Assembly: GCF_025426255.1 (NCBI RefSeq)
Contig: NZ_CP104861.1
Coordinates: 868,001 to 932,000, forward strand
Length of the DNA: 64,000 nucleotides
DNA from: Pseudomonas fragi
GTDB lineage: Bacteria > Pseudomonadota > Gammaproteobacteria > Pseudomonadales > Pseudomonadaceae
Reading direction: 5' to 3'
A model generated the notes under the pieces. It searched no databases. It worked only from the letters and a program-made list of their open reading frames with translations, and had not been told where the DNA came from. Shown piece after piece: positions 1 to 64,000 of the stretch. The position numbers were made by a program, and so were the translations under genes. Every line of letters begins with the position of its first letter. Position 1 is the stretch's first letter.

Positions 1-1890
<1,890 letters not shown>

Positions 1891-1894
1891 GTCC

Positions 1895-2761
1895 ATGCAA
1901 GGTGCATCGCTTCGTCATCAACCACCCGCTCCCGGCCGCAAGCCGGTGCCGCGTGGCGCCAGCCGGATGGTGGCGAAAGAGCCGATGTCGGTGCGTTTGC
2001 CAAAAGCCAATTTCGGCTTTTTGAAAGCCTTGTTCTGGCCGGTGCTGCTGGTGGCGTTGGGTTATGGCACTTACGAAGGTGCACAGCGCCTGATGCCGTA
2101 TGCGGACCGCCCGATCACCAATATCAACGTGCAGGGTGATTTGACTTACATCAGCCAGCAAGCCGTGCAGCAGCGCATCGCCCCGTATGTGGCGGCGAGC
2201 TTCTTCACGGTCGACCTGGCAGGCATGCGCACCGAGCTTGAGCAAATGCCCTGGATCGCCCACGCCGAGGTACGCCGAGTATGGCCGGACCAGGTGGTGA
2301 TTCGCCTTGAAGAGCAACTGCCGGTCGCCCGCTGGGGTGATGAAGCACTGCTCAACAACCAGGGGCAAGCGTTCACTCCGCGTGAGCTGGCCAATTACGA
2401 ACATTTGCCGCAGCTGTTTGGCCCTCAACGGGCCCAGCAGCAAGTAATGCAGCAGTATCAGGTGCTGAGCCAGATGCTGCGTCCGATGGGCTTTTCCATA
2501 GTCCGGCTGGAGTTGCGTGAGCGCGGTAGCTGGTTCCTGACCACCGGAGCTGGCAGTGCAGGGCCCGGAATCGAGTTGCTGTTGGGGCGCGATCATCTGG
2601 TAGAAAAAATGCGTCGCTTCATAGCCATCTATGAAAAAACGCTGAAAGAACAGATTACAAACATAGCGCGCATCGATTTGCGTTATGCCAACGGATTGGC
2701 CGTCGGCTGGCGGGAACCTGTGGCACCGACGATAGCCCAACCCGCTGTCGCGAAGAATTAA
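1895..2761 (+). CDS. ftsQ: Cell division protein FtsQ
   Basis: Bitopic inner-membrane divisome protein that links early and late division proteins and binds FtsB/FtsL. The 288 aa protein has a basic cytoplasmic N-terminus, one membrane span at about residues 45-65 ([18 protein letters not shown]), a POTRA domain from about residue 72 ([20 protein letters not shown]) and a periplasmic beta domain. The start at 1895 is 4 bases after ddlB; internal ATGs at 1967 and 1985 are less likely because family members keep this proline/arginine-rich start. ftsA follows after 15 bases. Confidence 0.96.
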
Positions 2762-2776
2762 GAAGAGGCAGGACCC

Positions 2777-4036
2777 ATGGCAAACGTGCAAAGCGGAAAA
2801 ATGATCGTCGGTCTCGATATCGGCACCTCCAAGGTGGTGGCGCTGGTGGGCGAGGTCGCAGATGACGGCACGATCGAAATCGTCGGTATTGGCACGCATC
2901 CGTCCCGTGGCCTGAAGAAGGGCGTGGTGGTGAACATCGAGTCCACCGTGCAATCGATCCAGCGCGCTATCGAAGAAGCGCAGCTGATGGCCGGTTGCCG
3001 GATTCACTCGGCGTTTGTCGGCGTTGCCGGTAATCACATACGCAGCCTGAACTCCCACGGCATCGTTGCGATCCGCGACCGTGAAGTCAGCACCGCCGAC
3101 CTTGAACGCGTCCTCGACGCCGCCCAGGCCGTTGCGATCCCGGCTGACCAGCGCGTGCTGCATACCCTGGCGCAGGACTACGTAATCGATAACCAGGAAG
3201 GCGTTCGTGAGCCACTGGGCATGTCGGGCGTACGTCTGGAAGCCAAGGTACACGTAGTGACGTGTGCGGTGAATGCGGCCCAGAACATCGAGAAATGCGT
3301 ACGCCGCTGTGGTCTTGAGGTAGATGACATCATCCTTGAGCAACTGGCATCGGCTTACTCGGTACTGACCGACGACGAAAAAGAGCTGGGCGTTTGCCTG
3401 GTCGACATCGGCGGCGGTACTACCGATATCGCGATCTTCACCGAAGGCGCTATCCGCCACACGGCAGTGATCCCGATAGCCGGTGACCAGGTGACCAACG
3501 ACATCGCAATGGCGTTGCGTACACCGACCCAGTACGCCGAAGAAATCAAGATTCGTTACGCCTGTGCACTGGCCAAACTGGCTGGCGCGGGCGAAACGAT
3601 CAAGGTGCCAAGCGTGGGCGATCGCCCACCGCGTGAGTTGTCCCGTCAGGCCTTGGCCGAAGTGGTCGAGCCGCGTTATGACGAACTGTTCACCCTGATT
3701 CAGGCTGAGCTGCGTCGCAGCGGCTACGAAGACTTGATCCCGGCGGGCATTGTGTTGACCGGTGGTACTTCAAAGATGGAAGGCGCGGTGGAACTTGCCG
3801 AAGAGATCTTCCACATGCCGGTCCGTCTGGGCGTGCCGCACAGCTTCAGAGGCTTGACCGACGTTGTGCGCAATCCGATTTACTCCACCGCTGTGGGCTT
3901 GTTGCTGTACGGACTGCAAAAGCAGTCAGACGGTATCTCCATATCGGGTATCAGCAACCGCGACAACTACAGCAGTGACGAACAAAAAGCCCCTGTGTTT
4001 GAGCGCCTTAAGCGCTGGGTTCAGGGCAACTTTTAA
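2777..4036 (+). CDS. ftsA: Cell division protein FtsA
   Basis: Actin-like ATPase that tethers FtsZ filaments to the cytoplasmic membrane and recruits later divisome proteins. The 419 aa protein has the phosphate-1 motif MIVGLDIGTSKVVALVGE at the N-terminus, the phosphate-2 segment VCLVDIGGGTTDIAIF at about residue 205, the adenosine motif GIVLTGGTSKMEGAVELAE, and a C-terminal amphipathic tail (FERLKRWVQGNF) that fits the membrane-targeting sequence. A strong ribosome site (AGAAGAGGCAGG) lies just upstream. A 72-base gap with its own strong ribosome site separates it from ftsZ. Confidence 0.97.
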   Translation: MANVQSGKMIVGLDIGTSKVVALVGEVADDGTIEIVGIGTHPSRGLKKGVVVNIESTVQSIQRAIEEAQLMAGCRIHSAFVGVAGNHIRSLNSHGIVAIRDREVSTADLERVLDAAQAVAIPADQRVLHTLAQDYVIDNQEGVREPLGMSGVRLEAKVHVVTCAVNAAQNIEKCVRRCGLEVDDIILEQLASAYSVLTDDEKELGVCLVDIGGGTTDIAIFTEGAIRHTAVIPIAGDQVTNDIAMALRTPTQYAEEIKIRYACALAKLAGAGETIKVPSVGDRPPRELSRQALAEVVEPRYDELFTLIQAELRRSGYEDLIPAGIVLTGGTSKMEGAVELAEEIFHMPVRLGVPHSFRGLTDVVRNPIYSTAVGLLLYGLQKQSDGISISGISNRDNYSSDEQKAPVFERLKRWVQGNF

Positions 4037-4108
4037 AGCTTGGGCTCCAAAAGATTCAAAGCAGTAGAAGTAGGCGAAAAAAACTAGAGAACTGAAAGGA
4101 GAGGGACC

Positions 4109-5323
4109 ATGTTTGAACTCGTAGATAACATCCCGCAGAGCCCGGTAATTAAGGTTATCGGTGTTGGTGGTGGCGGTGGCAATGCTGTTAACCATATGGT
4201 TAAGAGCAACATTGAAGGCGTGGAATTCATCTGCGCCAACACCGACGCGCAAGCGCTGAAAAGCATTGGCGCACGTACCATCCTGCAATTGGGCACCAGC
4301 GTGACCAAGGGCCTGGGTGCCGGCGCAAATCCTGAGGTTGGTCGTCAGGCCGCTCTGGAAGACCGTGAGCGCATTGCCGAGGTGTTGCAGGGCACCAACA
4401 TGGTGTTCATCACCACGGGCATGGGCGGTGGTACCGGTACTGGTGCTGCGCCGATCATTGCCGAAGTGGCCAAGGAAATGGGGATTCTCACCGTTGCGGT
4501 GGTGACTCGTCCGTTCCCGTTCGAAGGTCGCAAGCGCATGCAGATCGCTGACGAAGGTATTCGTCTGCTGTCCGAAAGCGTCGATTCGTTGATCACGATT
4601 CCAAACGAAAAACTGCTGACCATCCTGGGTAAAGACGCAAGCCTGCTGTCGGCTTTCGCCAAGGCCGATGACGTTCTGGCCGGTGCCGTTCGCGGTATTT
4701 CCGATATCATCAAGCGTCCGGGCATGATCAACGTCGACTTTGCTGACGTGCGTACCGTGATGAGCGAAATGGGCATGGCGATGATGGGCACTGGCTGCGC
4801 CACTGGTCCGAACCGTGCGCGTGAAGCGACCGAAGCGGCTATCCGCAACCCGTTGCTTGAAGACGTGAACCTGGAAGGCGCTCGCGGCATCCTGGTGAAC
4901 ATCACTGCCGGTCCTGACCTGTCTCTGGGTGAGTACTCCGACGTGGGTAGCATCATCGAGGCCTTTGCTTCCGAGCACGCGATGGTCAAAGTCGGTACGG
5001 TTATCGATCCGGACATGCGCGACGAACTGCATGTAACCGTGGTTGCCACCGGTCTGGGCGCAAAAATCGAGAAGCCGGTCAAGGTTGTCGACAACGGTGT
5101 TCAAACTTCGTACGCAGCTTCTTCGGCACACAGCGCCCCGGTTCGCCAGGAAGCCCGTACCGAGCGTCAGGAGCAACCGATGGTCAACTACCGTGACCTG
5201 GACCGCCCGACTGTGATGCGTAACCAGGCCCAGCAAGGCGCGACAACCGCTGCCAAGCTCAATCCTCAAGACGATCTGGATTACCTGGATATCCCGGCTT
5301 TCCTGCGTCGACAGGCTGATTAA
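4109..5323 (+). CDS. ftsZ: Cell division protein FtsZ
   Basis: Tubulin-like GTPase that forms the cytokinetic Z ring. At 404 aa it has the N-terminal VIGVGGGGGNAVNHM nucleotide site, the tubulin signature GGGTGTGAAP at about residues 108-117, the T7-loop region and the conserved C-terminal tail LDYLDIPAFLRRQAD that binds FtsA and ZipA. A GGAGAGG ribosome site precedes the ATG by a few bases, matching the high expression expected. The linker between about residues 320 and 385 is glutamine-, alanine- and arginine-rich, as expected for the disordered spacer. Confidence 0.98.
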   Translation: MFELVDNIPQSPVIKVIGVGGGGGNAVNHMVKSNIEGVEFICANTDAQALKSIGARTILQLGTSVTKGLGAGANPEVGRQAALEDRERIAEVLQGTNMVFITTGMGGGTGTGAAPIIAEVAKEMGILTVAVVTRPFPFEGRKRMQIADEGIRLLSESVDSLITIPNEKLLTILGKDASLLSAFAKADDVLAGAVRGISDIIKRPGMINVDFADVRTVMSEMGMAMMGTGCATGPNRAREATEAAIRNPLLEDVNLEGARGILVNITAGPDLSLGEYSDVGSIIEAFASEHAMVKVGTVIDPDMRDELHVTVVATGLGAKIEKPVKVVDNGVQTSYAASSAHSAPVRQEARTERQEQPMVNYRDLDRPTVMRNQAQQGATTAAKLNPQDDLDYLDIPAFLRRQAD

Positions 5324-5374
5324 TGAAATCAATCAGGGCGATTAAGGTGATTGGTGTTCAGCAAAGGCTCGGTC

Positions 5375-5383
5375 TGCTATTAT
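5375..5383 (+). promoter_or_regulatory. Candidate extended -10 promoter for lpxC
   Basis: The sequence TGCTATTAT in the ftsZ-lpxC gap matches the extended -10 form TGnTATAAT with one change, 53 bases before the lpxC ATG. No good -35 box is spaced correctly (ttggtg at 5351 is too far), which fits an extended -10 promoter. This is inference from sequence only. Confidence 0.4.
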
Positions 5384-5399
5384 CGCCAGCCTTTGTTGA

Positions 5400-6347
<948 letters not shown>

Positions 6348-6372
6348 GTAAAACTTCCTTCTCTAGTTTTTG

Positions 6373-6399
6373 AAGGCCACCCTCGGGTGGCCTTTTTTT
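6373..6399 (+). terminator. Intrinsic terminator after lpxC
   Basis: A perfect stem AAGGCCACC / GGTGGCCTT with a CTCG-type loop is followed by a run of seven T on the + strand. It lies 26 bases after the lpxC stop, and its T run touches the stop codon of the convergent diguanylate cyclase gene. Confidence 0.92.
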
Positions 6400-7873
6400 A
6401 TAGAGGATTTGTTGGTTTCGGTGCGTTGAGCCCGGTTTCGTTGATATCCATCACGCGATTTCGCCCACGCTTCTTGGCTTGATAGAGGGCTTTGTCGGCA
6501 GTGTTGAGCAGCTCCTGCTGATCATCACCGGGCTTGGCGTAGCGGGTGCACGCGCCCAGGCTGACAGTGAGCGTGTTCGCCTGGTGGGCGGGTTCCATCT
6601 GCTCGACCGCCAAACGAATCTTTTCGGCCAGCAGGCGAGTGCCTGCCGCGTCGGTATCTACCAGCACCACCGCGAACTCTTCCCCTCCATAGCGCGCTGC
6701 CAGATCGGCGGGGCGGCGTACATTAACCTTTATGGCTTGCGCTACCTGGCGCAGGGCTTCATCCCCGGCCTGATGGCCGTAACTGTCATTGAAAGCCTTG
6801 AAATGGTCGATATCAATCATGATCAGTGACAGTGGCGTGCCCGCGCGCTGGGCGCGGCGCCATTCCAGATCCAGGGTTTTATCCAGCATGCGCCGATTGG
6901 CCAACCCGGTCAGCGGATCGGTAGAAGCCAGTGCGGCGAGTTCGTGTTCGGCGTGCTGGCGCAGGCGCAGTTCGCGAGTCAGCAGCCAGGTGAGCCATAA
7001 CAAGCCCAGGCACAGCAGCAGGGTTGCGCTGCCGATCAGGGAGGCGGTGTGTCGCCAATTGCTGAAGATATGTTCGGTCGACAATGCAACCACAACCACC
7101 AACGGTAGATCGCCAACTTGAGCGAAGTTGTAAAGGCGTTCCAGCTGGAAGACCTTTGACATGGCGGTAAAGCTGCCATAGCGCTCATTGATGAAGCGCA
7201 AAAAAATTGGAGCCTGGCCCACGTCCTGACCGGTATAGAACTTGTCTGTCTCCGGATACCGGATGAGCAGGATGCCGTCGGTGCTGATCAAGCTGATGTT
7301 GCCGGTAGGTCCAAGGTCTAGGCCGCGAAACAGGCCCTGGAAGTAGCTGATTTTCATCTGAGCCACGGCAACTCCACCAAACTTGCCGTCCGGGGCGGTA
7401 ATTCGACGGCTCAGGATCAGGTTCCACTCGTTGGGGCTTTCACTGACGAGCATGGGGGTGCTAATGAAAAGCCCGTCCTTCTGCTCCTTGATATGGGTCT
7501 TGAACCAGAGCTGTTGACTGGCATTGTTTAACAAGGGCCCGGCCGGCTTGGAGCTGGCTATCAGTTTTCCTTCAGCATCCAGGACAAAAAAGCCGGCATT
7601 GGACGGTGCCTCGGTGGCTTTGTCGAAAAGCAGCGACTGTTGAATCTGCGGTGCGAGCGAGGAGAGTGCCTGGCTTTGCAGCAAGTCGATCAGGTTGCTG
7701 AGGGAGGAGTCATAAATCGACAGCGTATTTTGAATATCCCGGCTGATCAGCTGCACGATATTCAGCGCTGAGCGTGCGGCGTCTTCTTCGGTGTTGCGGT
7801 ACTCCCTGACCAGCAAATAGCCAACAATACTGAGGATTGCAAGCACCGAGAGGGCGCTGGCCCCGATCAGCAT
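6398..7873 (-). CDS. Membrane-bound diguanylate cyclase with periplasmic sensor domain
   Basis: Predicted to make cyclic di-GMP from two GTP. The 491 aa protein has a transmembrane helix at the N-terminus (about residues 1-23), a periplasmic region of roughly 250 residues resembling a double-Cache sensor, a second helix near 285-305 and a C-terminal GGDEF domain. The active-site loop is GGEEF near residue 396, and the I-site RPAD sits five residues before it, so product inhibition is expected. The ATG at 7873 has no ribosome site; an ATT codon at 7912, preceded by GAGG at 8 bases, could be the true start and would add 13 residues. The signal sensed is unknown. Confidence 0.9.
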   Translation of the reverse strand: MLIGASALSVLAILSIVGYLLVREYRNTEEDAARSALNIVQLISRDIQNTLSIYDSSLSNLIDLLQSQALSSLAPQIQQSLLFDKATEAPSNAGFFVLDAEGKLIASSKPAGPLLNNASQQLWFKTHIKEQKDGLFISTPMLVSESPNEWNLILSRRITAPDGKFGGVAVAQMKISYFQGLFRGLDLGPTGNISLISTDGILLIRYPETDKFYTGQDVGQAPIFLRFINERYGSFTAMSKVFQLERLYNFAQVGDLPLVVVVALSTEHIFSNWRHTASLIGSATLLLCLGLLWLTWLLTRELRLRQHAEHELAALASTDPLTGLANRRMLDKTLDLEWRRAQRAGTPLSLIMIDIDHFKAFNDSYGHQAGDEALRQVAQAIKVNVRRPADLAARYGGEEFAVVLVDTDAAGTRLLAEKIRLAVEQMEPAHQANTLTVSLGACTRYAKPGDDQQELLNTADKALYQAKKRGRNRVMDINETGLNAPKPTNPL

Positions 7874-7969
7874 GCGCCGAGTGATGACGTGTGAACGCTG
7901 GGAAAATTGAATGGCCTTACCCTCACAGATACAAATCGTGCCCAGCCATAAGGTGTCGGCCTGTAGAGA

Positions 7970-7995
7970 TAAGGCCAGCTTTCAAGCTGGCCTTA
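7970..7995 (-). terminator. Hairpin after the OprD-family porin gene
   Basis: A perfect 12-base inverted repeat, TAAGGCCAGCTT and AAGCTGGCCTTA, with a two-base spacer lies 10 bases beyond the porin stop. It has no long T run on the minus strand, so it may act as a weak terminator or as an mRNA 3' stabiliser ahead of the diguanylate cyclase gene. Confidence 0.6.
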
Positions 7996-8005
7996 TGGTC
8001 ACAGA

Positions 8006-9325
8006 TTAGAACACATCAATAGGATAGTCGACGATCACCCGGTACTCATCAACATCGTTGTCCACGCTCTGGTAAGCGCTGTTGCCGCGGTTGGTCGCCC
8101 AGCGCAGGCCCACCGACAGATCCTTGGCCTTGCCTTCCTGGATCACGTATTTCAGCCCCAGGTCACGTTCCCAGTGATGGGCATTCTTGCCTTCGGGGTT
8201 GTACCAGTTGCTGTAGCCGATGCTGTTGGGGTCGGCCTTGGTCAGATCCAGTTCACCGCGCGAGTACGAAGCACTGGCCGTCAGGCCGGCGATGCCGAGC
8301 CCGGCAAAGTCATACTCGTATTGCAGTTTCCAGGAGCGCTCGTTCGGACCGTTGAAATCCGAATACTGCTGCGAGTTGTCGAGGTAAACACTGTCGCCCT
8401 GATAGATATAGTCAAAGGGCGTGTTGCCGTTGACCCGCTGGTAAACGGCCGTCACCTTGTGCCCGTCCACGGCTACCGCAAAATGCAGGCTGAAGGTGTT
8501 GTTATCGATATCGCCCAGCAGCGCCTTGCCGGTGTCCTGGGTGTGGTAGAAATGCAGACCGGGATTGAGGCTGATGCTCTCTGTCAGCGCATAGGTGTAA
8601 TCCAGGTCGTAGTAGTACTGGTTCCAGATGTCCTGCAACTGGGCTGCGTACAGGTTGCTGGTGATCTCTGGCACGCCGCTCCAGGAGGCTCCGGCCCAGG
8701 TGATGTGCTTGCTGCTCTGATCGGCGAGGTCGCCGTAGGTAGTGGTCAGGCGGCGCATGCCGCTCTGGTTGTACGGTTTGTCAAAGCTGACCTGGCCACC
8801 TTCGAGCATCCAGCCCTCGAAGCTGTGATTGGTCAGGCTGACGCCGCGAAAGGTCTGCGGCAGCATGCGGCTTTCGCCACCGGCAATCACCGGGTTGGTC
8901 AGGAACAGATCGCCGGCCTTGAGCTCGGTGTCGAACGCCCGCATTTTTAGCGCCGCACCAGCGGACGAGAAGCTGGTTGGCGCTTTACCGTTACCATCAC
9001 TGACCGGCAAGATACTGCTGCCATCGGTGCCGCCACCGCCGTCGAGCTTGAGCCCGAGCATGGCGTAGGCATCCAGACCGAAGCCGACCGTACCCTGTGT
9101 GAACCCGGACTGAAACTTGCCGATAAACCCCTGGCCCCATTCTTTGCTGTCATCGGCGCGGGGGCTGCGGATATCGTGGTTCATGTAGTAATTGCGGGTG
9201 TTGATTTTGAGGCTGGAACCTTCAACAAAACCGTCTTTGGATGTTGCGTCCTCAGCGTGAGCGAAAGTGGGAATCGTTGCGGCCAGGGCAATGAATAACG
9301 GACTGAGTTTAAGTGAGTACTTCAC
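8006..9325 (-). CDS. OprD-family outer membrane porin
   Basis: Outer-membrane specificity channel for small solutes such as amino acids, peptides or organic acids. The 439 aa precursor starts with a signal peptide ([20 protein letters not shown], cleavage near AHA-EDA). Family features are [20 protein letters not shown] at the mature N-terminus, repeated amphipathic beta strands and a terminal phenylalanine for BAM-dependent assembly (YPIDVF). A GGAGCAA ribosome site precedes the ATG. The substrate cannot be read from the sequence; sub-class assignment (OccD or OccK) would need a tree. No catabolic partner genes are adjacent. Confidence 0.93.
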
Positions 9326-9425
9326 CAGAATGTTGCTCCTTGAAAGTGGCGGCAGTTTTTATTCTGTTTAAAAAATCTGTTCCTGTTTGAAAACAGTTAG
9401 CGCAGCGGTGCACATTTTTTAGAAC

Positions 9426-9454
9426 AAAAAAAAGCCGCTATGATAGCGGCTTTT
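9426..9454 (-). terminator. Intrinsic terminator of the small secreted protein gene
   Basis: Stem AGCCGCTA / TAGCGGCT with a three-base loop; read on the minus strand it is followed by eight T. It lies between the stop at 9517 and the porin start, so it ends the upstream small gene and isolates the porin. Confidence 0.88.
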
Positions 9455-9516
9455 GAAACAGTCAGTCACATATGTGGCGTGCGACTGACTGGGTCGGGAA
9501 GTCTGCAGGCGTCTAA

Positions 9517-9741
9517 TCAGCTGTCTTTTGCTTCATCTGAAATACTGGTTTCAGCCTGTGTTTGTTGAGGCTTGGCGGCGTCTTGCTGGTGTGCTGTCAG
9601 CTCTGCCTGGTGCTGTTCAAAAGTAGCTGCGCGTGCCGCATTTTGTGCGACGAATGCAGGCGATTCTTCCGCCATGGCCAGGGGCGACAACAACAAAGAC
9701 GACAAAACGAAAACGCTAGCCATACCCATACTGCTGGACAT
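9517..9741 (-). CDS. Small secreted protein, function unknown
   Basis: A 74 aa protein with a clear signal peptide (MSSSMGMASVFVLSSLLLSP, likely cleavage after AMA) and a short, alanine- and glutamine-rich, charged mature part of about 45 residues that looks helical. I chose the ATG at 9741 because AAGG lies 8 bases upstream; an ATG at 9765 would add MHRKKVFE. The gene stands alone with its own terminator. Pseudomonas genomes often carry such small periplasmic proteins, but I do not recognise this one and give no function. Confidence 0.7.
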   Translation of the reverse strand: MSSSMGMASVFVLSSLLLSPLAMAEESPAFVAQNAARAATFEQHQAELTAHQQDAAKPQQTQAETSISDEAKDS

Positions 9742-9900
9742 TTCAAAGACCTTCTTGCGGTGCAAGTTCTGTTTGGTACGATCAAAATATAGCTATTGGG
9801 CGGGGCGAAAAAGAGCAGGTGAGTACAAGGACCTTTGCGTTTTAGGTAACAAATGCTTGGAGGTGCGAGCTAGAGCGATCACGATAATCTTGAGTTGTGA

Positions 9901-10023
9901 TGTACCGCTGAGGAGCGCCAGCGAGGCTGCGATCGGCTGCGCAGCAGTCGCAAATCTATGGGGTTCTGGGGTTTACGGCTGCCTGCAGTCGATCGCAGCC
10001 TTCGTTCCTCGGCAGCGGCTACA
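9901..10023. repeat. REP doublet (REPIN) 1
   Basis: Two inverted Pseudomonas REP units. The left arm reads TGTACCGCTGAGGAGCG with GAGGCTGCGATCG; the right arm is its partial inverse ending GGCAGCGGCTACA. The same cores recur at six other places in the window. It fills the gap between the sensor kinase stop and the small secreted protein gene. Confidence 0.85.
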
Positions 10024-10033
10024 GAGCTTCGCA

Positions 10034-11392
10034 TCAGATAGGTAGATACAACCCGAATGTATTGCGCCCTCCACCGCTGCGCACAAATACTTCGCCGCCA
10101 TGCATCTGCGCTATCGCCTTGACGATGGCCAGCCCCAGCCCGTGGTTGCCGCCGCTGTTGTGACGGGCGGCGTCCACCCGGTAGAAACGCTCGAATAACC
10201 GCGCCAAGTGCTCTGCGGCAATCGGCTGGCCAGGGTTGCTGATGCTGATCGTGACCCGGCCCGCGGTTTGCTCGATCAACACCTCGATCACCTGTCCGGC
10301 CTCGGTGTGCTGCACGGCGTTGCTCAGCAAGTTGATCAGCGCGCGGCGCAGGTGGGCTTTTTCGATGTTGACCTGGGCATCGCCGCTGACCCGAACGTCA
10401 ACCCGCGCATCTTCAAGGATGAATTCCAGATAATCCAGGGTCGTTGCCACTTCGTCCGCAAGGAAAGCGCGGGTCAGTTTGCTGGCCTTGCTGCCTTGAT
10501 CGGCGCTGGCCAGGAACAGCATGTCATTGATGATGCTGCGCAGCCGTTCCAGTTCTTCGAGGTTGGATTGCAATACTTCAAAGTAATGCTCGGCCGACCG
10601 CCCCCGGGTCAGTGCAACCTGGGTCTGGCCAATCAGGTTGGTCAGGGGCGAACGCAGTTCATGGGCCACGTCGGCATTGAATGATTCCAGCCGGGTATAG
10701 GCTTGCTCGACCCGGTCCAGGGTGGCGTTGAAGGCACTGACCAGTTGATCCAGTTCCGGTGCCAGCGGCGCAAGGTGCAAGCGCCCGGACAGGCGCGGCG
10801 GTGCCAGCTTTTGCGCTTCTTCAGACAGCTTGTCCAACGGTTTTAGGCCGATCCGCGCCACCCAATAGCCAAGCAGCGAGGCCAGCAGTACGCCAATCGT
10901 TGCCAGGCTGATCAGTGCGATCAGCAAGTGGTGCTGGGTCTGGCGAAAGGTCTGAGTATCGATGCCAATCAAAAAGCGCAGCGCCGGGCGCTGTTCCTTG
11001 GCCGGGATCTGGCTGATCAGCACCTTGAAGGGGTAGGCCTGGCCGGGCAGCCGCAAGTCTCTTACCCCGGTCGGGCCTTGGGCAAATTCGCGCACCGCCG
11101 CGTCGGGGTTGCCGTATTCATAGGTTGGGTCAGAACTGATAGTCCAGAAGCGGATGCGTTTGTCCTCTTCGCTGAGCAGCTTGAGCTTGGCGCTCATCTT
11201 GGCCCAGTGATCGAGATTGCCGTAACGATTGATTGATGATTCGAGCACGCTGTAACGCGCATCCAGCTCTGCTTCGGGCAGGCGCCCGATACTTTTTTCG
11301 ACCTGCTGGTAGAGCGCTCCGCCGATCAATACAAAGACCAGCAGGGCCACCAGGGCAAACATCGCACTCAAGCGCATGGCGATGGAGTTCAT
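10034..11392 (-). CDS. Heavy-metal-type sensor histidine kinase
   Basis: Inner-membrane kinase of the CusS/IrlS-like family, predicted partner of the regulator upstream. The 452 aa protein has a first transmembrane helix (ALVALLVFVLIGGALY), a periplasmic sensor of about 130 residues, a second helix near 165-185, HAMP, the H-box DVAHELRSPLTNLIGQ, and N, G1 and G2 boxes (NLLSNAVQH, GNHGLGLAIVKAI). The open frame runs further upstream to 11563, but the ATG at 11392 lies 13 bases after the regulator stop and matches the family start. The signal is unknown; family names referring to metals should not be taken as proof. Confidence 0.92.
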   Translation of the reverse strand: MNSIAMRLSAMFALVALLVFVLIGGALYQQVEKSIGRLPEAELDARYSVLESSINRYGNLDHWAKMSAKLKLLSEEDKRIRFWTISSDPTYEYGNPDAAVREFAQGPTGVRDLRLPGQAYPFKVLISQIPAKEQRPALRFLIGIDTQTFRQTQHHLLIALISLATIGVLLASLLGYWVARIGLKPLDKLSEEAQKLAPPRLSGRLHLAPLAPELDQLVSAFNATLDRVEQAYTRLESFNADVAHELRSPLTNLIGQTQVALTRGRSAEHYFEVLQSNLEELERLRSIINDMLFLASADQGSKASKLTRAFLADEVATTLDYLEFILEDARVDVRVSGDAQVNIEKAHLRRALINLLSNAVQHTEAGQVIEVLIEQTAGRVTISISNPGQPIAAEHLARLFERFYRVDAARHNSGGNHGLGLAIVKAIAQMHGGEVFVRSGGGRNTFGLYLPI

Positions 11393-11405
11393 AGCAGTGG
11401 GCGGC

Positions 11406-12083
11406 TTAAACACTGCGCCGCTCCAGCACGTAACCCATGCCGCGGATGGTATGCAGCAACTTGTGTTCGAACGGCCCGTCGAGCTTGGCCCGCAAGCGCT
11501 TGATCGCGACTTCGACCACGTTGGCGTCACTGTCAAAGTTAATGTCCCAGACCATCTCGGCAATCGATGTCTTGGACAGGATCTGGCCCTGACGTCGCGC
11601 CAGCACGCTGAGCAGCGAGAATTCCTTGGCGGTCAGGTCAAGACGGGTACCCGCGCGTGTAGCCTTGCGGCTGATCAAATCTATCCACAGGTCATCGACA
11701 GTCACCTGCACCGGCTCGTGACCACCACCACTGCGGCGGGTCAAGGCTTGCAGGCGGGCAACCAGCTCCAGAAACGAAAATGGCTTGCCCAGGTAATCGT
11801 CTGCGCCTTCGCGCAAACCGCGGACCCGATCTTCGACCCGCTCGCGGGCGGTAAGCATGATCACCGGGGTTTGCTTGCGCGCCCGTAATGCACGCAACAC
11901 GCCAAAGCCGTCGAGACCCGGCAGCATCACATCGAGCACGATCACTGCGTAATCGCTCTCCATGGCCAGGTGCAGGCCTTCGATGCCGTCTCGGGCCACA
12001 TCCACTGTGTAACCTTGCTCGGTCAAACCGCGGTGCAAGTAATCGGCGGTTTTTTCTTCATCTTCAATAATCAGAACGCGCAT
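11406..12083 (-). CDS. OmpR-family response regulator
   Basis: DNA-binding regulator of 225 aa. The receiver domain covers about residues 1-115 with acidic pocket IEDEE, phospho-acceptor Asp51 in VIVLDVMLPGLDG and the conserved lysine in YLGKPFSF. The C-terminal winged helix (about 125-222) contains LTAKEFSLLSVLARRQGQ and GYVLERR. It sits between the RND pump and the kinase genes on the same strand, 8 bases after the pump stop, so it probably controls its own operon. A repeated TGTCAG motif upstream of the adaptor gene is a candidate target. Confidence 0.93.
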   Translation of the reverse strand: MRVLIIEDEEKTADYLHRGLTEQGYTVDVARDGIEGLHLAMESDYAVIVLDVMLPGLDGFGVLRALRARKQTPVIMLTARERVEDRVRGLREGADDYLGKPFSFLELVARLQALTRRSGGGHEPVQVTVDDLWIDLISRKATRAGTRLDLTAKEFSLLSVLARRQGQILSKTSIAEMVWDINFDSDANVVEVAIKRLRAKLDGPFEHKLLHTIRGMGYVLERRSV

Positions 12084-12091
12084 AACCCGCC

Positions 12092-15000
12092 TCAGTGATT
12101 CGTCGTCAGCACACTGACGGGTTTGGAACGATGGAATAACCGTTCAAGCCACAAGTATATGACTGGCGTGGTAAACAGCGTCAGCGCTTGGCTCACCAGC
12201 AACCCGCCAACCACGGCAATCCCCAGCGGCTGGCGCAGTTCGGCGCCGGTGCCGTAGCCGAGCATCAGCGGCAGGGCGCCGAGCAAGGCGGCGAGGGTGG
12301 TCATGATGATCGGCCGGAACCGCGTGATGCAGGCTTGATAGATCGCATCTTCGGGGCTCAGGCCGCGATTGCGCTGGGCATCCAGGGCAAAGTCGATCAT
12401 CAGGATGCCGTTTTTCTTGACGATACCGATCAGCAATACCAGCCCGATCAGCGCCATGATTGAAAAGTCCTGGCCGCAGATCCACAACATCAGCAGCGCC
12501 CCGAGCCCGGCCGAAGGCAGGGTCGAAATGATCGTCAACGGATGCACGAAGCTTTCGTACAGCACCCCCAAAATGATGTACACCGCCACCAGCGCCGCAA
12601 GAATCAACCAAGGCTGGCTAGCCAGCGAACTCTGGAATGCCTGGGCGGCACCCTGGAAGTTGCCGCTGATGGTGCTCGGCATGCCGATTTGGTTTTTCGC
12701 CTGGTTGAGCATTAGCACCGCATCGCCCAAGGCCACGCCGGGGGCGAGGTTGAACGACAGATTGGCGGCCGGGAACATGCCGTCATGGCTGATTGAAAGC
12801 GGCCCGCTGGTGGGGGCATCGACCTTGGCCACGGCCGACAGCGGCACCATTTCCCCGGTCAGCGGGGAGCGCAGGTAGAAGTAATTCAGGCTCTCGGCCT
12901 TGCCGCGCTGCTGCGCGTCAACTTCCAGGATCACGTTGTACTGGTTGGTCTCGGTCTGGAACTCATTGACCTGACGCTGACCAAAAGCGTCGTACAGCGC
13001 CTCATCGACATCGGTGGCGGTGAGGCCGAAGCGAGCTGCGGCGTTCCGATCGATGCTGATATGGGTGATGCTGCCGCCCAGTTGCAGGTCGTTGGACAAG
13101 TCGCGAAAGGCCGGGTTGGCGCGCAGTTTTTCAGTCAGGCGTTGGGTCCAGGTGGTGAGCGTCGGCCCATCGTTGCTCTTGAGTACATATTGATATTGGC
13201 TGCGGCTTGGCCCCGAGCTGAGGTTGATGTCCTGACCTGCGCGCAGATACAGCACAATCCCCGGCACCTTGGCCAGTTGCGGGCGAATGCGGTCGATAAA
13301 CTCGCTGGCCGATACATTGCGCTCCCCGCGGTCCTTGAGGGCAATCCAGAAGCGGCCGTTGGCGATGGTCTGGTTGCTGCCGGTCACGCCCACTGAGTGT
13401 GAAAACGCCTGCACGGCCGGGTCGTTACCGATGATGTTGGCCAAGGCTAGATGTTTTTGCATCATGTCCGGAAATGAAATGTCGGACGCCGCTTCACTGG
13501 TTCCGAGTACAAAGCCGGTGTCTTGAACCGGGAAGAAACCTTTGGGGATCAGTACATAGCCGGCGATGGCCATGGCCAGCGTCACGCCGAAAATCCCCAG
13601 CATTAACCGCTGGTGCGCCAGGGCCCGTTTCAAGCCCTTTTCGTACCAGGCCAGCAAGCGCTCGCCAAAGCCCGGTTTGGCGTCGGGCTTGTGCACCGGG
13701 GAACGCATAAAAAGCGCGGCCAGCGTCGGGGCGAGGGTCAGCGACACGACCACTGAAATCATGATGGTTGAGGTCGCGGTCAGGGCGAATTCCTTGAACA
13801 GTCGTCCGACCACGCCCCCCATAAACAGCAACGGAATAAATGCCGCCACCAGCGAGAAACTGATGGATACCACGGTAAAGCCGATCTCGCTGGAGCCTTT
13901 GATCGCTGCGTCGCGCATGCTCTCGCCCGCTTCGAGGTGACGGTGAATGTTCTCCACCACCACAATCGCATCGTCGACCACAAACCCCACGGCCACCACA
14001 ATCGCCACCAGTGTCAGGTTGTTGAGGCTGAACCCCAGTACATACATCAAGGCAAAGCTGGCGATCAGTGACACGCCGAGCACCGCTGACACAATCAGGG
14101 TGGCTGACCACTGACGCAAAAACAGCGCCATCACTGCAACCACCAGCAGTACGGCAATCAGCAGGGTGATTTCCACTTCATGCAGGGAGGCGCGGATGGT
14201 TTTGGTCCGGTCACTGAGTACGGTCACTTCAACTGACGCCGGGAGCATGGCTTGCAAGCCGGGCAGGGCGGCCTGAATGCGGTCCACGGTCTCAACGATA
14301 TTGGCCCCCGGCTGACGCGAAATCACCAGGTTCAGTCCTGGCTGATGCCCGGACCAGGCTTGTACATAATCATTCTCGGCCCCGTTGACCACTCGCGCCA
14401 CATCGCGCAATTGCACGGGGGCGCCGTCCTTGTAAGAGACGATCAATTGGCCGTATTCATCCGCGTCAAACAGCTGGTCGTTGGTTGACAGTGTGGAAAT
14501 GCTCGATGGGCCGTACAGCGCGCCCTTGGCAAGGTTGAGACTGGTTTGCTGGATTGCCAGGCGAATGTCGGCCAGGGTCAGTCCGATGGCGGCCAGCTTG
14601 TCGGCCGAGGCCTGGACCCGGATTGCCGGGCGCTGCTGGCCGGTGATGTTGATCAGGCCTACACCGTCGATCTGGCTGATCTGCCGGGCCAGCAGGGTTT
14701 CGACGTAATCGCTGAGTTCGGTGCCGGGCATCTGCAAGGAACTGATGCTCAGGATCAACACCGGGCTGTCGGCCGGGTTGACCTTCTTCCAGGTCGGCAG
14801 GGTCGGCATGTCCTTGGGTAATTTGCCGGACGCGGTGTTGATCGCGGCCTGCACTTCCTGGGCGGCGGTGTCGATGCTTTTGTTCAGGGTGAATTGCAGG
14901 GTCAGACTGGTCGAGCCCAGTGCGCTGCTGGAGGTCATTTGGGTCATGCCGGGGATGGCGCTGAATTGCACCTCCAGCGGCGTGGCTACCGATGACGCCA

Positions 15001-15187
15001 TGGTGTCCGGGCTGGCGCCGGGCAGTTGGGCTGATACCTGAATGGTCGGGAATTCAGCCTCGGGCAAGGGCGCGATGGGCAGTCGCGGAAAAGCAATCAG
15101 CCCCACCAGTACCAGGGCGAAGGTCAGCAATACGGTGGCGACCGGGTGATCGACACACCAGGCCGACAGCGAGCGGCTTTGGGTCAT
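12092..15187 (-). CDS. RND multidrug efflux transporter, inner-membrane pump
   Basis: Proton-driven pump of 1031 aa with 12 predicted membrane helices and two large periplasmic loops, belonging to the HAE1 (drug) branch and close in style to MdtB/MdtC. The proton-relay helix reads GFVVDDAIVVVENIHRH with the paired Asp typical of drug pumps; heavy-metal pumps have a different DxxxxxD pattern there. The N-terminus (WCVDHPVATVLLTFALVLVG) is standard. Its start overlaps the adaptor stop by 4 bases. No outer-membrane channel gene is in the operon, so a channel encoded elsewhere must be used. Confidence 0.95.
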   Translation of the reverse strand: MTQSRSLSAWCVDHPVATVLLTFALVLVGLIAFPRLPIAPLPEAEFPTIQVSAQLPGASPDTMASSVATPLEVQFSAIPGMTQMTSSSALGSTSLTLQFTLNKSIDTAAQEVQAAINTASGKLPKDMPTLPTWKKVNPADSPVLILSISSLQMPGTELSDYVETLLARQISQIDGVGLINITGQQRPAIRVQASADKLAAIGLTLADIRLAIQQTSLNLAKGALYGPSSISTLSTNDQLFDADEYGQLIVSYKDGAPVQLRDVARVVNGAENDYVQAWSGHQPGLNLVISRQPGANIVETVDRIQAALPGLQAMLPASVEVTVLSDRTKTIRASLHEVEITLLIAVLLVVAVMALFLRQWSATLIVSAVLGVSLIASFALMYVLGFSLNNLTLVAIVVAVGFVVDDAIVVVENIHRHLEAGESMRDAAIKGSSEIGFTVVSISFSLVAAFIPLLFMGGVVGRLFKEFALTATSTIMISVVVSLTLAPTLAALFMRSPVHKPDAKPGFGERLLAWYEKGLKRALAHQRLMLGIFGVTLAMAIAGYVLIPKGFFPVQDTGFVLGTSEAASDISFPDMMQKHLALANIIGNDPAVQAFSHSVGVTGSNQTIANGRFWIALKDRGERNVSASEFIDRIRPQLAKVPGIVLYLRAGQDINLSSGPSRSQYQYVLKSNDGPTLTTWTQRLTEKLRANPAFRDLSNDLQLGGSITHISIDRNAAARFGLTATDVDEALYDAFGQRQVNEFQTETNQYNVILEVDAQQRGKAESLNYFYLRSPLTGEMVPLSAVAKVDAPTSGPLSISHDGMFPAANLSFNLAPGVALGDAVLMLNQAKNQIGMPSTISGNFQGAAQAFQSSLASQPWLILAALVAVYIILGVLYESFVHPLTIISTLPSAGLGALLMLWICGQDFSIMALIGLVLLIGIVKKNGILMIDFALDAQRNRGLSPEDAIYQACITRFRPIIMTTLAALLGALPLMLGYGTGAELRQPLGIAVVGGLLVSQALTLFTTPVIYLWLERLFHRSKPVSVLTTNH

Positions 15188-16329
15188 GGCTGCACCTGAA
15201 CGGCGGTCGGCTCACTTAGCACTTCAACCCGAGAGCCCGGTTTGAGTCGCGATTGACCATCGCTGACCAGCGTGTCGCCGGGGCTGACGCCAGTGATGAT
15301 GCTCAGCTCGGTGTCCTGGAAAACAAGCTGCACGGGGACTGTTTCTACTGTGTCACCGCTGACCCGGTACACGAAATAGTTGTCCAGCCCGCGTTGCACC
15401 ACCTGCGGCGGCACCACTAGCGCGTTCTGTACCAGTCCGGTCTGGATCTCGACATTGACCAGTTGGCCGGGCCACAGCGTTTGTTTGGGGTTGTCGAACT
15501 GGGCCTTGACCTTGATCGTGCCGGTGGTTGCCGAGACCTGATTATCAATCAGGCTCAAACGACCTTCGCCCAGTTGCGTGCCGCTGCTGTCAGCGTTGCC
15601 GATAAAGGCTTTGACCCGGGCCGGATCCTTGGCTGCGAGCAAGTCGTGCAGCATAGGCAATTGTTGTTGGGGGAGGGAGAACTCCACCGCGATGGGGTCG
15701 ATCTGGGTAACGGAAAACAGTCCCTGGGTATCGCTGACTCGCAGGAAATTACCCGCATCTACAGTGCGAATGCCCACGCGCCCGGTGACCGGCGAGTGGA
15801 TCTGCGTATACGACAACTGCACCTGCGCCGCTGCAATCGTCGCCTGATTGCCCTGTGCCGAGGCCTTGAGTTGATTGACCAAGGCTTGTTGCTGATCGAG
15901 TGTTTGCCTGGACACGCCGTTGTCCACGCTTAATAACTGGTAGCGTTTGAGGTCGATCAATGCGACTTGCAGTTGCGCCTGATTCTGTCCCAGTTGGGCC
16001 TTGGCCAGATCGAGGCTGGCCTTGATCGAGCGGTCATCCAGGGTCGCCAGTAGATCGCCAGTCTTGACCGTCTGGCCTTCGTTGACCCGTATCTCGGTGA
16101 GGATGCCGTCGATTTGCGGGCGGATCATCACACTGTGCAACGACAACACCGCGCCAATTCCGTGGGTATAGCTCGGCACATCTTGCTGCAGCACTTGGAC
16201 AACTCGCACCGGCACCGCTGCGCTACCTGTGGACTTATTGGCTGCGGGGCGATTGAGCCACCAGATGCCGCCACCGATCAGGGCAATCACTAACGTGCCC
16301 AGCAAGATTTTTCTGGTTGGGGTGGGCAT
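15184..16329 (-). CDS. RND efflux periplasmic adaptor (membrane fusion protein)
   Basis: Adaptor of 381 aa that bridges the RND pump and an outer-membrane channel. An N-terminal membrane anchor (KILLGTLVIALIGGGIWWL) is followed by the lipoyl half-motifs (RPQIDGILTEIRVNEGQTVK and SPVTGRVGIRTVDAGNF) around a helical hairpin at about residues 100-165, then beta-barrel and membrane-proximal domains. It resembles MdtA. It is the first gene of the adaptor, pump, regulator, kinase operon, and the promoter region just upstream carries a direct repeat suited to an OmpR-type regulator. Confidence 0.94.
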   Translation of the reverse strand: MPTPTRKILLGTLVIALIGGGIWWLNRPAANKSTGSAAVPVRVVQVLQQDVPSYTHGIGAVLSLHSVMIRPQIDGILTEIRVNEGQTVKTGDLLATLDDRSIKASLDLAKAQLGQNQAQLQVALIDLKRYQLLSVDNGVSRQTLDQQQALVNQLKASAQGNQATIAAAQVQLSYTQIHSPVTGRVGIRTVDAGNFLRVSDTQGLFSVTQIDPIAVEFSLPQQQLPMLHDLLAAKDPARVKAFIGNADSSGTQLGEGRLSLIDNQVSATTGTIKVKAQFDNPKQTLWPGQLVNVEIQTGLVQNALVVPPQVVQRGLDNYFVYRVSGDTVETVPVQLVFQDTELSIITGVSPGDTLVSDGQSRLKPGSRVEVLSEPTAVQVQP

Positions 16330-16372
16330 GCTGGATAGACGCCGTATACGTGGATTGGGGGCTTATTAAAGA

Positions 16373-16426
16373 GTTATAGCGCGTGGACCCGGTCAGTACA
16401 GTGACGGCTAACTGACATTACTGACA
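16373..16426 (-). promoter_or_regulatory. Candidate regulator-dependent promoter of the RND operon
   Basis: On the minus strand a direct repeat TGTCAG-TAA-TGTCAG (16412-16426) is followed by a poor -35 (TGTACT, 16395-16400) and, 16 bases on, a good -10 (TATAAC, 16373-16378), 44 bases before the adaptor start. A half-turn-spaced direct repeat abutting a weak -35 is the usual arrangement for OmpR-family activation. Binding by the operon's own regulator is inferred. Confidence 0.5.
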
Positions 16427-16437
16427 GTTTGGAAATT

Positions 16438-16584
16438 CGTAGCAGCTGCCGAAGGAACGAGGCTGCGTTCGGCGACGAAGTCGTCGTAAAACCTGAACTC
16501 GCGGTATATCAGCCAAACCGTGGGCTCAGGTTCCACGATCGCTTCGCAATCGAACGCAGCCTCGTTCCTTCGTCAGCTGCTACG
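16438..16584. repeat. REP doublet (REPIN) 2
   Basis: Inverted REP arms CGTAGCAGCTGCCGAAGG and CCTTCGTCAGCTGCTACG enclose GAGGCTGCGTTCG and CGAACGCAGCCTC. The whole 147-base unit can fold into one long hairpin. It lies in the 389-base gap between the RND operon and the gene at 16719; apart from this repeat and the RND promoter I see no other element in that gap. Confidence 0.85.
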
Positions 16585-16718
16585 CCATTGATTGACAGCG
16601 CAACATCGAGATCTTGATGATTTTTACGACCAGTGAGTGCAACGCACAGGGGGCGCGCAGGTATACTGCGCGGCATTGCGCCACTTGGCCTGAATTTTTA
16701 CCGTATTTCGGAGCTTTC

Positions 16719-16964
16719 ATGACTACCCCTACCCAATCGACGGCTCCTGATGCCGTGGGCACTGACCTGGTTGAAAATACAACCGAGCTGGAGGCCCCGA
16801 AAAAACCGGTAATTCCTGCGTTCACGTTCCCTTTCAAACCTTCCGAGTTTGCCAAGGCCAAGTCCCAAGGCAAGGCGTACTACCAGAAAAGCGGTCTCGG
16901 CGGCCACGACACAACCCCTGGCGCACCGCCACACGGCACACGTAAAACCATGGGCAAGCGCTGA
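16719..16964 (+). CDS. Conserved small hypothetical protein
   Basis: An 81 aa hydrophilic protein with no signal peptide or membrane segment. The first half is acidic and threonine-rich, the middle is PVIPAFTFPFKPSEFAKA and the tail is basic and glycine-rich (TTPGAPPHGTRKTMGKR). I chose the ATG at 16719, after CGGAG, because the longer reading from 16614 has a low-complexity unlike leader. Proteins of this kind are common single-copy genes in Pseudomonas, but I know of no function. It is convergent with the acetyltransferase gene, with one base between stops. Confidence 0.7.
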   Translation: MTTPTQSTAPDAVGTDLVENTTELEAPKKPVIPAFTFPFKPSEFAKAKSQGKAYYQKSGLGGHDTTPGAPPHGTRKTMGKR

Positions 16965-16965
16965 T

Positions 16966-17439
16966 TCAGAGCTCGATGCGCTTCACCTGAACCATCCCGG
17001 CCCGTTCGTATAAACGGCGGGCCTTGGTGTTGTCCTCCATGACCTTCAGGTCAACGCAGGGCTCACCGCGTTGTGCGTAGACCGCAAACATCCGCGCCAG
17101 CAGCGCCTGGCCAATGCCTTGCCCTTGATGTCCGGCATGCACCACCAAATCTTTTAGATAAGCGCTGGTCCAGCCTTGCGCAACCCCCACCACTACCCCT
17201 GAACGCATTGCGATCAAGCATAACTGCGGGTCATATTCGGCGTCGTGCAGCAGGCTGTGGTGCCACTTCTCGAACGAATCAATATTGCCACTGCCATCGC
17301 TGTAGCCCTGGCTGAGCAAGGCATGCACCGGTTGCATCAGATTCTCGTCGAGGGCCACCAGGCTTACATCTGCAGGCCAGTGAGCTGTTGCCGGCGGGCC
17401 TGTCAGGTCTTTGCGCAGCAGCAGGCAGTACTCGCTCAT
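16966..17439 (-). CDS. GNAT-family N-acetyltransferase
   Basis: Predicted acetyl-CoA-dependent acetyltransferase of 157 aa. The core shows AYLKDLVVHAGHQGQGIGQA, which carries the acetyl-CoA pyrophosphate-binding signature (Q/R-x-x-G-x-G/A), then the family's C-terminal region VMEDNTKARRLYERAGM. The frame is open upstream to 17760, but the ATG at 17439 lies 5 bases after the cheV stop and is the sensible start; anything longer would overlap cheV. The acceptor substrate is unknown. It is probably co-transcribed with cheV. Confidence 0.85.
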   Translation of the reverse strand: MSEYCLLLRKDLTGPPATAHWPADVSLVALDENLMQPVHALLSQGYSDGSGNIDSFEKWHHSLLHDAEYDPQLCLIAMRSGVVVGVAQGWTSAYLKDLVVHAGHQGQGIGQALLARMFAVYAQRGEPCVDLKVMEDNTKARRLYERAGMVQVKRIEL

Positions 17440-17444
17440 GTCGC

Positions 17445-18344
17445 TCAATAACCTTGCTCGGCAACCGTGCGCGCAGCCAGGATCAGGCACTGTGTCAGCT
17501 CGGGTGAAGAGAACTTGGTCAGCACCGCATTGGCCCCTGCCAAGCGTGCCTTTTCGCTGTTCATCGAGCTGTTCAACGAGGTGTGCAGGAGCACGTACAG
17601 GTGGGCAAAGTCCGGAGTTTCGCGCACGGTACGGGTAAAGGCGTAGCCGTCCATCTCGGACATTTCGATGTCCGATACCAGCACGTTGATTTGATCCGGT
17701 GTGCCTTGCAGTTCCAGCAGGCGTTCGATGGCCTCCTTGGCACTGCGCGCTGTGTGGCAATGCAGGCCCAGGTTGCGCAGGGTAATTACCGACTGTTGCA
17801 GTGCCACCTGACTGTCATCAACCACCAGTATTCGCGCGTTGGCCAGCAGTTTTGACTCTTCCTTGCTGAGGCTCTCGCTGGCTTTTTCCACTCTTGTCGG
17901 GGCGATACCGTGGATCACTTTTTCGATGTCCAATACCTGCACCAGCACGCCGTCGACCTGAGTGACGCCGGTTATGTACGAGCGTTTACCGGAGCCGTAG
18001 GGTGGCGGGCGAATGTCGGTGCTCAGGCAGTGCACGATTTTGCTCACCGCCTGCACATGCAACCCCTGCTTTGAGCGGCTGACATCAGTCACGATCAGGC
18101 AGCCGCCGTCAGGGTCGAGCAGCGGTTGCTCACCGATGGCGCGGCTCAGGTCAATCACCGACAGCGCTGTGCCGCGTAACACCGCGATGCCTTTCACATT
18201 GGGGTGCGACTCGGGCATTTTGGTCAGGGGTGGGCAGGGAATGATCTCACTGACCTTGAGCAGGTTGATCGCCAACAACTTGCCGCTGCGCAGAGTGAAC
18301 AGCAGAAGCGAAAGTGAATCTGCGCGGGCATTGTTCGATGACAT
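17445..18344 (-). CDS. cheV: Chemotaxis coupling protein CheV
   Basis: A CheW-receiver fusion of 299 aa that couples chemoreceptors to CheA and buffers phosphoryl flow. Residues about 10-160 form the CheW-like domain (ILRGTALSVIDLSRAIG-type core) and residues about 168-295 form a receiver with ILVVDDSQ, the phospho-acceptor Asp in VLVSDIEMSEMDG and the conserved lysine in VLTKFSS. The start at 18344 is preceded by AGAAGG at a good distance; the upstream extension to 18449 enters a REP repeat and is not coding. Other chemotaxis genes are not nearby. Confidence 0.92.
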   Translation of the reverse strand: MSSNNARADSLSLLLFTLRSGKLLAINLLKVSEIIPCPPLTKMPESHPNVKGIAVLRGTALSVIDLSRAIGEQPLLDPDGGCLIVTDVSRSKQGLHVQAVSKIVHCLSTDIRPPPYGSGKRSYITGVTQVDGVLVQVLDIEKVIHGIAPTRVEKASESLSKEESKLLANARILVVDDSQVALQQSVITLRNLGLHCHTARSAKEAIERLLELQGTPDQINVLVSDIEMSEMDGYAFTRTVRETPDFAHLYVLLHTSLNSSMNSEKARLAGANAVLTKFSSPELTQCLILAARTVAEQGY

Positions 18345-18396
18345 AAAAACCTTCTGTTGTGGGAGCGATACAGGGTTATCGACATGAATACATTTT

Positions 18397-18502
18397 CCTG
18401 TAGCCGCTGACGAGGTACGAGGCTGCGATGGGCAGCGCATTGGCCCCAAGCGGTGGGCCTGCGACCCACATCGCAGCCTCGTACCTCGCCAGCGGCTACA
18501 GG
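18397..18502. repeat. REP doublet (REPIN) 3
   Basis: Near-perfect inverted pair: CCTGTAGCCGCTGACGAGG at the left and CCTCGCCAGCGGCTACAGG at the right, around TACGAGGCTGCGATG and CATCGCAGCCTCGTA. It sits between norR and cheV, which are both on the minus strand, and may separate their transcripts. Confidence 0.9.
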
Positions 18503-18509
18503 AGTCTGG

Positions 18510-20054
18510 TTATTTCAAGCCCAGGCGCTTGGCCATCCTGCCCAGGTTTGCCCGGTCCAGCCCCAGCTCTCGCGCCGCGCTGGCCCAGTTGTGCTGATGA
18601 CGTTCAAGGCAGGCGCTAATCAGCTGGCGCTGGTAGTTCTCGGTAGCCAGGCGCAAGTCGCCGACGGCATCCGGCACGCTTTCGGGTTCAATCAGCGCGG
18701 CGCTTGCGCTGGTCGTCGGCAAATCCAGATCCGCTGCCGTAAGGGTCAAAATACGCGGCCGTGTGCTGCAATTACCCAGGGCTTTCAGGGCGCTGCGACC
18801 AATCAAGTGCTCCAGTTCGCGCACATTGCCAGGCCATGAATACTGCACCAGCGCGGCTTGCGCATCAGGGCTCAAGCGCAGGCTGCCTAGGCCCATACGC
18901 GAACGGTTTTGTTCCAGAAAAAAACCGCTCAACAGCAGCACATCGCGCCCGCGTTCACGTAAGGCGGGCACCTTGAGCGGGTAAACGCTCAAGCGATGAT
19001 AAAAGTCGGCGCGATAGCGACCGCTGCGAACTTCCTCGGCCAGGTCGCGGTTGGTTGCCGCGATCAGCCGCACGTCGACCTGATGCTCCTGATCCGAGCC
19101 CAAACGCTGCAACTGCCCGCTTTGCAGTACCCGCAGCAATTTGGCCTGTACGGTTAGCGACAGCTCCCCCACTTCATCCAAAAACAGGGTGCCGCCATTG
19201 GCCAGTTCAAACTTTCCGCGCCGGTCATTCATTGCCCCGGTAAAGGCGCCGCGCACATGGCCGAACAGCTCGCTTTCAACCAGCGTGTCGGGCAAGGCGG
19301 CGCAGTTAAGGCTAATCAGTGGTTTATCCGCCCGTGGCGAGGCCGCGTGAATGGCCTGGGCTACCAACTCCTTGCCGACACCGGTTTCGCCGGTGATCAG
19401 GACCGTCAGATCACTGCCGCCCACTAGGGCAATTTCTTCAAGCAGGTGTTTGTGGACCTTGCTCTGGCCGATCAGCTCCTTGTTGGGTGAACCATTGGCC
19501 TGTCGATAGAGTTCGGCTTTGCGCTGCTCATCCTCTACCCGCAACGCCAGGCGCTCGATGCGCTGGGCAACATTGACCGTGGCAGCGGCCAAGCTGGCAA
19601 AGGCTTGCAGGTCGTCCAGTTCGATCGGCTCAAAACGTTTTGGGTCCAGTGCGTCGAGGGTCAGCAGCCCCCAGGGGCGCTCCTCGACAAACAGCGGGCA
19701 GCCCATGCAGTCGTGTACTTCGAGGTGCTCAGCCAGCCCGTCGACCAGCCCGTCATACGGGTCGGGCAGTTCGCAATTGCTGGGGAAGCGTGTTGGACCG
19801 GGGCTGGCGAGCAGCGCTTCGAAGCGCGGGTGCTCACTGACCTTGAAGCGCCGCCCCAATGTATCGAGGCTTAAACCATCGACCGCCAGTGGCACCAGCC
19901 ATTCGCCGTCCAGCCGCAACAGAGCCGCGGCGTCGCATGGGAGCAGGGCACGCAGGGCTTGCAGCAAGCGTCGATAGCGTTCGCTTTCGGGCAGGTCGCG
20001 GGACAGGTCAGCCACAAGCGGCAATAGAGTGGTAAGCAGCAGTTTTGCAGTCAT
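18510..20054 (-). CDS. norR: Nitric oxide-responsive sigma-54 activator NorR/FhpR
   Basis: Enhancer-binding protein of 514 aa that switches on NO detoxification. An N-terminal GAF domain (about 20-160, where NO binds a ferrous iron in the family) precedes a AAA+ domain with Walker A GETGVGKE, the sigma-54 contact loop GAFTGA and Walker B GGTLFLDEVGEL, and a C-terminal Fis-type helix-turn-helix (NWASAARELGLDRANLGRM). It is divergent from flavohaemoglobin, the arrangement of the fhp regulator in P. aeruginosa. Three GT-N7-AC sites lie in the shared gap, one covering its own start codon, which suggests autorepression. Confidence 0.95.
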   Translation of the reverse strand: MTAKLLLTTLLPLVADLSRDLPESERYRRLLQALRALLPCDAAALLRLDGEWLVPLAVDGLSLDTLGRRFKVSEHPRFEALLASPGPTRFPSNCELPDPYDGLVDGLAEHLEVHDCMGCPLFVEERPWGLLTLDALDPKRFEPIELDDLQAFASLAAATVNVAQRIERLALRVEDEQRKAELYRQANGSPNKELIGQSKVHKHLLEEIALVGGSDLTVLITGETGVGKELVAQAIHAASPRADKPLISLNCAALPDTLVESELFGHVRGAFTGAMNDRRGKFELANGGTLFLDEVGELSLTVQAKLLRVLQSGQLQRLGSDQEHQVDVRLIAATNRDLAEEVRSGRYRADFYHRLSVYPLKVPALRERGRDVLLLSGFFLEQNRSRMGLGSLRLSPDAQAALVQYSWPGNVRELEHLIGRSALKALGNCSTRPRILTLTAADLDLPTTSASAALIEPESVPDAVGDLRLATENYQRQLISACLERHQHNWASAARELGLDRANLGRMAKRLGLK

Positions 20055-20105
20055 TTTGACCTCGTGTAGTCTGTATGACTATAAAGCAGTGTGAGTCAAA
20101 ATGAC
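20050..20105. promoter_or_regulatory. Three NorR-type operators (GT-N7-AC)
   Basis: Three 11-base palindromes fit the known NorR consensus GT-N7-AC exactly: GTCATTTTGAC at 20050-20060 (overlapping the norR start codon), GTCTGTATGAC at 20069-20079 and GTCAAAATGAC at 20095-20105. Three sites upstream of a sigma-54 promoter is the architecture described for NorR in E. coli. Function here is inferred from the match and the neighbours. Confidence 0.85.
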
Positions 20106-20146
20106 TATATATGTATTAAGGTATTGATTTTAAAGGATTTAATTGT

Positions 20147-20162
20147 TGGCACGAAAACTGAT
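20147..20162 (+). promoter_or_regulatory. Candidate sigma-54 promoter of hmp
   Basis: TGGCACG followed by AAAA and CTGAT. The -24 half matches perfectly; the -12 half reads CTGA where TTGC is expected, so the near-invariant GC is GA. Position is right: 42 bases after the last NorR site and about 47 bases before the hmp start. Use of this site is likely but not certain. Confidence 0.6.
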
Positions 20163-20208
20163 AAGTAAAGGGTAATTGCTAAAGCCTACGTGCTCAGGAG
20201 TCACCCTT

Positions 20209-21381
20209 ATGCTTACTGCTCAAGATCGTGCCATCGTTAAATCCACCGTGCCACTGCTGGAGAGCGGCGGAGAGGGGCTGATCACTCATTTCTATCGCAT
20301 GATGCTGTCGGAGTACCCGCAGGTGCGCTCGCTGTTCAATCAGGCCAACCAGGCCAGTGGCGACCAGCCGCGGGCGCTGGCCAACGGTGTACTGATGTAT
20401 GCGCGGCACATCGACCAGCTCGATCAGTTGGGCGATCTGGTGGCCAAAATCATCAACAAACATGTTGCACTGCAAATCCTTCCGGAGCATTACCCTATTG
20501 TCGGCAGCTGCTTATTGCGGGCAATTGAGGAAGTTCTGGGCAGCGACATTGCCACCCCGCAAGTGCTGAGCGCCTGGGGCGCGGCCTACAACCAGCTGGC
20601 CGATATCCTGATCGGTGCCGAAGCTGCCATCTACGATGAAAAAGCTGCTGCACCCGGCGGCTGGCGTGGCGGGCGCGAGTTCAAACTGGCGGCCAAAATC
20701 CAGGAAAGCGCAGAGATCACCTCGTTTTACTTCAGCCCGACTGACCAGCAGCCGATCCTCGATTTTACCCCCGGCCAATACATTGGCCTGAAGCTGATCA
20801 TCGATGGCGAAGAGGTGCGTCGTAACTATTCATTGTCGGCGCTGGCCCAGGTCGGTCGCTACCGCATCAGCGTCAAGCGCGAAAGCGGCGGGGTGGTCTC
20901 GAACTTCCTGCATGACCGCCTGAGCGTGGGTGACACGCTGGAGCTGTTCCCGCCAGCGGGCGAGTTCACCCTGACTGACAGCCAAAAGCCGCTGGTGCTG
21001 ATCAGTGGTGGTGTAGGCATTACACCAACCCTGACCATGCTCGAAGCCGCACTGGCCACCCAGCGTCCGATTCACTTTATCCACTGCGCGCGCAATGCCG
21101 ATGTACACGCGTTCCGCACTTGGGTCGATGATTTGGCCGAACAGCATCCGCAATTGCAGCGTTTTTACTGCTACGACGAGCAGGACGAGTCTGTAGATCA
21201 TGTAGGACTGCTGACTGAAGAAGTGCTGGCCCAGTGGTTGCCACAGGAGCGTGATCTGGATGCTTACTTCCTGGGTCCAAAAGGCTTTATGGGAGCGGTC
21301 AAGCGTCATCTGAAAGCGCTGGGCGTGCCTGAAAAGCAAAGCCGCTATGAGTTCTTCGGCCCGGCTGCCGAGCTGAAATAA
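20209..21381 (+). CDS. hmp: Flavohaemoglobin / nitric oxide dioxygenase
   Basis: Cytoplasmic enzyme that oxidises NO to nitrate with O2 and NAD(P)H. The 390 aa protein has a globin domain (about 1-138) with distal Tyr29 in HFYRMM and the proximal histidine in INKHVALQI, an FAD domain with the RRNYSLSA motif, and a C-terminal NAD domain with ISGGVGITPTLTML. The ATG at 20209 follows CAGGAG; the frame opens at 20176 but lacks a ribosome site there. Regulation by NorR is strongly supported by the divergent gene and operators. Length and domain order are standard. Confidence 0.97.
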   Translation: MLTAQDRAIVKSTVPLLESGGEGLITHFYRMMLSEYPQVRSLFNQANQASGDQPRALANGVLMYARHIDQLDQLGDLVAKIINKHVALQILPEHYPIVGSCLLRAIEEVLGSDIATPQVLSAWGAAYNQLADILIGAEAAIYDEKAAAPGGWRGGREFKLAAKIQESAEITSFYFSPTDQQPILDFTPGQYIGLKLIIDGEEVRRNYSLSALAQVGRYRISVKRESGGVVSNFLHDRLSVGDTLELFPPAGEFTLTDSQKPLVLISGGVGITPTLTMLEAALATQRPIHFIHCARNADVHAFRTWVDDLAEQHPQLQRFYCYDEQDESVDHVGLLTEEVLAQWLPQERDLDAYFLGPKGFMGAVKRHLKALGVPEKQSRYEFFGPAAELK

Positions 21382-21400
21382 CCGCCAATACAGGTTAAAA

Positions 21401-21496
21401 GCTGTAGCCGCTGCCGCAGGCTGCGATAAGGGCCGCAGGATCTTGCAAAGCTGGATCGCTGCGCAACCCATCGCAGCCTGCGGCAGCGGCTACAAA
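21401..21496. repeat. REP doublet (REPIN) 4
   Basis: Inverted arms GCTGTAGCCGCTGCCGCAGG and CCTGCGGCAGCGGCTACAAA enclose CTGCGAT and ATCGCAG cores. It lies 19 bases after the hmp stop and could also act in 3' end formation. Confidence 0.9.
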
Positions 21497-21619
21497 AGCT
21501 GGGCCTTAATCCCCCATTAATCCCCCTGCGACACTTTCCCTGTAATGTTCAGATACATCCAAGCCGAGGGTCTGGGTGTAAACTGCGCGTTTACAGACAA
21601 TCAGGCAAAGGGACGCGGG

Positions 21620-22129
21620 ATGACGGAAGACATGATGCAATTGGGCCGGGAGAAGCGTTTCCTGGTCCTGCTTGGGCTGATCTGCCTGGCACTGATTGGC
21701 GGTGCGCTCTATATGCAGATCGTGCTCGGCGAGGCGCCTTGCCCGTTGTGTATTCTGCAACGCTATGCCCTGCTGCTGATCGCGATTTTCGCCTTTATTG
21801 GTGCGGCGATGCCCACCAGGCGCAGTCTTACGGTGCTTGAAGTGCTGGTGGTACTGAGCGCCATTGGTGGAATCGTCGCTGCCGGGCGCCATGTCTACAT
21901 TCTGGCTAACCCTGCGGTGAGCTGCGGTCTTGATGCGTTGCAGCCGATTGTCGACGGCTTGCCGCTGGCTGCCATCTTCCCTTTGGGGTTTCAGGTCGAC
22001 GGGTTTTGTTCAACCCCGTACCCGCCCGTACTGGGCCTTTCGCTGGCGCAGTGGGCGCTGGCGGCGTTTGTGATGACTGCCGTGCTGGTGCCGCTGGGTA
22101 TTTACCGCAACCGCAGCAAATCAAGCTGA
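21620..22129 (+). CDS. dsbB: Disulfide bond formation protein DsbB
   Basis: Inner-membrane quinone reductase that reoxidises DsbA in the periplasm. The 169 aa protein has four membrane helices, the first redox pair in APCPLCILQRYA and a second periplasmic loop whose cysteines are in VSCGLDALQP and DGFCSTPYPP. I chose the ATG at 21620, preceded by AAAGGGA, over the longer frame from 21545. It is followed by a hairpin terminator. dsbA is not adjacent; the hmp gene upstream is separated by a REPIN. Confidence 0.94.
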   Translation: MTEDMMQLGREKRFLVLLGLICLALIGGALYMQIVLGEAPCPLCILQRYALLLIAIFAFIGAAMPTRRSLTVLEVLVVLSAIGGIVAAGRHVYILANPAVSCGLDALQPIVDGLPLAAIFPLGFQVDGFCSTPYPPVLGLSLAQWALAAFVMTAVLVPLGIYRNRSKSS

Positions 22130-22156
22130 GCCAAGGGTTAAATCCTGCATGAACAG

Positions 22157-22192
22157 CCTCGTTCCTCCTCTGGAGAAGCGGGGCGTTTTTTT
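22157..22192 (+). terminator. Intrinsic terminator after dsbB
   Basis: The arms CCTCGTTCCTCC and GGAGAAGCGGGG pair with one mismatch and two wobble pairs around a TCT loop, followed by CG and seven T. It begins 28 bases after the dsbB stop. Confidence 0.75.
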
Positions 22193-22938
22193 GTCTGCGC
22201 GCAAATGTAAAGGGCATGTCATTCGACGCCGAAAAAGGGTGTGCGGCACTGCGACATATTGTCACGGAGAAAATGCCGCAGGGCCTGTTTTGGTCTGACA
22301 AGCGGTCTTTCAAACGTATGACTTTATGTAACTCCGGCAAGGCATTTTAAAACGGATGCAGGGCTTGAAAAGCGCGATTCGAGACTCAATGAAAATCGGC
22401 TGTAGCCCTTTTTATTTGGGCGTTCAAGCGGGGTAGGGGGTGGCCATTGATGCGCTAAAAAGGGGCATTGAAATGCAGGGCTAATGGTGTGCTACAGCAC
22501 GGGATTAGAGGTGTGTCCAAGCGCAGCGGGTAATAATAGGTAGGGATTGTTACCACAGCCGAGAAGAATTATTTCTGGATGAGACATGGTTTATAGAGAG
22601 CTACCTATCTACAATCGCCCGCACTGAACGTCCAGCCTGCTCATCCCTGAGCCCAAGCGGGAAGTTGAAGGGCGACTGGGCGGTTCATGACAGGCGTCCC
22701 ATGCGACTCCCAGGTACTGGCAACCCTTCTAAGTTCCGCACCAAATGGAATTGGTCTGTAACAAGGCCATTGACCACGTATCGAATAAGAAATCACTGCT
22801 AACCCGGAATTTGCCCGTTCGCCTGATGGTGATAGAGCAGGCTTTTATTCAATTCCGGAAAAGAGCCAACCCTTGGCAGGGCGAAGTGTTGGCGAAAAAA
22901 ACCAACTGCATTGTGCAAGCTGTTTTAGAGGTCGTGAG
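22193..22938 (+). other. Gene-free stretch upstream of cyoA
   Basis: About 745 bases without a convincing gene. A short frame at 22745-22942 has no family features. The stretch probably holds the cyo promoter and a long leader: a TACAAT box lies at 22610-22615 with a weak TGGTTT 17 bases before it, but I could not identify a clear ANR, Fur or Crc site. Composition shifts from GC-rich to mixed. I see no REP unit or RNA gene that I can support. Confidence 0.5.
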
Positions 22939-23877
22939 ATGACTAAAAAAAGGTACCCCAGACTCCTTGGCTTATTGCCACTTTTCGGCACGTTGCTGCT
23001 GGGAGGTTGCAATATGACATTGCTCGATCCGGTGGGGCAGGTCGGGATCGAAGAGCGGAATCTGATCATCACTGCAACACTGCTGATGCTTCTGGTCGTG
23101 GTGCCGGTCATCATTATGACCCTCGTCTTCGCGTGGAAATATCGCGCGTCGAACACCAGCGCTACCTATACACCAAAGTGGTCTCACTCCACCAAGATCG
23201 AAGTTGTGATCTGGACTGTGCCAATTCTGATCATCATCGCCCTGGGCGTGATCACCTACAAGTCGACCCACGCGCTGGACCCGTATCGTCCGCTCGAATC
23301 TGACGTCAAGCCGATTACCATCGAAGTGGTGGCAATGGATTGGAAGTGGCTGTTCATCTACCCGGAACAGGGTATCGCCACCGTCAACAAGATCGTGTTC
23401 CCGGCTAACACCCCGGTCAATTTCCGTATCACCTCTGACACGGTCATGAACTCGTTCTTCATTCCGGGCCTGGGCGGTCAGATCTACGCCATGGCCGGTA
23501 TGCAGACCAAGCTGCACCTGATTGCCAACCGCAACGCTGAAATGGAAGGCATCTCTGCCAACTACAGCGGTGCTGGTTTCACTGGCATGAAATTCAAAGC
23601 GATCTCGACATCTCAGGCTGACTTTGATGCCTGGGTAAGTGAAGTCAAAGCGTCACCTAAACAGCTTGATGAAGCTGAATACGCTGCTTTGTCCAAAGCA
23701 AGCCAGAACAACCCCGTTGAACTGTTCTCCGCGTACACACCGAACCTGTTTCAGAAAATCGTCGACAAGTACGAAGGTATGAAGCCAGGCAAGCCGGTGA
23801 AGCACGAGAAGAAAGAAGTTGCCGGGACCGATGTGGTGGACATGAGTTCGCATTCAGCTGCCGGGGCAGAGGAGTAA
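22939..23877 (+). CDS. cyoA: Cytochrome bo3 ubiquinol oxidase subunit II (CyoA)
   Basis: Membrane-anchored lipoprotein subunit of the proton-pumping quinol oxidase. The 312 aa protein has a lipoprotein signal ending LLLGGC with the acylated Cys at residue 24, two transmembrane helices (about 40-62 and 85-105) and a periplasmic cupredoxin fold that lacks the CuA cysteines, as expected for quinol oxidases ([16 protein letters not shown]). The ATG at 22939 follows GAGG; the longer frame from 22873 would spoil the lipoprotein signal. First gene of cyoABCDE, with cyoB 3 bases after its stop. Confidence 0.97.
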
Positions 23878-23880
23878 ACG

Positions 23881-25905
23881 ATGTTTGGTAAATTAAGTTG
23901 GGAAGCGGTCCCGTTCCACGAGCCGATTGTCATGGTCACCATTGCCATGATCGCGCTCGGTGGTCTGGCGCTGTTTGCGGCAATCACCTACTTCAAGAAG
24001 TGGACTTACCTGTGGACCGAATGGCTAACGTCAGTCGACCACAAGAAAATCGGCGTGATGTACATCATCGTCGCCATGGTCATGCTGCTGCGCGGCTTTG
24101 CCGACGCCGTCATGATGCGTACCCAGTTGGCCATGGCCACCGAGGGTTCGCCTGGCTACCTGCCACCTGAACACTATGACCAGATCTTCACCGCTCACGG
24201 TGTGATCATGATCATCTTCATGGCGATGCCATTCTTCACCGGCCTGATGAACCTTGCAGTGCCGCTGCAGATCGGCGCCCGTGACGTGGCTTACCCGTTC
24301 CTGAACTCCCTGAGCTTCTGGCTGCTGGTATCCGGCGTTGTGCTGGTTAACCTGTCGCTGGGCGTCGGCGAGTTCGCCAAGACCGGCTGGGTTGCCTATC
24401 CGCCGCTGTCGGGCCTGCAGTACAGCCCGGGCGTGGGGATGGATTACTACATCTGGGCGCTCCAGCTATCGGGGCTAGGTACGACGTTAACCGGGGTTAA
24501 CTTCCTGGCGACGGTCCTGAAGATGCGTGCTCCTGGCATGAAACTGATGGACATGCCGATCTTCACCTGGACCTGCACCTGGGCAAACGTTCTGATCGTG
24601 GCTTCGTTCCCGATCCTGACCGCTACCCTGGCACTGCTGACACTTGACCGTTACATGGATTTCCACATTTTCACCAATGAACTTGGTGGCAATCCAATGA
24701 TGTACGTCAACCTGTTCTGGGCGTGGGGTCACCCTGAGGTATACATCCTCATTCTGCCGGCGTTCGGTATCTTCTCCGAAGTTATCTCCACGTTCACCGG
24801 CAAGCGTCTGTTCGGTCACCACTCGATGGTCTACGCCTCCGGCGCGATCTCGGTGCTGGGCTTCATGGTTTGGCTGCACCACTTCTTCACCATGGGTTCG
24901 GGTGCAAGCGTCAACGCCTTCTTCGGTCTGGCGACGATGCTGATTTCGATCCCGACGGGGGTCAAGCTATTCAACTGGCTGTTCACCATCTACCAGGGCC
25001 GTCTGCGCTTCACCAGCCAGGTTCTGTGGACCCTGGGCTTTATGGTGACTTTCGCCATTGGCGGCATGACCGGCGTACTGCTGGCCATCCCGGGTGCTGA
25101 CTTCGTACTGCACAACAGCCTGTTCGTAATTGCTCACTTCCATAACGTGATCATCGGCGGCGCGGTATTCGGTTACATCGCAGGCTTCAGCTTCTACTTC
25201 CCTAAAGCGTTCGGCTTCAAACTGAACGAGAAGTGGGGCAAGGCAGCGTTCTGGTTCTGGTGCGTCGGCTTCTTCGTTGCCTTCATGCCGCTCTACGCGC
25301 TGGGCTTCATGGGCATGACCCGTCGTCTGAACGCCAGCACCAACCCTGAGTGGGTGCCTTACCTGTACGTTGCTCTGTTCGGCGCGGCACTGATCGCTAT
25401 CGGTATCGCCTGCCAACTGATCCAGCTGTACGTCAGTATTCGTGACCGCAAGCTGCCAGAGAACGCCTGCGAGCATGGCGATCCGTGGAATGGCCACACC
25501 CTGGAATGGTCGACTTCGTCGCCACCTCCGTTCTACAACTTCGCTGTAGTGCCAAAAGTCGACACCATCGACGCGTTCACCGAAGCCAAGGAAAACGGTA
25601 CTGCGTACCAGGCCCCGGCCAAGTACTCGCCGATTCACATGCCTAACAACACCGCTACCGGTGTGTACATGGGTGCTTTGCTGACCGTGTTCGGTTTCGC
25701 AATGATCTGGCATATCTGGTGGCTGGCCATCGTTGGTCTGGTTGGCACTGTCGTGGTCTTCGTTGCCCACGCTGCCCGTGATGACCAAGGCTACATGGTG
25801 CCGGTTGAGACCATCGAGCGTATCGAGGCTGAGCAGCACAAGCGTCTGGTAGCCGCAAAAGCAATCCCGGCTTCCCGTGTTGAAACCAAGTTGGAACAGG
25901 CTTAA
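23881..25905 (+). CDS. cyoB: Cytochrome bo3 ubiquinol oxidase subunit I (CyoB)
   Basis: Catalytic haem-copper oxidase subunit carrying haem b, haem o3 and CuB; reduces O2 and pumps protons. At 674 aa it has the expected length with about 15 helices. Visible ligands include the haem b histidine in [10 protein letters not shown], the His-Tyr pair in [15 protein letters not shown], the CuB histidines in [17 protein letters not shown] and the haem ligands in [15 protein letters not shown]. Tightly packed between cyoA and cyoC, with only 3 bases on each side. Confidence 0.98.
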
Positions 25906-25908
25906 ACC

Positions 25909-26532
25909 ATGTCGAACTTAGCGACCACTGCTGGACACGCTCATGGTCACGACCATGAGCACGAGGAACACCACGACGCGGGCGAGACAACCATTTTTGG
26001 TTTCTGGCTCTACCTGATGACCGACTGCATTTTGTTCGCGTCGATCTTCGCGGTATATGCAGTTCTGGTTAACAACGTAGCGGGTGGCCCGTCGGGCCAC
26101 GACATCTTCGAACTGCCATACGTACTGGGTGAAACTGCCCTGTTGCTGTTCAGTTCGATCACCTACGGCTTCGCCATGCTGGCGTTGTTCAAGGGTAAAA
26201 AGCAGCAGGTGCTGTTCTGGCTGGGCATGACGTTCCTGCTCGGTGCAGGCTTCATCGCCATGGAAATCAACGAGTTCCACCTGTTGATCTCCGAAGGCTA
26301 CGGCCCTAGCCGTTCGGGCTTCCTGTCCGGGTTCTTCACCTTGGTCGGTACCCACGGTCTGCACGTGACCAGCGGTCTGATCTGGATGGCGATCATGATG
26401 TATCAGGTGCAGAAAAACGGCCTGACTTCGACCAACAAGACCCGTCTGAGCTGCCTGAGCCTGTTCTGGCACTTCCTGGACGTGGTGTGGATCTGCGTAT
26501 TCACCGTTGTTTACCTGATGGGGACTTTGTAA
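25909..26532 (+). CDS. cyoC: Cytochrome bo3 ubiquinol oxidase subunit III (CyoC)
   Basis: Non-catalytic five-helix subunit of the quinol oxidase, 207 aa. The N-terminus is histidine-rich ([17 protein letters not shown]), then come helices typical of subunit III such as [19 protein letters not shown] and the conserved [14 protein letters not shown] and WHFLDVVWI segments. Its TAA shares one base with the cyoD ATG (TAATG), which indicates coupled translation. Confidence 0.97.
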
Positions 26533-26858
26533 TGGCTAACGCACATTCCGACGGCGCCAACCACGGCAGCGTGAAGTCCTACGCGATCGGCTTCATCCTG
26601 TCGGTGATCCTGACCGTTATTCCGTTCGGGCTGGTGATGTACCCATCGCTGCCCAAATTCACCACCCTGGCGATCGTGTTGTTGTTCGCCGTGGTGCAAG
26701 TGGTTGTTCACCTGGTGTACTTCCTGCACCTGGACCGCTCGCCTGCACAACGCAACAACGTCACGGCGCTGATATTCGCAGCCCTGGTTATTGTGCTGTT
26801 GGTGGGCTTGTCCCTGTGGATCATGTTCAGCATCCACACTGAAATGATGGCGAAGTGA
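26532..26858 (+). CDS. cyoD: Cytochrome bo3 ubiquinol oxidase subunit IV (CyoD)
   Basis: Small three-helix subunit of 108 aa that supports CuB binding and assembly of the oxidase. The start is the ATG at 26532 that overlaps the cyoC stop; a longer frame from 26487 lies within cyoC and is not used. Helices cover SYAIGFILSVILTVIPFGLV, LAIVLLFAVVQVVVHLVYFL and the C-terminal ALIFAALVIVLLVGLSLWIM. Position and length match the family. Confidence 0.95.
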   Translation: MANAHSDGANHGSVKSYAIGFILSVILTVIPFGLVMYPSLPKFTTLAIVLLFAVVQVVVHLVYFLHLDRSPAQRNNVTALIFAALVIVLLVGLSLWIMFSIHTEMMAK

Positions 26859-26869
26859 GGTAAGACCCG

Positions 26870-27757
26870 ATGTCCTTTAAGCACTTTATCCAAATCACCA
26901 AACCGGGGATCATTTTCGGTAACGTGCTTTCTGTGGCAGGTGGGTTTTTCCTGGCCTCGAAGGGGCATTTCGATCTTGCCCTGTTCCTGGCCGCGGTAAT
27001 CGGCACCTCCTTGGTAGTCGCGTCCGGTTGTGTGTTCAACAACTGCATTGACCGCGATATCGACATCAAGATGGACCGCACCAAGAACCGCGTACTGGTT
27101 CAAGGCCTGATCTCCCTCAAGGTGGCGCTGATTTACGCCACCTTGCTGGGGGGCGCCGGCCTTTACTTGCTGTATCGCGTGGCCAACCCGCTGGCGGCTC
27201 TGTTCGCTGCGATCGGCTTCGTGATCTACGTTGGTCTGTACAGCCTGTACTTCAAGCGCAAGTCGGTTCACGGCACGCTGATTGGCAGTCTGTCGGGTGC
27301 GATGCCTCCGGTTATCGGCTACGTCGCAGTCAGCAACAGCTTCGACATGGCCGCACTGACCCTGCTGGTGATGTTCAGCCTGTGGCAGATGCCGCATTCC
27401 TACGCCATCGCGATCTTCCGCTTCAACGATTACCTGGCTGCATCGATTCCGGTGTTGCCAGTGAAGCGCGGGATCAAGGTTGCCAAGAAGCACATCCTGC
27501 TCTACATCCTCGCGTTCCTGATCGCGACCCTGATGCTCACCCTCGGCGGTTACGCCGGCATGAGCTACATGGCCGTGGCAGCAGCGATGGGCATGTACTG
27601 GCTGTACATGGCGTGGACCGGCTACAAGGCCGTCGACGACAAGGTCTGGGCACGCAAGCTGTTCGTGTTCTCGATCTTCACCATCACCGCCCTGAGCGTC
27701 ATGATGTCTCTGGATTTCAAAGCGCCTGCCGAGTTGCTGCTGACTTACGCACACTAA
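26870..27757 (+). CDS. cyoE: Protohaem IX farnesyltransferase (haem O synthase, CyoE)
   Basis: UbiA-family membrane prenyltransferase that converts haem B to haem O for the oxidase. The 295 aa protein has about nine helices, the substrate Asp-rich motif [18 protein letters not shown] and the second conserved loop [14 protein letters not shown]. It starts 11 bases after cyoD and closes the operon, which ends at a strong terminator. Confidence 0.97.
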
Positions 27758-27771
27758 GAAAGCCAGACTGA

Positions 27772-27807
27772 AAAACCCCGCCTTCGAGAGAAGCGCGGGG
27801 TTTTTTT
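27772..27807 (+). terminator. Intrinsic terminator after cyoABCDE
   Basis: Outer stem AAAACCCCGC / GCGGGGTTTT with an inner CTTC-GAGA-GAAG hairpin, followed by a T run, 14 bases after the cyoE stop. Confidence 0.93.
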
Positions 27808-28018
27808 ATGGCTGCGATTCAAGTCTGGATTTGGATAGCGCTGGCTTGGAAAGAAGATTTCACATGTGCGGATAATATTCTCTATTGGAGTTTTTTATGT
27901 GGCCCTTGCCCTTCAGTGCGTTAAGGAAAATCCTACATTACTAACTGCGTGCGAATGGTCAAATGCTCAGGCTGAATTCCACCAGGAAATTTTGTCTACA
28001 TTTAACCAGGAGCGCGTC

Positions 28019-28489
28019 ATGTCCAAGTTGTCGTTAAAGAAACTCGCTGTAGTAATGTCTCTCGTATGTTTGCCGGCAACCGCCAGCTTTGCAACAACCC
28101 TTTCTGTGGGCGTAGGCCAGGAAAAAACCTTCTCGCTGACTTGCAAGTCAGGCAACTTTGTCGGTGTTGCTCAAGGAAAGGTGGGGAATCATTTTCAGGC
28201 GGGTAGGTGGGTGCATCTTACAAGCTACAAAATCACCCGTCTTAACGGTCAGAAGGGCGGCAACAAGGCTAATGTGAATCTTTACGCTAGCCCAGCGCCG
28301 AACTTTATTCGCAATGAGCACAGGGCCCCCTCTAGGGACAGTATGATTCAGGACGGCAAGTGGCATAGTGTGGCTTTGACACGCAGTAACTTCGTGGTTG
28401 CCAGCAAAAAAGGCGAGCTAGTCGTCGAGTTTATATTCGATAAGTCAGGGACTGATCCACGTTGCCACACTAGCTCGGTCTACTTCTAA
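28019..28489 (+). CDS. Secreted protein of unknown function next to an ABC exporter
   Basis: A 156 aa precursor with a Sec signal peptide (KKLAVVMSLVCLPATASFA, likely cut before TTLSV) and a mature part of about 130 residues that looks rich in beta strands. The mature part has exactly two cysteines, one near its start (SLTCKSGN) and one near its end (DPRCHTSS), so one disulfide is possible. AGGAG lies 7 bases before the ATG; the longer frame from 27866 has no ribosome site. I do not recognise the family. It precedes, on the same strand and 187 bases away, a split MacB-like exporter with its own channel and adaptor, so it may be cargo or an accessory protein; this is inference. Confidence 0.75.
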   Translation: MSKLSLKKLAVVMSLVCLPATASFATTLSVGVGQEKTFSLTCKSGNFVGVAQGKVGNHFQAGRWVHLTSYKITRLNGQKGGNKANVNLYASPAPNFIRNEHRAPSRDSMIQDGKWHSVALTRSNFVVASKKGELVVEFIFDKSGTDPRCHTSSVYF

Positions 28490-28675
28490 GTAAGTAGTGC
28501 CTGCCTGCACTGATGTTTATAGTGTTGGGCTGTGTGCTCTTTCTTGTCAGTGCATCATCGGGAAGGAAGAGTGCACAGTATAGTGTGCTGGGTACGGTTT
28601 AAGTGCATGGCTTGTCACGATGTTTAAATGTTGTATTTCAGCAGTTAATGCCCTGTCTCTATTGCGCAAAGGTAT

Positions 28676-29374
28676 GTGGTTGTTATGCACGATTTAAACT
28701 TCATTTCAATGAGAGGCGTAAGTAAAAGTTACCGTCATGCTGGAAAGTTGAACCCGGTTATCAGTCAGGTCGATTTTCAGGTTGGGGTGGGGGAAACCTG
28801 TGCCATTATCGGCCCTTCGGGGGCCGGTAAAAGTACGCTGTTGAATATTGTAGGTCTGCTGGATGTTGCAGATGCGGGTGAGTACCTGTTTATGGGACGC
28901 TCGGTTGCAAACGCTCAAAATGATGAGTTGGCAGCCATTAGAAAAATGCAAATCGGCTTTGTCTTTCAGAATTTCAATCTGATCCCCCGTTTGACAGTTA
29001 TCGAGAATGTGGCATTGCCGCTTCGGTACCGCGGGATGGATCGAGCGCACTCCCTTGAACATGCAATGTGCATGTTGCAGAGGGTGGGTATGGCGCAGCG
29101 CGCCGGTTATAAACCCGCCGACCTGTCAGGTGGGCAAAAGCAGAGAGTGGCCATCGCGCGTGCTCTGGTAGGCGAGCCGTCCTTGATATTGGCCGATGAA
29201 CCGACAGGAAGTCTGGATAACCAGACAGCCAGTGAGATTCTGGAGCTGCTGCTGTCGATACAAAAAGAAAAGAACGTGACGTTATTGATTGTGACCCACG
29301 ACCAGGGTATTGCGCGGCTAATGCAGCGCCAGGTGGTAGTGCGCGGTGGTGTCGTTGTGGAACTCAATGCATGA
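28676..29374 (+). CDS. ABC transporter ATP-binding protein, MacB/LolD type
   Basis: ATPase subunit of 232 aa from the family that powers MacB- and LolCDE-like mechanotransmission exporters. Motifs are Walker A GPSGAGKST, Q-loop FQNFNLIP, signature LSGGQKQRVAIARAL, Walker B LILADEPTGSLD and the H-loop VTHD. The ATG at 28685 is an alternative start, because no ribosome site is well placed for either. The stop overlaps the permease ATG (ATGA). In MacB this domain is fused to the permease; here it is separate. Coding sequence looks AT-richer than the housekeeping genes around it. Confidence 0.92.
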   Translation: MVVMHDLNFISMRGVSKSYRHAGKLNPVISQVDFQVGVGETCAIIGPSGAGKSTLLNIVGLLDVADAGEYLFMGRSVANAQNDELAAIRKMQIGFVFQNFNLIPRLTVIENVALPLRYRGMDRAHSLEHAMCMLQRVGMAQRAGYKPADLSGGQKQRVAIARALVGEPSLILADEPTGSLDNQTASEILELLLSIQKEKNVTLLIVTHDQGIARLMQRQVVVRGGVVVELNA

Positions 29375-30576
29375 GTTTTTTAACCCGGTTGATAACCCCT
29401 GCGGTGACTCAGGTAGTTGAAGATGCCATCGACAGTTTTCGTACGATGGGCAAGCGCTCGGTATTGGCGTTGTTAGGCATTGTAATCGGCAGTGGTTCTA
29501 TTGTGGCGGTTATTAATGTTGGCCATAACACAAGCCAGGAGGCTGCGAAAATATTCCAGGGTATGGGGGTTGATACGCTGTTTGCCAAGCTGAATGATGA
29601 ACAGAGATTTAAAGATTCATTTCTCGGGATGGATGCCGCGAATATCCGCGGGTTGGATTTGCAGCATTTGATGGTTGCTCCCGTTTCGGAGGTGTCGGGC
29701 AAGGCCGGTTTCAATCGTCTTTATATTGATGTGAGAATTGTCGGGACGGAGCCGGCTTTGATTGAAGTACTAAAGCTGTCAATCAGTCGTGGGCGTTTTC
29801 TACATGAGTTTGATCGTGACGATAACGTCGTTGTGCTCGGTCACACCGTTGCGACTTCTTTGAGTAGCAACGGCCTCGGTATTCAAGTGGGTGAGTGGCT
29901 CAAGATCAATAACTATTTGTTCAAGGTTGTCGGCATTTTGCAACCCGCTATGGAATCAATGCTCAGTCCAGTCTTGACGAATCATTCACTATTTATGCCG
30001 CTTCAAGGTTTGGCTCGGGTAGACAGTGGTGCGGCTATTACTGATGTCATTATGCGAGTTGGCCCTGCACAAAAAATCGAGCTTGTCGTTCCACAAGTAA
30101 TGGAACGTTTGAGTGCTGCGTTTAAAACACGCACTGTCGAAATAGTAGTGGCGCAACAAATGATTGACGCCATGAGCCGTCAGAACAAAACCTTCCATTA
30201 TCTTTTGATAGCGCTGGGGATTATTACGTTGGTGGGGGGTGGCGTTGCCGTAATGAATGTCATGTACATGAATGTTTCTGAACGTCGTATTGAAATTGGT
30301 CTGCGGATGGCTATCGGCGCCCGTCGCCAGGATATACGCAATTTGTTTCTGGTCGAAGCGCTTGCGCTCAGTACGCTGGGTGCCGTGTTGGGAGCGGGCG
30401 TTGGTATTGCGCTGGCCTGGCTGTATGCCGTGATATCGGGGTGGGCATTTGAGTTGGCGATGCTGTCTATCCCTTTGGGCGTTTCGAGCACCTTACTGGT
30501 CGGTGTTTTCTTTGGCTTGAAACCGGCAATCGCGGCTTCGCGGCTTACCCCTGTAGAGGCTCTGCGTGATTACTAA
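29371..30576 (+). CDS. ABC transporter permease, MacB/FtsX type
   Basis: Membrane subunit of 401 aa. Layout is N-terminal helix (about 30-52, VLALLGIVIGSGSIVAVINV), a periplasmic MacB-like domain of about 220 residues, then the three-helix FtsX domain (about 270-400) with the conserved RRIEIGLRMAIGARRQDI coupling segment and LTPVEALRDY end. This is the transmembrane half of a MacB, here without its ATPase domain. It overlaps the ATPase gene by 4 bases and the channel gene by 11 bases, so the set is one operon. Confidence 0.92.
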   Translation: MSFLTRLITPAVTQVVEDAIDSFRTMGKRSVLALLGIVIGSGSIVAVINVGHNTSQEAAKIFQGMGVDTLFAKLNDEQRFKDSFLGMDAANIRGLDLQHLMVAPVSEVSGKAGFNRLYIDVRIVGTEPALIEVLKLSISRGRFLHEFDRDDNVVVLGHTVATSLSSNGLGIQVGEWLKINNYLFKVVGILQPAMESMLSPVLTNHSLFMPLQGLARVDSGAAITDVIMRVGPAQKIELVVPQVMERLSAAFKTRTVEIVVAQQMIDAMSRQNKTFHYLLIALGIITLVGGGVAVMNVMYMNVSERRIEIGLRMAIGARRQDIRNLFLVEALALSTLGAVLGAGVGIALAWLYAVISGWAFELAMLSIPLGVSSTLLVGVFFGLKPAIAASRLTPVEALRDY

Positions 30577-32047
30577 ACTAGTCGTTGCCACAAGCGCAGC
30601 GTGCTGTGTTTTGATCCTGTCGAAACAGCTGGCCGCAGCCCCGGCCCGAGTCGAAGCCAGCGTGCTGCACCACAGCGAGTTGCGCAGTGACTTGTTGAGC
30701 CAGCACGTGATCGATCTATCGTTGGCCGAAGCCGTGTCGCTGGGCTTGCGCCGCAACTACAACATTCGCAGCCTCAAGCTTCAACGCTTGCGGGAGAAGT
30801 TCGATCTGCTCGTGGCCGATGACCTGTTCAATCCCAAATTGAAGCTCAGTGGTACTCACAGGCTATCCAAGGGTAACGCCGACAGCAGTCGCACGACCGG
30901 CATTGCGCCCTCGGTGAGCCTGCTGGGTGAGTATGGCACCAACATTGATCTGAGCTGGAACCAGCAGCTCAATGCCACAAAAAATTCAGGTGACCTGAGC
31001 AGTAACGGTCTGGGGCTGACGGTGACTCAACCGTTACTCAGGGGGGCAGGCCAAGACGTCACGACGGCTCCCTTGCGCCTTGCTAAATTGACCGAGCAAG
31101 TCAATCAGTTGAATTTGAAAACCAGTGTGTCCCAAACCCTGTATGAAATCATCGCGGCCTATCGCACGCTGATGAAATCCCAGAATCAAATGGCGCTTGC
31201 CACGGATGCGCTTGAACGGACTGTTTCGTTGCTCAAGGTCAATAAGTTGCTGATTACTGCAGGGCGAGTGGCGGAGTTTGACGTTGTGCAGATCGAGGCG
31301 GATATCGCGACACAGGAGTTAGCGGTAGAAGAGGCGAAAAATCAGTTGGAGGCGAGCCGCCTAATGATGCTCAAGTTGCTGGCACTCGACCTGGCGACGC
31401 CTGTACGCGCCAGTGACGCCCTGCAAGTGACCCGGCTTGATATTGATCAGGCGACGGCATTGAAGGTGGCGCAGGCCAAGCAGCCGCAATATTTGGCGAC
31501 AATGCTGCAGAGCGAACAGACAGCAATCAACTTGTTGCTCGCGCAAGACAGGGCCCGTTGGGACTTGTCATTGGTGGCGGGTGTCACCCAACAGCGGGAC
31601 CAACACAGCATCAACGGCGCCAATCGGGCGTGGGACAGTTACACCGGTCTGAAGCTGGAGATCCCCATTGGTGATCTCGGCATCCGCCAAGGCAAGGTCA
31701 ATGCCCAGACTATGGTGGAACAGCAGAAGTTGCTTCAGGAAGAGGCTCGGATTGATTTGAAGCGGCAGATCACCGATGCGGTCAGAGGCTTGAACACCCT
31801 GTGGCGTCAGCTTGAAATCTCACAGCGGATTATCGAACTGTCCAGGCGCAAGCTGTCCATCGAGAACGACAAATTGAACGCTGGCCGATCCAGCAACTTT
31901 CAAATCATCAGTTATGAAGCCGACCTGCGTGCGGCCGAAGATGCGAACTTGAATGCGAAAATTTCATACCTGGATGCCAGGGCTCAACTGGATCTGCTGC
32001 TGGGTGTAATGCTGGAGAGCTGGGAGATTTCACTTGAAGGTTTTTGA
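30566..32047 (+). CDS. TolC-family outer membrane channel protein
   Basis: Outer-membrane efflux protein of 493 aa that would form the exit duct for the neighbouring exporter. It starts at a GTG inside the permease gene and has an N-terminal hydrophobic segment suitable as a signal peptide (VVATSAACCVLILSKQLAAA). Two long alpha-helical repeats of the family are evident from heptad-like regions near 190-280 and 390-475, with beta segments (GEYGTNIDLSWNQQL, GLTVTQPLLRGAGQD) that include the typical channel motif QPLLRG. Its last 14 bases overlap the adaptor frame. Confidence 0.9.
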   Translation: MITKLVVATSAACCVLILSKQLAAAPARVEASVLHHSELRSDLLSQHVIDLSLAEAVSLGLRRNYNIRSLKLQRLREKFDLLVADDLFNPKLKLSGTHRLSKGNADSSRTTGIAPSVSLLGEYGTNIDLSWNQQLNATKNSGDLSSNGLGLTVTQPLLRGAGQDVTTAPLRLAKLTEQVNQLNLKTSVSQTLYEIIAAYRTLMKSQNQMALATDALERTVSLLKVNKLLITAGRVAEFDVVQIEADIATQELAVEEAKNQLEASRLMMLKLLALDLATPVRASDALQVTRLDIDQATALKVAQAKQPQYLATMLQSEQTAINLLLAQDRARWDLSLVAGVTQQRDQHSINGANRAWDSYTGLKLEIPIGDLGIRQGKVNAQTMVEQQKLLQEEARIDLKRQITDAVRGLNTLWRQLEISQRIIELSRRKLSIENDKLNAGRSSNFQIISYEADLRAAEDANLNAKISYLDARAQLDLLLGVMLESWEISLEGF

Positions 32048-33301
32048 CCGGATCAAAGCCATGACAGGACGCTGGAAGTATCTTGCGGTGGGCGGGCTGG
32101 TGTTGGCCTTGGGGCTGATGTTGTACCTGCCTGCGGCCCCAGGCAACGATGTTTCCTGGGTCGCTGTCAGTAGCCATAAACTGGAGCATGAAATCGGCCT
32201 GGTCGGCAAAATAGAACCGATTGAAACCTCGATTATCACTGCACCTTTTGAAGGTTTAGTCCTGGCCAATGAGTTGAGCCCAGGCATGCAGGTCGAACAG
32301 GGGCAAGCCTTGTTGTCTCTTGATACGGCGTTGCTTGAAATCAAGCTGCGGGATGCCCTGGCCAACCAGTTGAAAATGCAGCAGACCGTTGAGATCTACC
32401 GTACCTGGGCAACCGACCCGCAAGTGCTGCAAGCGGAGCAGATGCTCAGAGTGGCCGAACTGTCCAAGCAGACGCTTGACCTGGAGTTTTCTCAAGTCGA
32501 GGCGCTGTATCAAAAAGGTATTGTTCCGCGCAATGAACTCGATGCCTTGAAGCAGCAGCGTTACCTGCAATCGCTTGAGCTGACGGCCGCCAAAGTGCAG
32601 CTCAAGAGTGTGTTGGCTGCCGGCAAGGGTGAGGCCAAAGCCATTGCCGATATGGAGTACCAGAATGCATCCATCGCTCATGAACAGTTAAACGCATTGT
32701 TGGAACTCAAGGTGCTCCATGCGCCGTTTTCGGGTGTTGTGCTGTCCCTTGGGGTGCCACAGTCGACAGGGGGGAAGTCGAGGCGATTCATGCCGGCGCT
32801 CTTTTGGCCAAAGGTCAACAATTGATCAAGCTGGCCAACATGAAAGGGCTCAAGATTGTCACTCAGGTGTCGGAGTCGGATGTGAACAAATTCGCCCTGA
32901 ACCAGAAAGTAGCAATATCCGGGGACGGATTTTCGGGGCGGCAGTTAAGCGGCTATGTGAGCGCTATCAGTCAGATGGCTGTTCAGGATGAGAACCCCGG
33001 CAGTGCTGCAAGATTCCCGATCACGATCACCGTGAATGCTCCCGAGAACGGTGACTTCAAGGACGTCAGGCTGGGCATGAGTGTGCATATGACGATCGTG
33101 ACGTACCGCAATGAAAATAGCTTCATCATTCCTCACGCTGCAGTTGAGCAGGCTGAGGACGGCATGTTTGTACATCACCGCGAGCGCTTTGACGCGCCAG
33201 TGGTACGGCGTGAAGTCACGATTGGCCAGTCGACAGCCAAAGGGGTTGAGGTGTTCGGGCTGGACTCTGGATTTGTCAGTGTAAAAGCCGACGCTCAGTA
33301 A
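32034..33301 (+). pseudogene. HlyD/MacA-type adaptor, interrupted by a frameshift in a G6 run
   Basis: Periplasmic adaptor for the exporter, read in two frames. The first part (32034-32825, TTG start after GGGAG, ATG alternative at 32061) gives a membrane anchor, one lipoyl half and a coiled-coil hairpin, then runs off-frame after VVLSLGVPQSTGG. The second part resumes as VEAIHAGALLAKGQQLIKL and covers the barrel and C-terminal domains to 33301. The frames join at the six G at 32769-32774; one extra G would restore a protein of 422 aa. It may be a true mutation, a phase-variable gene or a sequencing error. The rest of each half is well conserved. Confidence 0.85.
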
Positions 33302-33334
33302 ACGGTTCTCATCAGTTTTTGTGAGCGCTATAGA

Positions 33335-33366
33335 GCCTGTGGGAGCCGGGCTTGCCCGCGATGGCA
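33335..33366. repeat. Single REP unit of the CCTGTGGGAGC family
   Basis: GCCTGTGGGAGCCGGGCTTG and the following CCCGCGATGGCA match the widespread Pseudomonas short repeat that folds around GGGCTTGCCC. It differs from the other REP doublets in this window and follows the adaptor pseudogene by 34 bases. Confidence 0.8.
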
Positions 33367-33413
33367 CACCTGAGTCTGACTGATGCCTCGCGCCTTTGTT
33401 ATCCCGGCTAAAA

Positions 33414-34223
33414 TCACTCAGCGGCAGTTCTGGCAGTGGTTTTGAGACCGGCTTTCCAGGGCGTGTATTCGATTCGATGGAATAAACTGGTCATGCCCTT
33501 GGCATTGGGCGCGTAGCCCGGCATGGCGCTCAGGTCCAGTTGTTTGCAGCGTTGGACCAGGCTGGCGAGCAAGGCGTCATCCTGTTTGAACGCTTGGAGT
33601 CGCAGAGCATGCGGATCCAGGCTGGCAGCGCATTCCTGCACACGGCCGGTGCTGTCGCCCATGATCATCAGCGTGGCCACGCCAATGCTGTCGATGGCTA
33701 GCGGAGCGAGCAGTTGCTTGAACAGATAGTCGTTTTGCGCCTTGTCCTGCAACACCGCTGCGCGCTGTGTGCGTGCCTCGGCGGACAGCCCGGTCAGTGG
33801 GTAAACCGCTACTGGCGCTACGACCTTGGCAGTCTTTCTTTTAGGGTCGATCAGCGACGAGGGCAGTTCGGGGAACACAGCCGTCCAGCAAATCGATACC
33901 AGGTTCCTGGCCAGTTTGCGGTTGTAAGGGTAGAACCTCTCATCCAGTTTCTTGTTGGGTTGAGTGTCGCACCCGATGATGCGGTTCTTGTCATCGAGGG
34001 TGATCATCAGGTTGAACCTGCCATCCCGTCCTTGGCTATTGGCCAGGTCGCCCTCTCGGGCAAGAACCCTACTGACCAGCTTTTCATACACCCCACGTTG
34101 CAATGCCTGCTCCTTCTGTTGGGCGGGAGTGGGTATGGGCGATTTGTCGGGGGCACTGGCGTTGAACTGGCAACCTGTGAGCAGCAAGGCGGCAAGAGCG
34201 AGGGGGAGTGTGTGTTTGAGCAT
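33414..34223 (-). CDS. Putative lipoprotein, function unknown
   Basis: A 269 aa protein with a lipoprotein signal (LALAALLLTGCQ, acylated Cys at residue 18), then a proline- and glutamine-rich linker and a mixed alpha/beta body. Conserved-looking features include DGRFNLMITLDDKNRIIGCD and a Cys pair (SICWTAVFPELP and QECAASLDP). It is alone, convergent with the adaptor pseudogene and separated from kdgR. I do not recognise the family and assign no function beyond envelope location. Confidence 0.75.
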   Translation of the reverse strand: MLKHTLPLALAALLLTGCQFNASAPDKSPIPTPAQQKEQALQRGVYEKLVSRVLAREGDLANSQGRDGRFNLMITLDDKNRIIGCDTQPNKKLDERFYPYNRKLARNLVSICWTAVFPELPSSLIDPKRKTAKVVAPVAVYPLTGLSAEARTQRAAVLQDKAQNDYLFKQLLAPLAIDSIGVATLMIMGDSTGRVQECAASLDPHALRLQAFKQDDALLASLVQRCKQLDLSAMPGYAPNAKGMTSLFHRIEYTPWKAGLKTTARTAAE

Positions 34224-34332
34224 GACGATCCTTGTACGAGAGGCTGGTCCGTTGCCGATGTTTTGGCAGCGGAAAGTCTATCGTATTCAAGGTGGTTACC
34301 GCATATGCGTTTTATTCGTATTTGCTTGGGCG

Positions 34333-34366
34333 GCCATCGTGAACACCACTACACGATCACGATGGC
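34333..34366 (-). terminator. Inverted repeat downstream of the IclR regulator gene
   Basis: GCCATCGTG (34333-34341) and CACGATGGC (34358-34366) form a perfect 9-base stem with a 16-base loop, 6 bases after the regulator stop. It lacks a T run, so termination is only a possibility. Confidence 0.35.
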
Positions 34367-34371
34367 TGCGA

Positions 34372-35154
34372 TTACTCCGGATGCCACCCCAGCTGGCTCG
34401 ACACCTGCTGCGAAGCCTCCATCAGCTGTTTGACGTAGTCCTGTTTCAGCTCTTCGCGAAAGCGAAAGCATGGGAAGGACACGCTCATGCCGCCAATGAC
34501 GTGACCGAAACGGTCGCGGATGGGAGCTGCCAGGCAACGCATGTTGTCTTCGAACTCTTCATGGTCTTCGCCATAGCCTTGCTCACGAACCACCGCCAGT
34601 TCTTGCAGGTACGACTCGACCGTGATGAGGGTATTGGCGGTGCGGCGTTCGAAGCTTTCTTCGCGCAAGTGCGCGAGCAACTCATCTTCTTCCAGCCAGG
34701 CCATCAGCACCTTGCCGATCCCGGTGCAGTACAGCGGGGCGCGGCGGCCGATGCGCGAGTACATGCGCAGATTGTATTTGGAGTCGATCTTGTGCACGTA
34801 GACGATGCTGCCTTCGTCGAGGATGCCCAGGTGCACGGTTTCGCCTGTCAGTTCATTGATGCGGCGCATGCCCGGTTCTGCTTCACGCACGATATCCAGA
34901 TGAGGCAAGGCCTGGGCGCCCAGTTCGAACAGTCGCACGCTGAGCCGGTAGCGATCTTCGGCATCCTGAACCACATAGCCACGGGCTTTCAGTGACTGCA
35001 AAAAGCGGTAAACCGTGCTTTTTGACATGTCCAGTTTTTGCGCGATTTCTGACACGCCACTTTCTTCGGGATGCTCGGCCAGGGCTTCAAGTACAGCCAT
35101 GGTCCGGCCGACCGCGGAGACCAGTTCGTTGTTCTGAGTGGTGCTGTTGTCCAT
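34372..35154 (-). CDS. kdgR: IclR-family transcriptional regulator (KdgR-like)
   Basis: DNA-binding regulator of 260 aa with an N-terminal winged helix (about 15-75, SEIAQKLDMSKSTVYRFLQS) and a C-terminal IclR effector domain (about 90-255, GETVHLGILDEGSIVYVHKI). Divergent from the KDG kinase gene, with two GAAAC-N3-GTTTC-type palindromes in the gap. In KdgR the ligand is 2-keto-3-deoxygluconate, which fits the genes next door. Repression of the kdgK-manD-rspB genes and possibly of the MFS-uxuBA genes is the most likely role; the ligand here is inferred. Confidence 0.85.
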   Translation of the reverse strand: MDNSTTQNNELVSAVGRTMAVLEALAEHPEESGVSEIAQKLDMSKSTVYRFLQSLKARGYVVQDAEDRYRLSVRLFELGAQALPHLDIVREAEPGMRRINELTGETVHLGILDEGSIVYVHKIDSKYNLRMYSRIGRRAPLYCTGIGKVLMAWLEEDELLAHLREESFERRTANTLITVESYLQELAVVREQGYGEDHEEFEDNMRCLAAPIRDRFGHVIGGMSVSFPCFRFREELKQDYVKQLMEASQQVSSQLGWHPE

Positions 35155-35204
35155 GAAGGCTCCAACGCAATTTTAAAAAAAACAAGGATATACCGTAGGA
35201 GAAC

Positions 35205-35283
35205 GAAACGCTGTTTCATTTTTCTTGACGGTGTAAGGAATTTGATTAAACTCGGCCTCAAGCAAAAAATGAAACGCCGTTCC
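35205..35283 (+). promoter_or_regulatory. kdgK promoter framed by two KdgR-like operators
   Basis: A perfect palindrome GAAACGCTGTTTC (35205-35217) and an imperfect copy GAAACGCCGTTCC (35271-35283) flank a promoter with TTGACG (35225-35230) and TAAACT (35247-35252), 16 bases apart. The repeats resemble the KdgR site TGAAA-N-TTTCA. The first sits just before the -35, the second just after the start site, so a bound regulator could block or loop the promoter. Confidence 0.65.
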
Positions 35284-35367
35284 GAAAACAATAAACAGCT
35301 CGACGCAAGGTCACCATCCAGTGCCTGCGTTGACGCAAAGCGACCCATAAAAACAAGGCGCGCAGTG

Positions 35368-36369
35368 ATGACGGTAACCCTCGGGCATTGCCCACAGGCC
35401 AATTTGACCCAGCCCCTGCGGGTGGCACTGGTGGGCGAGTGCATGATTGAGATGCGCGGCCAGCCGGGTGCGGTTTTCAGCCAGACGTTCGGCGGCGACA
35501 CGCTCAACGCCGCGGTCTATCTGTCCCGTCTGGGGGCAGGCAACGGGATTGTTGCCGACTATGTAACCGCCATCGGCGCAGACACGTTCAGTGACGCCAT
35601 GCGCCAGTTGTGGCGCGACGAAGGGGTCGGTGATCAGCATGTGCGGGTGATCAAGGATGCGCTGCCCGGGCTGTATTTCATCCAGACCGATGACCAGGGT
35701 GAGCGTCGCTTTGCCTACTGGCGTGGCGAAGCCGCCGCCCGGCGGGTTTTCGACGGGCCTGAAGCGGACGCAGTACTGCGCGCCCTGGCTGATTATGACT
35801 ATGTGTATCTGAGCGGCATCAGCCTGGCGATCCTCACCCCCGGCGGCCGCGAACGCCTGATGTTGGCCCTGCGCCTGGCCCGTGAGGGCGGCACGCGCAT
35901 TGTCTTCGACAACAACTACCGTCCCCATTTGTGGCCCGATGCGGCTTCCGCGCGCCAGGCCTACAGCGACATGCTGCGCCTGACCGACCTGGCCCTGATC
36001 ACCTGGGACGATGATGCCGCGTTGTTCGGTTATGCCGATCACGAGGCGTTATTCAGCGCCTATGAACAATTCGGAGTAGGTGAAGTGGCCCTCAAGCGTG
36101 GCCCGGATTCGTGCTTGATCCAGTGTGCCGCAGGTCGTTTCGAGGTGCCTGCAGAACGGGTGCGTCAGATCGTCGATACCACGGCGGCAGGCGACTCCTT
36201 TAGTGCGGCTTACCTTGCTTGTCGCTTGCAAGGCGGCGAGCCGCAGCACGCTGCACGCTGGGGTCATACGCTGGCCGCCGAGGTGGTGCAGCATCCCGGT
36301 GCGCTGATCCCCGCAGCCGCCATGCCGAGCCTGTACATGCCTGTATTTTCTTCTGTCGCCGAGGCCTGA
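35368..36369 (+). CDS. kdgK: 2-keto-3-deoxygluconate kinase (PfkB family)
   Basis: Phosphorylates KDG to KDPG, the Entner-Doudoroff intermediate. The 333 aa protein has the PfkB fold: [12 protein letters not shown] near the N-terminus, [16 protein letters not shown] and the catalytic signature [15 protein letters not shown] near residue 272. The ATG at 35368 follows AAGG at 9 bases; an in-frame ATG at 35269 lies inside an operator and is unlikely. First gene of a likely operon with manD (4 bases after the stop). KDG rather than ribose or fructose is inferred from the dehydratases and KdgR nearby. Confidence 0.88.
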
Positions 36370-36373
36370 ACCC

Positions 36374-37585
36374 ATGAAAATCGTTGAAGCGCGCGTGATC
36401 GTCACCTGCCCGGGTCGCAACCTGATTACCCTTAAAATTGTCACTGACTCCGGTGTCTACGGTATCGGCGATGCCACTTTGAATGGCCGGGAAATGGCGG
36501 TCGTTGCCTACCTCGAAGAGCACGTGCTACCAGCGCTGATCGGGCGTGATGCCCAGCGTATCGAGGACATCTGGCAATACCTGTACCGCGGTGCCTACTG
36601 GCGTCGTGGCCCGGTGACAATGACCGCGATTGCTGCCGTTGACGTCGCGTTGTGGGACATCAAGGCCAAGGCCGCCAATATGCCCTTGTACCAGTTGCTC
36701 GGCGGCAAGAGCCGCGAGCGGGTGATGGTGTACGGGCATGCCACGGGCAAGGACATCGAAGGTTGCCTGGCCGAAGTCGCCCGCCATGTTGAACTGGGTT
36801 ACAAGGCGGTTCGCGTGCAATGCGGGATTCCGGGCATCGCCACCACCTATGGCGTCGCCAAGCGCAGTGGCGAACGTTATGAACCGGCCGACAGCGATCT
36901 GCCCGCCGAGCATGTGTGGGACACCGCCAAATACCTCAACTATGTGCCCAAGCTGTTTGCCGCCGTACGCGAACGCTTTGGCGATGACTTGCACATCCTG
37001 CATGACGTCCACCATCGGCTGACGCCAATTGAAGCCGGGCGTTTGGGCAAGGCCGTTGAACCGTTCAATCTGTTCTGGCTCGAAGACTGCACCCCGGCCG
37101 AGAACCAGGAAGCCTTCCGCCTGATTCGCCAGCACACCACCACGCCATTGGCCGTGGGTGAAATATTCAACTCGATTCATGACTGCCGCGAGCTGATTCA
37201 GGAACAGTTGATCGACTATATCCGCGCCACGCTGGTCCACGCCGGGGGCATTACCCATGTGCGCCGGATCGCCGACTTTGCTGCGCTTTATCAGGTTCGC
37301 ACCGGGTTCCATGGCGCCACCGATCTGTCGCCGGTCACCATGGGTGCGGCGCTGCATTTCGATACCTGGGTGCCCAACTTTGGCATTCAGGAACATATGC
37401 CTCACGACCCGCTGACCGATGAGGTTTTTCCTCACGCCTATCGCTTTGAAGACGGTCATTTCACTCCCGGTGAAACTCCGGGGCATGGCGTGGATATCGA
37501 TGAAGAACTCGCCGCCAAATACCCCTACAAGCGCGCCAGCCTGCCGGTCAATCGACTCGAAGACGGCACGCTGTGGCACTGGTAA
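36374..37585 (+). CDS. manD: D-mannonate dehydratase, enolase superfamily (ManD/RspA)
   Basis: Converts D-mannonate to KDG. The 403 aa protein has the ManD lid domain ([34 protein letters not shown]) and barrel residues: VMVYGHATG with the catalytic Tyr, the Asp/His metal motif [10 protein letters not shown], metal Glu in [11 protein letters not shown] and LAVGEIFNS, and the catalytic His in [11 protein letters not shown]. The C-terminal [17 protein letters not shown] is typical. Some family members have low activity or act on gluconate; the full ManD motif set here favours mannonate. An unrelated mannonate dehydratase, UxuA, is encoded further on. Confidence 0.93.
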
Positions 37586-37663
37586 GCACGGCTTAAAAGC
37601 GTTTAGCACGACTGTTAAATAACTATAAAAAACTGGGCGTCATGCCTTGGCAGGAGTTACCCG

Positions 37664-38698
37664 ATGAAAGCGTTTCAAGTAAGAGCTCCCTTTGAGTTCG
37701 GCCTGGCCCAGGTTGATACCCCGCAACTGGCGCGCAATGAGGTCAAGGTTGACGTGGCCTATGCCGGTATCTGCGGCTCGGACCTGCATATCATTCACGG
37801 GCAGAACGCCTTTGTGCGCTTCCCCCGGGTAACCGGTCATGAGTTCTCTGGCGTGGTCAGCGACGTCGGCGCGGACGTGGAGCAGATCAAGGTCGGCGAC
37901 CGCGTGTGCATCGATCCGGTGATCAGCTGCGGCACCTGCTACCCGTGCCGCATCAATCGGCCCAACGTCTGTACCCAGCTGCAAGTGATTGGCGTACACC
38001 GCGACGGTGGTTTCAGTGAGCAGGTCTGCGTGCCAGCAAGCAATGTCCATCGCCTGCCGCAGAGCATGTCCCTCAGCCATGCCGCATTGGTGGAACCGTA
38101 CTCCATCGCCCTGAACGTGCTTGACCGCATGCAGCCGCACCCCGGCGACAGCCTGCTGATTTACGGCGCTGGCGTGATCGGCCTGACCCTGGTGCAAATG
38201 GCCCGTGCGTTGGGGCTGACCGACATTACTGTGACCGACGTGATTGACGAACGCCTGGCAACCGCCCGCGCCTTTGGCGCCAGCCGCACCCTTAACGGCA
38301 AGGACGTGGACGTTGAGGCGACGATGCGCGAACTGACCGGTGGCGAAGGCGTGCCGCTGATTGTCGATGCGGCCTGCATTCCGGCGCTGATGCCACAAAT
38401 GGTGCGCATAGCCTCATCGGCCGGGCGTATCGGTTTACTGGGTTTCAGCACCACACCAACCGATCTGGTGCAGCTGGAAATGATCAAGAAAGAACTGACG
38501 TTGGTCGGTTCGCGCCTTAACAACCGCAAGTTCGCGCGGGTGATCGAGCTGATCGCCAGTGGCAAGTTGCAGGTCCAGGAAATGATCAGCCACCGCATCC
38601 AGTTCGATGAAATGCCGGAGGCGATCGCGTTGATCGAAAACCACCCCGAGCAGACTCGCAAGGTGCTGGTGCAACTGAGCGCCAAGGAGATTTCGTAG
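37664..38698 (+). CDS. rspB: Zinc-dependent alcohol dehydrogenase, RspB-like
   Basis: Medium-chain NAD(P)-dependent dehydrogenase of 344 aa. Catalytic zinc ligands are in GICGSDLH and VTGHEFSG, the structural zinc site is CGTCYPCRINRPNVC, and the nucleotide motif is LIYGAGVIGL. Pairing with a ManD/RspA gene is the rspAB arrangement; the family includes L-gulonate 5-dehydrogenases and related aldonate enzymes, which would feed fructuronate to UxuB. The substrate is inferred. GGAG lies 8 bases before the ATG. The TAG stop is the TAG of a REP element (see the repeat at 38694). Confidence 0.85.
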   Translation: MKAFQVRAPFEFGLAQVDTPQLARNEVKVDVAYAGICGSDLHIIHGQNAFVRFPRVTGHEFSGVVSDVGADVEQIKVGDRVCIDPVISCGTCYPCRINRPNVCTQLQVIGVHRDGGFSEQVCVPASNVHRLPQSMSLSHAALVEPYSIALNVLDRMQPHPGDSLLIYGAGVIGLTLVQMARALGLTDITVTDVIDERLATARAFGASRTLNGKDVDVEATMRELTGGEGVPLIVDAACIPALMPQMVRIASSAGRIGLLGFSTTPTDLVQLEMIKKELTLVGSRLNNRKFARVIELIASGKLQVQEMISHRIQFDEMPEAIALIENHPEQTRKVLVQLSAKEIS

Positions 38699-38826
38699 CA
38701 GTTGCCGCAGGCTACGTTCGGTTGCGCAGCAATCGTAAATCCAGAGTTCCAGGTTTGCCTGATACACCCAGGAGCCTGACCTTACGACAGCTTCGCTGCC
38801 GGACGCAGCCTTCGGCAGCTGCTACG
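38694..38826. repeat. REP doublet (REPIN) 5, overlapping the rspB stop codon
   Basis: Inverted arms CGTAGCAGTTGCCGCAGG and CCTTCGGCAGCTGCTACG. The left arm begins inside rspB: its TAG at 38696-38698 is the stop codon. It separates rspB from the MFS gene. Confidence 0.85.
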
Positions 38827-38882
38827 AGTTTTGCGTACCGCACACAGATACACGTGCCCCAGCGGGCACCCTCACCGAATAA

Positions 38883-38890
38883 AACAACAA
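38883..38890 (+). promoter_or_regulatory. Hfq/Crc-type CA motif before the MFS gene
   Basis: AACAACAA exactly fits the AAYAAYAA motif bound by Hfq and Crc in Pseudomonas mRNAs. It sits directly before the GGGAGG ribosome site and 14 bases before the start codon, so carbon catabolite repression of this importer is likely. A second exact match, AACAATAA, lies at 35287-35294 in the kdgK leader. Confidence 0.6.
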
Positions 38891-38903
38891 GCGGGAGGTT
38901 CCA

Positions 38904-40190
38904 ATGTTTGGTCAAGGTCGTACGTTAGTCATCATCATGCTGTTCCTGGCAGGCGTTATTAACTACCTGGATCGCTCGGCATTGTCCGTGGCAGCCCCCT
39001 TCATCCAGAAAGACTACGGTCTGACCACGGGTGAAATGGGCATGATTTTCAGTAGTTTCTTCGTCGGTTATGCGGCATTCAACTTTATCGGCGGCTGGGC
39101 GGCCGACCGCTACGGCGCGAAAACCACGCTGCTGTTGGCCATGGTGCTGTGGTCGCTGTTCAGTGGTCTGACGGTATTGACCGTCGGCTTCATGTCGCTG
39201 GTGTTTATCCGCATCCTGTTCGGCATGGGCGAAGGCCCACTGAGCGTGACCACGAGCAAGATGGTCAACAACTGGTACACCCCCAAACAAAGGGCGCGGG
39301 CACTGGGCACCTCGATGTCCGGCACCCCATTGGGTGGCGCAATTTCCGGGCCGGTAGTGGGCTTTATCGCTATCAGCTACGGTTGGAAAATCTCGTTCGT
39401 CATCATCATGTTGGTGGGCCTGGTGTGGGCTGCGGTCTGGTACAAGTTCGTCAAGGACAAGCCTACCGGTAAGGTCGCCGAAGAAATTGCCCAGGGCGAA
39501 GGCCAGAGCGCGATGGCGGCTCAGCCGGTTCATCCGTTGCGTTACTACCTCAAGCAACCGACAGTGTTGTTCACCTCGCTGGCGTTCTTCTCGTACAACT
39601 ACACGCTGTTCTTCTTCCTGACCTGGTTCCCCAGCTACCTGACCATGGCCCACGGCCTGAACGTCAAAGAAATGAGTATCGCCACGGTTATTCCCTGGGT
39701 GTTGGGCTTCCTTGGCCTGGCGCTGGGCGGCTTTATTTCCGACTTTGTGTTCAAGAAAACCGGGCGAATGATGTTTTCGCGCAAAGTGGTGCTGGTCACC
39801 TGTCTGTTGGCGTGTGCGGTGTGCATCGGCTTTGCCGGGATCGTCAAAACCCTGTATCCGGCGGTCGCGCTGGTGGCTCTGGCGGTGTTCTTTCTGTACC
39901 TCACCGGTGCGATCTACTGGGCAATCATCCAGGACACGGTGCCTGCTGCTCGCGTCGGTGGTGTCAGTGGCTTCATGCACTTGCTGGCCAATACCTCGGG
40001 CATTATCGGCCCGACCCTGACCGGCTTTCTGGTGCAGTTCAGCGGCTCGTTCACCAGTGCCTTCCTGTTGGCGGGGCTGCTGACCATCATCGGAGCCGTG
40101 TGTGTGGCGCGCTATGTCAAACCGCTGCCGGTGATCGATGAGTCCGTGCCGCCAGCAACCGTGCCACGTTCGGCCCTGAGCCACCCTTGA
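38904..40190 (+). CDS. MFS transporter, anion:cation symporter family (sugar acid importer)
   Basis: A 428 aa inner-membrane transporter with 12 predicted helices of the ACS family, which includes hexuronate (ExuT) and galactonate/glucarate carriers. Visible motifs are INYLDRSALSVAAP in helix 1, GGWAADRYGAKTTL between helices 2 and 3, RILFGMGEGPLSVTTSKMV in helix 4 and a charged central loop (about 190-215). GGGAGG precedes the ATG at 8 bases. uxuB follows after 11 bases, so it likely imports a hexuronate or aldonate used by this locus. Confidence 0.88.
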   Translation: MFGQGRTLVIIMLFLAGVINYLDRSALSVAAPFIQKDYGLTTGEMGMIFSSFFVGYAAFNFIGGWAADRYGAKTTLLLAMVLWSLFSGLTVLTVGFMSLVFIRILFGMGEGPLSVTTSKMVNNWYTPKQRARALGTSMSGTPLGGAISGPVVGFIAISYGWKISFVIIMLVGLVWAAVWYKFVKDKPTGKVAEEIAQGEGQSAMAAQPVHPLRYYLKQPTVLFTSLAFFSYNYTLFFFLTWFPSYLTMAHGLNVKEMSIATVIPWVLGFLGLALGGFISDFVFKKTGRMMFSRKVVLVTCLLACAVCIGFAGIVKTLYPAVALVALAVFFLYLTGAIYWAIIQDTVPAARVGGVSGFMHLLANTSGIIGPTLTGFLVQFSGSFTSAFLLAGLLTIIGAVCVARYVKPLPVIDESVPPATVPRSALSHP

Positions 40191-40201
40191 GGAGAAGGTT
40201 G

Positions 40202-41653
40202 ATGTCTGTCGTTCAACGCGTTCCTTCAGCCCCAACCGCGGCTGAAATCGGCATCGTGCATCTGGGGTTGGGGGCGTTTCATCGCGCCCACCAGGCGGTC
40301 TATTTGCAGCGCAACCTCAATCGTCACGGTGAAAGCCAGTGGGGGGTGTGCAGTGCCAACCTGCGTTCCAATCGCGCTTTGGTCGAGCAGTTGCGCGCGC
40401 AACAATGCCGCTATGCCGTGGCCGAGTATCGTGACCGTGAACAGGTGACGTTGCGTGAGATCACAGTGGTGCGTGAAGCGCTGTATGCCGGTGATGGCGG
40501 TGATGAGCTGGAGCTGTTGTTGCAGCGCATGGCCGACCCGCGCACGCGGATCGTCACCCTGACTGTGACCGAAAAGGGCTATTGCCTGAGCCCGGCCACG
40601 GGCCAGTTACGCCTGCAGGATTCAGCGATTATCCACGACCTTGCCCACCCCCAGACGCCGCGCACCGCTCCGGGGATTGTGCTGGAGGCGTTGCGTCGGC
40701 GTCATGTGGCAGGTATCCCGGCATTTACCGTGTTGTGCTGCGACAACATGCCGGACAACGGCCAGCGCACCCGCCAGGCAGTCATGGGGCTGACGGTTAA
40801 AGGCAGCGAGCTGGCGCAGTGGATCGAGCAGCACGTGGCTTTTCCCGGTTGCATGGTCGACCGCATCGTTCCGGCCATGGACGCGCAGGCATTCAGCGGT
40901 CTGGAGCAACTTGGTTGCCAGGACCCCGCGGCAGTGGTGTGTGAAAGCTTCAGCCAGTGGGTGATCGAGGATCACTTCCCCCAGGGCCGTCCCGACTGGG
41001 AGGTGGAGGGCGTGCAGATGGTGACTGACGTGCGGCCCTTTGAAACCATGAAGCTGCGCATGCTTAACGGCAGCCATTCACTGCTGGCCTATATTGGCTT
41101 GCTTGCGGGGCACGAGACGGTATTCGAGGCAATCAGCGATCCTCATCTGCTGCGGTTTATCCAGCGCTATATGGCCCAGGAGGCCGCGCCGACTCTGGAT
41201 ATGCCGCCGCAGATCGACGTGTCCGGTTATGGCCGCGACCTGTGCGCGCGCTTTGCCAACGACAGCCTGCAACATCGACTGCGTCAGATCGCCATGGATG
41301 GCTCGCAAAAACTGCCGCAGCGCTGGTTGCAAGGCGCGCAGGAACTGCTCGATGCGGGGCACGGCATGGACTGCATTGCGTTGGGTATTGCGGCCTGGAT
41401 TCGCTACTGCACACAGCCCTTGCCCGGCAGAGATGCCCATGTGGTCGACGATCCGCTGAGCGCAACTTTCGCTGACCTGGCCGGGCGTTTTGACGGTGCC
41501 CAGCGGGTAGATGCGTTCCTCGATCTGGAGCAGGTATTCCCGGTCGTACTGTCGGCGCGCGCAGATTTTCGCGATGCGGTTCAGGGCGCTTATCGCGCAC
41601 TGGAGCGCAACGGTATGGCCAGTCATTTAAAAACTCTAGCGGCACACAACTAA
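40202..41653 (+). CDS. uxuB: Fructuronate reductase / D-mannonate oxidoreductase (UxuB)
   Basis: NAD-dependent polyol-type dehydrogenase that interconverts D-fructuronate and D-mannonate. The 483 aa length matches UxuB. The N-terminal Rossmann motif is [15 protein letters not shown], the middle has TVTEKGYCL and [10 protein letters not shown], and the catalytic lysine region is [14 protein letters not shown]. The ATG at 40202 is preceded by GAGGAGAAGG; a TTG at 40187 inside the upstream gene is not needed. It lies between the MFS gene and uxuA, the expected partner order. Confidence 0.9.
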
Positions 41654-41670
41654 CAAAAAGGGAGATAGAC

Positions 41671-42846
41671 ATGGAACAGACTTGGCGTTGGTTTGGCCCC
41701 CAGGACCCGATTTCGCTGGCGGATGTGCGCCAGACCGGAGCGACCGGAATTGTCACCGCGTTGCACGAAATCCCCAATGGCCAGGTTTGGCCGGTGGAAG
41801 CGATTGCGGCACGCAAGCAGATGATTGAAAACGCCGGTCTGACCTGGTCGGTTGTGGAAAGCATCCCGGTGCATGAAGACATCAAGCGTGGTTGCGGCCG
41901 CCGTGACGAGTACATCGCCAACTACCAGCAAAGCGTGCGTAACCTGGCGAGCTGCGGCATCGATATCGTCTGCTACAACTTTATGCCAGTGCTCGACTGG
42001 ACCCGTACCGACCTGGCCTGGGAAATGGACGACGGTGGTTGGGCGCTGCGTTTTGACCAGACCGCTTTTGCCGCTTTCGATCTGTTTATCCTGCAGCGTC
42101 CGGGGGCTGAGGCCGAGTACAGCGCCGACGATATCCAGCAGGCGAGGGTTTACTTTGAGAGCCTGACACCTGAGCAGAGTGAGCAACTGGTCAACACCCT
42201 GATTGCCGGTCTGCCTGGTGCCGAAGAACATTACAGTCTGGACGATTTCCGCGCCTTGTTGCGCACCTACGCCGATATCGACGAAGCCAGGTTACGCGAG
42301 CATCTGGGGCACTTTTTGCGTGAGGTCATCCCGGTCGCAGAAGAAGTAGGGGTGCGCATGGCGATCCATCCGGACGATCCACCGCGGGCGCTGCTGGGCC
42401 TGCCGCGTATTCTGTCGACCGCCGCCGACGCGCAATGGTTACTGGACGCAGCCCCCAGCCCGGCCAACGGTCTGACCTTCTGCACCGGTTCCTACGGCGT
42501 GCGTGAAGACAACGATCTGGTGGCGATGGCCAAGCAATTTGCGCCATTCATTTACTTCACCCACCTGCGCTCAACCCGCCGCGAGGCAGACCCGCGCAGC
42601 TTCCATGAGGCGCACCACCTGGGCGGCGATGTGGATATGGTCGGGGTGATCGGTGCGCTGGTTGCCGAGGACCTGCGACGTGAGCGCGAGGGCGGCCCAC
42701 GTTTGCCGTTGCGTCCTGATCACGGCCATCAGTTGTTGGATGACCAGCACCGCAAGAGCAACCCTGGTTACTCGCTGATCGGTCGCCTCAAGGGCCTGGC
42801 CGAGATCCGCGGGGTTGAATTGGCAATGCGCCAGCAGTTGGCGTGA
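41671..42846 (+). CDS. uxuA: D-mannonate dehydratase (UxuA)
   Basis: Metal-dependent dehydratase that turns D-mannonate into KDG. The 391 aa protein is of the xylose-isomerase-like TIM barrel type, with N-terminal [20 protein letters not shown], the [12 protein letters not shown] segment, metal ligands in MAIHPDDPP and [10 protein letters not shown], and the C-terminal [12 protein letters not shown]. It is unrelated in fold to the ManD encoded earlier in the same locus, so the reaction is covered twice. It starts 17 bases after uxuB and ends before a REP element. Confidence 0.94.
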
Positions 42847-42867
42847 GCGCAGCAACATGCTGGATTT

Positions 42868-43019
42868 TGTAGTCGCGGTCGAGCTCCGGCGAGGCGGCGA
42901 TCGGCGACGTAGTCGTCGTTAAATTCAGACACGGCGGTGTGCCGTCGTAAATCCGGTACTCAGGATTTACGACGGCTACGCAGTCGAATGCAGCCTCGTT
43001 CTACTCGTCAGCGCCTACA
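42868..43019. repeat. REP doublet (REPIN) 6, divergent copy
   Basis: Arms TGTAGTCGCGGTCGAGCTCC and GTCAGCGCCTACA, with inner copies of GTCGTCGTTAAAT and ATTTACGACGGC, fit the REPIN layout but with more mismatches than the others. It fills the uxuA-Lrp gap. Confidence 0.65.
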
Positions 43020-43059
43020 CGTTTAGCCGCGGTAATCAGCTATCCACTTCCATGTGCCC

Positions 43060-43512
43060 TTACAACGGCAGCATTCTGTCTTGAATAACCCGCTTCATCA
43101 CGAGGGTCGAGGTGAGGCGTTGAACGTTGGGCAGTGAGGTCAGGCGCTCATCGTAAAGCTGCTGAAAGGCCGGAAGGTCGGCTGCAACAACATGCAGCAG
43201 ATAGTCCGGGTCACCGAACAGCCTTTGCGCGTCGACGATTTGCGAGGTTTCGATCACCGCTGCTTCAAAATCTGCAATCGCCTGGCGGGTGACTTCACGC
43301 AAGGTGACGAACACCATCGCGGAAAAATTCAGCCCCAGCTCGCTCGGCGCCAGCAGGGCGCGGTAGCCCAGGATCACGCCAGAGTCTTCCAGCGCACGCA
43401 CGCGACGATGACAGGGCGAGAGGCTCAGGCCAACGCGTTCGGCCAGTTCAGTGAGCGAAAGTCGGCCATCGGCTTGAAGCTGCGCAAGAATCTTTCTGTC
43501 AATTCGATCCAC
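43060..43512 (-). CDS. Lrp/AsnC-family transcriptional regulator
   Basis: Regulator of 150 aa with an N-terminal helix-turn-helix (about 1-60, LTELAERVGLSLSPCHRRVR) and a C-terminal RAM ligand domain (about 70-145, DYLLHVVAADLPAFQQLYDE). Divergent from a LysE-family exporter gene, the usual arrangement for a regulator that senses an amino acid and controls its export. The amino acid is unknown. No strong operator was identified by eye. Confidence 0.9.
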   Translation of the reverse strand: MDRIDRKILAQLQADGRLSLTELAERVGLSLSPCHRRVRALEDSGVILGYRALLAPSELGLNFSAMVFVTLREVTRQAIADFEAAVIETSQIVDAQRLFGDPDYLLHVVAADLPAFQQLYDERLTSLPNVQRLTSTLVMKRVIQDRMLPL

Positions 43513-43679
43513 GTGGAAGAACCTTCCCTTGTGATTGCTTCTGGTTGGGATAAACGAAAGATAATCCTACCAGCATTTCCTTATTCTTCTTTTGCCTGCT
43601 GGCGCTTTTATCGGTGACAGAGGTGAAGGGTCGTGCCCTTCAAAAGCCATCGAGGTTCCAGCGTAGAAGGTAAATTCTT

Positions 43680-44297
43680 GTGACTCTCAGCGTGTTGGCC
43701 GCTTTTTGGGCGGTGTCGTTTTTGTTCATCATCACACCCGGTGCAGATTGGGCTTACGCGATCTCTGCGGGCATGCGCGGGCGCTTGGTTACGCCTGCGG
43801 TGGCGGGCATGCTCTCCGGACATTTGCTGGCCACGTTGATTGTGGCCGCCGGTGTGGGCGGGCTGGTGGCACGCAATCCGATGATCCTTACCGGGCTGAC
43901 GGTTGCCGGAGCGGTGTATTTGCTCTGGTTGGGTGTGTGCATGCTCAGGGATCCCGCGACGCCTCAGTCCGGGCAGGGGCAGGTATCTGATTCATGGTCG
44001 CGCTGGGCGTGGAAGGGGTTGTGTGTCAGTGGCTTGAACCCCAAGGTTTTGTTGCTGTTTCTGGCCCTTTTACCGCAATTTACCGACCCGCTGTCGACCT
44101 GGCCGATACCGACGCAAATCATTGCCCTGGGTGCGTTGCATGCGGTCAGTTGTGCTGCGGTATATCTGATGGTCGGCTTTAGTGCCCAGGCCGTATTACA
44201 GACCCGGCCAAGTGCGGCGAAAAACGTCAGTCGGGTGTCTGGCGCGGTGATGGTCCTGATCGCGGTGGTGTTGCTGGCGGAGCAGGCCTACAGTTGA
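43680..44297 (+). CDS. LysE-family amino acid exporter
   Basis: Inner-membrane exporter of the LysE/RhtB family, 205 aa with about six helices. Signature regions are ITPGADWAYAISAGMRGR near the N-terminus and the second motif GLCVSGLNPKVLLLFLALLPQF. Start is a GTG at 43680, nine bases after AGAAGG. Its stop overlaps the start region of the next gene. Divergent Lrp gene suggests amino acid-dependent control; the substrate cannot be read. Confidence 0.88.
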   Translation: MTLSVLAAFWAVSFLFIITPGADWAYAISAGMRGRLVTPAVAGMLSGHLLATLIVAAGVGGLVARNPMILTGLTVAGAVYLLWLGVCMLRDPATPQSGQGQVSDSWSRWAWKGLCVSGLNPKVLLLFLALLPQFTDPLSTWPIPTQIIALGALHAVSCAAVYLMVGFSAQAVLQTRPSAAKNVSRVSGAVMVLIAVVLLAEQAYS

Positions 44298-44326
44298 GGC
44301 TCCCCCAGACTACCGAGGATGAAGCT

Positions 44327-44887
44327 GTGGCAACCACTGAAAGCGATCTGCACACAACGCCGCGGGCGGTGATTGATTTCTGGAAGCAGGCGGGGCCCAG
44401 GCACTGGTTCGCCAAGGATGAGACGTTCGACGATCTATTTCGCGAGACCTTCTACACAGCTCACTTCCAGGCCGCCAGACGCGAACTTGAGCACTGGATG
44501 GAGCAGCCCGAGGGCGCACTGGCGTTGCTGTTGCTGCTGGATCAGTACCCGCGAAATTCATTTCGCGGCACCGCGCATATGTTCGCTACGGACCCGCTGG
44601 CGCGCTTCTACGCCCGCCAGATGATTGCTGGTGGTATGGACAAGCAAGTCGATGCGGCCTTGCGCCTGTTTTGTTATTTGCCGTTTGAGCATTCGGAAAA
44701 CAGTGACGACCAGCAGCTGTCGCTGCAACTGCATCACGCCCTCGATCCGAAGGACTCAAAATGGGCAGAAGACCACGCTGAAATCATCCAGAGATTCGGA
44801 CGCTTTCCACATCGCAACGATGTTCTAGGACGCGAGACCACCGAACAGGAGCGCATGTTTTTGAATGAGGGTGGATTTGCGGGTTGA
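44327..44887 (+). CDS. DUF924-family protein
   Basis: A 186 aa soluble protein of the DUF924 family, an all-helical fold of unknown function that resembles a TPR-like scaffold. Motifs are PRAVIDFWKQAGPRHWFAKD, LLLLDQYPRNSFRGTAHMFA, FCYLPFEHSEN and RFGRFPHRNDVLGR. I chose the GTG at 44327, preceded by GAGG at 8 bases, rather than the TTG at 44294 that overlaps the LysE stop. It probably forms a short transcript with the exporter. No catalytic role is established for the family as far as I know. Confidence 0.85.
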   Translation: MATTESDLHTTPRAVIDFWKQAGPRHWFAKDETFDDLFRETFYTAHFQAARRELEHWMEQPEGALALLLLLDQYPRNSFRGTAHMFATDPLARFYARQMIAGGMDKQVDAALRLFCYLPFEHSENSDDQQLSLQLHHALDPKDSKWAEDHAEIIQRFGRFPHRNDVLGRETTEQERMFLNEGGFAG

Positions 44888-44974
44888 GTGGGCATCAGGT
44901 GCTGCGGCTGGGGAAAGGCTCTGCAAGCAGGCATAATCGGCGCCTGAACCCCCTCACCTGATTCGGAGTCACCC

Positions 44975-45364
44975 ATGAAGCCCCTCGCCCTGCTGACCTT
45001 GGCCCTGATCCTCACGGGTGGACTGTTCAGCACCGGTGCGGCTGCGGCAGGTGATGCGCAAGCGGGCGGCACACTGTTCACTAAAACCTGTGGTGGCTGC
45101 CACAGCATCGGGGAGAACGCCCGCAATGGCTTTGGCCCGCAACTCAACGGCGTGATCGGGCGGCTGGCCGGGGCGAGCGCTGGCTACCAGTACTCCGACG
45201 CCATGAAAAACTCTGGCGTGGTGTGGACCCGGGAAAAACTGGCGGCCTATATCGAGGCTCCGAAAAAAGTGGTGAGTGGCACGCGGATGATCTTCTGGGG
45301 GATCAGTGATCCCGAGAAAATCGACAACCTGCTGGCTTACATTGAGACGTTTCAGGGGCAGTGA
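44975..45364 (+). CDS. Class I cytochrome c, periplasmic
   Basis: Periplasmic electron carrier of 129 aa. A signal peptide (ALLTLALILTGGLFSTGAAA) is followed by the haem-binding CGGCH at about residue 39 and the sixth-ligand methionine in GTRMIFWG, with the YIETF C-terminal helix. It resembles the mitochondrial-type cytochromes c (GFGPQLNGVIGRLAG). The partner oxidase or dehydrogenase is not obvious. Its stop codon abuts the stop of the convergent gene. Confidence 0.93.
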   Translation: MKPLALLTLALILTGGLFSTGAAAAGDAQAGGTLFTKTCGGCHSIGENARNGFGPQLNGVIGRLAGASAGYQYSDAMKNSGVVWTREKLAAYIEAPKKVVSGTRMIFWGISDPEKIDNLLAYIETFQGQ

Positions 45365-45694
45365 TCACTGAACGGCCTTCAAGTAATCCTTGAGCGTCAG
45401 CAGTGCAGGGTGCATCTGTTCCAGGGTCTGCGCGTTTCTGACATCGCAGGACAGCTTTTGCAGCTCGCGGCCCATGGGTGTCTGTTCGCCGCCTAAAGCG
45501 TTCAGCGCCAGATCCAGACACTGGTCGACTTTATGCTGGATGGTATCGATATCGGCATTGCGCACTTCAAAGGCAAACACGTCGCGCTGATAGTCGTCCA
45601 TCACCGGATCGTCGCGCAAAATCGGGCTGCTGCCGTCCGTCTCATGCACCAGCTTGAGAGAGAAAAGGGCGACTGCCTCCAGCGTCAATTCCAT
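45365..45694 (-). CDS. Conserved hypothetical protein
   Basis: A 109 aa acidic soluble protein, mostly helical (VRNADIDTIQHKVDQCLDLA, QTLEQMHPALLTLKDYLKAV), without signal peptide or membrane segment. I do not recognise the family. It is convergent with cytochrome c: the two stop codons touch (TGATCA), so 3' ends must overlap. The ATG at 45694 is the only start that keeps the N-terminal helix. Confidence 0.7.
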   Translation of the reverse strand: MELTLEAVALFSLKLVHETDGSSPILRDDPVMDDYQRDVFAFEVRNADIDTIQHKVDQCLDLALNALGGEQTPMGRELQKLSCDVRNAQTLEQMHPALLTLKDYLKAVQ

Positions 45695-45877
45695 GGTCCG
45701 GGTCCTCTATTAAATTCTGTACTTCATGCAATGGGTGCTATGCCGCGCGATTGTACAGTCAGGGATTGCTATCCGCCTAAAGCTGTCGCCATCAGGTCAC
45801 TCGTCACCGCCGGGCACGGCGTGCGCAGGGTCTTCTAAGCTGTAAGGTCGCAGTTTCCGATAATTTCTGGAGCAGTC

Positions 45878-46321
45878 ATGACCTCTAATACCATTCGGCT
45901 TCACCGCATAATCAAAGCAACGCCGGAGCGCATATATCGTGCGTTTCTGGATGCCGATGCCCTGACCAAATGGCTGCCCCCGAACGGGTTTACGGGCAAG
46001 GTTCACCATCTGGACGCAAAGGTAGGTGGGACTTTCAAAATGTCGTTCAGCAATTTTGGTAGCGGCCAGGTTCACTCGTTCGGCGGGGAATACCTTGAGC
46101 TGGTACCCCATGAGCTGATTCGCTATACGGACAAATTCGACGATCCCGCCCTGCCGGGCGTCATGCAGACAACCGTGTCTTTGCGTGAGGTGTTCTGTGG
46201 CGTGGAGTTGACTGTGGTGCAAGAGGGGATCCCCGAGATCATTCCGCCAGAGGCGTGCTACCTGGGGTGGCAGGAGTCGCTGGTACTGCTGGCCCAACTG
46301 GTTGAGCCAGAGATCCCTTGA
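45878..46321 (+). CDS. SRPBCC / AHSA1-family protein
   Basis: A 147 aa protein of the START-like SRPBCC superfamily (AHSA1 type), a small helix-grip fold that binds hydrophobic ligands. Family features are KATPERIYRAFLDADALTKW, the FGSGQVHSFGGEYLEL strand pair and the C-terminal LGWQESLVLLAQLVEP helix. GGAG lies 7 bases before the ATG. The ligand and role are unknown. It stands alone before a 344-base gap. Confidence 0.85.
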   Translation: MTSNTIRLHRIIKATPERIYRAFLDADALTKWLPPNGFTGKVHHLDAKVGGTFKMSFSNFGSGQVHSFGGEYLELVPHELIRYTDKFDDPALPGVMQTTVSLREVFCGVELTVVQEGIPEIIPPEACYLGWQESLVLLAQLVEPEIP

Positions 46322-46665
46322 TGCAGTCTGCTGCGAGTGCAGTTGTATCCCGCAGGCAGCACGGTTTTTTTGTATTCAAGGTGCATTGAGCAGCACCTTG
46401 AGATCAGGACGCCCCGAACATTGTCGGCTGCGTCCGCCGATCCGCGCATCTCTGCCACTTCGGACATTCCATGATTGGGGCCTCTAGGGCGAGCTGATTT
46501 TCGTTGATCTTGAATAGCAGGGAAGGAACTAAGTCAGAGTTTGTGCCCCCAAAAGTCAGGATTGGTGTCCAACTTTTGGGGGCAGTTCATTTGGAGTGCG
46601 TATCCCCTGCAGGAACTGTCGAGTGAAACGGGGGGGGCGATCTTTTGGTTCTGAACTTAATGGGA
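46322..46665. other. Gene-free gap with inverted repeats
   Basis: No gene is convincing here. It holds a 9-base inverted repeat (TCAAGGTGC at 46376-46384, GCACCTTGA at 46393-46401), a perfect 13-base inverted repeat at 46544-46584 listed separately, and a run of seven G at 46631. It looks like a scarred region rather than a coding one. Confidence 0.5.
46544..46584. repeat. Perfect inverted repeat resembling IS3-type ends
   Basis: TGCCCCCAAAAGT and ACTTTTGGGGGCA are exact inverse copies 15 bases apart. The right arm, read on the minus strand, continues TGAACTGCCCCCAAAAGTTG, which resembles terminal repeats of some IS3-family elements. No transposase is nearby, so this would be an empty end-to-end remnant or simply a stable hairpin. 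Confidence 0.45.
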
Positions 46666-48993
46666 TTAGAACCGGTAATTGAGCCCAAGCGTCAACGACC
46701 GCTCAGGTGCCGGTTGACGGCCCCAGGGGCTGGTGTCGATGCCGCGGAAGTAATACTCGCGGTTGAACAGGTTGCTGACGCCTGCTGAAGCGGTCAGCAG
46801 GCTGTTATCCTGGAGTTTGAACTCACGCTCGATCGCGGTATTCCATACCCAATAGGCCGGGAGTTTGCCCACCGAAGCCGTCGCGCCTTCGTCACCGGAA
46901 TTGGCGGCGTCGGTGTAGGCGCTGCTGACGAACAGGCCGTCAAGACTGTAGGTCCAGTGCTCGGCGAAGCGATAACGGCCGTCGACATTGAACTGGTTTT
47001 TTGAGGCGAACGGGACTTCGTTGTCCTTGAAGGCGCCGTTGCGCTGTTTGGCATCGAGGTAGGCGTAGCTGGCGTGCAGGTCGAGGTCGGGCAGCGCGGC
47101 CGGGGTCCAGAACACTTCGGTCTCAATGCCCTGGTGACGGGTGCTGCCAAGGTTGTCGAAGCGGTCGGTGGTCGCGTTATAGACGATCTGGTCGCTAAAA
47201 TCGATACGGTACAGACCGGCGTCCACCCGCAGACCTTGCCATGGCGTATAACGCACGCCGGTCTCGTAGTTCCAGGCCAACTCGGCGCCGACGTCACCTT
47301 CCTTGACGATCTGCGTGACCTGCGGCGGACGCAGGGATTTCTGCGCGTTGGCGTAGATGAACCAGTCATCGCTGGCCTGGAAGCCCACGGTCAGGCCGGG
47401 CAGCCATTCTTCTGATTTGTTTTCATGCTGGAACCCGGTGATGCCGTCGTCGTAGTTCATGCGCGCGTTTTCGTAACGCACGCCCGGCGTAATGGTCAGC
47501 CGGTTGTCGAGCAGGCCGATGGCGTTGCTGAGGTAAAAGGCCTTGGCATCGTCTTCGAACGTCCAGTCGCGGAACGGCGTGGTGGTGCCTGTGGCGAGGC
47601 TTTGGCGATTGACCTTGTAGTCGATGTCTTCCTTGACGTAACGCGCGCCCAGCAACCAGGTCTGGCTGAAGCTGTCACCATCGATGCTCATGCTCAGGCG
47701 CGGTTCAGTGCCCCAGACCTTAAAGTCGCGCGGGCCGTCCTGCTTGGTCACCGCCGCGCCGTCCGGGGTGAAGGGCAGGCCGACCACGAAGTTGCGGTAG
47801 CTGTTGTGAGCGAAGTTGGTCCAGCTGAATGCCACTGAATCGAACGGGCCCATCGCGCCCAATTGCTGGGTGTAGGTGCCCCAGACGCGGTCGGTATCGC
47901 CTTCGAAGCGGTCCAATGGGCGGGTCGATTGGCGTGGGTCGTCCTTGTAATCCTTGACGCTGAGGGCGCCGGCCAGGTCCATGTCGGCCTTGTAATGCTG
48001 CACGCCGAAGCTCAGGTCGCGATCATCGTCGATGTTCCATTGGCCACGCAGGCGATAGTTCTGGATATCGGTGTCGGAATGCTCGCGGGCGGTTTCACCA
48101 TTGATGGTATTGAGGTCCAGTTGCAGGCCGAAGTTGTCGGTCAGGTAGCCGCCGGTGCCGATGTAGGTGTCCCACAATTGGCGGCCTCCGGCGTTGAACG
48201 TGGTGCGTTCCTGCAAGGTGGTTTCCCATTCCTTGGGAATCGGTTTGCTGATGAAGTTGATCACCCCGCCGACGTTGTTCGGGCCGTATTGCACTGCGGC
48301 GCCACCGCGCACGATGTCGATCCGGTCGACGGTCGCGAGAGTCACCGGGAACAGCGACAAACCGGTCTGGCCGTAAGGCGCGAGGGCCAGGGGAATGCCG
48401 TCTGACAAGGCCTGGACCCGGCCGCTACGGCTTTCATACAGGCCTCTGACGGAAATCTGCGGCAGGGCACCGGTGCCGGTTTCGTCGAAGATTTTCACTC
48501 CAGGCACCCGTTGCAACGCATCGTCGACGCCGCGCACGCTGGCTTTTTTCAGGTCTTCTTCTTTGACCATCGAACGGCTGCCGGGGTAGGTGAGGACTTC
48601 CGGGTCCGTTGCGCCACCGAGCACGTCGCCCTTGATCACCATTGGCGCGATGTACTGGACTTCGGGCGGTTTGGCGGCCACCGGTTCCTGTGCCGGGACG
48701 ATGATGAACGTGTGCTCATCGCGCACTCGGGATTGCAGGCCGCTGTGGTCGAGCAGTCGCGACAAGGCTTGTTGTGGTGTATAGCTGCCCTTGACCGCGT
48801 TGGTAGTTTTGCCCGCAGTAATGTCGCTGGCAAAGATGATCTGCACCGACGATTGCCGCGCCAGGGCATTGAGTGCCTTGTCCAGGCTGGTGCTCGGCAG
48901 GTCGAGTTCGACCTTGTCCTGGGCCTGCGCCGACAGGGCGAACAACAGGCTGGTGGCGAGGACGGACAAAGGCAAATGCCGGCGGTACTTCAT
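46666..48993 (-). CDS. fecA: TonB-dependent ferric citrate-type receptor with signalling domain (FecA-like)
   Basis: Outer-membrane receptor of 775 aa. A signal peptide (LSVLATSLLFALSAQA) is followed by an STN signalling domain (about 25-100, LPSTSLDKALNALARQSSVQ), a plug domain and a 22-strand barrel ending in LNYRF. The STN domain passes the occupancy signal to FecR and so to FecI. The ATG at 48993 follows AAGGA; the frame continues to 49038 without reason. Overall it resembles FecA; a siderophore-loaded citrate complex or another ferric chelate is possible. Order FecI-FecR-FecA on the minus strand is the classic set. Confidence 0.92.
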   Translation of the reverse strand: MKYRRHLPLSVLATSLLFALSAQAQDKVELDLPSTSLDKALNALARQSSVQIIFASDITAGKTTNAVKGSYTPQQALSRLLDHSGLQSRVRDEHTFIIVPAQEPVAAKPPEVQYIAPMVIKGDVLGGATDPEVLTYPGSRSMVKEEDLKKASVRGVDDALQRVPGVKIFDETGTGALPQISVRGLYESRSGRVQALSDGIPLALAPYGQTGLSLFPVTLATVDRIDIVRGGAAVQYGPNNVGGVINFISKPIPKEWETTLQERTTFNAGGRQLWDTYIGTGGYLTDNFGLQLDLNTINGETAREHSDTDIQNYRLRGQWNIDDDRDLSFGVQHYKADMDLAGALSVKDYKDDPRQSTRPLDRFEGDTDRVWGTYTQQLGAMGPFDSVAFSWTNFAHNSYRNFVVGLPFTPDGAAVTKQDGPRDFKVWGTEPRLSMSIDGDSFSQTWLLGARYVKEDIDYKVNRQSLATGTTTPFRDWTFEDDAKAFYLSNAIGLLDNRLTITPGVRYENARMNYDDGITGFQHENKSEEWLPGLTVGFQASDDWFIYANAQKSLRPPQVTQIVKEGDVGAELAWNYETGVRYTPWQGLRVDAGLYRIDFSDQIVYNATTDRFDNLGSTRHQGIETEVFWTPAALPDLDLHASYAYLDAKQRNGAFKDNEVPFASKNQFNVDGRYRFAEHWTYSLDGLFVSSAYTDAANSGDEGATASVGKLPAYWVWNTAIEREFKLQDNSLLTASAGVSNLFNREYYFRGIDTSPWGRQPAPERSLTLGLNYRF

Positions 48994-49069
48994 GGACGGT
49001 GTTCCTTGGAAAGTGGGGTCTGCCTTACTAGCCGCCACGGGTGCGGAAAAACCCTACCTCTGTCGGAAA

Positions 49070-49909
49070 TTATTTTTTCGCCGCCTTGCGCCGCACATGC
49101 GTAGTGCCATCGGCCTCGGTGTTGAGGCTCAAGGGCAGGATGCTCGGCAGCAGGTTCAACAAGTCTTCGACGTTACGATTATCGAACACGCCGCTGATCG
49201 GCAGGCTGGCCAAGCTCGGGTCATCGAGCACAATAGACGGTTTGCGGTAGCGCTGGATTTGCCCCAGCGCCTCGGCCAGTGGCGTGCGGTAGAAAATCAG
49301 CCGATTGTCCTTCCAGGCAATGGCGGCCTCGGTGTCGACGGCGAGCGGTGGTTGTAGCTGGTTTTGCCGCACATCGACTTGCTGCCCCGGCACCAGTTGC
49401 ACGGTGTGCCCGGCATCGGCGGTGGTGCCCACGCTGACAGCGCCACGCACCAGCGTCACGCGCACGGCATCCGTGAGGTGGCTGACGCTGAACAGTGTGC
49501 CGAGGACGTTGATTTGGGTGGTGCCCGCGTCCACGCGGAACGGTCGGATTCTGGTCTTCGACACATCGAACAGCGCCTGACCGGACTGCAGTTGCACATG
49601 CCGGGAACGCAGGTGCCAGGTGACCGAGGCCCGGGAGTCGCTGTCCAGAGTCATGTGACTGCCATCGGCGAGATTCAATACCCGGCGCTCGCCGACCGCC
49701 GTATGGAACTGCTCGCTGTGATAGGCCGGATCGATCCAGGCCAGCCCCGCGCCGAGCATCACCAGCAACATCGCGGCACCTAGAGTTTTGCGCGGTTTGC
49801 GCGGCGTAGGTGTCGGCAACGGGAAGCGATTGCGCAACTCTTCGCGATGGCGCGCGAGTGCTTCATCTTCACGGGACAGTGGCGGTTTTGGGGGGCGCGT
49901 GGGGCTCAC
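49070..49909 (-). CDS. fecR: FecR-family anti-sigma regulator
   Basis: Membrane regulator of 279 aa that relays the signal from the receptor to the sigma factor. A short cytoplasmic N-terminus of about 43 residues is followed by one transmembrane helix (TLGAAMLLVMLGAGLAWI) and a periplasmic FecR domain (RRVLNLADGSHMTLDSDS, INVLGTLFSVS), then a C-terminal STN-like segment (PSIVLDDPSLASLPISGVFD). The usual DUF4880 N-terminal region of FecR proteins, normally longer, is not evident. Its ATG overlaps the sigma-factor stop by 4 bases. Confidence 0.88.
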   Translation of the reverse strand: MSPTRPPKPPLSREDEALARHREELRNRFPLPTPTPRKPRKTLGAAMLLVMLGAGLAWIDPAYHSEQFHTAVGERRVLNLADGSHMTLDSDSRASVTWHLRSRHVQLQSGQALFDVSKTRIRPFRVDAGTTQINVLGTLFSVSHLTDAVRVTLVRGAVSVGTTADAGHTVQLVPGQQVDVRQNQLQPPLAVDTEAAIAWKDNRLIFYRTPLAEALGQIQRYRKPSIVLDDPSLASLPISGVFDNRNVEDLLNLLPSILPLSLNTEADGTTHVRRKAAKK

Positions 49910-50445
49910 TGGGCAAGCTCCATGGCATGCAGATCAGTGTCATCAAGGTAGGCGCGGCAGGCGGCCAGGCCTAGGCGCAGATGCTTTTCAACGGTCTTCA
50001 AGGAGACGCCCATCTGCGCCGCCACTTCGGCCTGCGACAGTTCATGAATCTTGTGCATGACGAAGACCATCTGACAGCGCGGCGGCAATTGTGCGATGGC
50101 CTGGGCCAGGCGCTCGAATTCCCGGGCGGCCTCATATTGACGCGGTGGCAGGGGGGCTTCGCACACTGGCTCGCTCAGGTCGGGCAGGGCGACGATCAAG
50201 GCCTGGCGCCGGCGTTCGCTGCGATAACGGCTGACCGCCTGGTCGTGGGAAATCTTGCGCAACAAGGCCAATGGCGTGCGCACATCCTCTCGTTCGCGTT
50301 TTTCCAGCAATTGCACGCAGACGTCATGCACCACTTCGCGGGCAAATCCCCGATCCCCGAAACGTCGACGAACATGGTCGACCAAGTCGTCGTAGTGACG
50401 CACCAGGGTGCTGATCAGCGATGGCTTGGCTGGGTCGAACGACAT
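49906..50445 (-). CDS. fecI: FecI-type ECF sigma factor
   Basis: Extracytoplasmic-function sigma factor of 179 aa that directs transcription of the receptor gene. Region 2 covers about residues 10-80 (YDDLVDHVRRRFGDRGFARE, HDQAVSRYRSERRRQAL) and region 4 about 115-170 (LAQAIAQLPPRCQMVFVMHK, LSQAEVAAQMGVSLKTVEKH). The ATG at 50445 is chosen over the longer 50571 frame, which has no sensible N-terminus. A weak Fur-like sequence lies 34 bases upstream. The receptor and anti-sigma genes follow, overlapped by 4 bases at the FecR start. Confidence 0.9.
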   Translation of the reverse strand: MSFDPAKPSLISTLVRHYDDLVDHVRRRFGDRGFAREVVHDVCVQLLEKREREDVRTPLALLRKISHDQAVSRYRSERRRQALIVALPDLSEPVCEAPLPPRQYEAAREFERLAQAIAQLPPRCQMVFVMHKIHELSQAEVAAQMGVSLKTVEKHLRLGLAACRAYLDDTDLHAMELAQ

Positions 50446-50478
50446 GATGGACCTGAGGCGATGCAGAGCGGCTGTAAA

Positions 50479-50497
50479 TATAAATGAGAAACCTTTC
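50479..50497 (-). promoter_or_regulatory. Weak Fur-box-like sequence before fecI
   Basis: The + strand reads TATAAATGAGAAACCTTTC, similar to Pseudomonas Fur boxes of the form AATGAGAATCATT but with several mismatches. Its place 34 bases before the fecI start makes iron control plausible; the sequence match alone is not convincing. Confidence 0.3.
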
Positions 50498-50760
50498 CAT
50501 TCATAGCCTCGACAATGATCGCCTTCGGTCGAAGGACTGCAGGAGGAGGCGAGTAGCATCCGCCGCCCCAATGACGATTACTTGCCGCCAATGCTTACTG
50601 GTAGGGCGCGATCTGGTCATTAATCAGCGCCGCCTGGTCTTCCATGTTCATCAGGTCGTTCCACTCCTGCACCCATTGCTGAATCGCCACCAGATCACGG
50701 CCTCTGCAATGCCAAACCCGCTCGAGCCGCCGACGGCGTGTCAGCGTCCCCGGCCTTGAG

Positions 50761-50856
50761 TCATGCGTCAGCAGTTGCGCGAAAGGAGCGGGCTTTGGCA
50801 ATGTCGATGGCAGCTTTGGCAGAACGTTTCTGTTCCAGAGGGTCGGCGCGCTTCAT
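50761..50856 (-). pseudogene. Relic of a P4-type tyrosine integrase
   Basis: About 31 codons (ADPLEQKRSAKAAIDIAKAR, then SFRATAD) resemble the junction between the N-terminal DUF4102 arm-binding and core-binding domains of P4-like integrases. A stop at 50761 ends it. A second short frame at 50595-50801 overlaps in another phase and I do not recognise it. Position just downstream of the tRNA-Leu 3' end is where such integrases insert. No catalytic domain or att repeat is visible, so an old excised or decayed island is the likely explanation. Confidence 0.5.
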
Positions 50857-50958
50857 CCTTGTATCCCAGAGCTCGGTATTTTTCTCGGGATACAATTGGG
50901 GATATAGGGATGCAGGGACACAGCGGATAGGGAGAGACAGGGGTAGATCGACAGGCAC

Positions 50959-50984
50959 AAAAAAACCGGCGCGGGGGCCGGTTT
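50959..50984 (-). terminator. Intrinsic terminator downstream of tRNA-Leu
   Basis: Stem AACCGGC / GCCGGTT around a six-base loop, followed on the minus strand by a T run (seven A on the + strand). It lies 45 bases beyond the tRNA 3' end. Confidence 0.85.
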
Positions 50985-51028
50985 CTCTGTGCTGCAAGTC
51001 CTGGTAGAGACTTGCAGGTACTGCTATA

Positions 51029-51113
51029 TGGTGCCCCGAGGGAGACTCGAACTCCCACTTCTTTCGAAAACGGATTTTGAATCCGCCGCGTCTACCAATT
51101 CCGCCATCAGGGC
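51029..51113 (-). tRNA. tRNA-Leu (anticodon CAA)
   Basis: An 85-base tRNA with encoded CCA. The acceptor arm pairs GCCCTGA with TCGGGGC, the D arm holds AATTGGTAGAC, the anticodon loop reads TTCAAAA with CAA in the middle, a long variable arm marks class II, and the T loop is GTTCGAGTC. Decodes UUG. It lies between an integrase relic and queA. Confidence 0.95.
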
Positions 51114-51219
51114 TCAATGGCGGCGAAGTATAGAGATGAGATTTAGGTCGGTCAACAACTTATTGGTCTATTTTTACTAAGTCCGTTAAACTCCCCGGCC
51201 CTGCTAGACGAAACCTATC

Positions 51220-53408
<2,189 letters not shown>

Positions 53409-53450
53409 GTTTCGGACCTTTAAGAAACAACATTGCAACTGGAGTGCTTC

Positions 53451-53789
53451 ATGAGCTTTTTCATCTCTTCCGCTTTCGCGGACGCTGCTGCACCTGCCGC
53501 TGCTGGCCCTATGGGTGGTGGTTTTGAATGGATTTTCCTGGTCGGCTTCCTGGTCATCTTCTATCTGATGATCTGGCGTCCACAGGCCAAGCGCGCTAAA
53601 GAGCAGAAAGCCCTGCTGGGTAACCTGCAAAAAGGCGACGAGATCGTGACCACTGGCGGTATCGCCGGCAAAATCGTCAAGGTTTCCGATGCTTTTGTTG
53701 TTATCGAAGTGTCTGACACTGTCGAGTTGAAAATTCAGAAAGGCTCTGTTGCAGCCACGTTGCCAAAAGGCACGCTGAAAGCGATCTAA
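53451..53789 (+). CDS. yajC: Preprotein translocase subunit YajC
   Basis: Small membrane partner of SecDF. The 112 aa protein has one transmembrane helix (WIFLVGFLVIFYLMIWRPQA) and a cytoplasmic domain with VTTGGIAGKIVKV. The ATG at 53451 follows GGAG at 6 bases. It sits directly before secD, separated by a hairpin. Confidence 0.96.
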   Translation: MSFFISSAFADAAAPAAAGPMGGGFEWIFLVGFLVIFYLMIWRPQAKRAKEQKALLGNLQKGDEIVTTGGIAGKIVKVSDAFVVIEVSDTVELKIQKGSVAATLPKGTLKAI

Positions 53790-53811
53790 GTTTCAACTTT
53801 TAACAATCGAC

Positions 53812-53838
53812 GGGGCGCGCAAGGCGCCCCGCGTTTTA
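53812..53838 (+). terminator. Hairpin between yajC and secD (possible attenuator)
   Basis: CGGGGCGC and GCGCCCCG form a perfect 8-base stem around GCAAG, followed by CG and four T. It may partly end or attenuate transcription between yajC and secD, or stabilise the yajC mRNA. Confidence 0.5.
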
Positions 53839-53855
53839 AGCGGGCGGCGTGATTG

Positions 53856-55724
53856 ATGCTGAACAAATACCCTCTGTGGAAATACATACTGATCCTGGCA
53901 GTGCTGGCGATCGGTTTTATTTATTCCGCTCCCAATCTGTACCCTGATGATCCGGCTATCCAAGTGTCGGGTGCGAGCACGGCCCTGCAGGTCACTCAAG
54001 CTGATCTGGATCGCGCAAGCAAGGCGCTGACGGATGCAGGCATTGCTGTGAAGGGTGCTTCCCTGGCCCAGAATGGCAAAGGTGGTTTGCTGCGTCTGGT
54101 CAAGAAAGACGACCAGCTGCCGGCAAAGGATGTCGTACGCAAGGCCTTGGGCGACGACTATGTCGTAGCGCTCAACCTGGCACAGACCACGCCTCAATGG
54201 TTGCGTAGTCTGGGTGCTCACCCAATGAAACTGGGTCTGGACTTGTCGGGTGGTGTGCACTTCCTGCTGGAAGTGGACATGGACAAAGCTGTCGATGCAC
54301 GTATGAAAGTGTACGAAGGCGATGTCAAAAGCCTGCTGCGTAAAGAGAAAGTGCGTTATCGCAGCCTGCCGCAACTCAACGGTGCCATTCAGTTGGGCTT
54401 TACTGATGAAGCAACTCGTGAGCAAGCGCGTGGCCTGATCCGCAAGAGCTTCAATGACTTCGACATTACCGCTGCCGACCTGAACGGTCAGCCGGTTCTA
54501 CGTCTGGCGATGACCCCGGCCAAGCTGGCGGAAATCCGTGAATATTCCATCAAGCAAAACCTGACAACCGTCCGTAACCGGGTCAACGAGTTGGGTGTTG
54601 CCGAGCCTTTGGTTCAGCGTCAGGGTGCCAACCGCATCGTGGTTGAGCTGCCAGGCGTACAAGACACCGCCGAAGCCAAGCGTATCCTGGGCAAGACGGC
54701 CAACCTTGAGTTCCGTCTGGCTGCTGAGCCGGGCGCTTCCAAAGCCACTTCCGAAACCTTCGAGTTCCGTGAAGGCAACCGTCCTACGGCTCAGATCGAG
54801 CGTGGCCTGATCATCACGGGTGACCAGGTAACCGACGCCCAGGCAGGTTTTGACGAGCACGGCCGGCCACAGGTGAACATCAAGCTTGATGGTCATGGTG
54901 GCGAGCTGATGAGCCGTTCCACTCGCAGCAACGTTGGCCGCAGCATGGCGGTAATCTTCATCGAGCAGAAGCCGGTGACGACTTACGTCAAGAAAGTGGT
55001 TGATGGTGTTGAGAAGGACGTACCGGTTCAGTCGTTCAAGGAAGAGAAAAAAATCATCAGCCTGGCGACCATTCAGTCGCCGCTGGGCAGTCAGTTCCGG
55101 ATTACCGGTCTGAATGGCCAGGGTGAAGCTTCGGAGCTGGCTCTGCTGTTGCGTGCCGGTGGTCTGGCGGCGCCAATGTACTTCGCTGAAGAGCGCACTA
55201 TTGGTCCGAGCCTGGGTGCTGACAACATTACCAAGGGTATTGATGCATCGCTGTGGGGCATGTTGTTTGTGTCGATCTTCATCATCGCCATCTACCGCTT
55301 CTTCGGTGTGATCGCGACGGTGGCGCTGGCGGGAAACATGGTCTTGCTGCTGGCTCTGATGTCGGTGCTGGGTGCAACCCTGACGCTTCCGGGTATTGCC
55401 GGTATCGTGTTGACGATGGGTATGGCGGTCGATGCCAACGTACTGATCTTCTCGCGGATACGTGAAGAAATTGCCAATGGTATGACAGTGCAGCGGGCTA
55501 TCAACGAAGGCTTCAGTCGTGCCTTTACAGCGATTGTCGACTCCAACCTGACAACTCTGCTGGTCGGCGGGATCCTCTTCGCCATGGGTACTGGGCCGGT
55601 TAAAGGCTTTGCAGTGACCATGTCTCTGGGGATCTTTACCTCGATGTTCACGGCCATTATGGTCACCCGCGCACTGGTTAACCTGGTGTATGGCGGTCGG
55701 GACTTCAAGAAGTTGTGGATTTAA
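53856..55724 (+). CDS. secD: Protein translocase subunit SecD
   Basis: Membrane component that uses the proton gradient to aid late steps of Sec export. The 622 aa protein has an N-terminal helix (YILILAVLAIGFIYSAPNLY), a large periplasmic region with LDLSGGVHFLLEVDM and a C-terminal six-helix domain with GLAAPMYFAEERTIGPSLG and MGMAVDANVLIFSRIREE. I used the ATG at 53856; the TTG codon before it adds only one residue. secF starts 9 bases after its stop. Confidence 0.97.
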   Translation: MLNKYPLWKYILILAVLAIGFIYSAPNLYPDDPAIQVSGASTALQVTQADLDRASKALTDAGIAVKGASLAQNGKGGLLRLVKKDDQLPAKDVVRKALGDDYVVALNLAQTTPQWLRSLGAHPMKLGLDLSGGVHFLLEVDMDKAVDARMKVYEGDVKSLLRKEKVRYRSLPQLNGAIQLGFTDEATREQARGLIRKSFNDFDITAADLNGQPVLRLAMTPAKLAEIREYSIKQNLTTVRNRVNELGVAEPLVQRQGANRIVVELPGVQDTAEAKRILGKTANLEFRLAAEPGASKATSETFEFREGNRPTAQIERGLIITGDQVTDAQAGFDEHGRPQVNIKLDGHGGELMSRSTRSNVGRSMAVIFIEQKPVTTYVKKVVDGVEKDVPVQSFKEEKKIISLATIQSPLGSQFRITGLNGQGEASELALLLRAGGLAAPMYFAEERTIGPSLGADNITKGIDASLWGMLFVSIFIIAIYRFFGVIATVALAGNMVLLLALMSVLGATLTLPGIAGIVLTMGMAVDANVLIFSRIREEIANGMTVQRAINEGFSRAFTAIVDSNLTTLLVGGILFAMGTGPVKGFAVTMSLGIFTSMFTAIMVTRALVNLVYGGRDFKKLWI

Positions 55725-55733
55725 GGGGCTGCC

Positions 55734-56648
55734 ATGTTACGTACAATCAACTTCATGGGCGTTCGCAACATTGCGTTCGGCGCCACTGTACTGCTTACCG
55801 TGCTGGCCTTGTTCAGCATGTTCCACAAGGGCATGAACTACGGCCTGGACTTCACCGGCGGTACGCTCATCGAGCTGACCTACGAGAAGCCGGCTGATTT
55901 GACCAAGGTGCGTACCGAGCTGGCTTCGGCCGGTTTCCACGATGCTGTGGTGCAGAGCTTTGGTGCGACAACTGACTTGCTGGTGCGTATGCCTGGTGAC
56001 GACCCGTTGCTGGGTAACAAGGTAGCGGCTGCGCTGGGTCAGGCAGACACGGCCAACCCGGCAGTCATCAAGCGCGTCGAGTTCGTTGGTCCGCAGGTAG
56101 GTGAAGAGCTGCGCGACCAGGGCGGCCTTGGCATGCTGATGGCGCTGGGCGGCATCATGCTGTACCTGGCCTTCCGCTTTCAGTGGAAGTTCGCGGTCGG
56201 CGCGATCGTGTCTCTGGTTCACGACGTGATCGTGACCATGGGCATCCTGTCCTGGTTCCAGATTACCTTCGACCTGACGGTGTTGGCGGCGGTGCTGGCA
56301 ATCATCGGTTACTCGCTCAACGACACCATTGTGGTGTTTGACCGGGTACGGGAGAACTTCCGCGTGCTGCGCAAGGCCACTCTGGTCGAGAACATCAATA
56401 TCTCGACTACGCAAACCCTGCTGCGCACCATGGCGACTTCGATCTCCACCTTGCTGGCAATTGCTGCGCTGCTGATCTTCGGTGGCGATAACTTGTGGGG
56501 CTTCTCGATTGCACTGTTTGTGGGTGTATTGGCGGGTACTTACTCGTCGATCTACATCGCCAACGTGGTGCTGATCTGGTTGAACCTCAGTGCCGAGGAT
56601 CTGATCCCGCCTGTGGCGAGTGAAAAAGAGATTGATGACCGTCCATAA
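55734..56648 (+). CDS. secF: Protein translocase subunit SecF
   Basis: Partner of SecD with six helices, 304 aa. Typical segments are GMNYGLDFTGGTLIELTY near the N-terminus, VEFVGPQVGEELRDQGGLG and the coupled helices with SLNDTIVVFDRVREN. A perfect terminator follows, closing the queA-tgt-yajC-secD-secF block. Confidence 0.97.
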   Translation: MLRTINFMGVRNIAFGATVLLTVLALFSMFHKGMNYGLDFTGGTLIELTYEKPADLTKVRTELASAGFHDAVVQSFGATTDLLVRMPGDDPLLGNKVAAALGQADTANPAVIKRVEFVGPQVGEELRDQGGLGMLMALGGIMLYLAFRFQWKFAVGAIVSLVHDVIVTMGILSWFQITFDLTVLAAVLAIIGYSLNDTIVVFDRVRENFRVLRKATLVENINISTTQTLLRTMATSISTLLAIAALLIFGGDNLWGFSIALFVGVLAGTYSSIYIANVVLIWLNLSAEDLIPPVASEKEIDDRP

Positions 56649-56675
56649 CGGGTAGTTATCGACAAGGTTGTACCA

Positions 56676-56709
56676 AAAAGGCGCGAGTATTGAACTCGCG
56701 CCTTTTTTT
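56676..56709 (+). terminator. Intrinsic terminator after secF
   Basis: Stem GGCGCGAGT / ACTCGCGCC around a five-base loop, flanked by A on the left and seven T on the right, 31 bases after the secF stop. Confidence 0.93.
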
Positions 56710-56769
56710 GTGCTCCAAGGCTGGGAGTAGCGTGGGACTGTTCCCACTTGTGATGGTCTGGAGGTTCAC

Positions 56770-57297
56770 GTGAACAAGTCTTTGCTGGTGGGTGCTGTAT
56801 TGGGTGCTGTCGGTGTGACTGCCGGAGGTGCTTTCGCGACCTACAGCTTGGTAAAAGCTCCTGATGCTGCGCAGGTTCTGGCTGTGGTGCCGGTCAACCA
56901 GCAGATCAAGACACCGCGTGAGGTGTGCAAGGATGTGGCTGTGACACGTCAGGCGCCGGTCAAGGATCAGCATCAGATCGTTGGTAGCGTGATCGGTGCG
57001 GTGGCGGGCGGTTTGCTGGGTAATCAGATTGGTGGCGGTACCGGCAAGAAAATTGCCACGGTAGCCGGTGCGGTCGGCGGTGGTTATGCGGGGAACAAGG
57101 TGCAGGAAGGCATGCAGGAGCGTGATACCTACACTACGACCCAGACGCGCTGTAATACGGTCAACGACATCAGCAGCAAGGTCGTCGGCTACGACGTGCG
57201 TTATTCGCTTAATGGCAAGGAAGGCAAGGTGCGGATGGATCACGAGCCAGGCAAGGAAATTGCCGTGGACAAGCAGGGTCAGCTGATTCTGAATTAA
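56770..57297 (+). CDS. Glycine-zipper (2TM) envelope protein
   Basis: A 175 aa envelope protein. An N-terminal hydrophobic segment (LLVGAVLGAVGVTAGGAFAT) may be a signal or anchor; the centre is a glycine-zipper pair (IVGSVIGAVAGGLLGNQIGG, VAGAVGGGYAGNK) of the Rickettsia 17 kDa antigen family, and the C-terminus is a soluble domain. It starts at a GTG after GGAGG. The family is found in outer-membrane or periplasmic proteins of mostly unknown role. It is followed by a bidirectional terminator shared with suhB. Confidence 0.85.
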   Translation: MNKSLLVGAVLGAVGVTAGGAFATYSLVKAPDAAQVLAVVPVNQQIKTPREVCKDVAVTRQAPVKDQHQIVGSVIGAVAGGLLGNQIGGGTGKKIATVAGAVGGGYAGNKVQEGMQERDTYTTTQTRCNTVNDISSKVVGYDVRYSLNGKEGKVRMDHEPGKEIAVDKQGQLILN

Positions 57298-57358
57298 GCC
57301 GCAGCCTGCCTTTTTTGTGGGGCGGGCTTGCTGGTGACGTTGAGAGTAAATACTGGCC

Positions 57359-57389
57359 AAAAAAAAGCACCCCGAAGGGTGCTTTTTTT
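57359..57389. terminator. Bidirectional terminator between convergent genes
   Basis: Stem GCACCC / GGGTGC with a CGAA loop, flanked by eight A on the left and seven T on the right. It serves both the glycine-zipper gene (+) and suhB (-). Confidence 0.93.
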
Positions 57390-57404
57390 ATGTCCGAATT
57401 TCGC

Positions 57405-58220
57405 TTAGCGTTTCAGCGAGGCCGGCAGGTGTGGCTGGATTGCGGTCAGAACAGCTTTGAAGCACTTGGTGTTGCCGGCAACGATGTGACCTTTTTCAAG
57501 GAAGTCGTGGCTACCGGTGAAGTCACTGACCAGGCCGCCGGCTTCTTGGATCAGCAGTGCGCCTGCAGCCATGTCCCACTCGGACAGGCCCGACTCCCAG
57601 AATGCATCAAAACGCCCGGCAGCAACGTAAGCCAGGTCCAGGCTGGCAGCGCCTGCGCGGCGGATACCGGCAGTCTGGCCAACCAGGCTGCGGAACATGC
57701 CCAGGTAGTTATCCAGGTTGTCCATCTGGTTGTCGCGGAACGGGAAGCCAGTGCCCAGCAGGGCGCCTTCGAGGCTGGTGCGGCCGCTTACGCGCAGACG
57801 ACGACCGTTCAGTTGGGCGCCACGGCCACGGCTGGCGGTGAACTCTTCCTGGCGAACCGGGTCGAGAACCACTGCGTGCTCAAGGCGGCCACGGTATTTA
57901 CAAGCGATGCTGACGGCGAAGTGTGGAACGCCGCGCAGGAAGTTGGTGGTGCCATCCAGTGGGTCGATGATCCACAGGTAGTCTTCACCTTCACCGCTGC
58001 CTGGGTGCATGCCGGTTTCTTCACCGAGGATGCCGTGCGTCGGGTAGGCCTTGCGCAGGGCGTCGATGATTTTCTGTTCAGCAGCACGATCGACTTCAGA
58101 GACGTAATCCTTGGCGTCTTTTTCGTCAACCTTGATGGTATCCAGGCGCTCGATGGAGCGGAAAATCAATTCACTGGCGCTGCGGGCGGCGCGCAGCGCG
58201 ATATTCAGCATGGGCTGCAT
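57405..58220 (-). CDS. suhB: Inositol-1-monophosphatase (SuhB)
   Basis: Lithium-sensitive phosphatase of 271 aa, also known as a transcription antitermination cofactor in E. coli and a virulence regulator in P. aeruginosa. Metal-binding motifs are GILGEETG, WIIDPLDGTTNF and the C-terminal SEWDMAAGALLIQEAG. Start is at 58220, divergent from trmJ; the gap of 144 bases holds both promoters. Length and motifs are standard. Confidence 0.96.
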   Translation of the reverse strand: MQPMLNIALRAARSASELIFRSIERLDTIKVDEKDAKDYVSEVDRAAEQKIIDALRKAYPTHGILGEETGMHPGSGEGEDYLWIIDPLDGTTNFLRGVPHFAVSIACKYRGRLEHAVVLDPVRQEEFTASRGRGAQLNGRRLRVSGRTSLEGALLGTGFPFRDNQMDNLDNYLGMFRSLVGQTAGIRRAGAASLDLAYVAAGRFDAFWESGLSEWDMAAGALLIQEAGGLVSDFTGSHDFLEKGHIVAGNTKCFKAVLTAIQPHLPASLKR

Positions 58221-58364
58221 GGACGTTTCACCTAAGGTTGTTAAAGAAAGCCGAATATTCTATCAGAAAACTTTGGTAGATGAAGGTTTGCGTTAGCTTT
58301 CGTAGCTTATGGCGTTTTGCTTAGGTAAGATTTGCACCCTTTTGCTGGTCTGTGAGCGCTTCCT

Positions 58365-59135
58365 TTGCTGCCTAATATTCGTGTCGTTCTGGTCAATACC
58401 AGCCATCCCGGGAACATCGGCGGTGCTGCGCGTGCCATGAAAAACATGGGATTGACGCGGCTGGTGCTGGTGGAGCCAAGAGTGTTTCCGCACCATGAGG
58501 CTGATGCGCGGGCGTCGGGGGCGGGTGACATTCTTGAGAATGCACAAGTCGTTGCGACCCTCGAAGATGCCCTGGTTGGTTGTAATCTGGTGCTGGGCAC
58601 CAGTGCTCGAGATCGTCGTATCCCTTGGCCACTGCTGGATCCTCGCGAGTGCGGGCAAAAAGTGGTTGAGGAGGCGGCGCAAGGTGCTGAAATTGCGTTG
58701 GTGTTTGGTCGTGAAGACTCCGGCCTGACCAATGACGAGTTGCAGCGCTGTCACTTTCATGTGCATATCCCGTCGGATCCTGAGTTCAGCTCGCTGAATC
58801 TGGGTGCGGCCGTGCAAGTCTTGAGCTACGAAATCCGCATGTCTTGGCTGGCGGCTCAGGGGCAGCCGAGCAAGGTCGAGAAGGATGAGGTGGCGTCCAC
58901 TAAAAGTGGCGAGTTGGCAACCATGGATGAGCTGGAGCGCTTTTACGAGCATCTGGAGCAAACGCTGGTAGCTATTGAGTTCCTTGATCCGGAAAAGCCG
59001 CGTCACCTGATGGCGCGCTTGCGTCGACTGTACGGGCGTAGCTCCGTTAGTCGGGCAGAAATGAACATTTTGCGTGGCATTCTCACCGAAACCCAAAAAG
59101 CAGCCCGTGGCGAGCTGCTCAAGCGCAAGGATTAA
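58365..59135 (+). CDS. trmJ: tRNA (cytidine/uridine-2'-O-)-methyltransferase TrmJ
   Basis: SPOUT-family enzyme that methylates the 2'-hydroxyl of nucleotide 32 in certain tRNAs. The 256 aa protein has the knot-forming motifs [35 protein letters not shown] and [20 protein letters not shown]. Start is a TTG at 58365 (LPNIRVVLV), because no ATG fits the conserved N-terminus. cysE follows 2 bases after the stop. Confidence 0.94.
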
Positions 59136-59137
59136 AG

Positions 59138-59914
59138 ATGTTCGAGCGTCTGCGTGAAGATATCCAAAGTGTGTTTCATCGTGATCCTGCAGCGCGCAAC
59201 GCTTTCGAGGTGTTGACGTGCTATCCGGGGATGCATGCGATCTGGATTCACCGCTTGTCGAGGCTGCTGTGGCAGGCCGGCTGGAAGTGGCTGGCACGTC
59301 TGGTGTCGAACTTCGGACGCTGGCTGACCGGGATCGAAATTCATCCGGGGGCCAAGGTGGGGCGTCGATTCTTTATCGATCACGGTATGGGTATTGTGAT
59401 CGGCGAGACCGCCGAGATCGGTGATGACGTAACCCTCTATCAGGGTGTGACGCTGGGCGGCACAAGCTGGAACAAGGGCAAGCGCCACCCGACGCTGGGA
59501 GATGGCGTTGTGGTCGGGGCGGGCGCCAAGGTCTTGGGGCCGTTCACGGTGGGTGCCGGGGCCAAGGTTGGTTCCAATGCGGTGGTGACCAAGGCGGTTC
59601 CGGCGGGTGCGACTGTGGTGGGCATTCCGGGGCGGATCATTGTCAAAAGCGATGATGAGGTCGAGGCCAAGCGCAAGGCGATGGCCGAGAAAATCGGTTT
59701 TGATGCCTATGGCGTCGGTGAGGACATGCCGGATCCGGTGGCGCGTGCCATTGGTCAGTTGCTGGATCACTTGCAGGCGGTCGACGGCAAGCTTGATGGG
59801 ATGTGCGGTGCGCTCAAGGATCTGGGTAGCCCTTACTGTGCGAAAGATCTGCCTGAGCTGCGCGAAGAAGACTTCGCCTGCGTCAAGGACAAGGACGAAA
59901 GCAAGGCGGTGTGA
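59138..59914 (+). CDS. cysE: Serine O-acetyltransferase (CysE)
   Basis: Makes O-acetylserine for cysteine synthesis. The 258 aa protein has the N-terminal helical domain and the left-handed hexapeptide-repeat domain ([40 protein letters not shown]) with active-site histidine in [17 protein letters not shown]. The C-terminal tail ends in KDESKAV and may bind the cysteine synthase. It lies just before the isc genes, a common Pseudomonas order that links sulfur supply to cluster building. Confidence 0.96.
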
Positions 59915-59919
59915 AGCTG

Positions 59920-60023
59920 CTGTAGCCGCTGCCGCAGGCTGCGATCGAGCGCGAAGCGGTCGTGCTTTTGAGGTCGAAGGAAAGTCCTGTGGCCTTTGTC
60001 GCAGCCTCCGGCAGTGGCTACAG
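59920..60023. repeat. REP doublet (REPIN) 7
   Basis: Inverted arms CTGTAGCCGCTGCCGCAGG and CCTCCGGCAGTGGCTACAG, with GCTGCGATCG and GTCGCAGC cores. It separates cysE from the isc operon. Confidence 0.88.
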
Positions 60024-60127
60024 GGTTTGACGAGTGTTTGGCGTGGCTCCATGTGCCATTACGCCGCAGACCCTGCTACAATACGCGCGCTCTTTTGCGG
60101 GTAATCCCGACTAAAGTACTAGGTCTA

Positions 60128-60160
60128 ATAGTTGACTTAAATAGTCGGGAATAGCATACT
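60128..60160 (+). promoter_or_regulatory. isc promoter with IscR type-1 site
   Basis: ATAGTTGACTTAAATAGTCG fits the IscR type-1 consensus with GACT-N5-AGTC at 60134-60146. It overlaps a promoter made of TTGACT (60132-60137), 17 bases and CATACT (60155-60160). A partial second site (GACTAAAGTACTAGGTC) lies just upstream at 60109. Holo-IscR repression of its own operon is therefore expected. Confidence 0.85.
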
Positions 60161-60192
60161 CGTCTCCATTCCGAATTCCGTGGTACCTGTCC

Positions 60193-60684
60193 ATGAGACT
60201 GACTACAAAAGGCCGTTACGCCGTAACTGCAATGCTCGATTTGGCGTTGCACGCACAGCACGGGCCGGTGTCCCTGGCCGATATTTCCGAGCGCCAAGGC
60301 ATCTCTCTTTCCTACCTTGAGCAACTGTTTGCCAAATTGCGCCGCAGCAGCCTGGTTTCCAGTGTGCGTGGCCCGGGTGGCGGCTATCAGCTGTCGCGCG
60401 ACATGCAGGGCATCCAGGTGGCTCAGGTTATTGATGCCGTGAACGAGTCGGTCGACGCAACGCGTTGCCAGGGCCTTGGCGACTGCCATGCCGGCGACAC
60501 TTGCCTGACCCACCACTTGTGGTGCGACCTCAGCTCGCAAATACACGATTTTCTCAGCGGTATCAGCTTGGCTGACCTTGTCACTCGCCGTGAGGTACAA
60601 GAGGTAGCCCAGCGTCAGGATCTGCGCCGCTGTAATGGCAAGGCGCCGCACCTGGATAAGATCGAAGCGTCCGCCGTCGATTGA
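60193..60684 (+). CDS. iscR: Iron-sulfur cluster regulator IscR
   Basis: Rrf2-family regulator of 163 aa that senses iron-sulfur status. The winged helix is at the N-terminus ([19 protein letters not shown]), and three cluster cysteines are in [20 protein letters not shown]. Start at 60193 is well placed after the type-1 site. It heads the isc operon and represses it when it carries a [2Fe-2S] cluster. Confidence 0.97.
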
Positions 60685-60733
60685 TTGCATAAAAACGACG
60701 GTGCGCCAGCCAGCCTGATTTAGGAGATAGTCC

Positions 60734-61948
60734 ATGAAATTGCCAATTTACCTCGATTACTCAGCCACTACCCCGGTTGATCCGCGTGTTGCTCAAAAAA
60801 TGAGCGATTGCCTGTTGGTTGACGGGAACTTCGGTAACCCGGCTTCGCGTTCCCACGTGTTTGGCTGGAAGGCTGAAGAAGCGGTTGAGAATGGTCGCCG
60901 TCAGGTTGCAGATCTGGTTAATGCCGACCCGCGTGAAATTGTCTGGACCTCCGGTGCTACCGAGGCCAACAACCTGGCAATCAAGGGTGCTGCGCATTTC
61001 TATGCCACCAAGGGCAAGCACCTGATCACCGACAAGATTGAACACAAGGCCGTCCTCGACACCATGCGTCAGCTGGAGCGCGAAGGCTTTGAAGTGACTT
61101 ACATCGAGCCGGGCACCGACGGTCTGGTAACGCCAGCCATGGTTGAGGCCGCCATGCGCGACGACACCATTCTGGTTTCGATCATGCATGTGAACAACGA
61201 AATCGGCACCATCAACGACATCGCTGCCATTGGTGAGCTGACTCGCTCGCGCGGCGTGTTGTTCCATGTTGATGCGGCACAGTCCACTGGCAAGGTTGAG
61301 ATCGACCTGGCCAAGCTGAAGGTCGACATGATGTCGTTCTCGGCTCACAAGACCTACGGCCCTAAAGGCATCGGCGCGTTGTACGTAAGCCGCAAGCCTC
61401 GCGTGCGTATCGAAGCCACCATGCACGGCGGCGGTCACGAGCGCGGCATGCGTTCGGGCACCTTGGCCACCCACCAGATCGTGGGTATGGGCGAAGCGTT
61501 CCAGATTGCCAAAGAAGAGATGGCGGCGGAAAATATCCGTATCAAAGCGTTGAGCGATCGTTTCTTCAAGCAGGTTGAACATCTTGAAGAGCTGTACGTT
61601 AACGGCAGCATGACTGCCCGCGTTCCGCACAACCTGAACCTGAGCTTCAACTACGTTGAAGGCGAGTCGCTGATCATGGCGCTCAAGGATTTGGCAGTGT
61701 CGTCCGGTTCGGCTTGCACCTCGGCCTCTCTGGAACCGTCCTACGTGTTGCGTGCCCTGGGCCGCAATGACGAATTGGCTCACAGCTCGATTCGTTTCAC
61801 GTTCGGCCGCTTCACTACCGAAGAAGAAATCGATTACGCCGCGCAGAAGGTTTGCGAGGCTGTCACCAAGTTGCGCGCTCTGTCGCCGCTGTGGGACATG
61901 TACAAAGACGGCATCGACATCTCGAAAATCGAATGGGCGGCGCACTAA
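60734..61948 (+). CDS. iscS: Cysteine desulfurase IscS
   Basis: PLP enzyme that takes sulfur from cysteine for cluster assembly and tRNA thiolation. The 404 aa protein has the PLP lysine in [15 protein letters not shown], the conserved [14 protein letters not shown] segment and the active-site cysteine loop [21 protein letters not shown] lies before the ATG. iscU follows after 95 bases. Confidence 0.98.
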
Positions 61949-62043
61949 CAATTTAAGTCGCCGTAAGTAGACGCTGTAGCGTAGCGAACAGCAGCTTTTA
62001 CAGCGTCTCGAGAGCGACTCTCTGATGAGTGAGGATTAGTACC

Positions 62044-62430
62044 ATGGCTTACAGCGAAAAGGTCATTGACCACTACGAGAACCCGCGCAACGTCGGCAAG
62101 ATGGACGCGGAAGACCCGGATGTCGGTACCGGCATGGTCGGCGCTCCGGCGTGCGGCGACGTGATGCGTTTGCAGATCAAGGTCAACGATCAGGGCATCA
62201 TTGAAGATGCCAAGTTCAAGACCTATGGTTGCGGTTCGGCAATTGCTTCCAGCTCCCTGGCTACCGAGTGGATGAAAGGCAAGACTCTGGATGAAGCAGA
62301 GACCATCAAGAACACTCAGCTGGCCGAAGAACTGGCTCTGCCACCGGTAAAAATTCACTGCTCGGTACTCGCTGAAGACGCCATCAAGGCGGCTGTTCGC
62401 GATTACAAGCAGAAGAAAGGTTTGATCTGA
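62044..62430 (+). CDS. iscU: Iron-sulfur cluster scaffold IscU
   Basis: Scaffold on which the cluster is built, 128 aa. The three ligand cysteines are in GAPACGDVM, KTYGCGSAIA and KIHCSVLAED, and the chaperone-recognition LPPVK motif is present. Start is the ATG at 62044 (MAYSEKVIDHYE); an upstream frame start at 62029 is in the intergenic region. Confidence 0.98.
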   Translation: MAYSEKVIDHYENPRNVGKMDAEDPDVGTGMVGAPACGDVMRLQIKVNDQGIIEDAKFKTYGCGSAIASSSLATEWMKGKTLDEAETIKNTQLAEELALPPVKIHCSVLAEDAIKAAVRDYKQKKGLI

Positions 62431-62496
62431 TCTTCGACCCCGTGCCGGTAACGGCATGAGCGTGGTGAAGATACTGGCGATATGTAAGGAGTCCTG

Positions 62497-62820
62497 ATGG
62501 CTATCAGCATGACAGAAGCGGCGGCTCGGCATATTCGTCGTTCCCTTGATGGGCGCGGCAAAGGTGAGGGGATTCGTCTGGGTGTTCGCACCACGGGCTG
62601 TTCCGGTCTTGCCTATGTGCTTGAGTTTGTTGACGAGGTTGGCAGCGACGATCAAGTCTTTGAAAGTCATGGCGAAAAAGTGATCATCGATCCTAAAAGC
62701 CTGACCTATCTGGACGGGACCGAGCTCGATTTCGCCAAGGAAGGGTTGAACGAAGGTTTCAAGTTCAACAACCCCAACGTGCGCGGTGAATGTGGCTGCG
62801 GCGAAAGCTTCAATATCTGA
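62497..62820 (+). CDS. iscA: Iron-sulfur cluster assembly protein IscA
   Basis: A-type carrier of 107 aa that passes clusters to target proteins. Conserved cysteines are at [15 protein letters not shown] and the C-terminal GECGCGESF. It follows iscU and precedes hscB with 8 bases between. Confidence 0.97.
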
Positions 62821-62828
62821 GGCTACTC

Positions 62829-63350
62829 GTGGGTACTCCTTGTCATTTCGCATTATTTGAACTGCAGCCGGGCTTTTCGCTCGATCTCGAGCAGTTGGCT
62901 ACGCGCTACCGTGAGTTGGCGCGTGGTGTTCATCCAGACCGGTTTGCTGATGCTTCCGAGCGTGAGCAGCGGCTGGCGCTAGAGCAATCCGCCAACCTCA
63001 ATGAGGCCTACCAGACGCTCAAGAGCCCACCCAAGCGCGCGCGTTACCTGCTTGCGATGAATGGGCGTGAGATGCCGCTGGAAGTGACGGTGCATGATCC
63101 CGAGTTTCTGATGCAGCAGATGCAATGGCGCGAAGAACTTGAAGATTTGCAGGACAGCGCCGATATGGCAGGTATTGCAGCCTTCAAGCGTCGGCTTAAA
63201 GTCGCTCAGGATCAATTGAACGACAGCTTCGCTGCTTGCTGGGATGATGCTGCGCAACGTGAACAGGCCGAACGCCTGATGCGGCGCATGCAGTTCCTCG
63301 ACAAGCTCACTTACGAAGTGCGCCAGTTAGAAGAGCGCCTCGACGATTAA
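62829..63350 (+). CDS. hscB: J-domain co-chaperone HscB
   Basis: Delivers IscU to HscA. The 173 aa protein starts at a GTG ([15 protein letters not shown]), with the J-domain at about 1-75 and HPD motif in [14 protein letters not shown], followed by the C-terminal helical domain. The longer frame from 62790 reaches back into iscA and is not used. GTG use and position match family members. Confidence 0.95.
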
Positions 63351-63400
63351 CCCCGTGCTGCCCTGGTTGCACGCCTGATTACAGATAAGCCCTGATTACG

Positions 63401-64000
63401 ATGGCCCTACTGCAGATCGCCGAACCCGGCCAAAGTCCTCAACCGCACCAGCGACGTCTGGCTGTGGGGATCGACTTGGGCACTACCAATTCGCTGGTTG
63501 CTGCATTGCGCAGCGGTCTTTCCGAGCCTCTGGCTGATGCTGAAGGCAAGGTCATTTTGCCGTCTGCGGTGCGTTATCACGCCGATCGCATCGAGGTGGG
63601 TGAGTCTGCTCGTCTGGCGGCTTCCAGTGATCCTTTCAATACCGTGTTGTCGGTCAAGCGTTTGATGGGTCGTGGTCTGTCCGACGTCAAGCAATTGGGC
63701 GAGCAGTTGCCTTACCGCTTTGTTGGCGGTGAGTCGCATATGCCGTTTATTGACACCGTGCAGGGTCCTAAAAGCCCGGTAGAGGTGTCGGCCGATATTC
63801 TGAAGGTGTTGCGCGAGCGTGCCGAGAAGACCTTGGGCGGCGAATTGGTGGGTGCGGTGATTACCGTTCCGGCTTATTTCGATGATGCCCAGCGTCAGGC
63901 TACCAAGGATGCTGCTCGGCTTGCCGGGCTCAATGTGTTGCGTCTGCTTAATGAGCCAACGGCTGCTGCCGTGGCCTATGGTCTGGATCAGCACGCCGAA
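63401..64000 (+). CDS. hscA: Fe-S protein assembly chaperone HscA, N-terminal part
   Basis: Hsp70-type chaperone for IscU cluster transfer. The visible 200 residues include [20 protein letters not shown], the phosphate-1 motif [16 protein letters not shown], the connecting segment [20 protein letters not shown] and the [14 protein letters not shown] motif. The gene runs off the end of the window, so the C-terminal domain is not visible. It follows hscB after 50 bases, in the isc operon. Confidence 0.96.

What the first reader, a model, noticed from the sequence alone, without database searches (positions are those of the whole stretch)
28019..33301. Candidate dedicated tripartite ABC export system with an adjacent unknown secreted protein
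Seen: on one strand, a Sec-signal protein of unknown family, a lone MacB/LolD-type ATPase, a separate MacB/FtsX permease, a TolC-like channel and a MacA/HlyD-like adaptor. The last four genes overlap (4, 11 and 14 bases). Known: ordinary MacB fuses ATPase and permease and follows MacA. Here the parts are split, the order is reversed, and the channel is included, which suggests a self-contained exporter. The block also looks AT-richer than its flanks, hinting at transfer. Inferred: the secreted protein could be cargo or a folding or immunity partner.
Basis: partly seen in the sequence, partly recalled or inferred. Interest (0 to 1): 0.6.

Follow-up and report, generated by a model that had tools for sequence, protein, structure and literature searches.

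The report
Pseudomonas exporter for small secreted proteins
A Pseudomonas gene cassette encodes a three-part pump that, judging by its relatives, probably pushes a small folded protein made by the neighbouring gene out of the cell; in this genome one pump gene looks broken by a frameshift.

Summary
The cassette is real: a Sec-signal 156-aa protein (S1), then a LolD-type ATPase, MacB-type permease, TolC-like channel and HlyD-like adaptor. One correction: the adaptor is not one open frame. Its halves lie in different frames, while 40 of 40 checkable relatives are intact; it is the only broken gene of 45 compared. Permeases of this family occur in 103 of 348 Pseudomonas genomes.

Partners differ by lineage. 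Of 45 loci examined, 14 have a divergent TetR gene; 27 of the other 31 lie near S1, PraB or an unrelated Sec-signal family, S2. S2 is predicted to have the aegerolysin/Cry34Ab1 fold (Z 13.5). Best reading: a MacB-superfamily exporter that moves Sec-delivered, folded small proteins across the outer membrane, as Aat does for dispersin. Cargo status is inferred from linkage alone. Against strict pairing, 17 of 24 S1 and 47 of 69 S2 places are not near such a permease, and most exporters lack S1. A new variant of a known kind, probably inactive here unless the frameshift is a sequence error.

The parts
28019..28489 (+). S1: 156-aa secreted protein, probable cargo; signal peptide about 28019-28093 (by eye), conserved Cys42 and Cys149, mature part about 14.4 kDa, pI 10.0, predicted beta-sandwich
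28676..29374 (+). ATPase of LolD/MacB type (GTG 28676 or ATG 28685); Walker A, Q-loop, LSGGQ signature and H-loop motifs found
29371..30576 (+). MacB-type permease without a fused ATPase (MacB_PCD and FtsX domains)
30566..32047 (+). TolC-like outer-membrane channel (two OEP stretches)
32034..32825 (+). HlyD/MacA-like adaptor, N-terminal part with a hydrophobic anchor segment, in its own frame; similarity to the relative G244 stops near 32777
32771..33301 (+). HlyD/MacA-like adaptor, C-terminal part, in another frame: the gene is frameshifted in this assembly; intact copies exist in relatives
27776..27807 (+). GC-rich inverted repeat with T-run after the UbiA-family gene (cyoE by recall), probable terminator upstream of the cassette
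   Evidence: read from the sequence; the scan listed this repeat only on the - strand

Best explanation
The cassette encodes a MacB-superfamily (type VII ABC) tripartite exporter plus its likely protein cargo. Inferred path: (1) S1 is sent to the periplasm by Sec and its signal peptide removed; (2) it folds there into a small beta-sandwich, probably with a disulfide between Cys42 and Cys149; (3) ATPase and permease, working as a split MacB, with the HlyD-like adaptor and the TolC-like channel, eject the folded protein across the outer membrane by mechanotransmission. Related loci carry other small secreted proteins near the exporter, so it looks like a reusable secretion unit. In the window genome the adaptor frame is broken, so the machine is probably inactive there unless the break is a sequence error. 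Shown: gene content, families, conservation, frameshift in this assembly, linkage counts, predicted folds. Inferred: cargo identity, disulfide, route, inactivity.
For: Component families. Parts together on one strand in 43 of 45 loci, in the order ATPase-permease-channel-adaptor where gene calls show it. S1 beside the exporter in six genomes, with two tandem copies in G107; the S1 label needs at least 2 changes on the permease tree. At genome level S1 and the permease co-occur more than expected (15 of 21 S1 genomes, 103 of 348 overall, Fisher p 5e-5, phylogeny not corrected). Other Sec-signal partners: S2-type in 19 of 45 loci and PraB in 5 of 5 loci examined. Enrichment 23/31 vs 0/14 TetR loci vs 7/36 and 24/144 controls (Fisher tests). 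Both conserved Cys in 13 of 13 aligned S1 rows outside the four signal-less homologues, which have neither; in S2 19 of 19. S2 fold. Precedents: MacAB-TolC exports Sec-delivered STII, Aat exports dispersin (passages of PMC5985334, PMC7943197, PMC8277102).
Against: No direct secretion data. 17 of 24 S1 places and 47 of 69 S2 places are not within 10 kb of a split permease; 6 and 30 of these are in genomes with no such permease. Three genomes with a signal-bearing S1 (G037, G079, G292) are among them. Most exporters lack S1, and 14 of 45 loci have a TetR-type regulator and no Sec-type ORF within 3 kb upstream, so part of the family likely pumps something else. S1 and S2 show no profile similarity; the S1 fold gave only generic matches. 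S1 stop and ATPase start are 186 bases apart. The linkage count includes loci chosen for S1, 3 of its 23 hits look unrelated, and loci are not independent.
Confidence: 0.55

Rival explanations
1. An ordinary efflux pump of the MacB superfamily for a small molecule or antimicrobial; S1 is an incidental neighbour in a variable chromosomal spot.
For: 14 of 45 examined exporters have a divergent TetR-type regulator (Pfam-confirmed in one; others by similarity to it) and no Sec-type ORF within 3 kb upstream, a layout typical of drug efflux pumps (recalled). The site after cyoE holds other genes in 10 of 10 further relatives examined. S1 and S2 often live away from the exporter.
Against: In the other exporter loci small Sec-type proteins are enriched, and 27 of 31 have S1, an S2-type protein or PraB nearby. 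Of the four cassettes found at the cyoE site, two have an intact S1, one a truncated S1, and one a Sec-signal protein only weakly similar to S1 (hhalign probability 19%, E 0.0012).
Confidence: 0.24
2. S1 is a periplasmic helper, immunity or ligand-binding partner of the exporter rather than its cargo, as with the periplasmic proteins of the split-MacB operon PA4063-PA4066 of P. aeruginosa.
For: PA4063-PA4066 joins a split MacB with periplasmic proteins and is proposed to export cobalt-pyochelin (passages of PMC11481552). S1 homologues without a signal peptide exist (L015, L017, L018, L020), so the family is not solely a secreted cargo.
Against: The PA4063-PA4066 operon as described has no adaptor or channel gene. 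S1 is among the least conserved of the compared genes (67% identity to G244; 33 of 42 non-cassette genes are 93.6% or more) and is duplicated in tandem in G107, which fits an exported effector better, though not uniquely.
Confidence: 0.17
3. The window copy is a decaying relic of the cassette, no longer functional in this strain. This can hold together with the best explanation for the intact relatives.
For: Adaptor frameshift found only in the window among 41 loci where both halves could be placed, no other broken gene among 45, a truncated S1 in G256, higher dN in the cassette genes (0.08-0.25) than in most compared genes, no second match to the adaptor's C-terminal half in the genome (distant adaptors would be missed).
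Against: S1, ATPase, permease and channel are intact; a single break in a G-rich stretch may be a sequencing error or a strain-level or phase-variable change.
Confidence: 0.5

Closest known systems
Aat / CexPABC exporters of dispersin (Aap) and CexE in E. coli
   Same: Separate ATPase and permease, adaptor and TolC-like channel in one operon; small Sec-delivered cargo, its gene within 400 bp upstream in 18.4% of aat loci (PMC7943197, passages).
   Different: No CN_hydrolase (AatD-type) gene inside the window, nearest about 43 kb downstream of the cassette; permease matches MacB better than LolC/LolE models, whereas AatP is described as nearer to LolC/LolE; gene order and cargo differ; no N-terminal glycine expected on S1.
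MacAB-TolC (E. coli) and PvdRT-OpmQ (Pseudomonas)
   Same: MacB_PCD/FtsX permease, adaptor and TolC-type channel; STII is a Sec-delivered disulfide-bonded cargo (PMC5985334, passages).
   Different: There ATPase and permease are fused; the own genome also has a MacB-like match in a 656-aa frame elsewhere (28% identity).
PA4063-PA4066 of P. aeruginosa
   Same: Split MacB ATPase/permease in an operon with periplasmic proteins (PMC11481552, passages).
   Different: Zur-regulated, no adaptor or channel gene in the operon, proposed small-molecule (cobalt-pyochelin) export.
Darobactin exporter DarBCD
   Same: The ATPase scores 208 bits to the DarD model; separate MacB-type parts (recalled).
   Different: Cut-off is 375 bits; no precursor-like gene recognised in the S1-ATPase gap.
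Aegerolysins / Cry34Ab1 / RahU (for the S2 partner family of sister loci, not for S1)
   Same: Predicted fold: Z 13.5, 2.0 A over 107 residues to Cry34Ab1; 9.9 to RahU; 9.5 to ostreolysin A.
   Different: S2 has a Sec-type signal and two invariant Cys; no aegerolysin model among the Pfam matches of 19 members; no known pore-forming partner was recognised beside it, by reading only.

Membership tests
MacB superfamily (type VII ABC) transporter | Permease with MacB_PCD periplasmic domain and FtsX C-terminal domain | tested here: met
   PF12704 E 4.9e-24, PF02687 E 1.7e-14, both over cut-off; MacB chains best in PDB, E 4.3e-31
MacB superfamily (type VII ABC) transporter | LolD/MacB-type ATPase with nucleotide-binding motifs | tested here: met
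   PF00005 E 5e-31; best PDB match the MacB-like 5xu1 ATPase; Walker A, signature, Q- and H-loop found by pattern; my Walker B pattern did not match, the sequence there reads ILADE
MacB equivalog (fused MacB) | ATPase and permease in one polypeptide | tested here: not met
   Separate ORFs; both below the NF007826 cut-off
Tripartite exporter | Adaptor and TolC-like channel encoded with the transporter | tested here: met
   PF02321 and PF13437; adaptor split over two frames in this genome, one frame in 40 of 40 checkable relatives, 4 more not checkable
Aat/Cex lipoprotein secretion system | AatD-type acyltransferase | tested here: inconclusive
   None in the window, nearest CN_hydrolase about 43 kb away, 7 in the genome; aatD is also unlinked in a quarter of aat loci
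Aat/Cex lipoprotein secretion system | N-terminal glycine on the mature cargo | tested here: not met
   Cleavage read by eye as SFA/TTL; no cleavage predictor was available
Aat/Cex lipoprotein secretion system | Exporter-dependent appearance of the cargo outside the cell | not testable with these tools
   Needs secretome work
Darobactin exporter (DarD) | ATPase above equivalog cut-off | tested here: not met
   208 of 375 bits
Aegerolysin superfamily (S2 of sister loci) | Aegerolysin fold | tested here: met
   Predicted model pLDDT 89.6; Z 13.5 to 4jox, next row 10.3, an actinoporin; Foldseek E 6.4e-5 to ostreolysin A, though with low TM-scores of 0.31-0.36
Aegerolysin superfamily (S2 of sister loci) | Sequence match to an aegerolysin family model | tested here: not met
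   None among Pfam matches at E <= 1 for 19 members
Aegerolysin superfamily (S1 of the window) | Aegerolysin fold | tested here: inconclusive
   Only generic beta-sandwich matches, best Z 8.0

The most novel reading that the evidence does not exclude
Pseudomonas carries a previously unrecognised family of plug-in tripartite exporters whose job, outside the TetR-linked branch, is to secrete small, disulfide-bonded beta-sandwich proteins after Sec export, with cargo swapped by lineage (S1, aegerolysin-fold S2, PraB). This would supply an outer-membrane exit route for bacterial aegerolysin-type proteins.
Probability: 0.38. Interest if true: 0.75.

Novelty: new variant of a known kind. Interest (0 to 1): 0.5.

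Why it matters
In the review passages read, MacB-type export of folded proteins rests on few cases (STII, dispersin, CexE). A family of permeases in 103 of 348 sampled Pseudomonas genomes, many with unrelated small protein partners, would suggest that this route is more general and would let cargo recognition be studied by comparison. For the aegerolysin-fold branch it would suggest how Gram-negative bacteria release such membrane-binding proteins.

Tried and rejected
Rejected or led nowhere: a RiPP or bacteriocin peptide in the S1-ATPase gap (only short unremarkable ORFs). Darobactin-type exporter (below cut-off). Defence system: PADLOC gave 31 ATPase-type matches to the ATPase (best mad3, E 1.3e-29) and one permease match (E 6.9e-8, a CARF-LolE model), read as shared ATPase and permease domains; none for S1, channel or N-terminal adaptor part. 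Phage origin (PHROGs: no S1 hit, one permease hit at E 9.5e-6). S1 as a Laminin-G/ConA lectin (E 0.02-0.08, below cut-off, 1 of 17 members). S1 in PDB by sequence (E 0.72 and worse). S1 related to S2 (hhalign probability 0.3%). S1 specific fold: best Z 8.0, a level common by chance. Neighbours of solo S1 copies as clues: the gene beside it in L030 reads as a DapF-like epimerase (recalled), no link seen. S1 beyond Pseudomonas: the own genome was the only hit among 59 genomes of the family sample and 321 of the class sample; genome contigs gave one locus, P. gregormendelii. Assembly error as cause of the frameshift is not excluded at this one place; 44 of 45 compared genes are unbroken.

Print: the nine searches (open-licence PMC only) listed no paper whose title or shown abstract names this cassette or S1. 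Passages only were seen of PMC5985334, PMC7943197, PMC8277102, PMC11481552, PMC9505663 and PMC4542665; all other papers only as search listings.

Weak points of my counts: the signal-peptide rule is a home-made hydropathy rule. Three of the 23 positive non-TetR loci (L084, L085, L086) look unrelated to cargo; six of the 31 were the window itself or loci fetched for S1; the other 25 loci, with those three counted as negatives, give 15 of 25 (Fisher p 1.5e-5 against control 2). I examined neighbourhoods of 45 of 108 permease matches, chosen from across the identity range and not at random, plus L119-L121 for PraB. That ATPase and permease are separate was seen only in loci examined. Alignment A1 holds 17 of the 24 S1 places; left out were the truncated G256 copy, the disrupted G115 copy and five near-copies of the solo set (G334, G079, G070, G141, G169). 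The S2 search used one query, so 69 places is a lower bound. No promoter claim is made (2 sites found, 4.0 expected).
Full report
What is there. The window lies in a Pseudomonas-type genome (G000:C1:868001-932000; a named relative of its S1 is P. gregormendelii). After a UbiA-family gene (cyoE by recall; Pfam) and a terminator-like hairpin come five + strand genes: S1 (28019-28489), an ATPase (28676-29374), a permease (29371-30576), a TolC-like channel (30566-32047) and a HlyD-like adaptor (32034-33301). Pfam and NCBIfam place the last four among MacB-type tripartite exporter parts; MacB chains are the best PDB matches of the permease, and a MacB-like chain that of the ATPase. S1 matches no family above cut-off.

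A correction. The adaptor is not one reading frame. Its N-terminal and C-terminal parts are in different frames, with the switch near 32771-32777 in a G-rich stretch. In a survey of 45 exporter loci the two adaptor halves share one frame in 40 of the 40 relatives where both could be placed; the window alone differs; in 4 relatives one or both halves were not found. Of 60 genes called in syntenic stretches of G244, 45 have a match of 60% or better in the window and only the adaptor is broken or partial. So the assembly is not generally poor here, although a single error cannot be excluded. The C-terminal half has no second match in the own genome.

Divergence and composition. GC falls to 47.9% at 28-29 kb; other 1-kb bins range from 51.8 to 62.9% outside 28-33 kb. 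Against G244, S1 is 67% identical, the exporter genes 76-85%, while 33 of 42 non-cassette genes are 93.6% or more. Nine of those 42 are below 90%, among them genes at 43.8-45.7 kb as divergent as the cassette, so high divergence is not unique to it. dN is 0.25 for S1 and 0.08-0.14 for the exporter genes; dS is 0.51-0.77 (S1 1.2), against 0.01-1.54 elsewhere. Fast evolution and exchange are both possible. The place after cyoE is variable: window, G244, G256 and G344 hold the cassette, ten other relatives examined hold other genes.

Relatives of S1. 21 of 348 genus genomes have S1 in 24 places. Seven places, in six genomes, lie within 10 kb of a split permease, directly upstream of the ATPase: window, G244, G107 (two tandem copies), G256 (truncated), G221/P. 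gregormendelii and G283. Seventeen places do not: nine in one conserved solo context, three further signal-bearing copies (L022, L024, L040), four without signal peptide, and one disrupted (G115, seen only over its short locus). At genome level 15 of 21 S1 genomes hold a split permease somewhere, against 103 of 348 overall. In G344 the slot before the ATPase holds a 248-aa Sec-signal protein with weak S1 similarity (hhalign E 0.0012, probability 19%) and two cysteines placed alike. Of the 17 aligned S1 rows, the 13 outside the signal-less group all have both conserved cysteines and the 4 signal-less rows have neither.

Relatives of the exporter. 108 permease matches with E of 5.4e-48 or better fall in 103 of 348 genomes; the next matches (E 5e-38 and weaker, 26-31% identity) are read as fused MacB. 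In 43 of 45 loci the parts lie on one strand within 5.2 kb of the permease (in two of these only the N-terminal adaptor half was matched); L091 and L092 lack parts. A permease tree splits 22 rows, mostly with S2-type and helical S3 partners (100/100), from 23 rows with S1, PraB or TetR neighbours; the 14 TetR loci form one group (82/90) and the S1 label needs at least two changes. The TetR label was confirmed by Pfam in one locus. PraB (NF041562, 173.6 bits) lies about 0.6 kb downstream of the adaptor in 5 of 5 loci examined.

Small secreted partners. 27 of 31 non-TetR loci have S1 (6), an S2-type protein (19) or PraB (2) nearby; the S2 copy in L097 looks disrupted. With a home-made signal-peptide rule, 23 of 31 have a 100-260 aa Sec-type ORF within 3 kb upstream, against 0 of 14 TetR loci, 7 of 36 genes elsewhere in the same loci and 24 of 144 genes in other stretches. 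Counting three doubtful hits as negatives and leaving out the window and loci fetched for S1 gives 15 of 25 (p 1.5e-5 against the second control). Loci are related, so p values are only a guide. Against exclusivity, S2 occurs in 69 places in 58 of 348 genomes, and only 22 places lie within 10 kb of a split permease; 30 are in genomes with none.

Folds. The S1 model (pLDDT 80.7, 77 of 156 residues at 90 or more) is a beta-sandwich with only generic matches. The S2 model (pLDDT 89.6) has the aegerolysin/actinoporin fold: Cry34Ab1 Z 13.5 (2.0 A over 107 residues), RahU 9.9, ostreolysin A 9.5; Foldseek agrees by E-value (6.4e-5) but with low TM-scores. All 19 aligned S2 rows have two invariant cysteines, mature masses of about 12-14 kDa and pI 9.0-9.9; exporter-linked S1 are 13.6-15.0 kDa with pI 8.6-10.0 except P. 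gregormendelii (6.9); aligned signal-bearing solo S1 have pI 7.2-9.7 (mature ends set by alignment column). S1 and S2 share no detectable sequence relationship. A shared fold shows no function.

Mechanism. MacAB-TolC takes Sec-delivered, disulfide-bonded STII from the periplasm, and Aat/Cex exporters do so for dispersin and CexE (passages read). The architecture here (split MacB, adaptor, channel, Sec-signal cargo-like gene) fits the same two-step route. It is not shown to be an Aat system: no acyltransferase gene lies in the window, no N-terminal glycine is expected on S1, and the permease is closer to MacB. A split MacB in Pseudomonas was described for PA4063-PA4066, with a different proposed role (passages).

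Conclusion. I rate cargo export in intact relatives at 0.55, and the family-wide small-protein exporter reading at 0.38.

Noticed in passing
L098:6236-6679, and L087, L089, L090, L093-L096, L099-L107 near clade A exporters: S2: Sec-signal proteins of about 140-160 aa with predicted aegerolysin/Cry34Ab1 fold but no Pfam aegerolysin match; in the main group the mature form would begin with Gly-Pro (by eye).
   Followed up: yes
L090, L095, L098, L100, L102, L093 between S2 and the ATPase or beside S2: S3: proteins without an evident signal peptide, often in several copies and duplicated together with S2; the two representatives tested had no Pfam or NCBIfam match above cut-off. Possible chaperone or immunity partner.
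   Followed up: partly
L084, L085, L119, L120, L121: PraB, linked in print to alkane use (PMC4542665, passage), sits downstream of the split exporter in 5 of 5 loci; in L084 and L085 an OmpP1-like gene (recalled) follows.
   Followed up: partly
L041:8649-9044 and 9432-10820: A signal-less S1 homologue lies beside a gene that reads like a DUF2235-type hydrolase (label recalled, not tested), as found among type VI effectors.
   Followed up: no
L076:4543-5289: 248-aa Sec-signal protein with a charged helical-looking stretch and a weakly S1-like C-terminal part in the slot before the ATPase of G344.
   Followed up: partly
window 27757-33400 and the same place in L124-L133: The chromosomal place after cyoE holds different genes in different Pseudomonas, a variable spot.
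   Followed up: partly
L028 (G256) and L097 (G080): Partner genes in decay: S1 of G256 is truncated while its exporter genes remain open; S2 of G080 is split over two frames.
   Followed up: partly
window 43800-45694: A second stretch that diverges strongly from G244 (66-86% identity, dS up to 1.54); not examined further.
   Followed up: no
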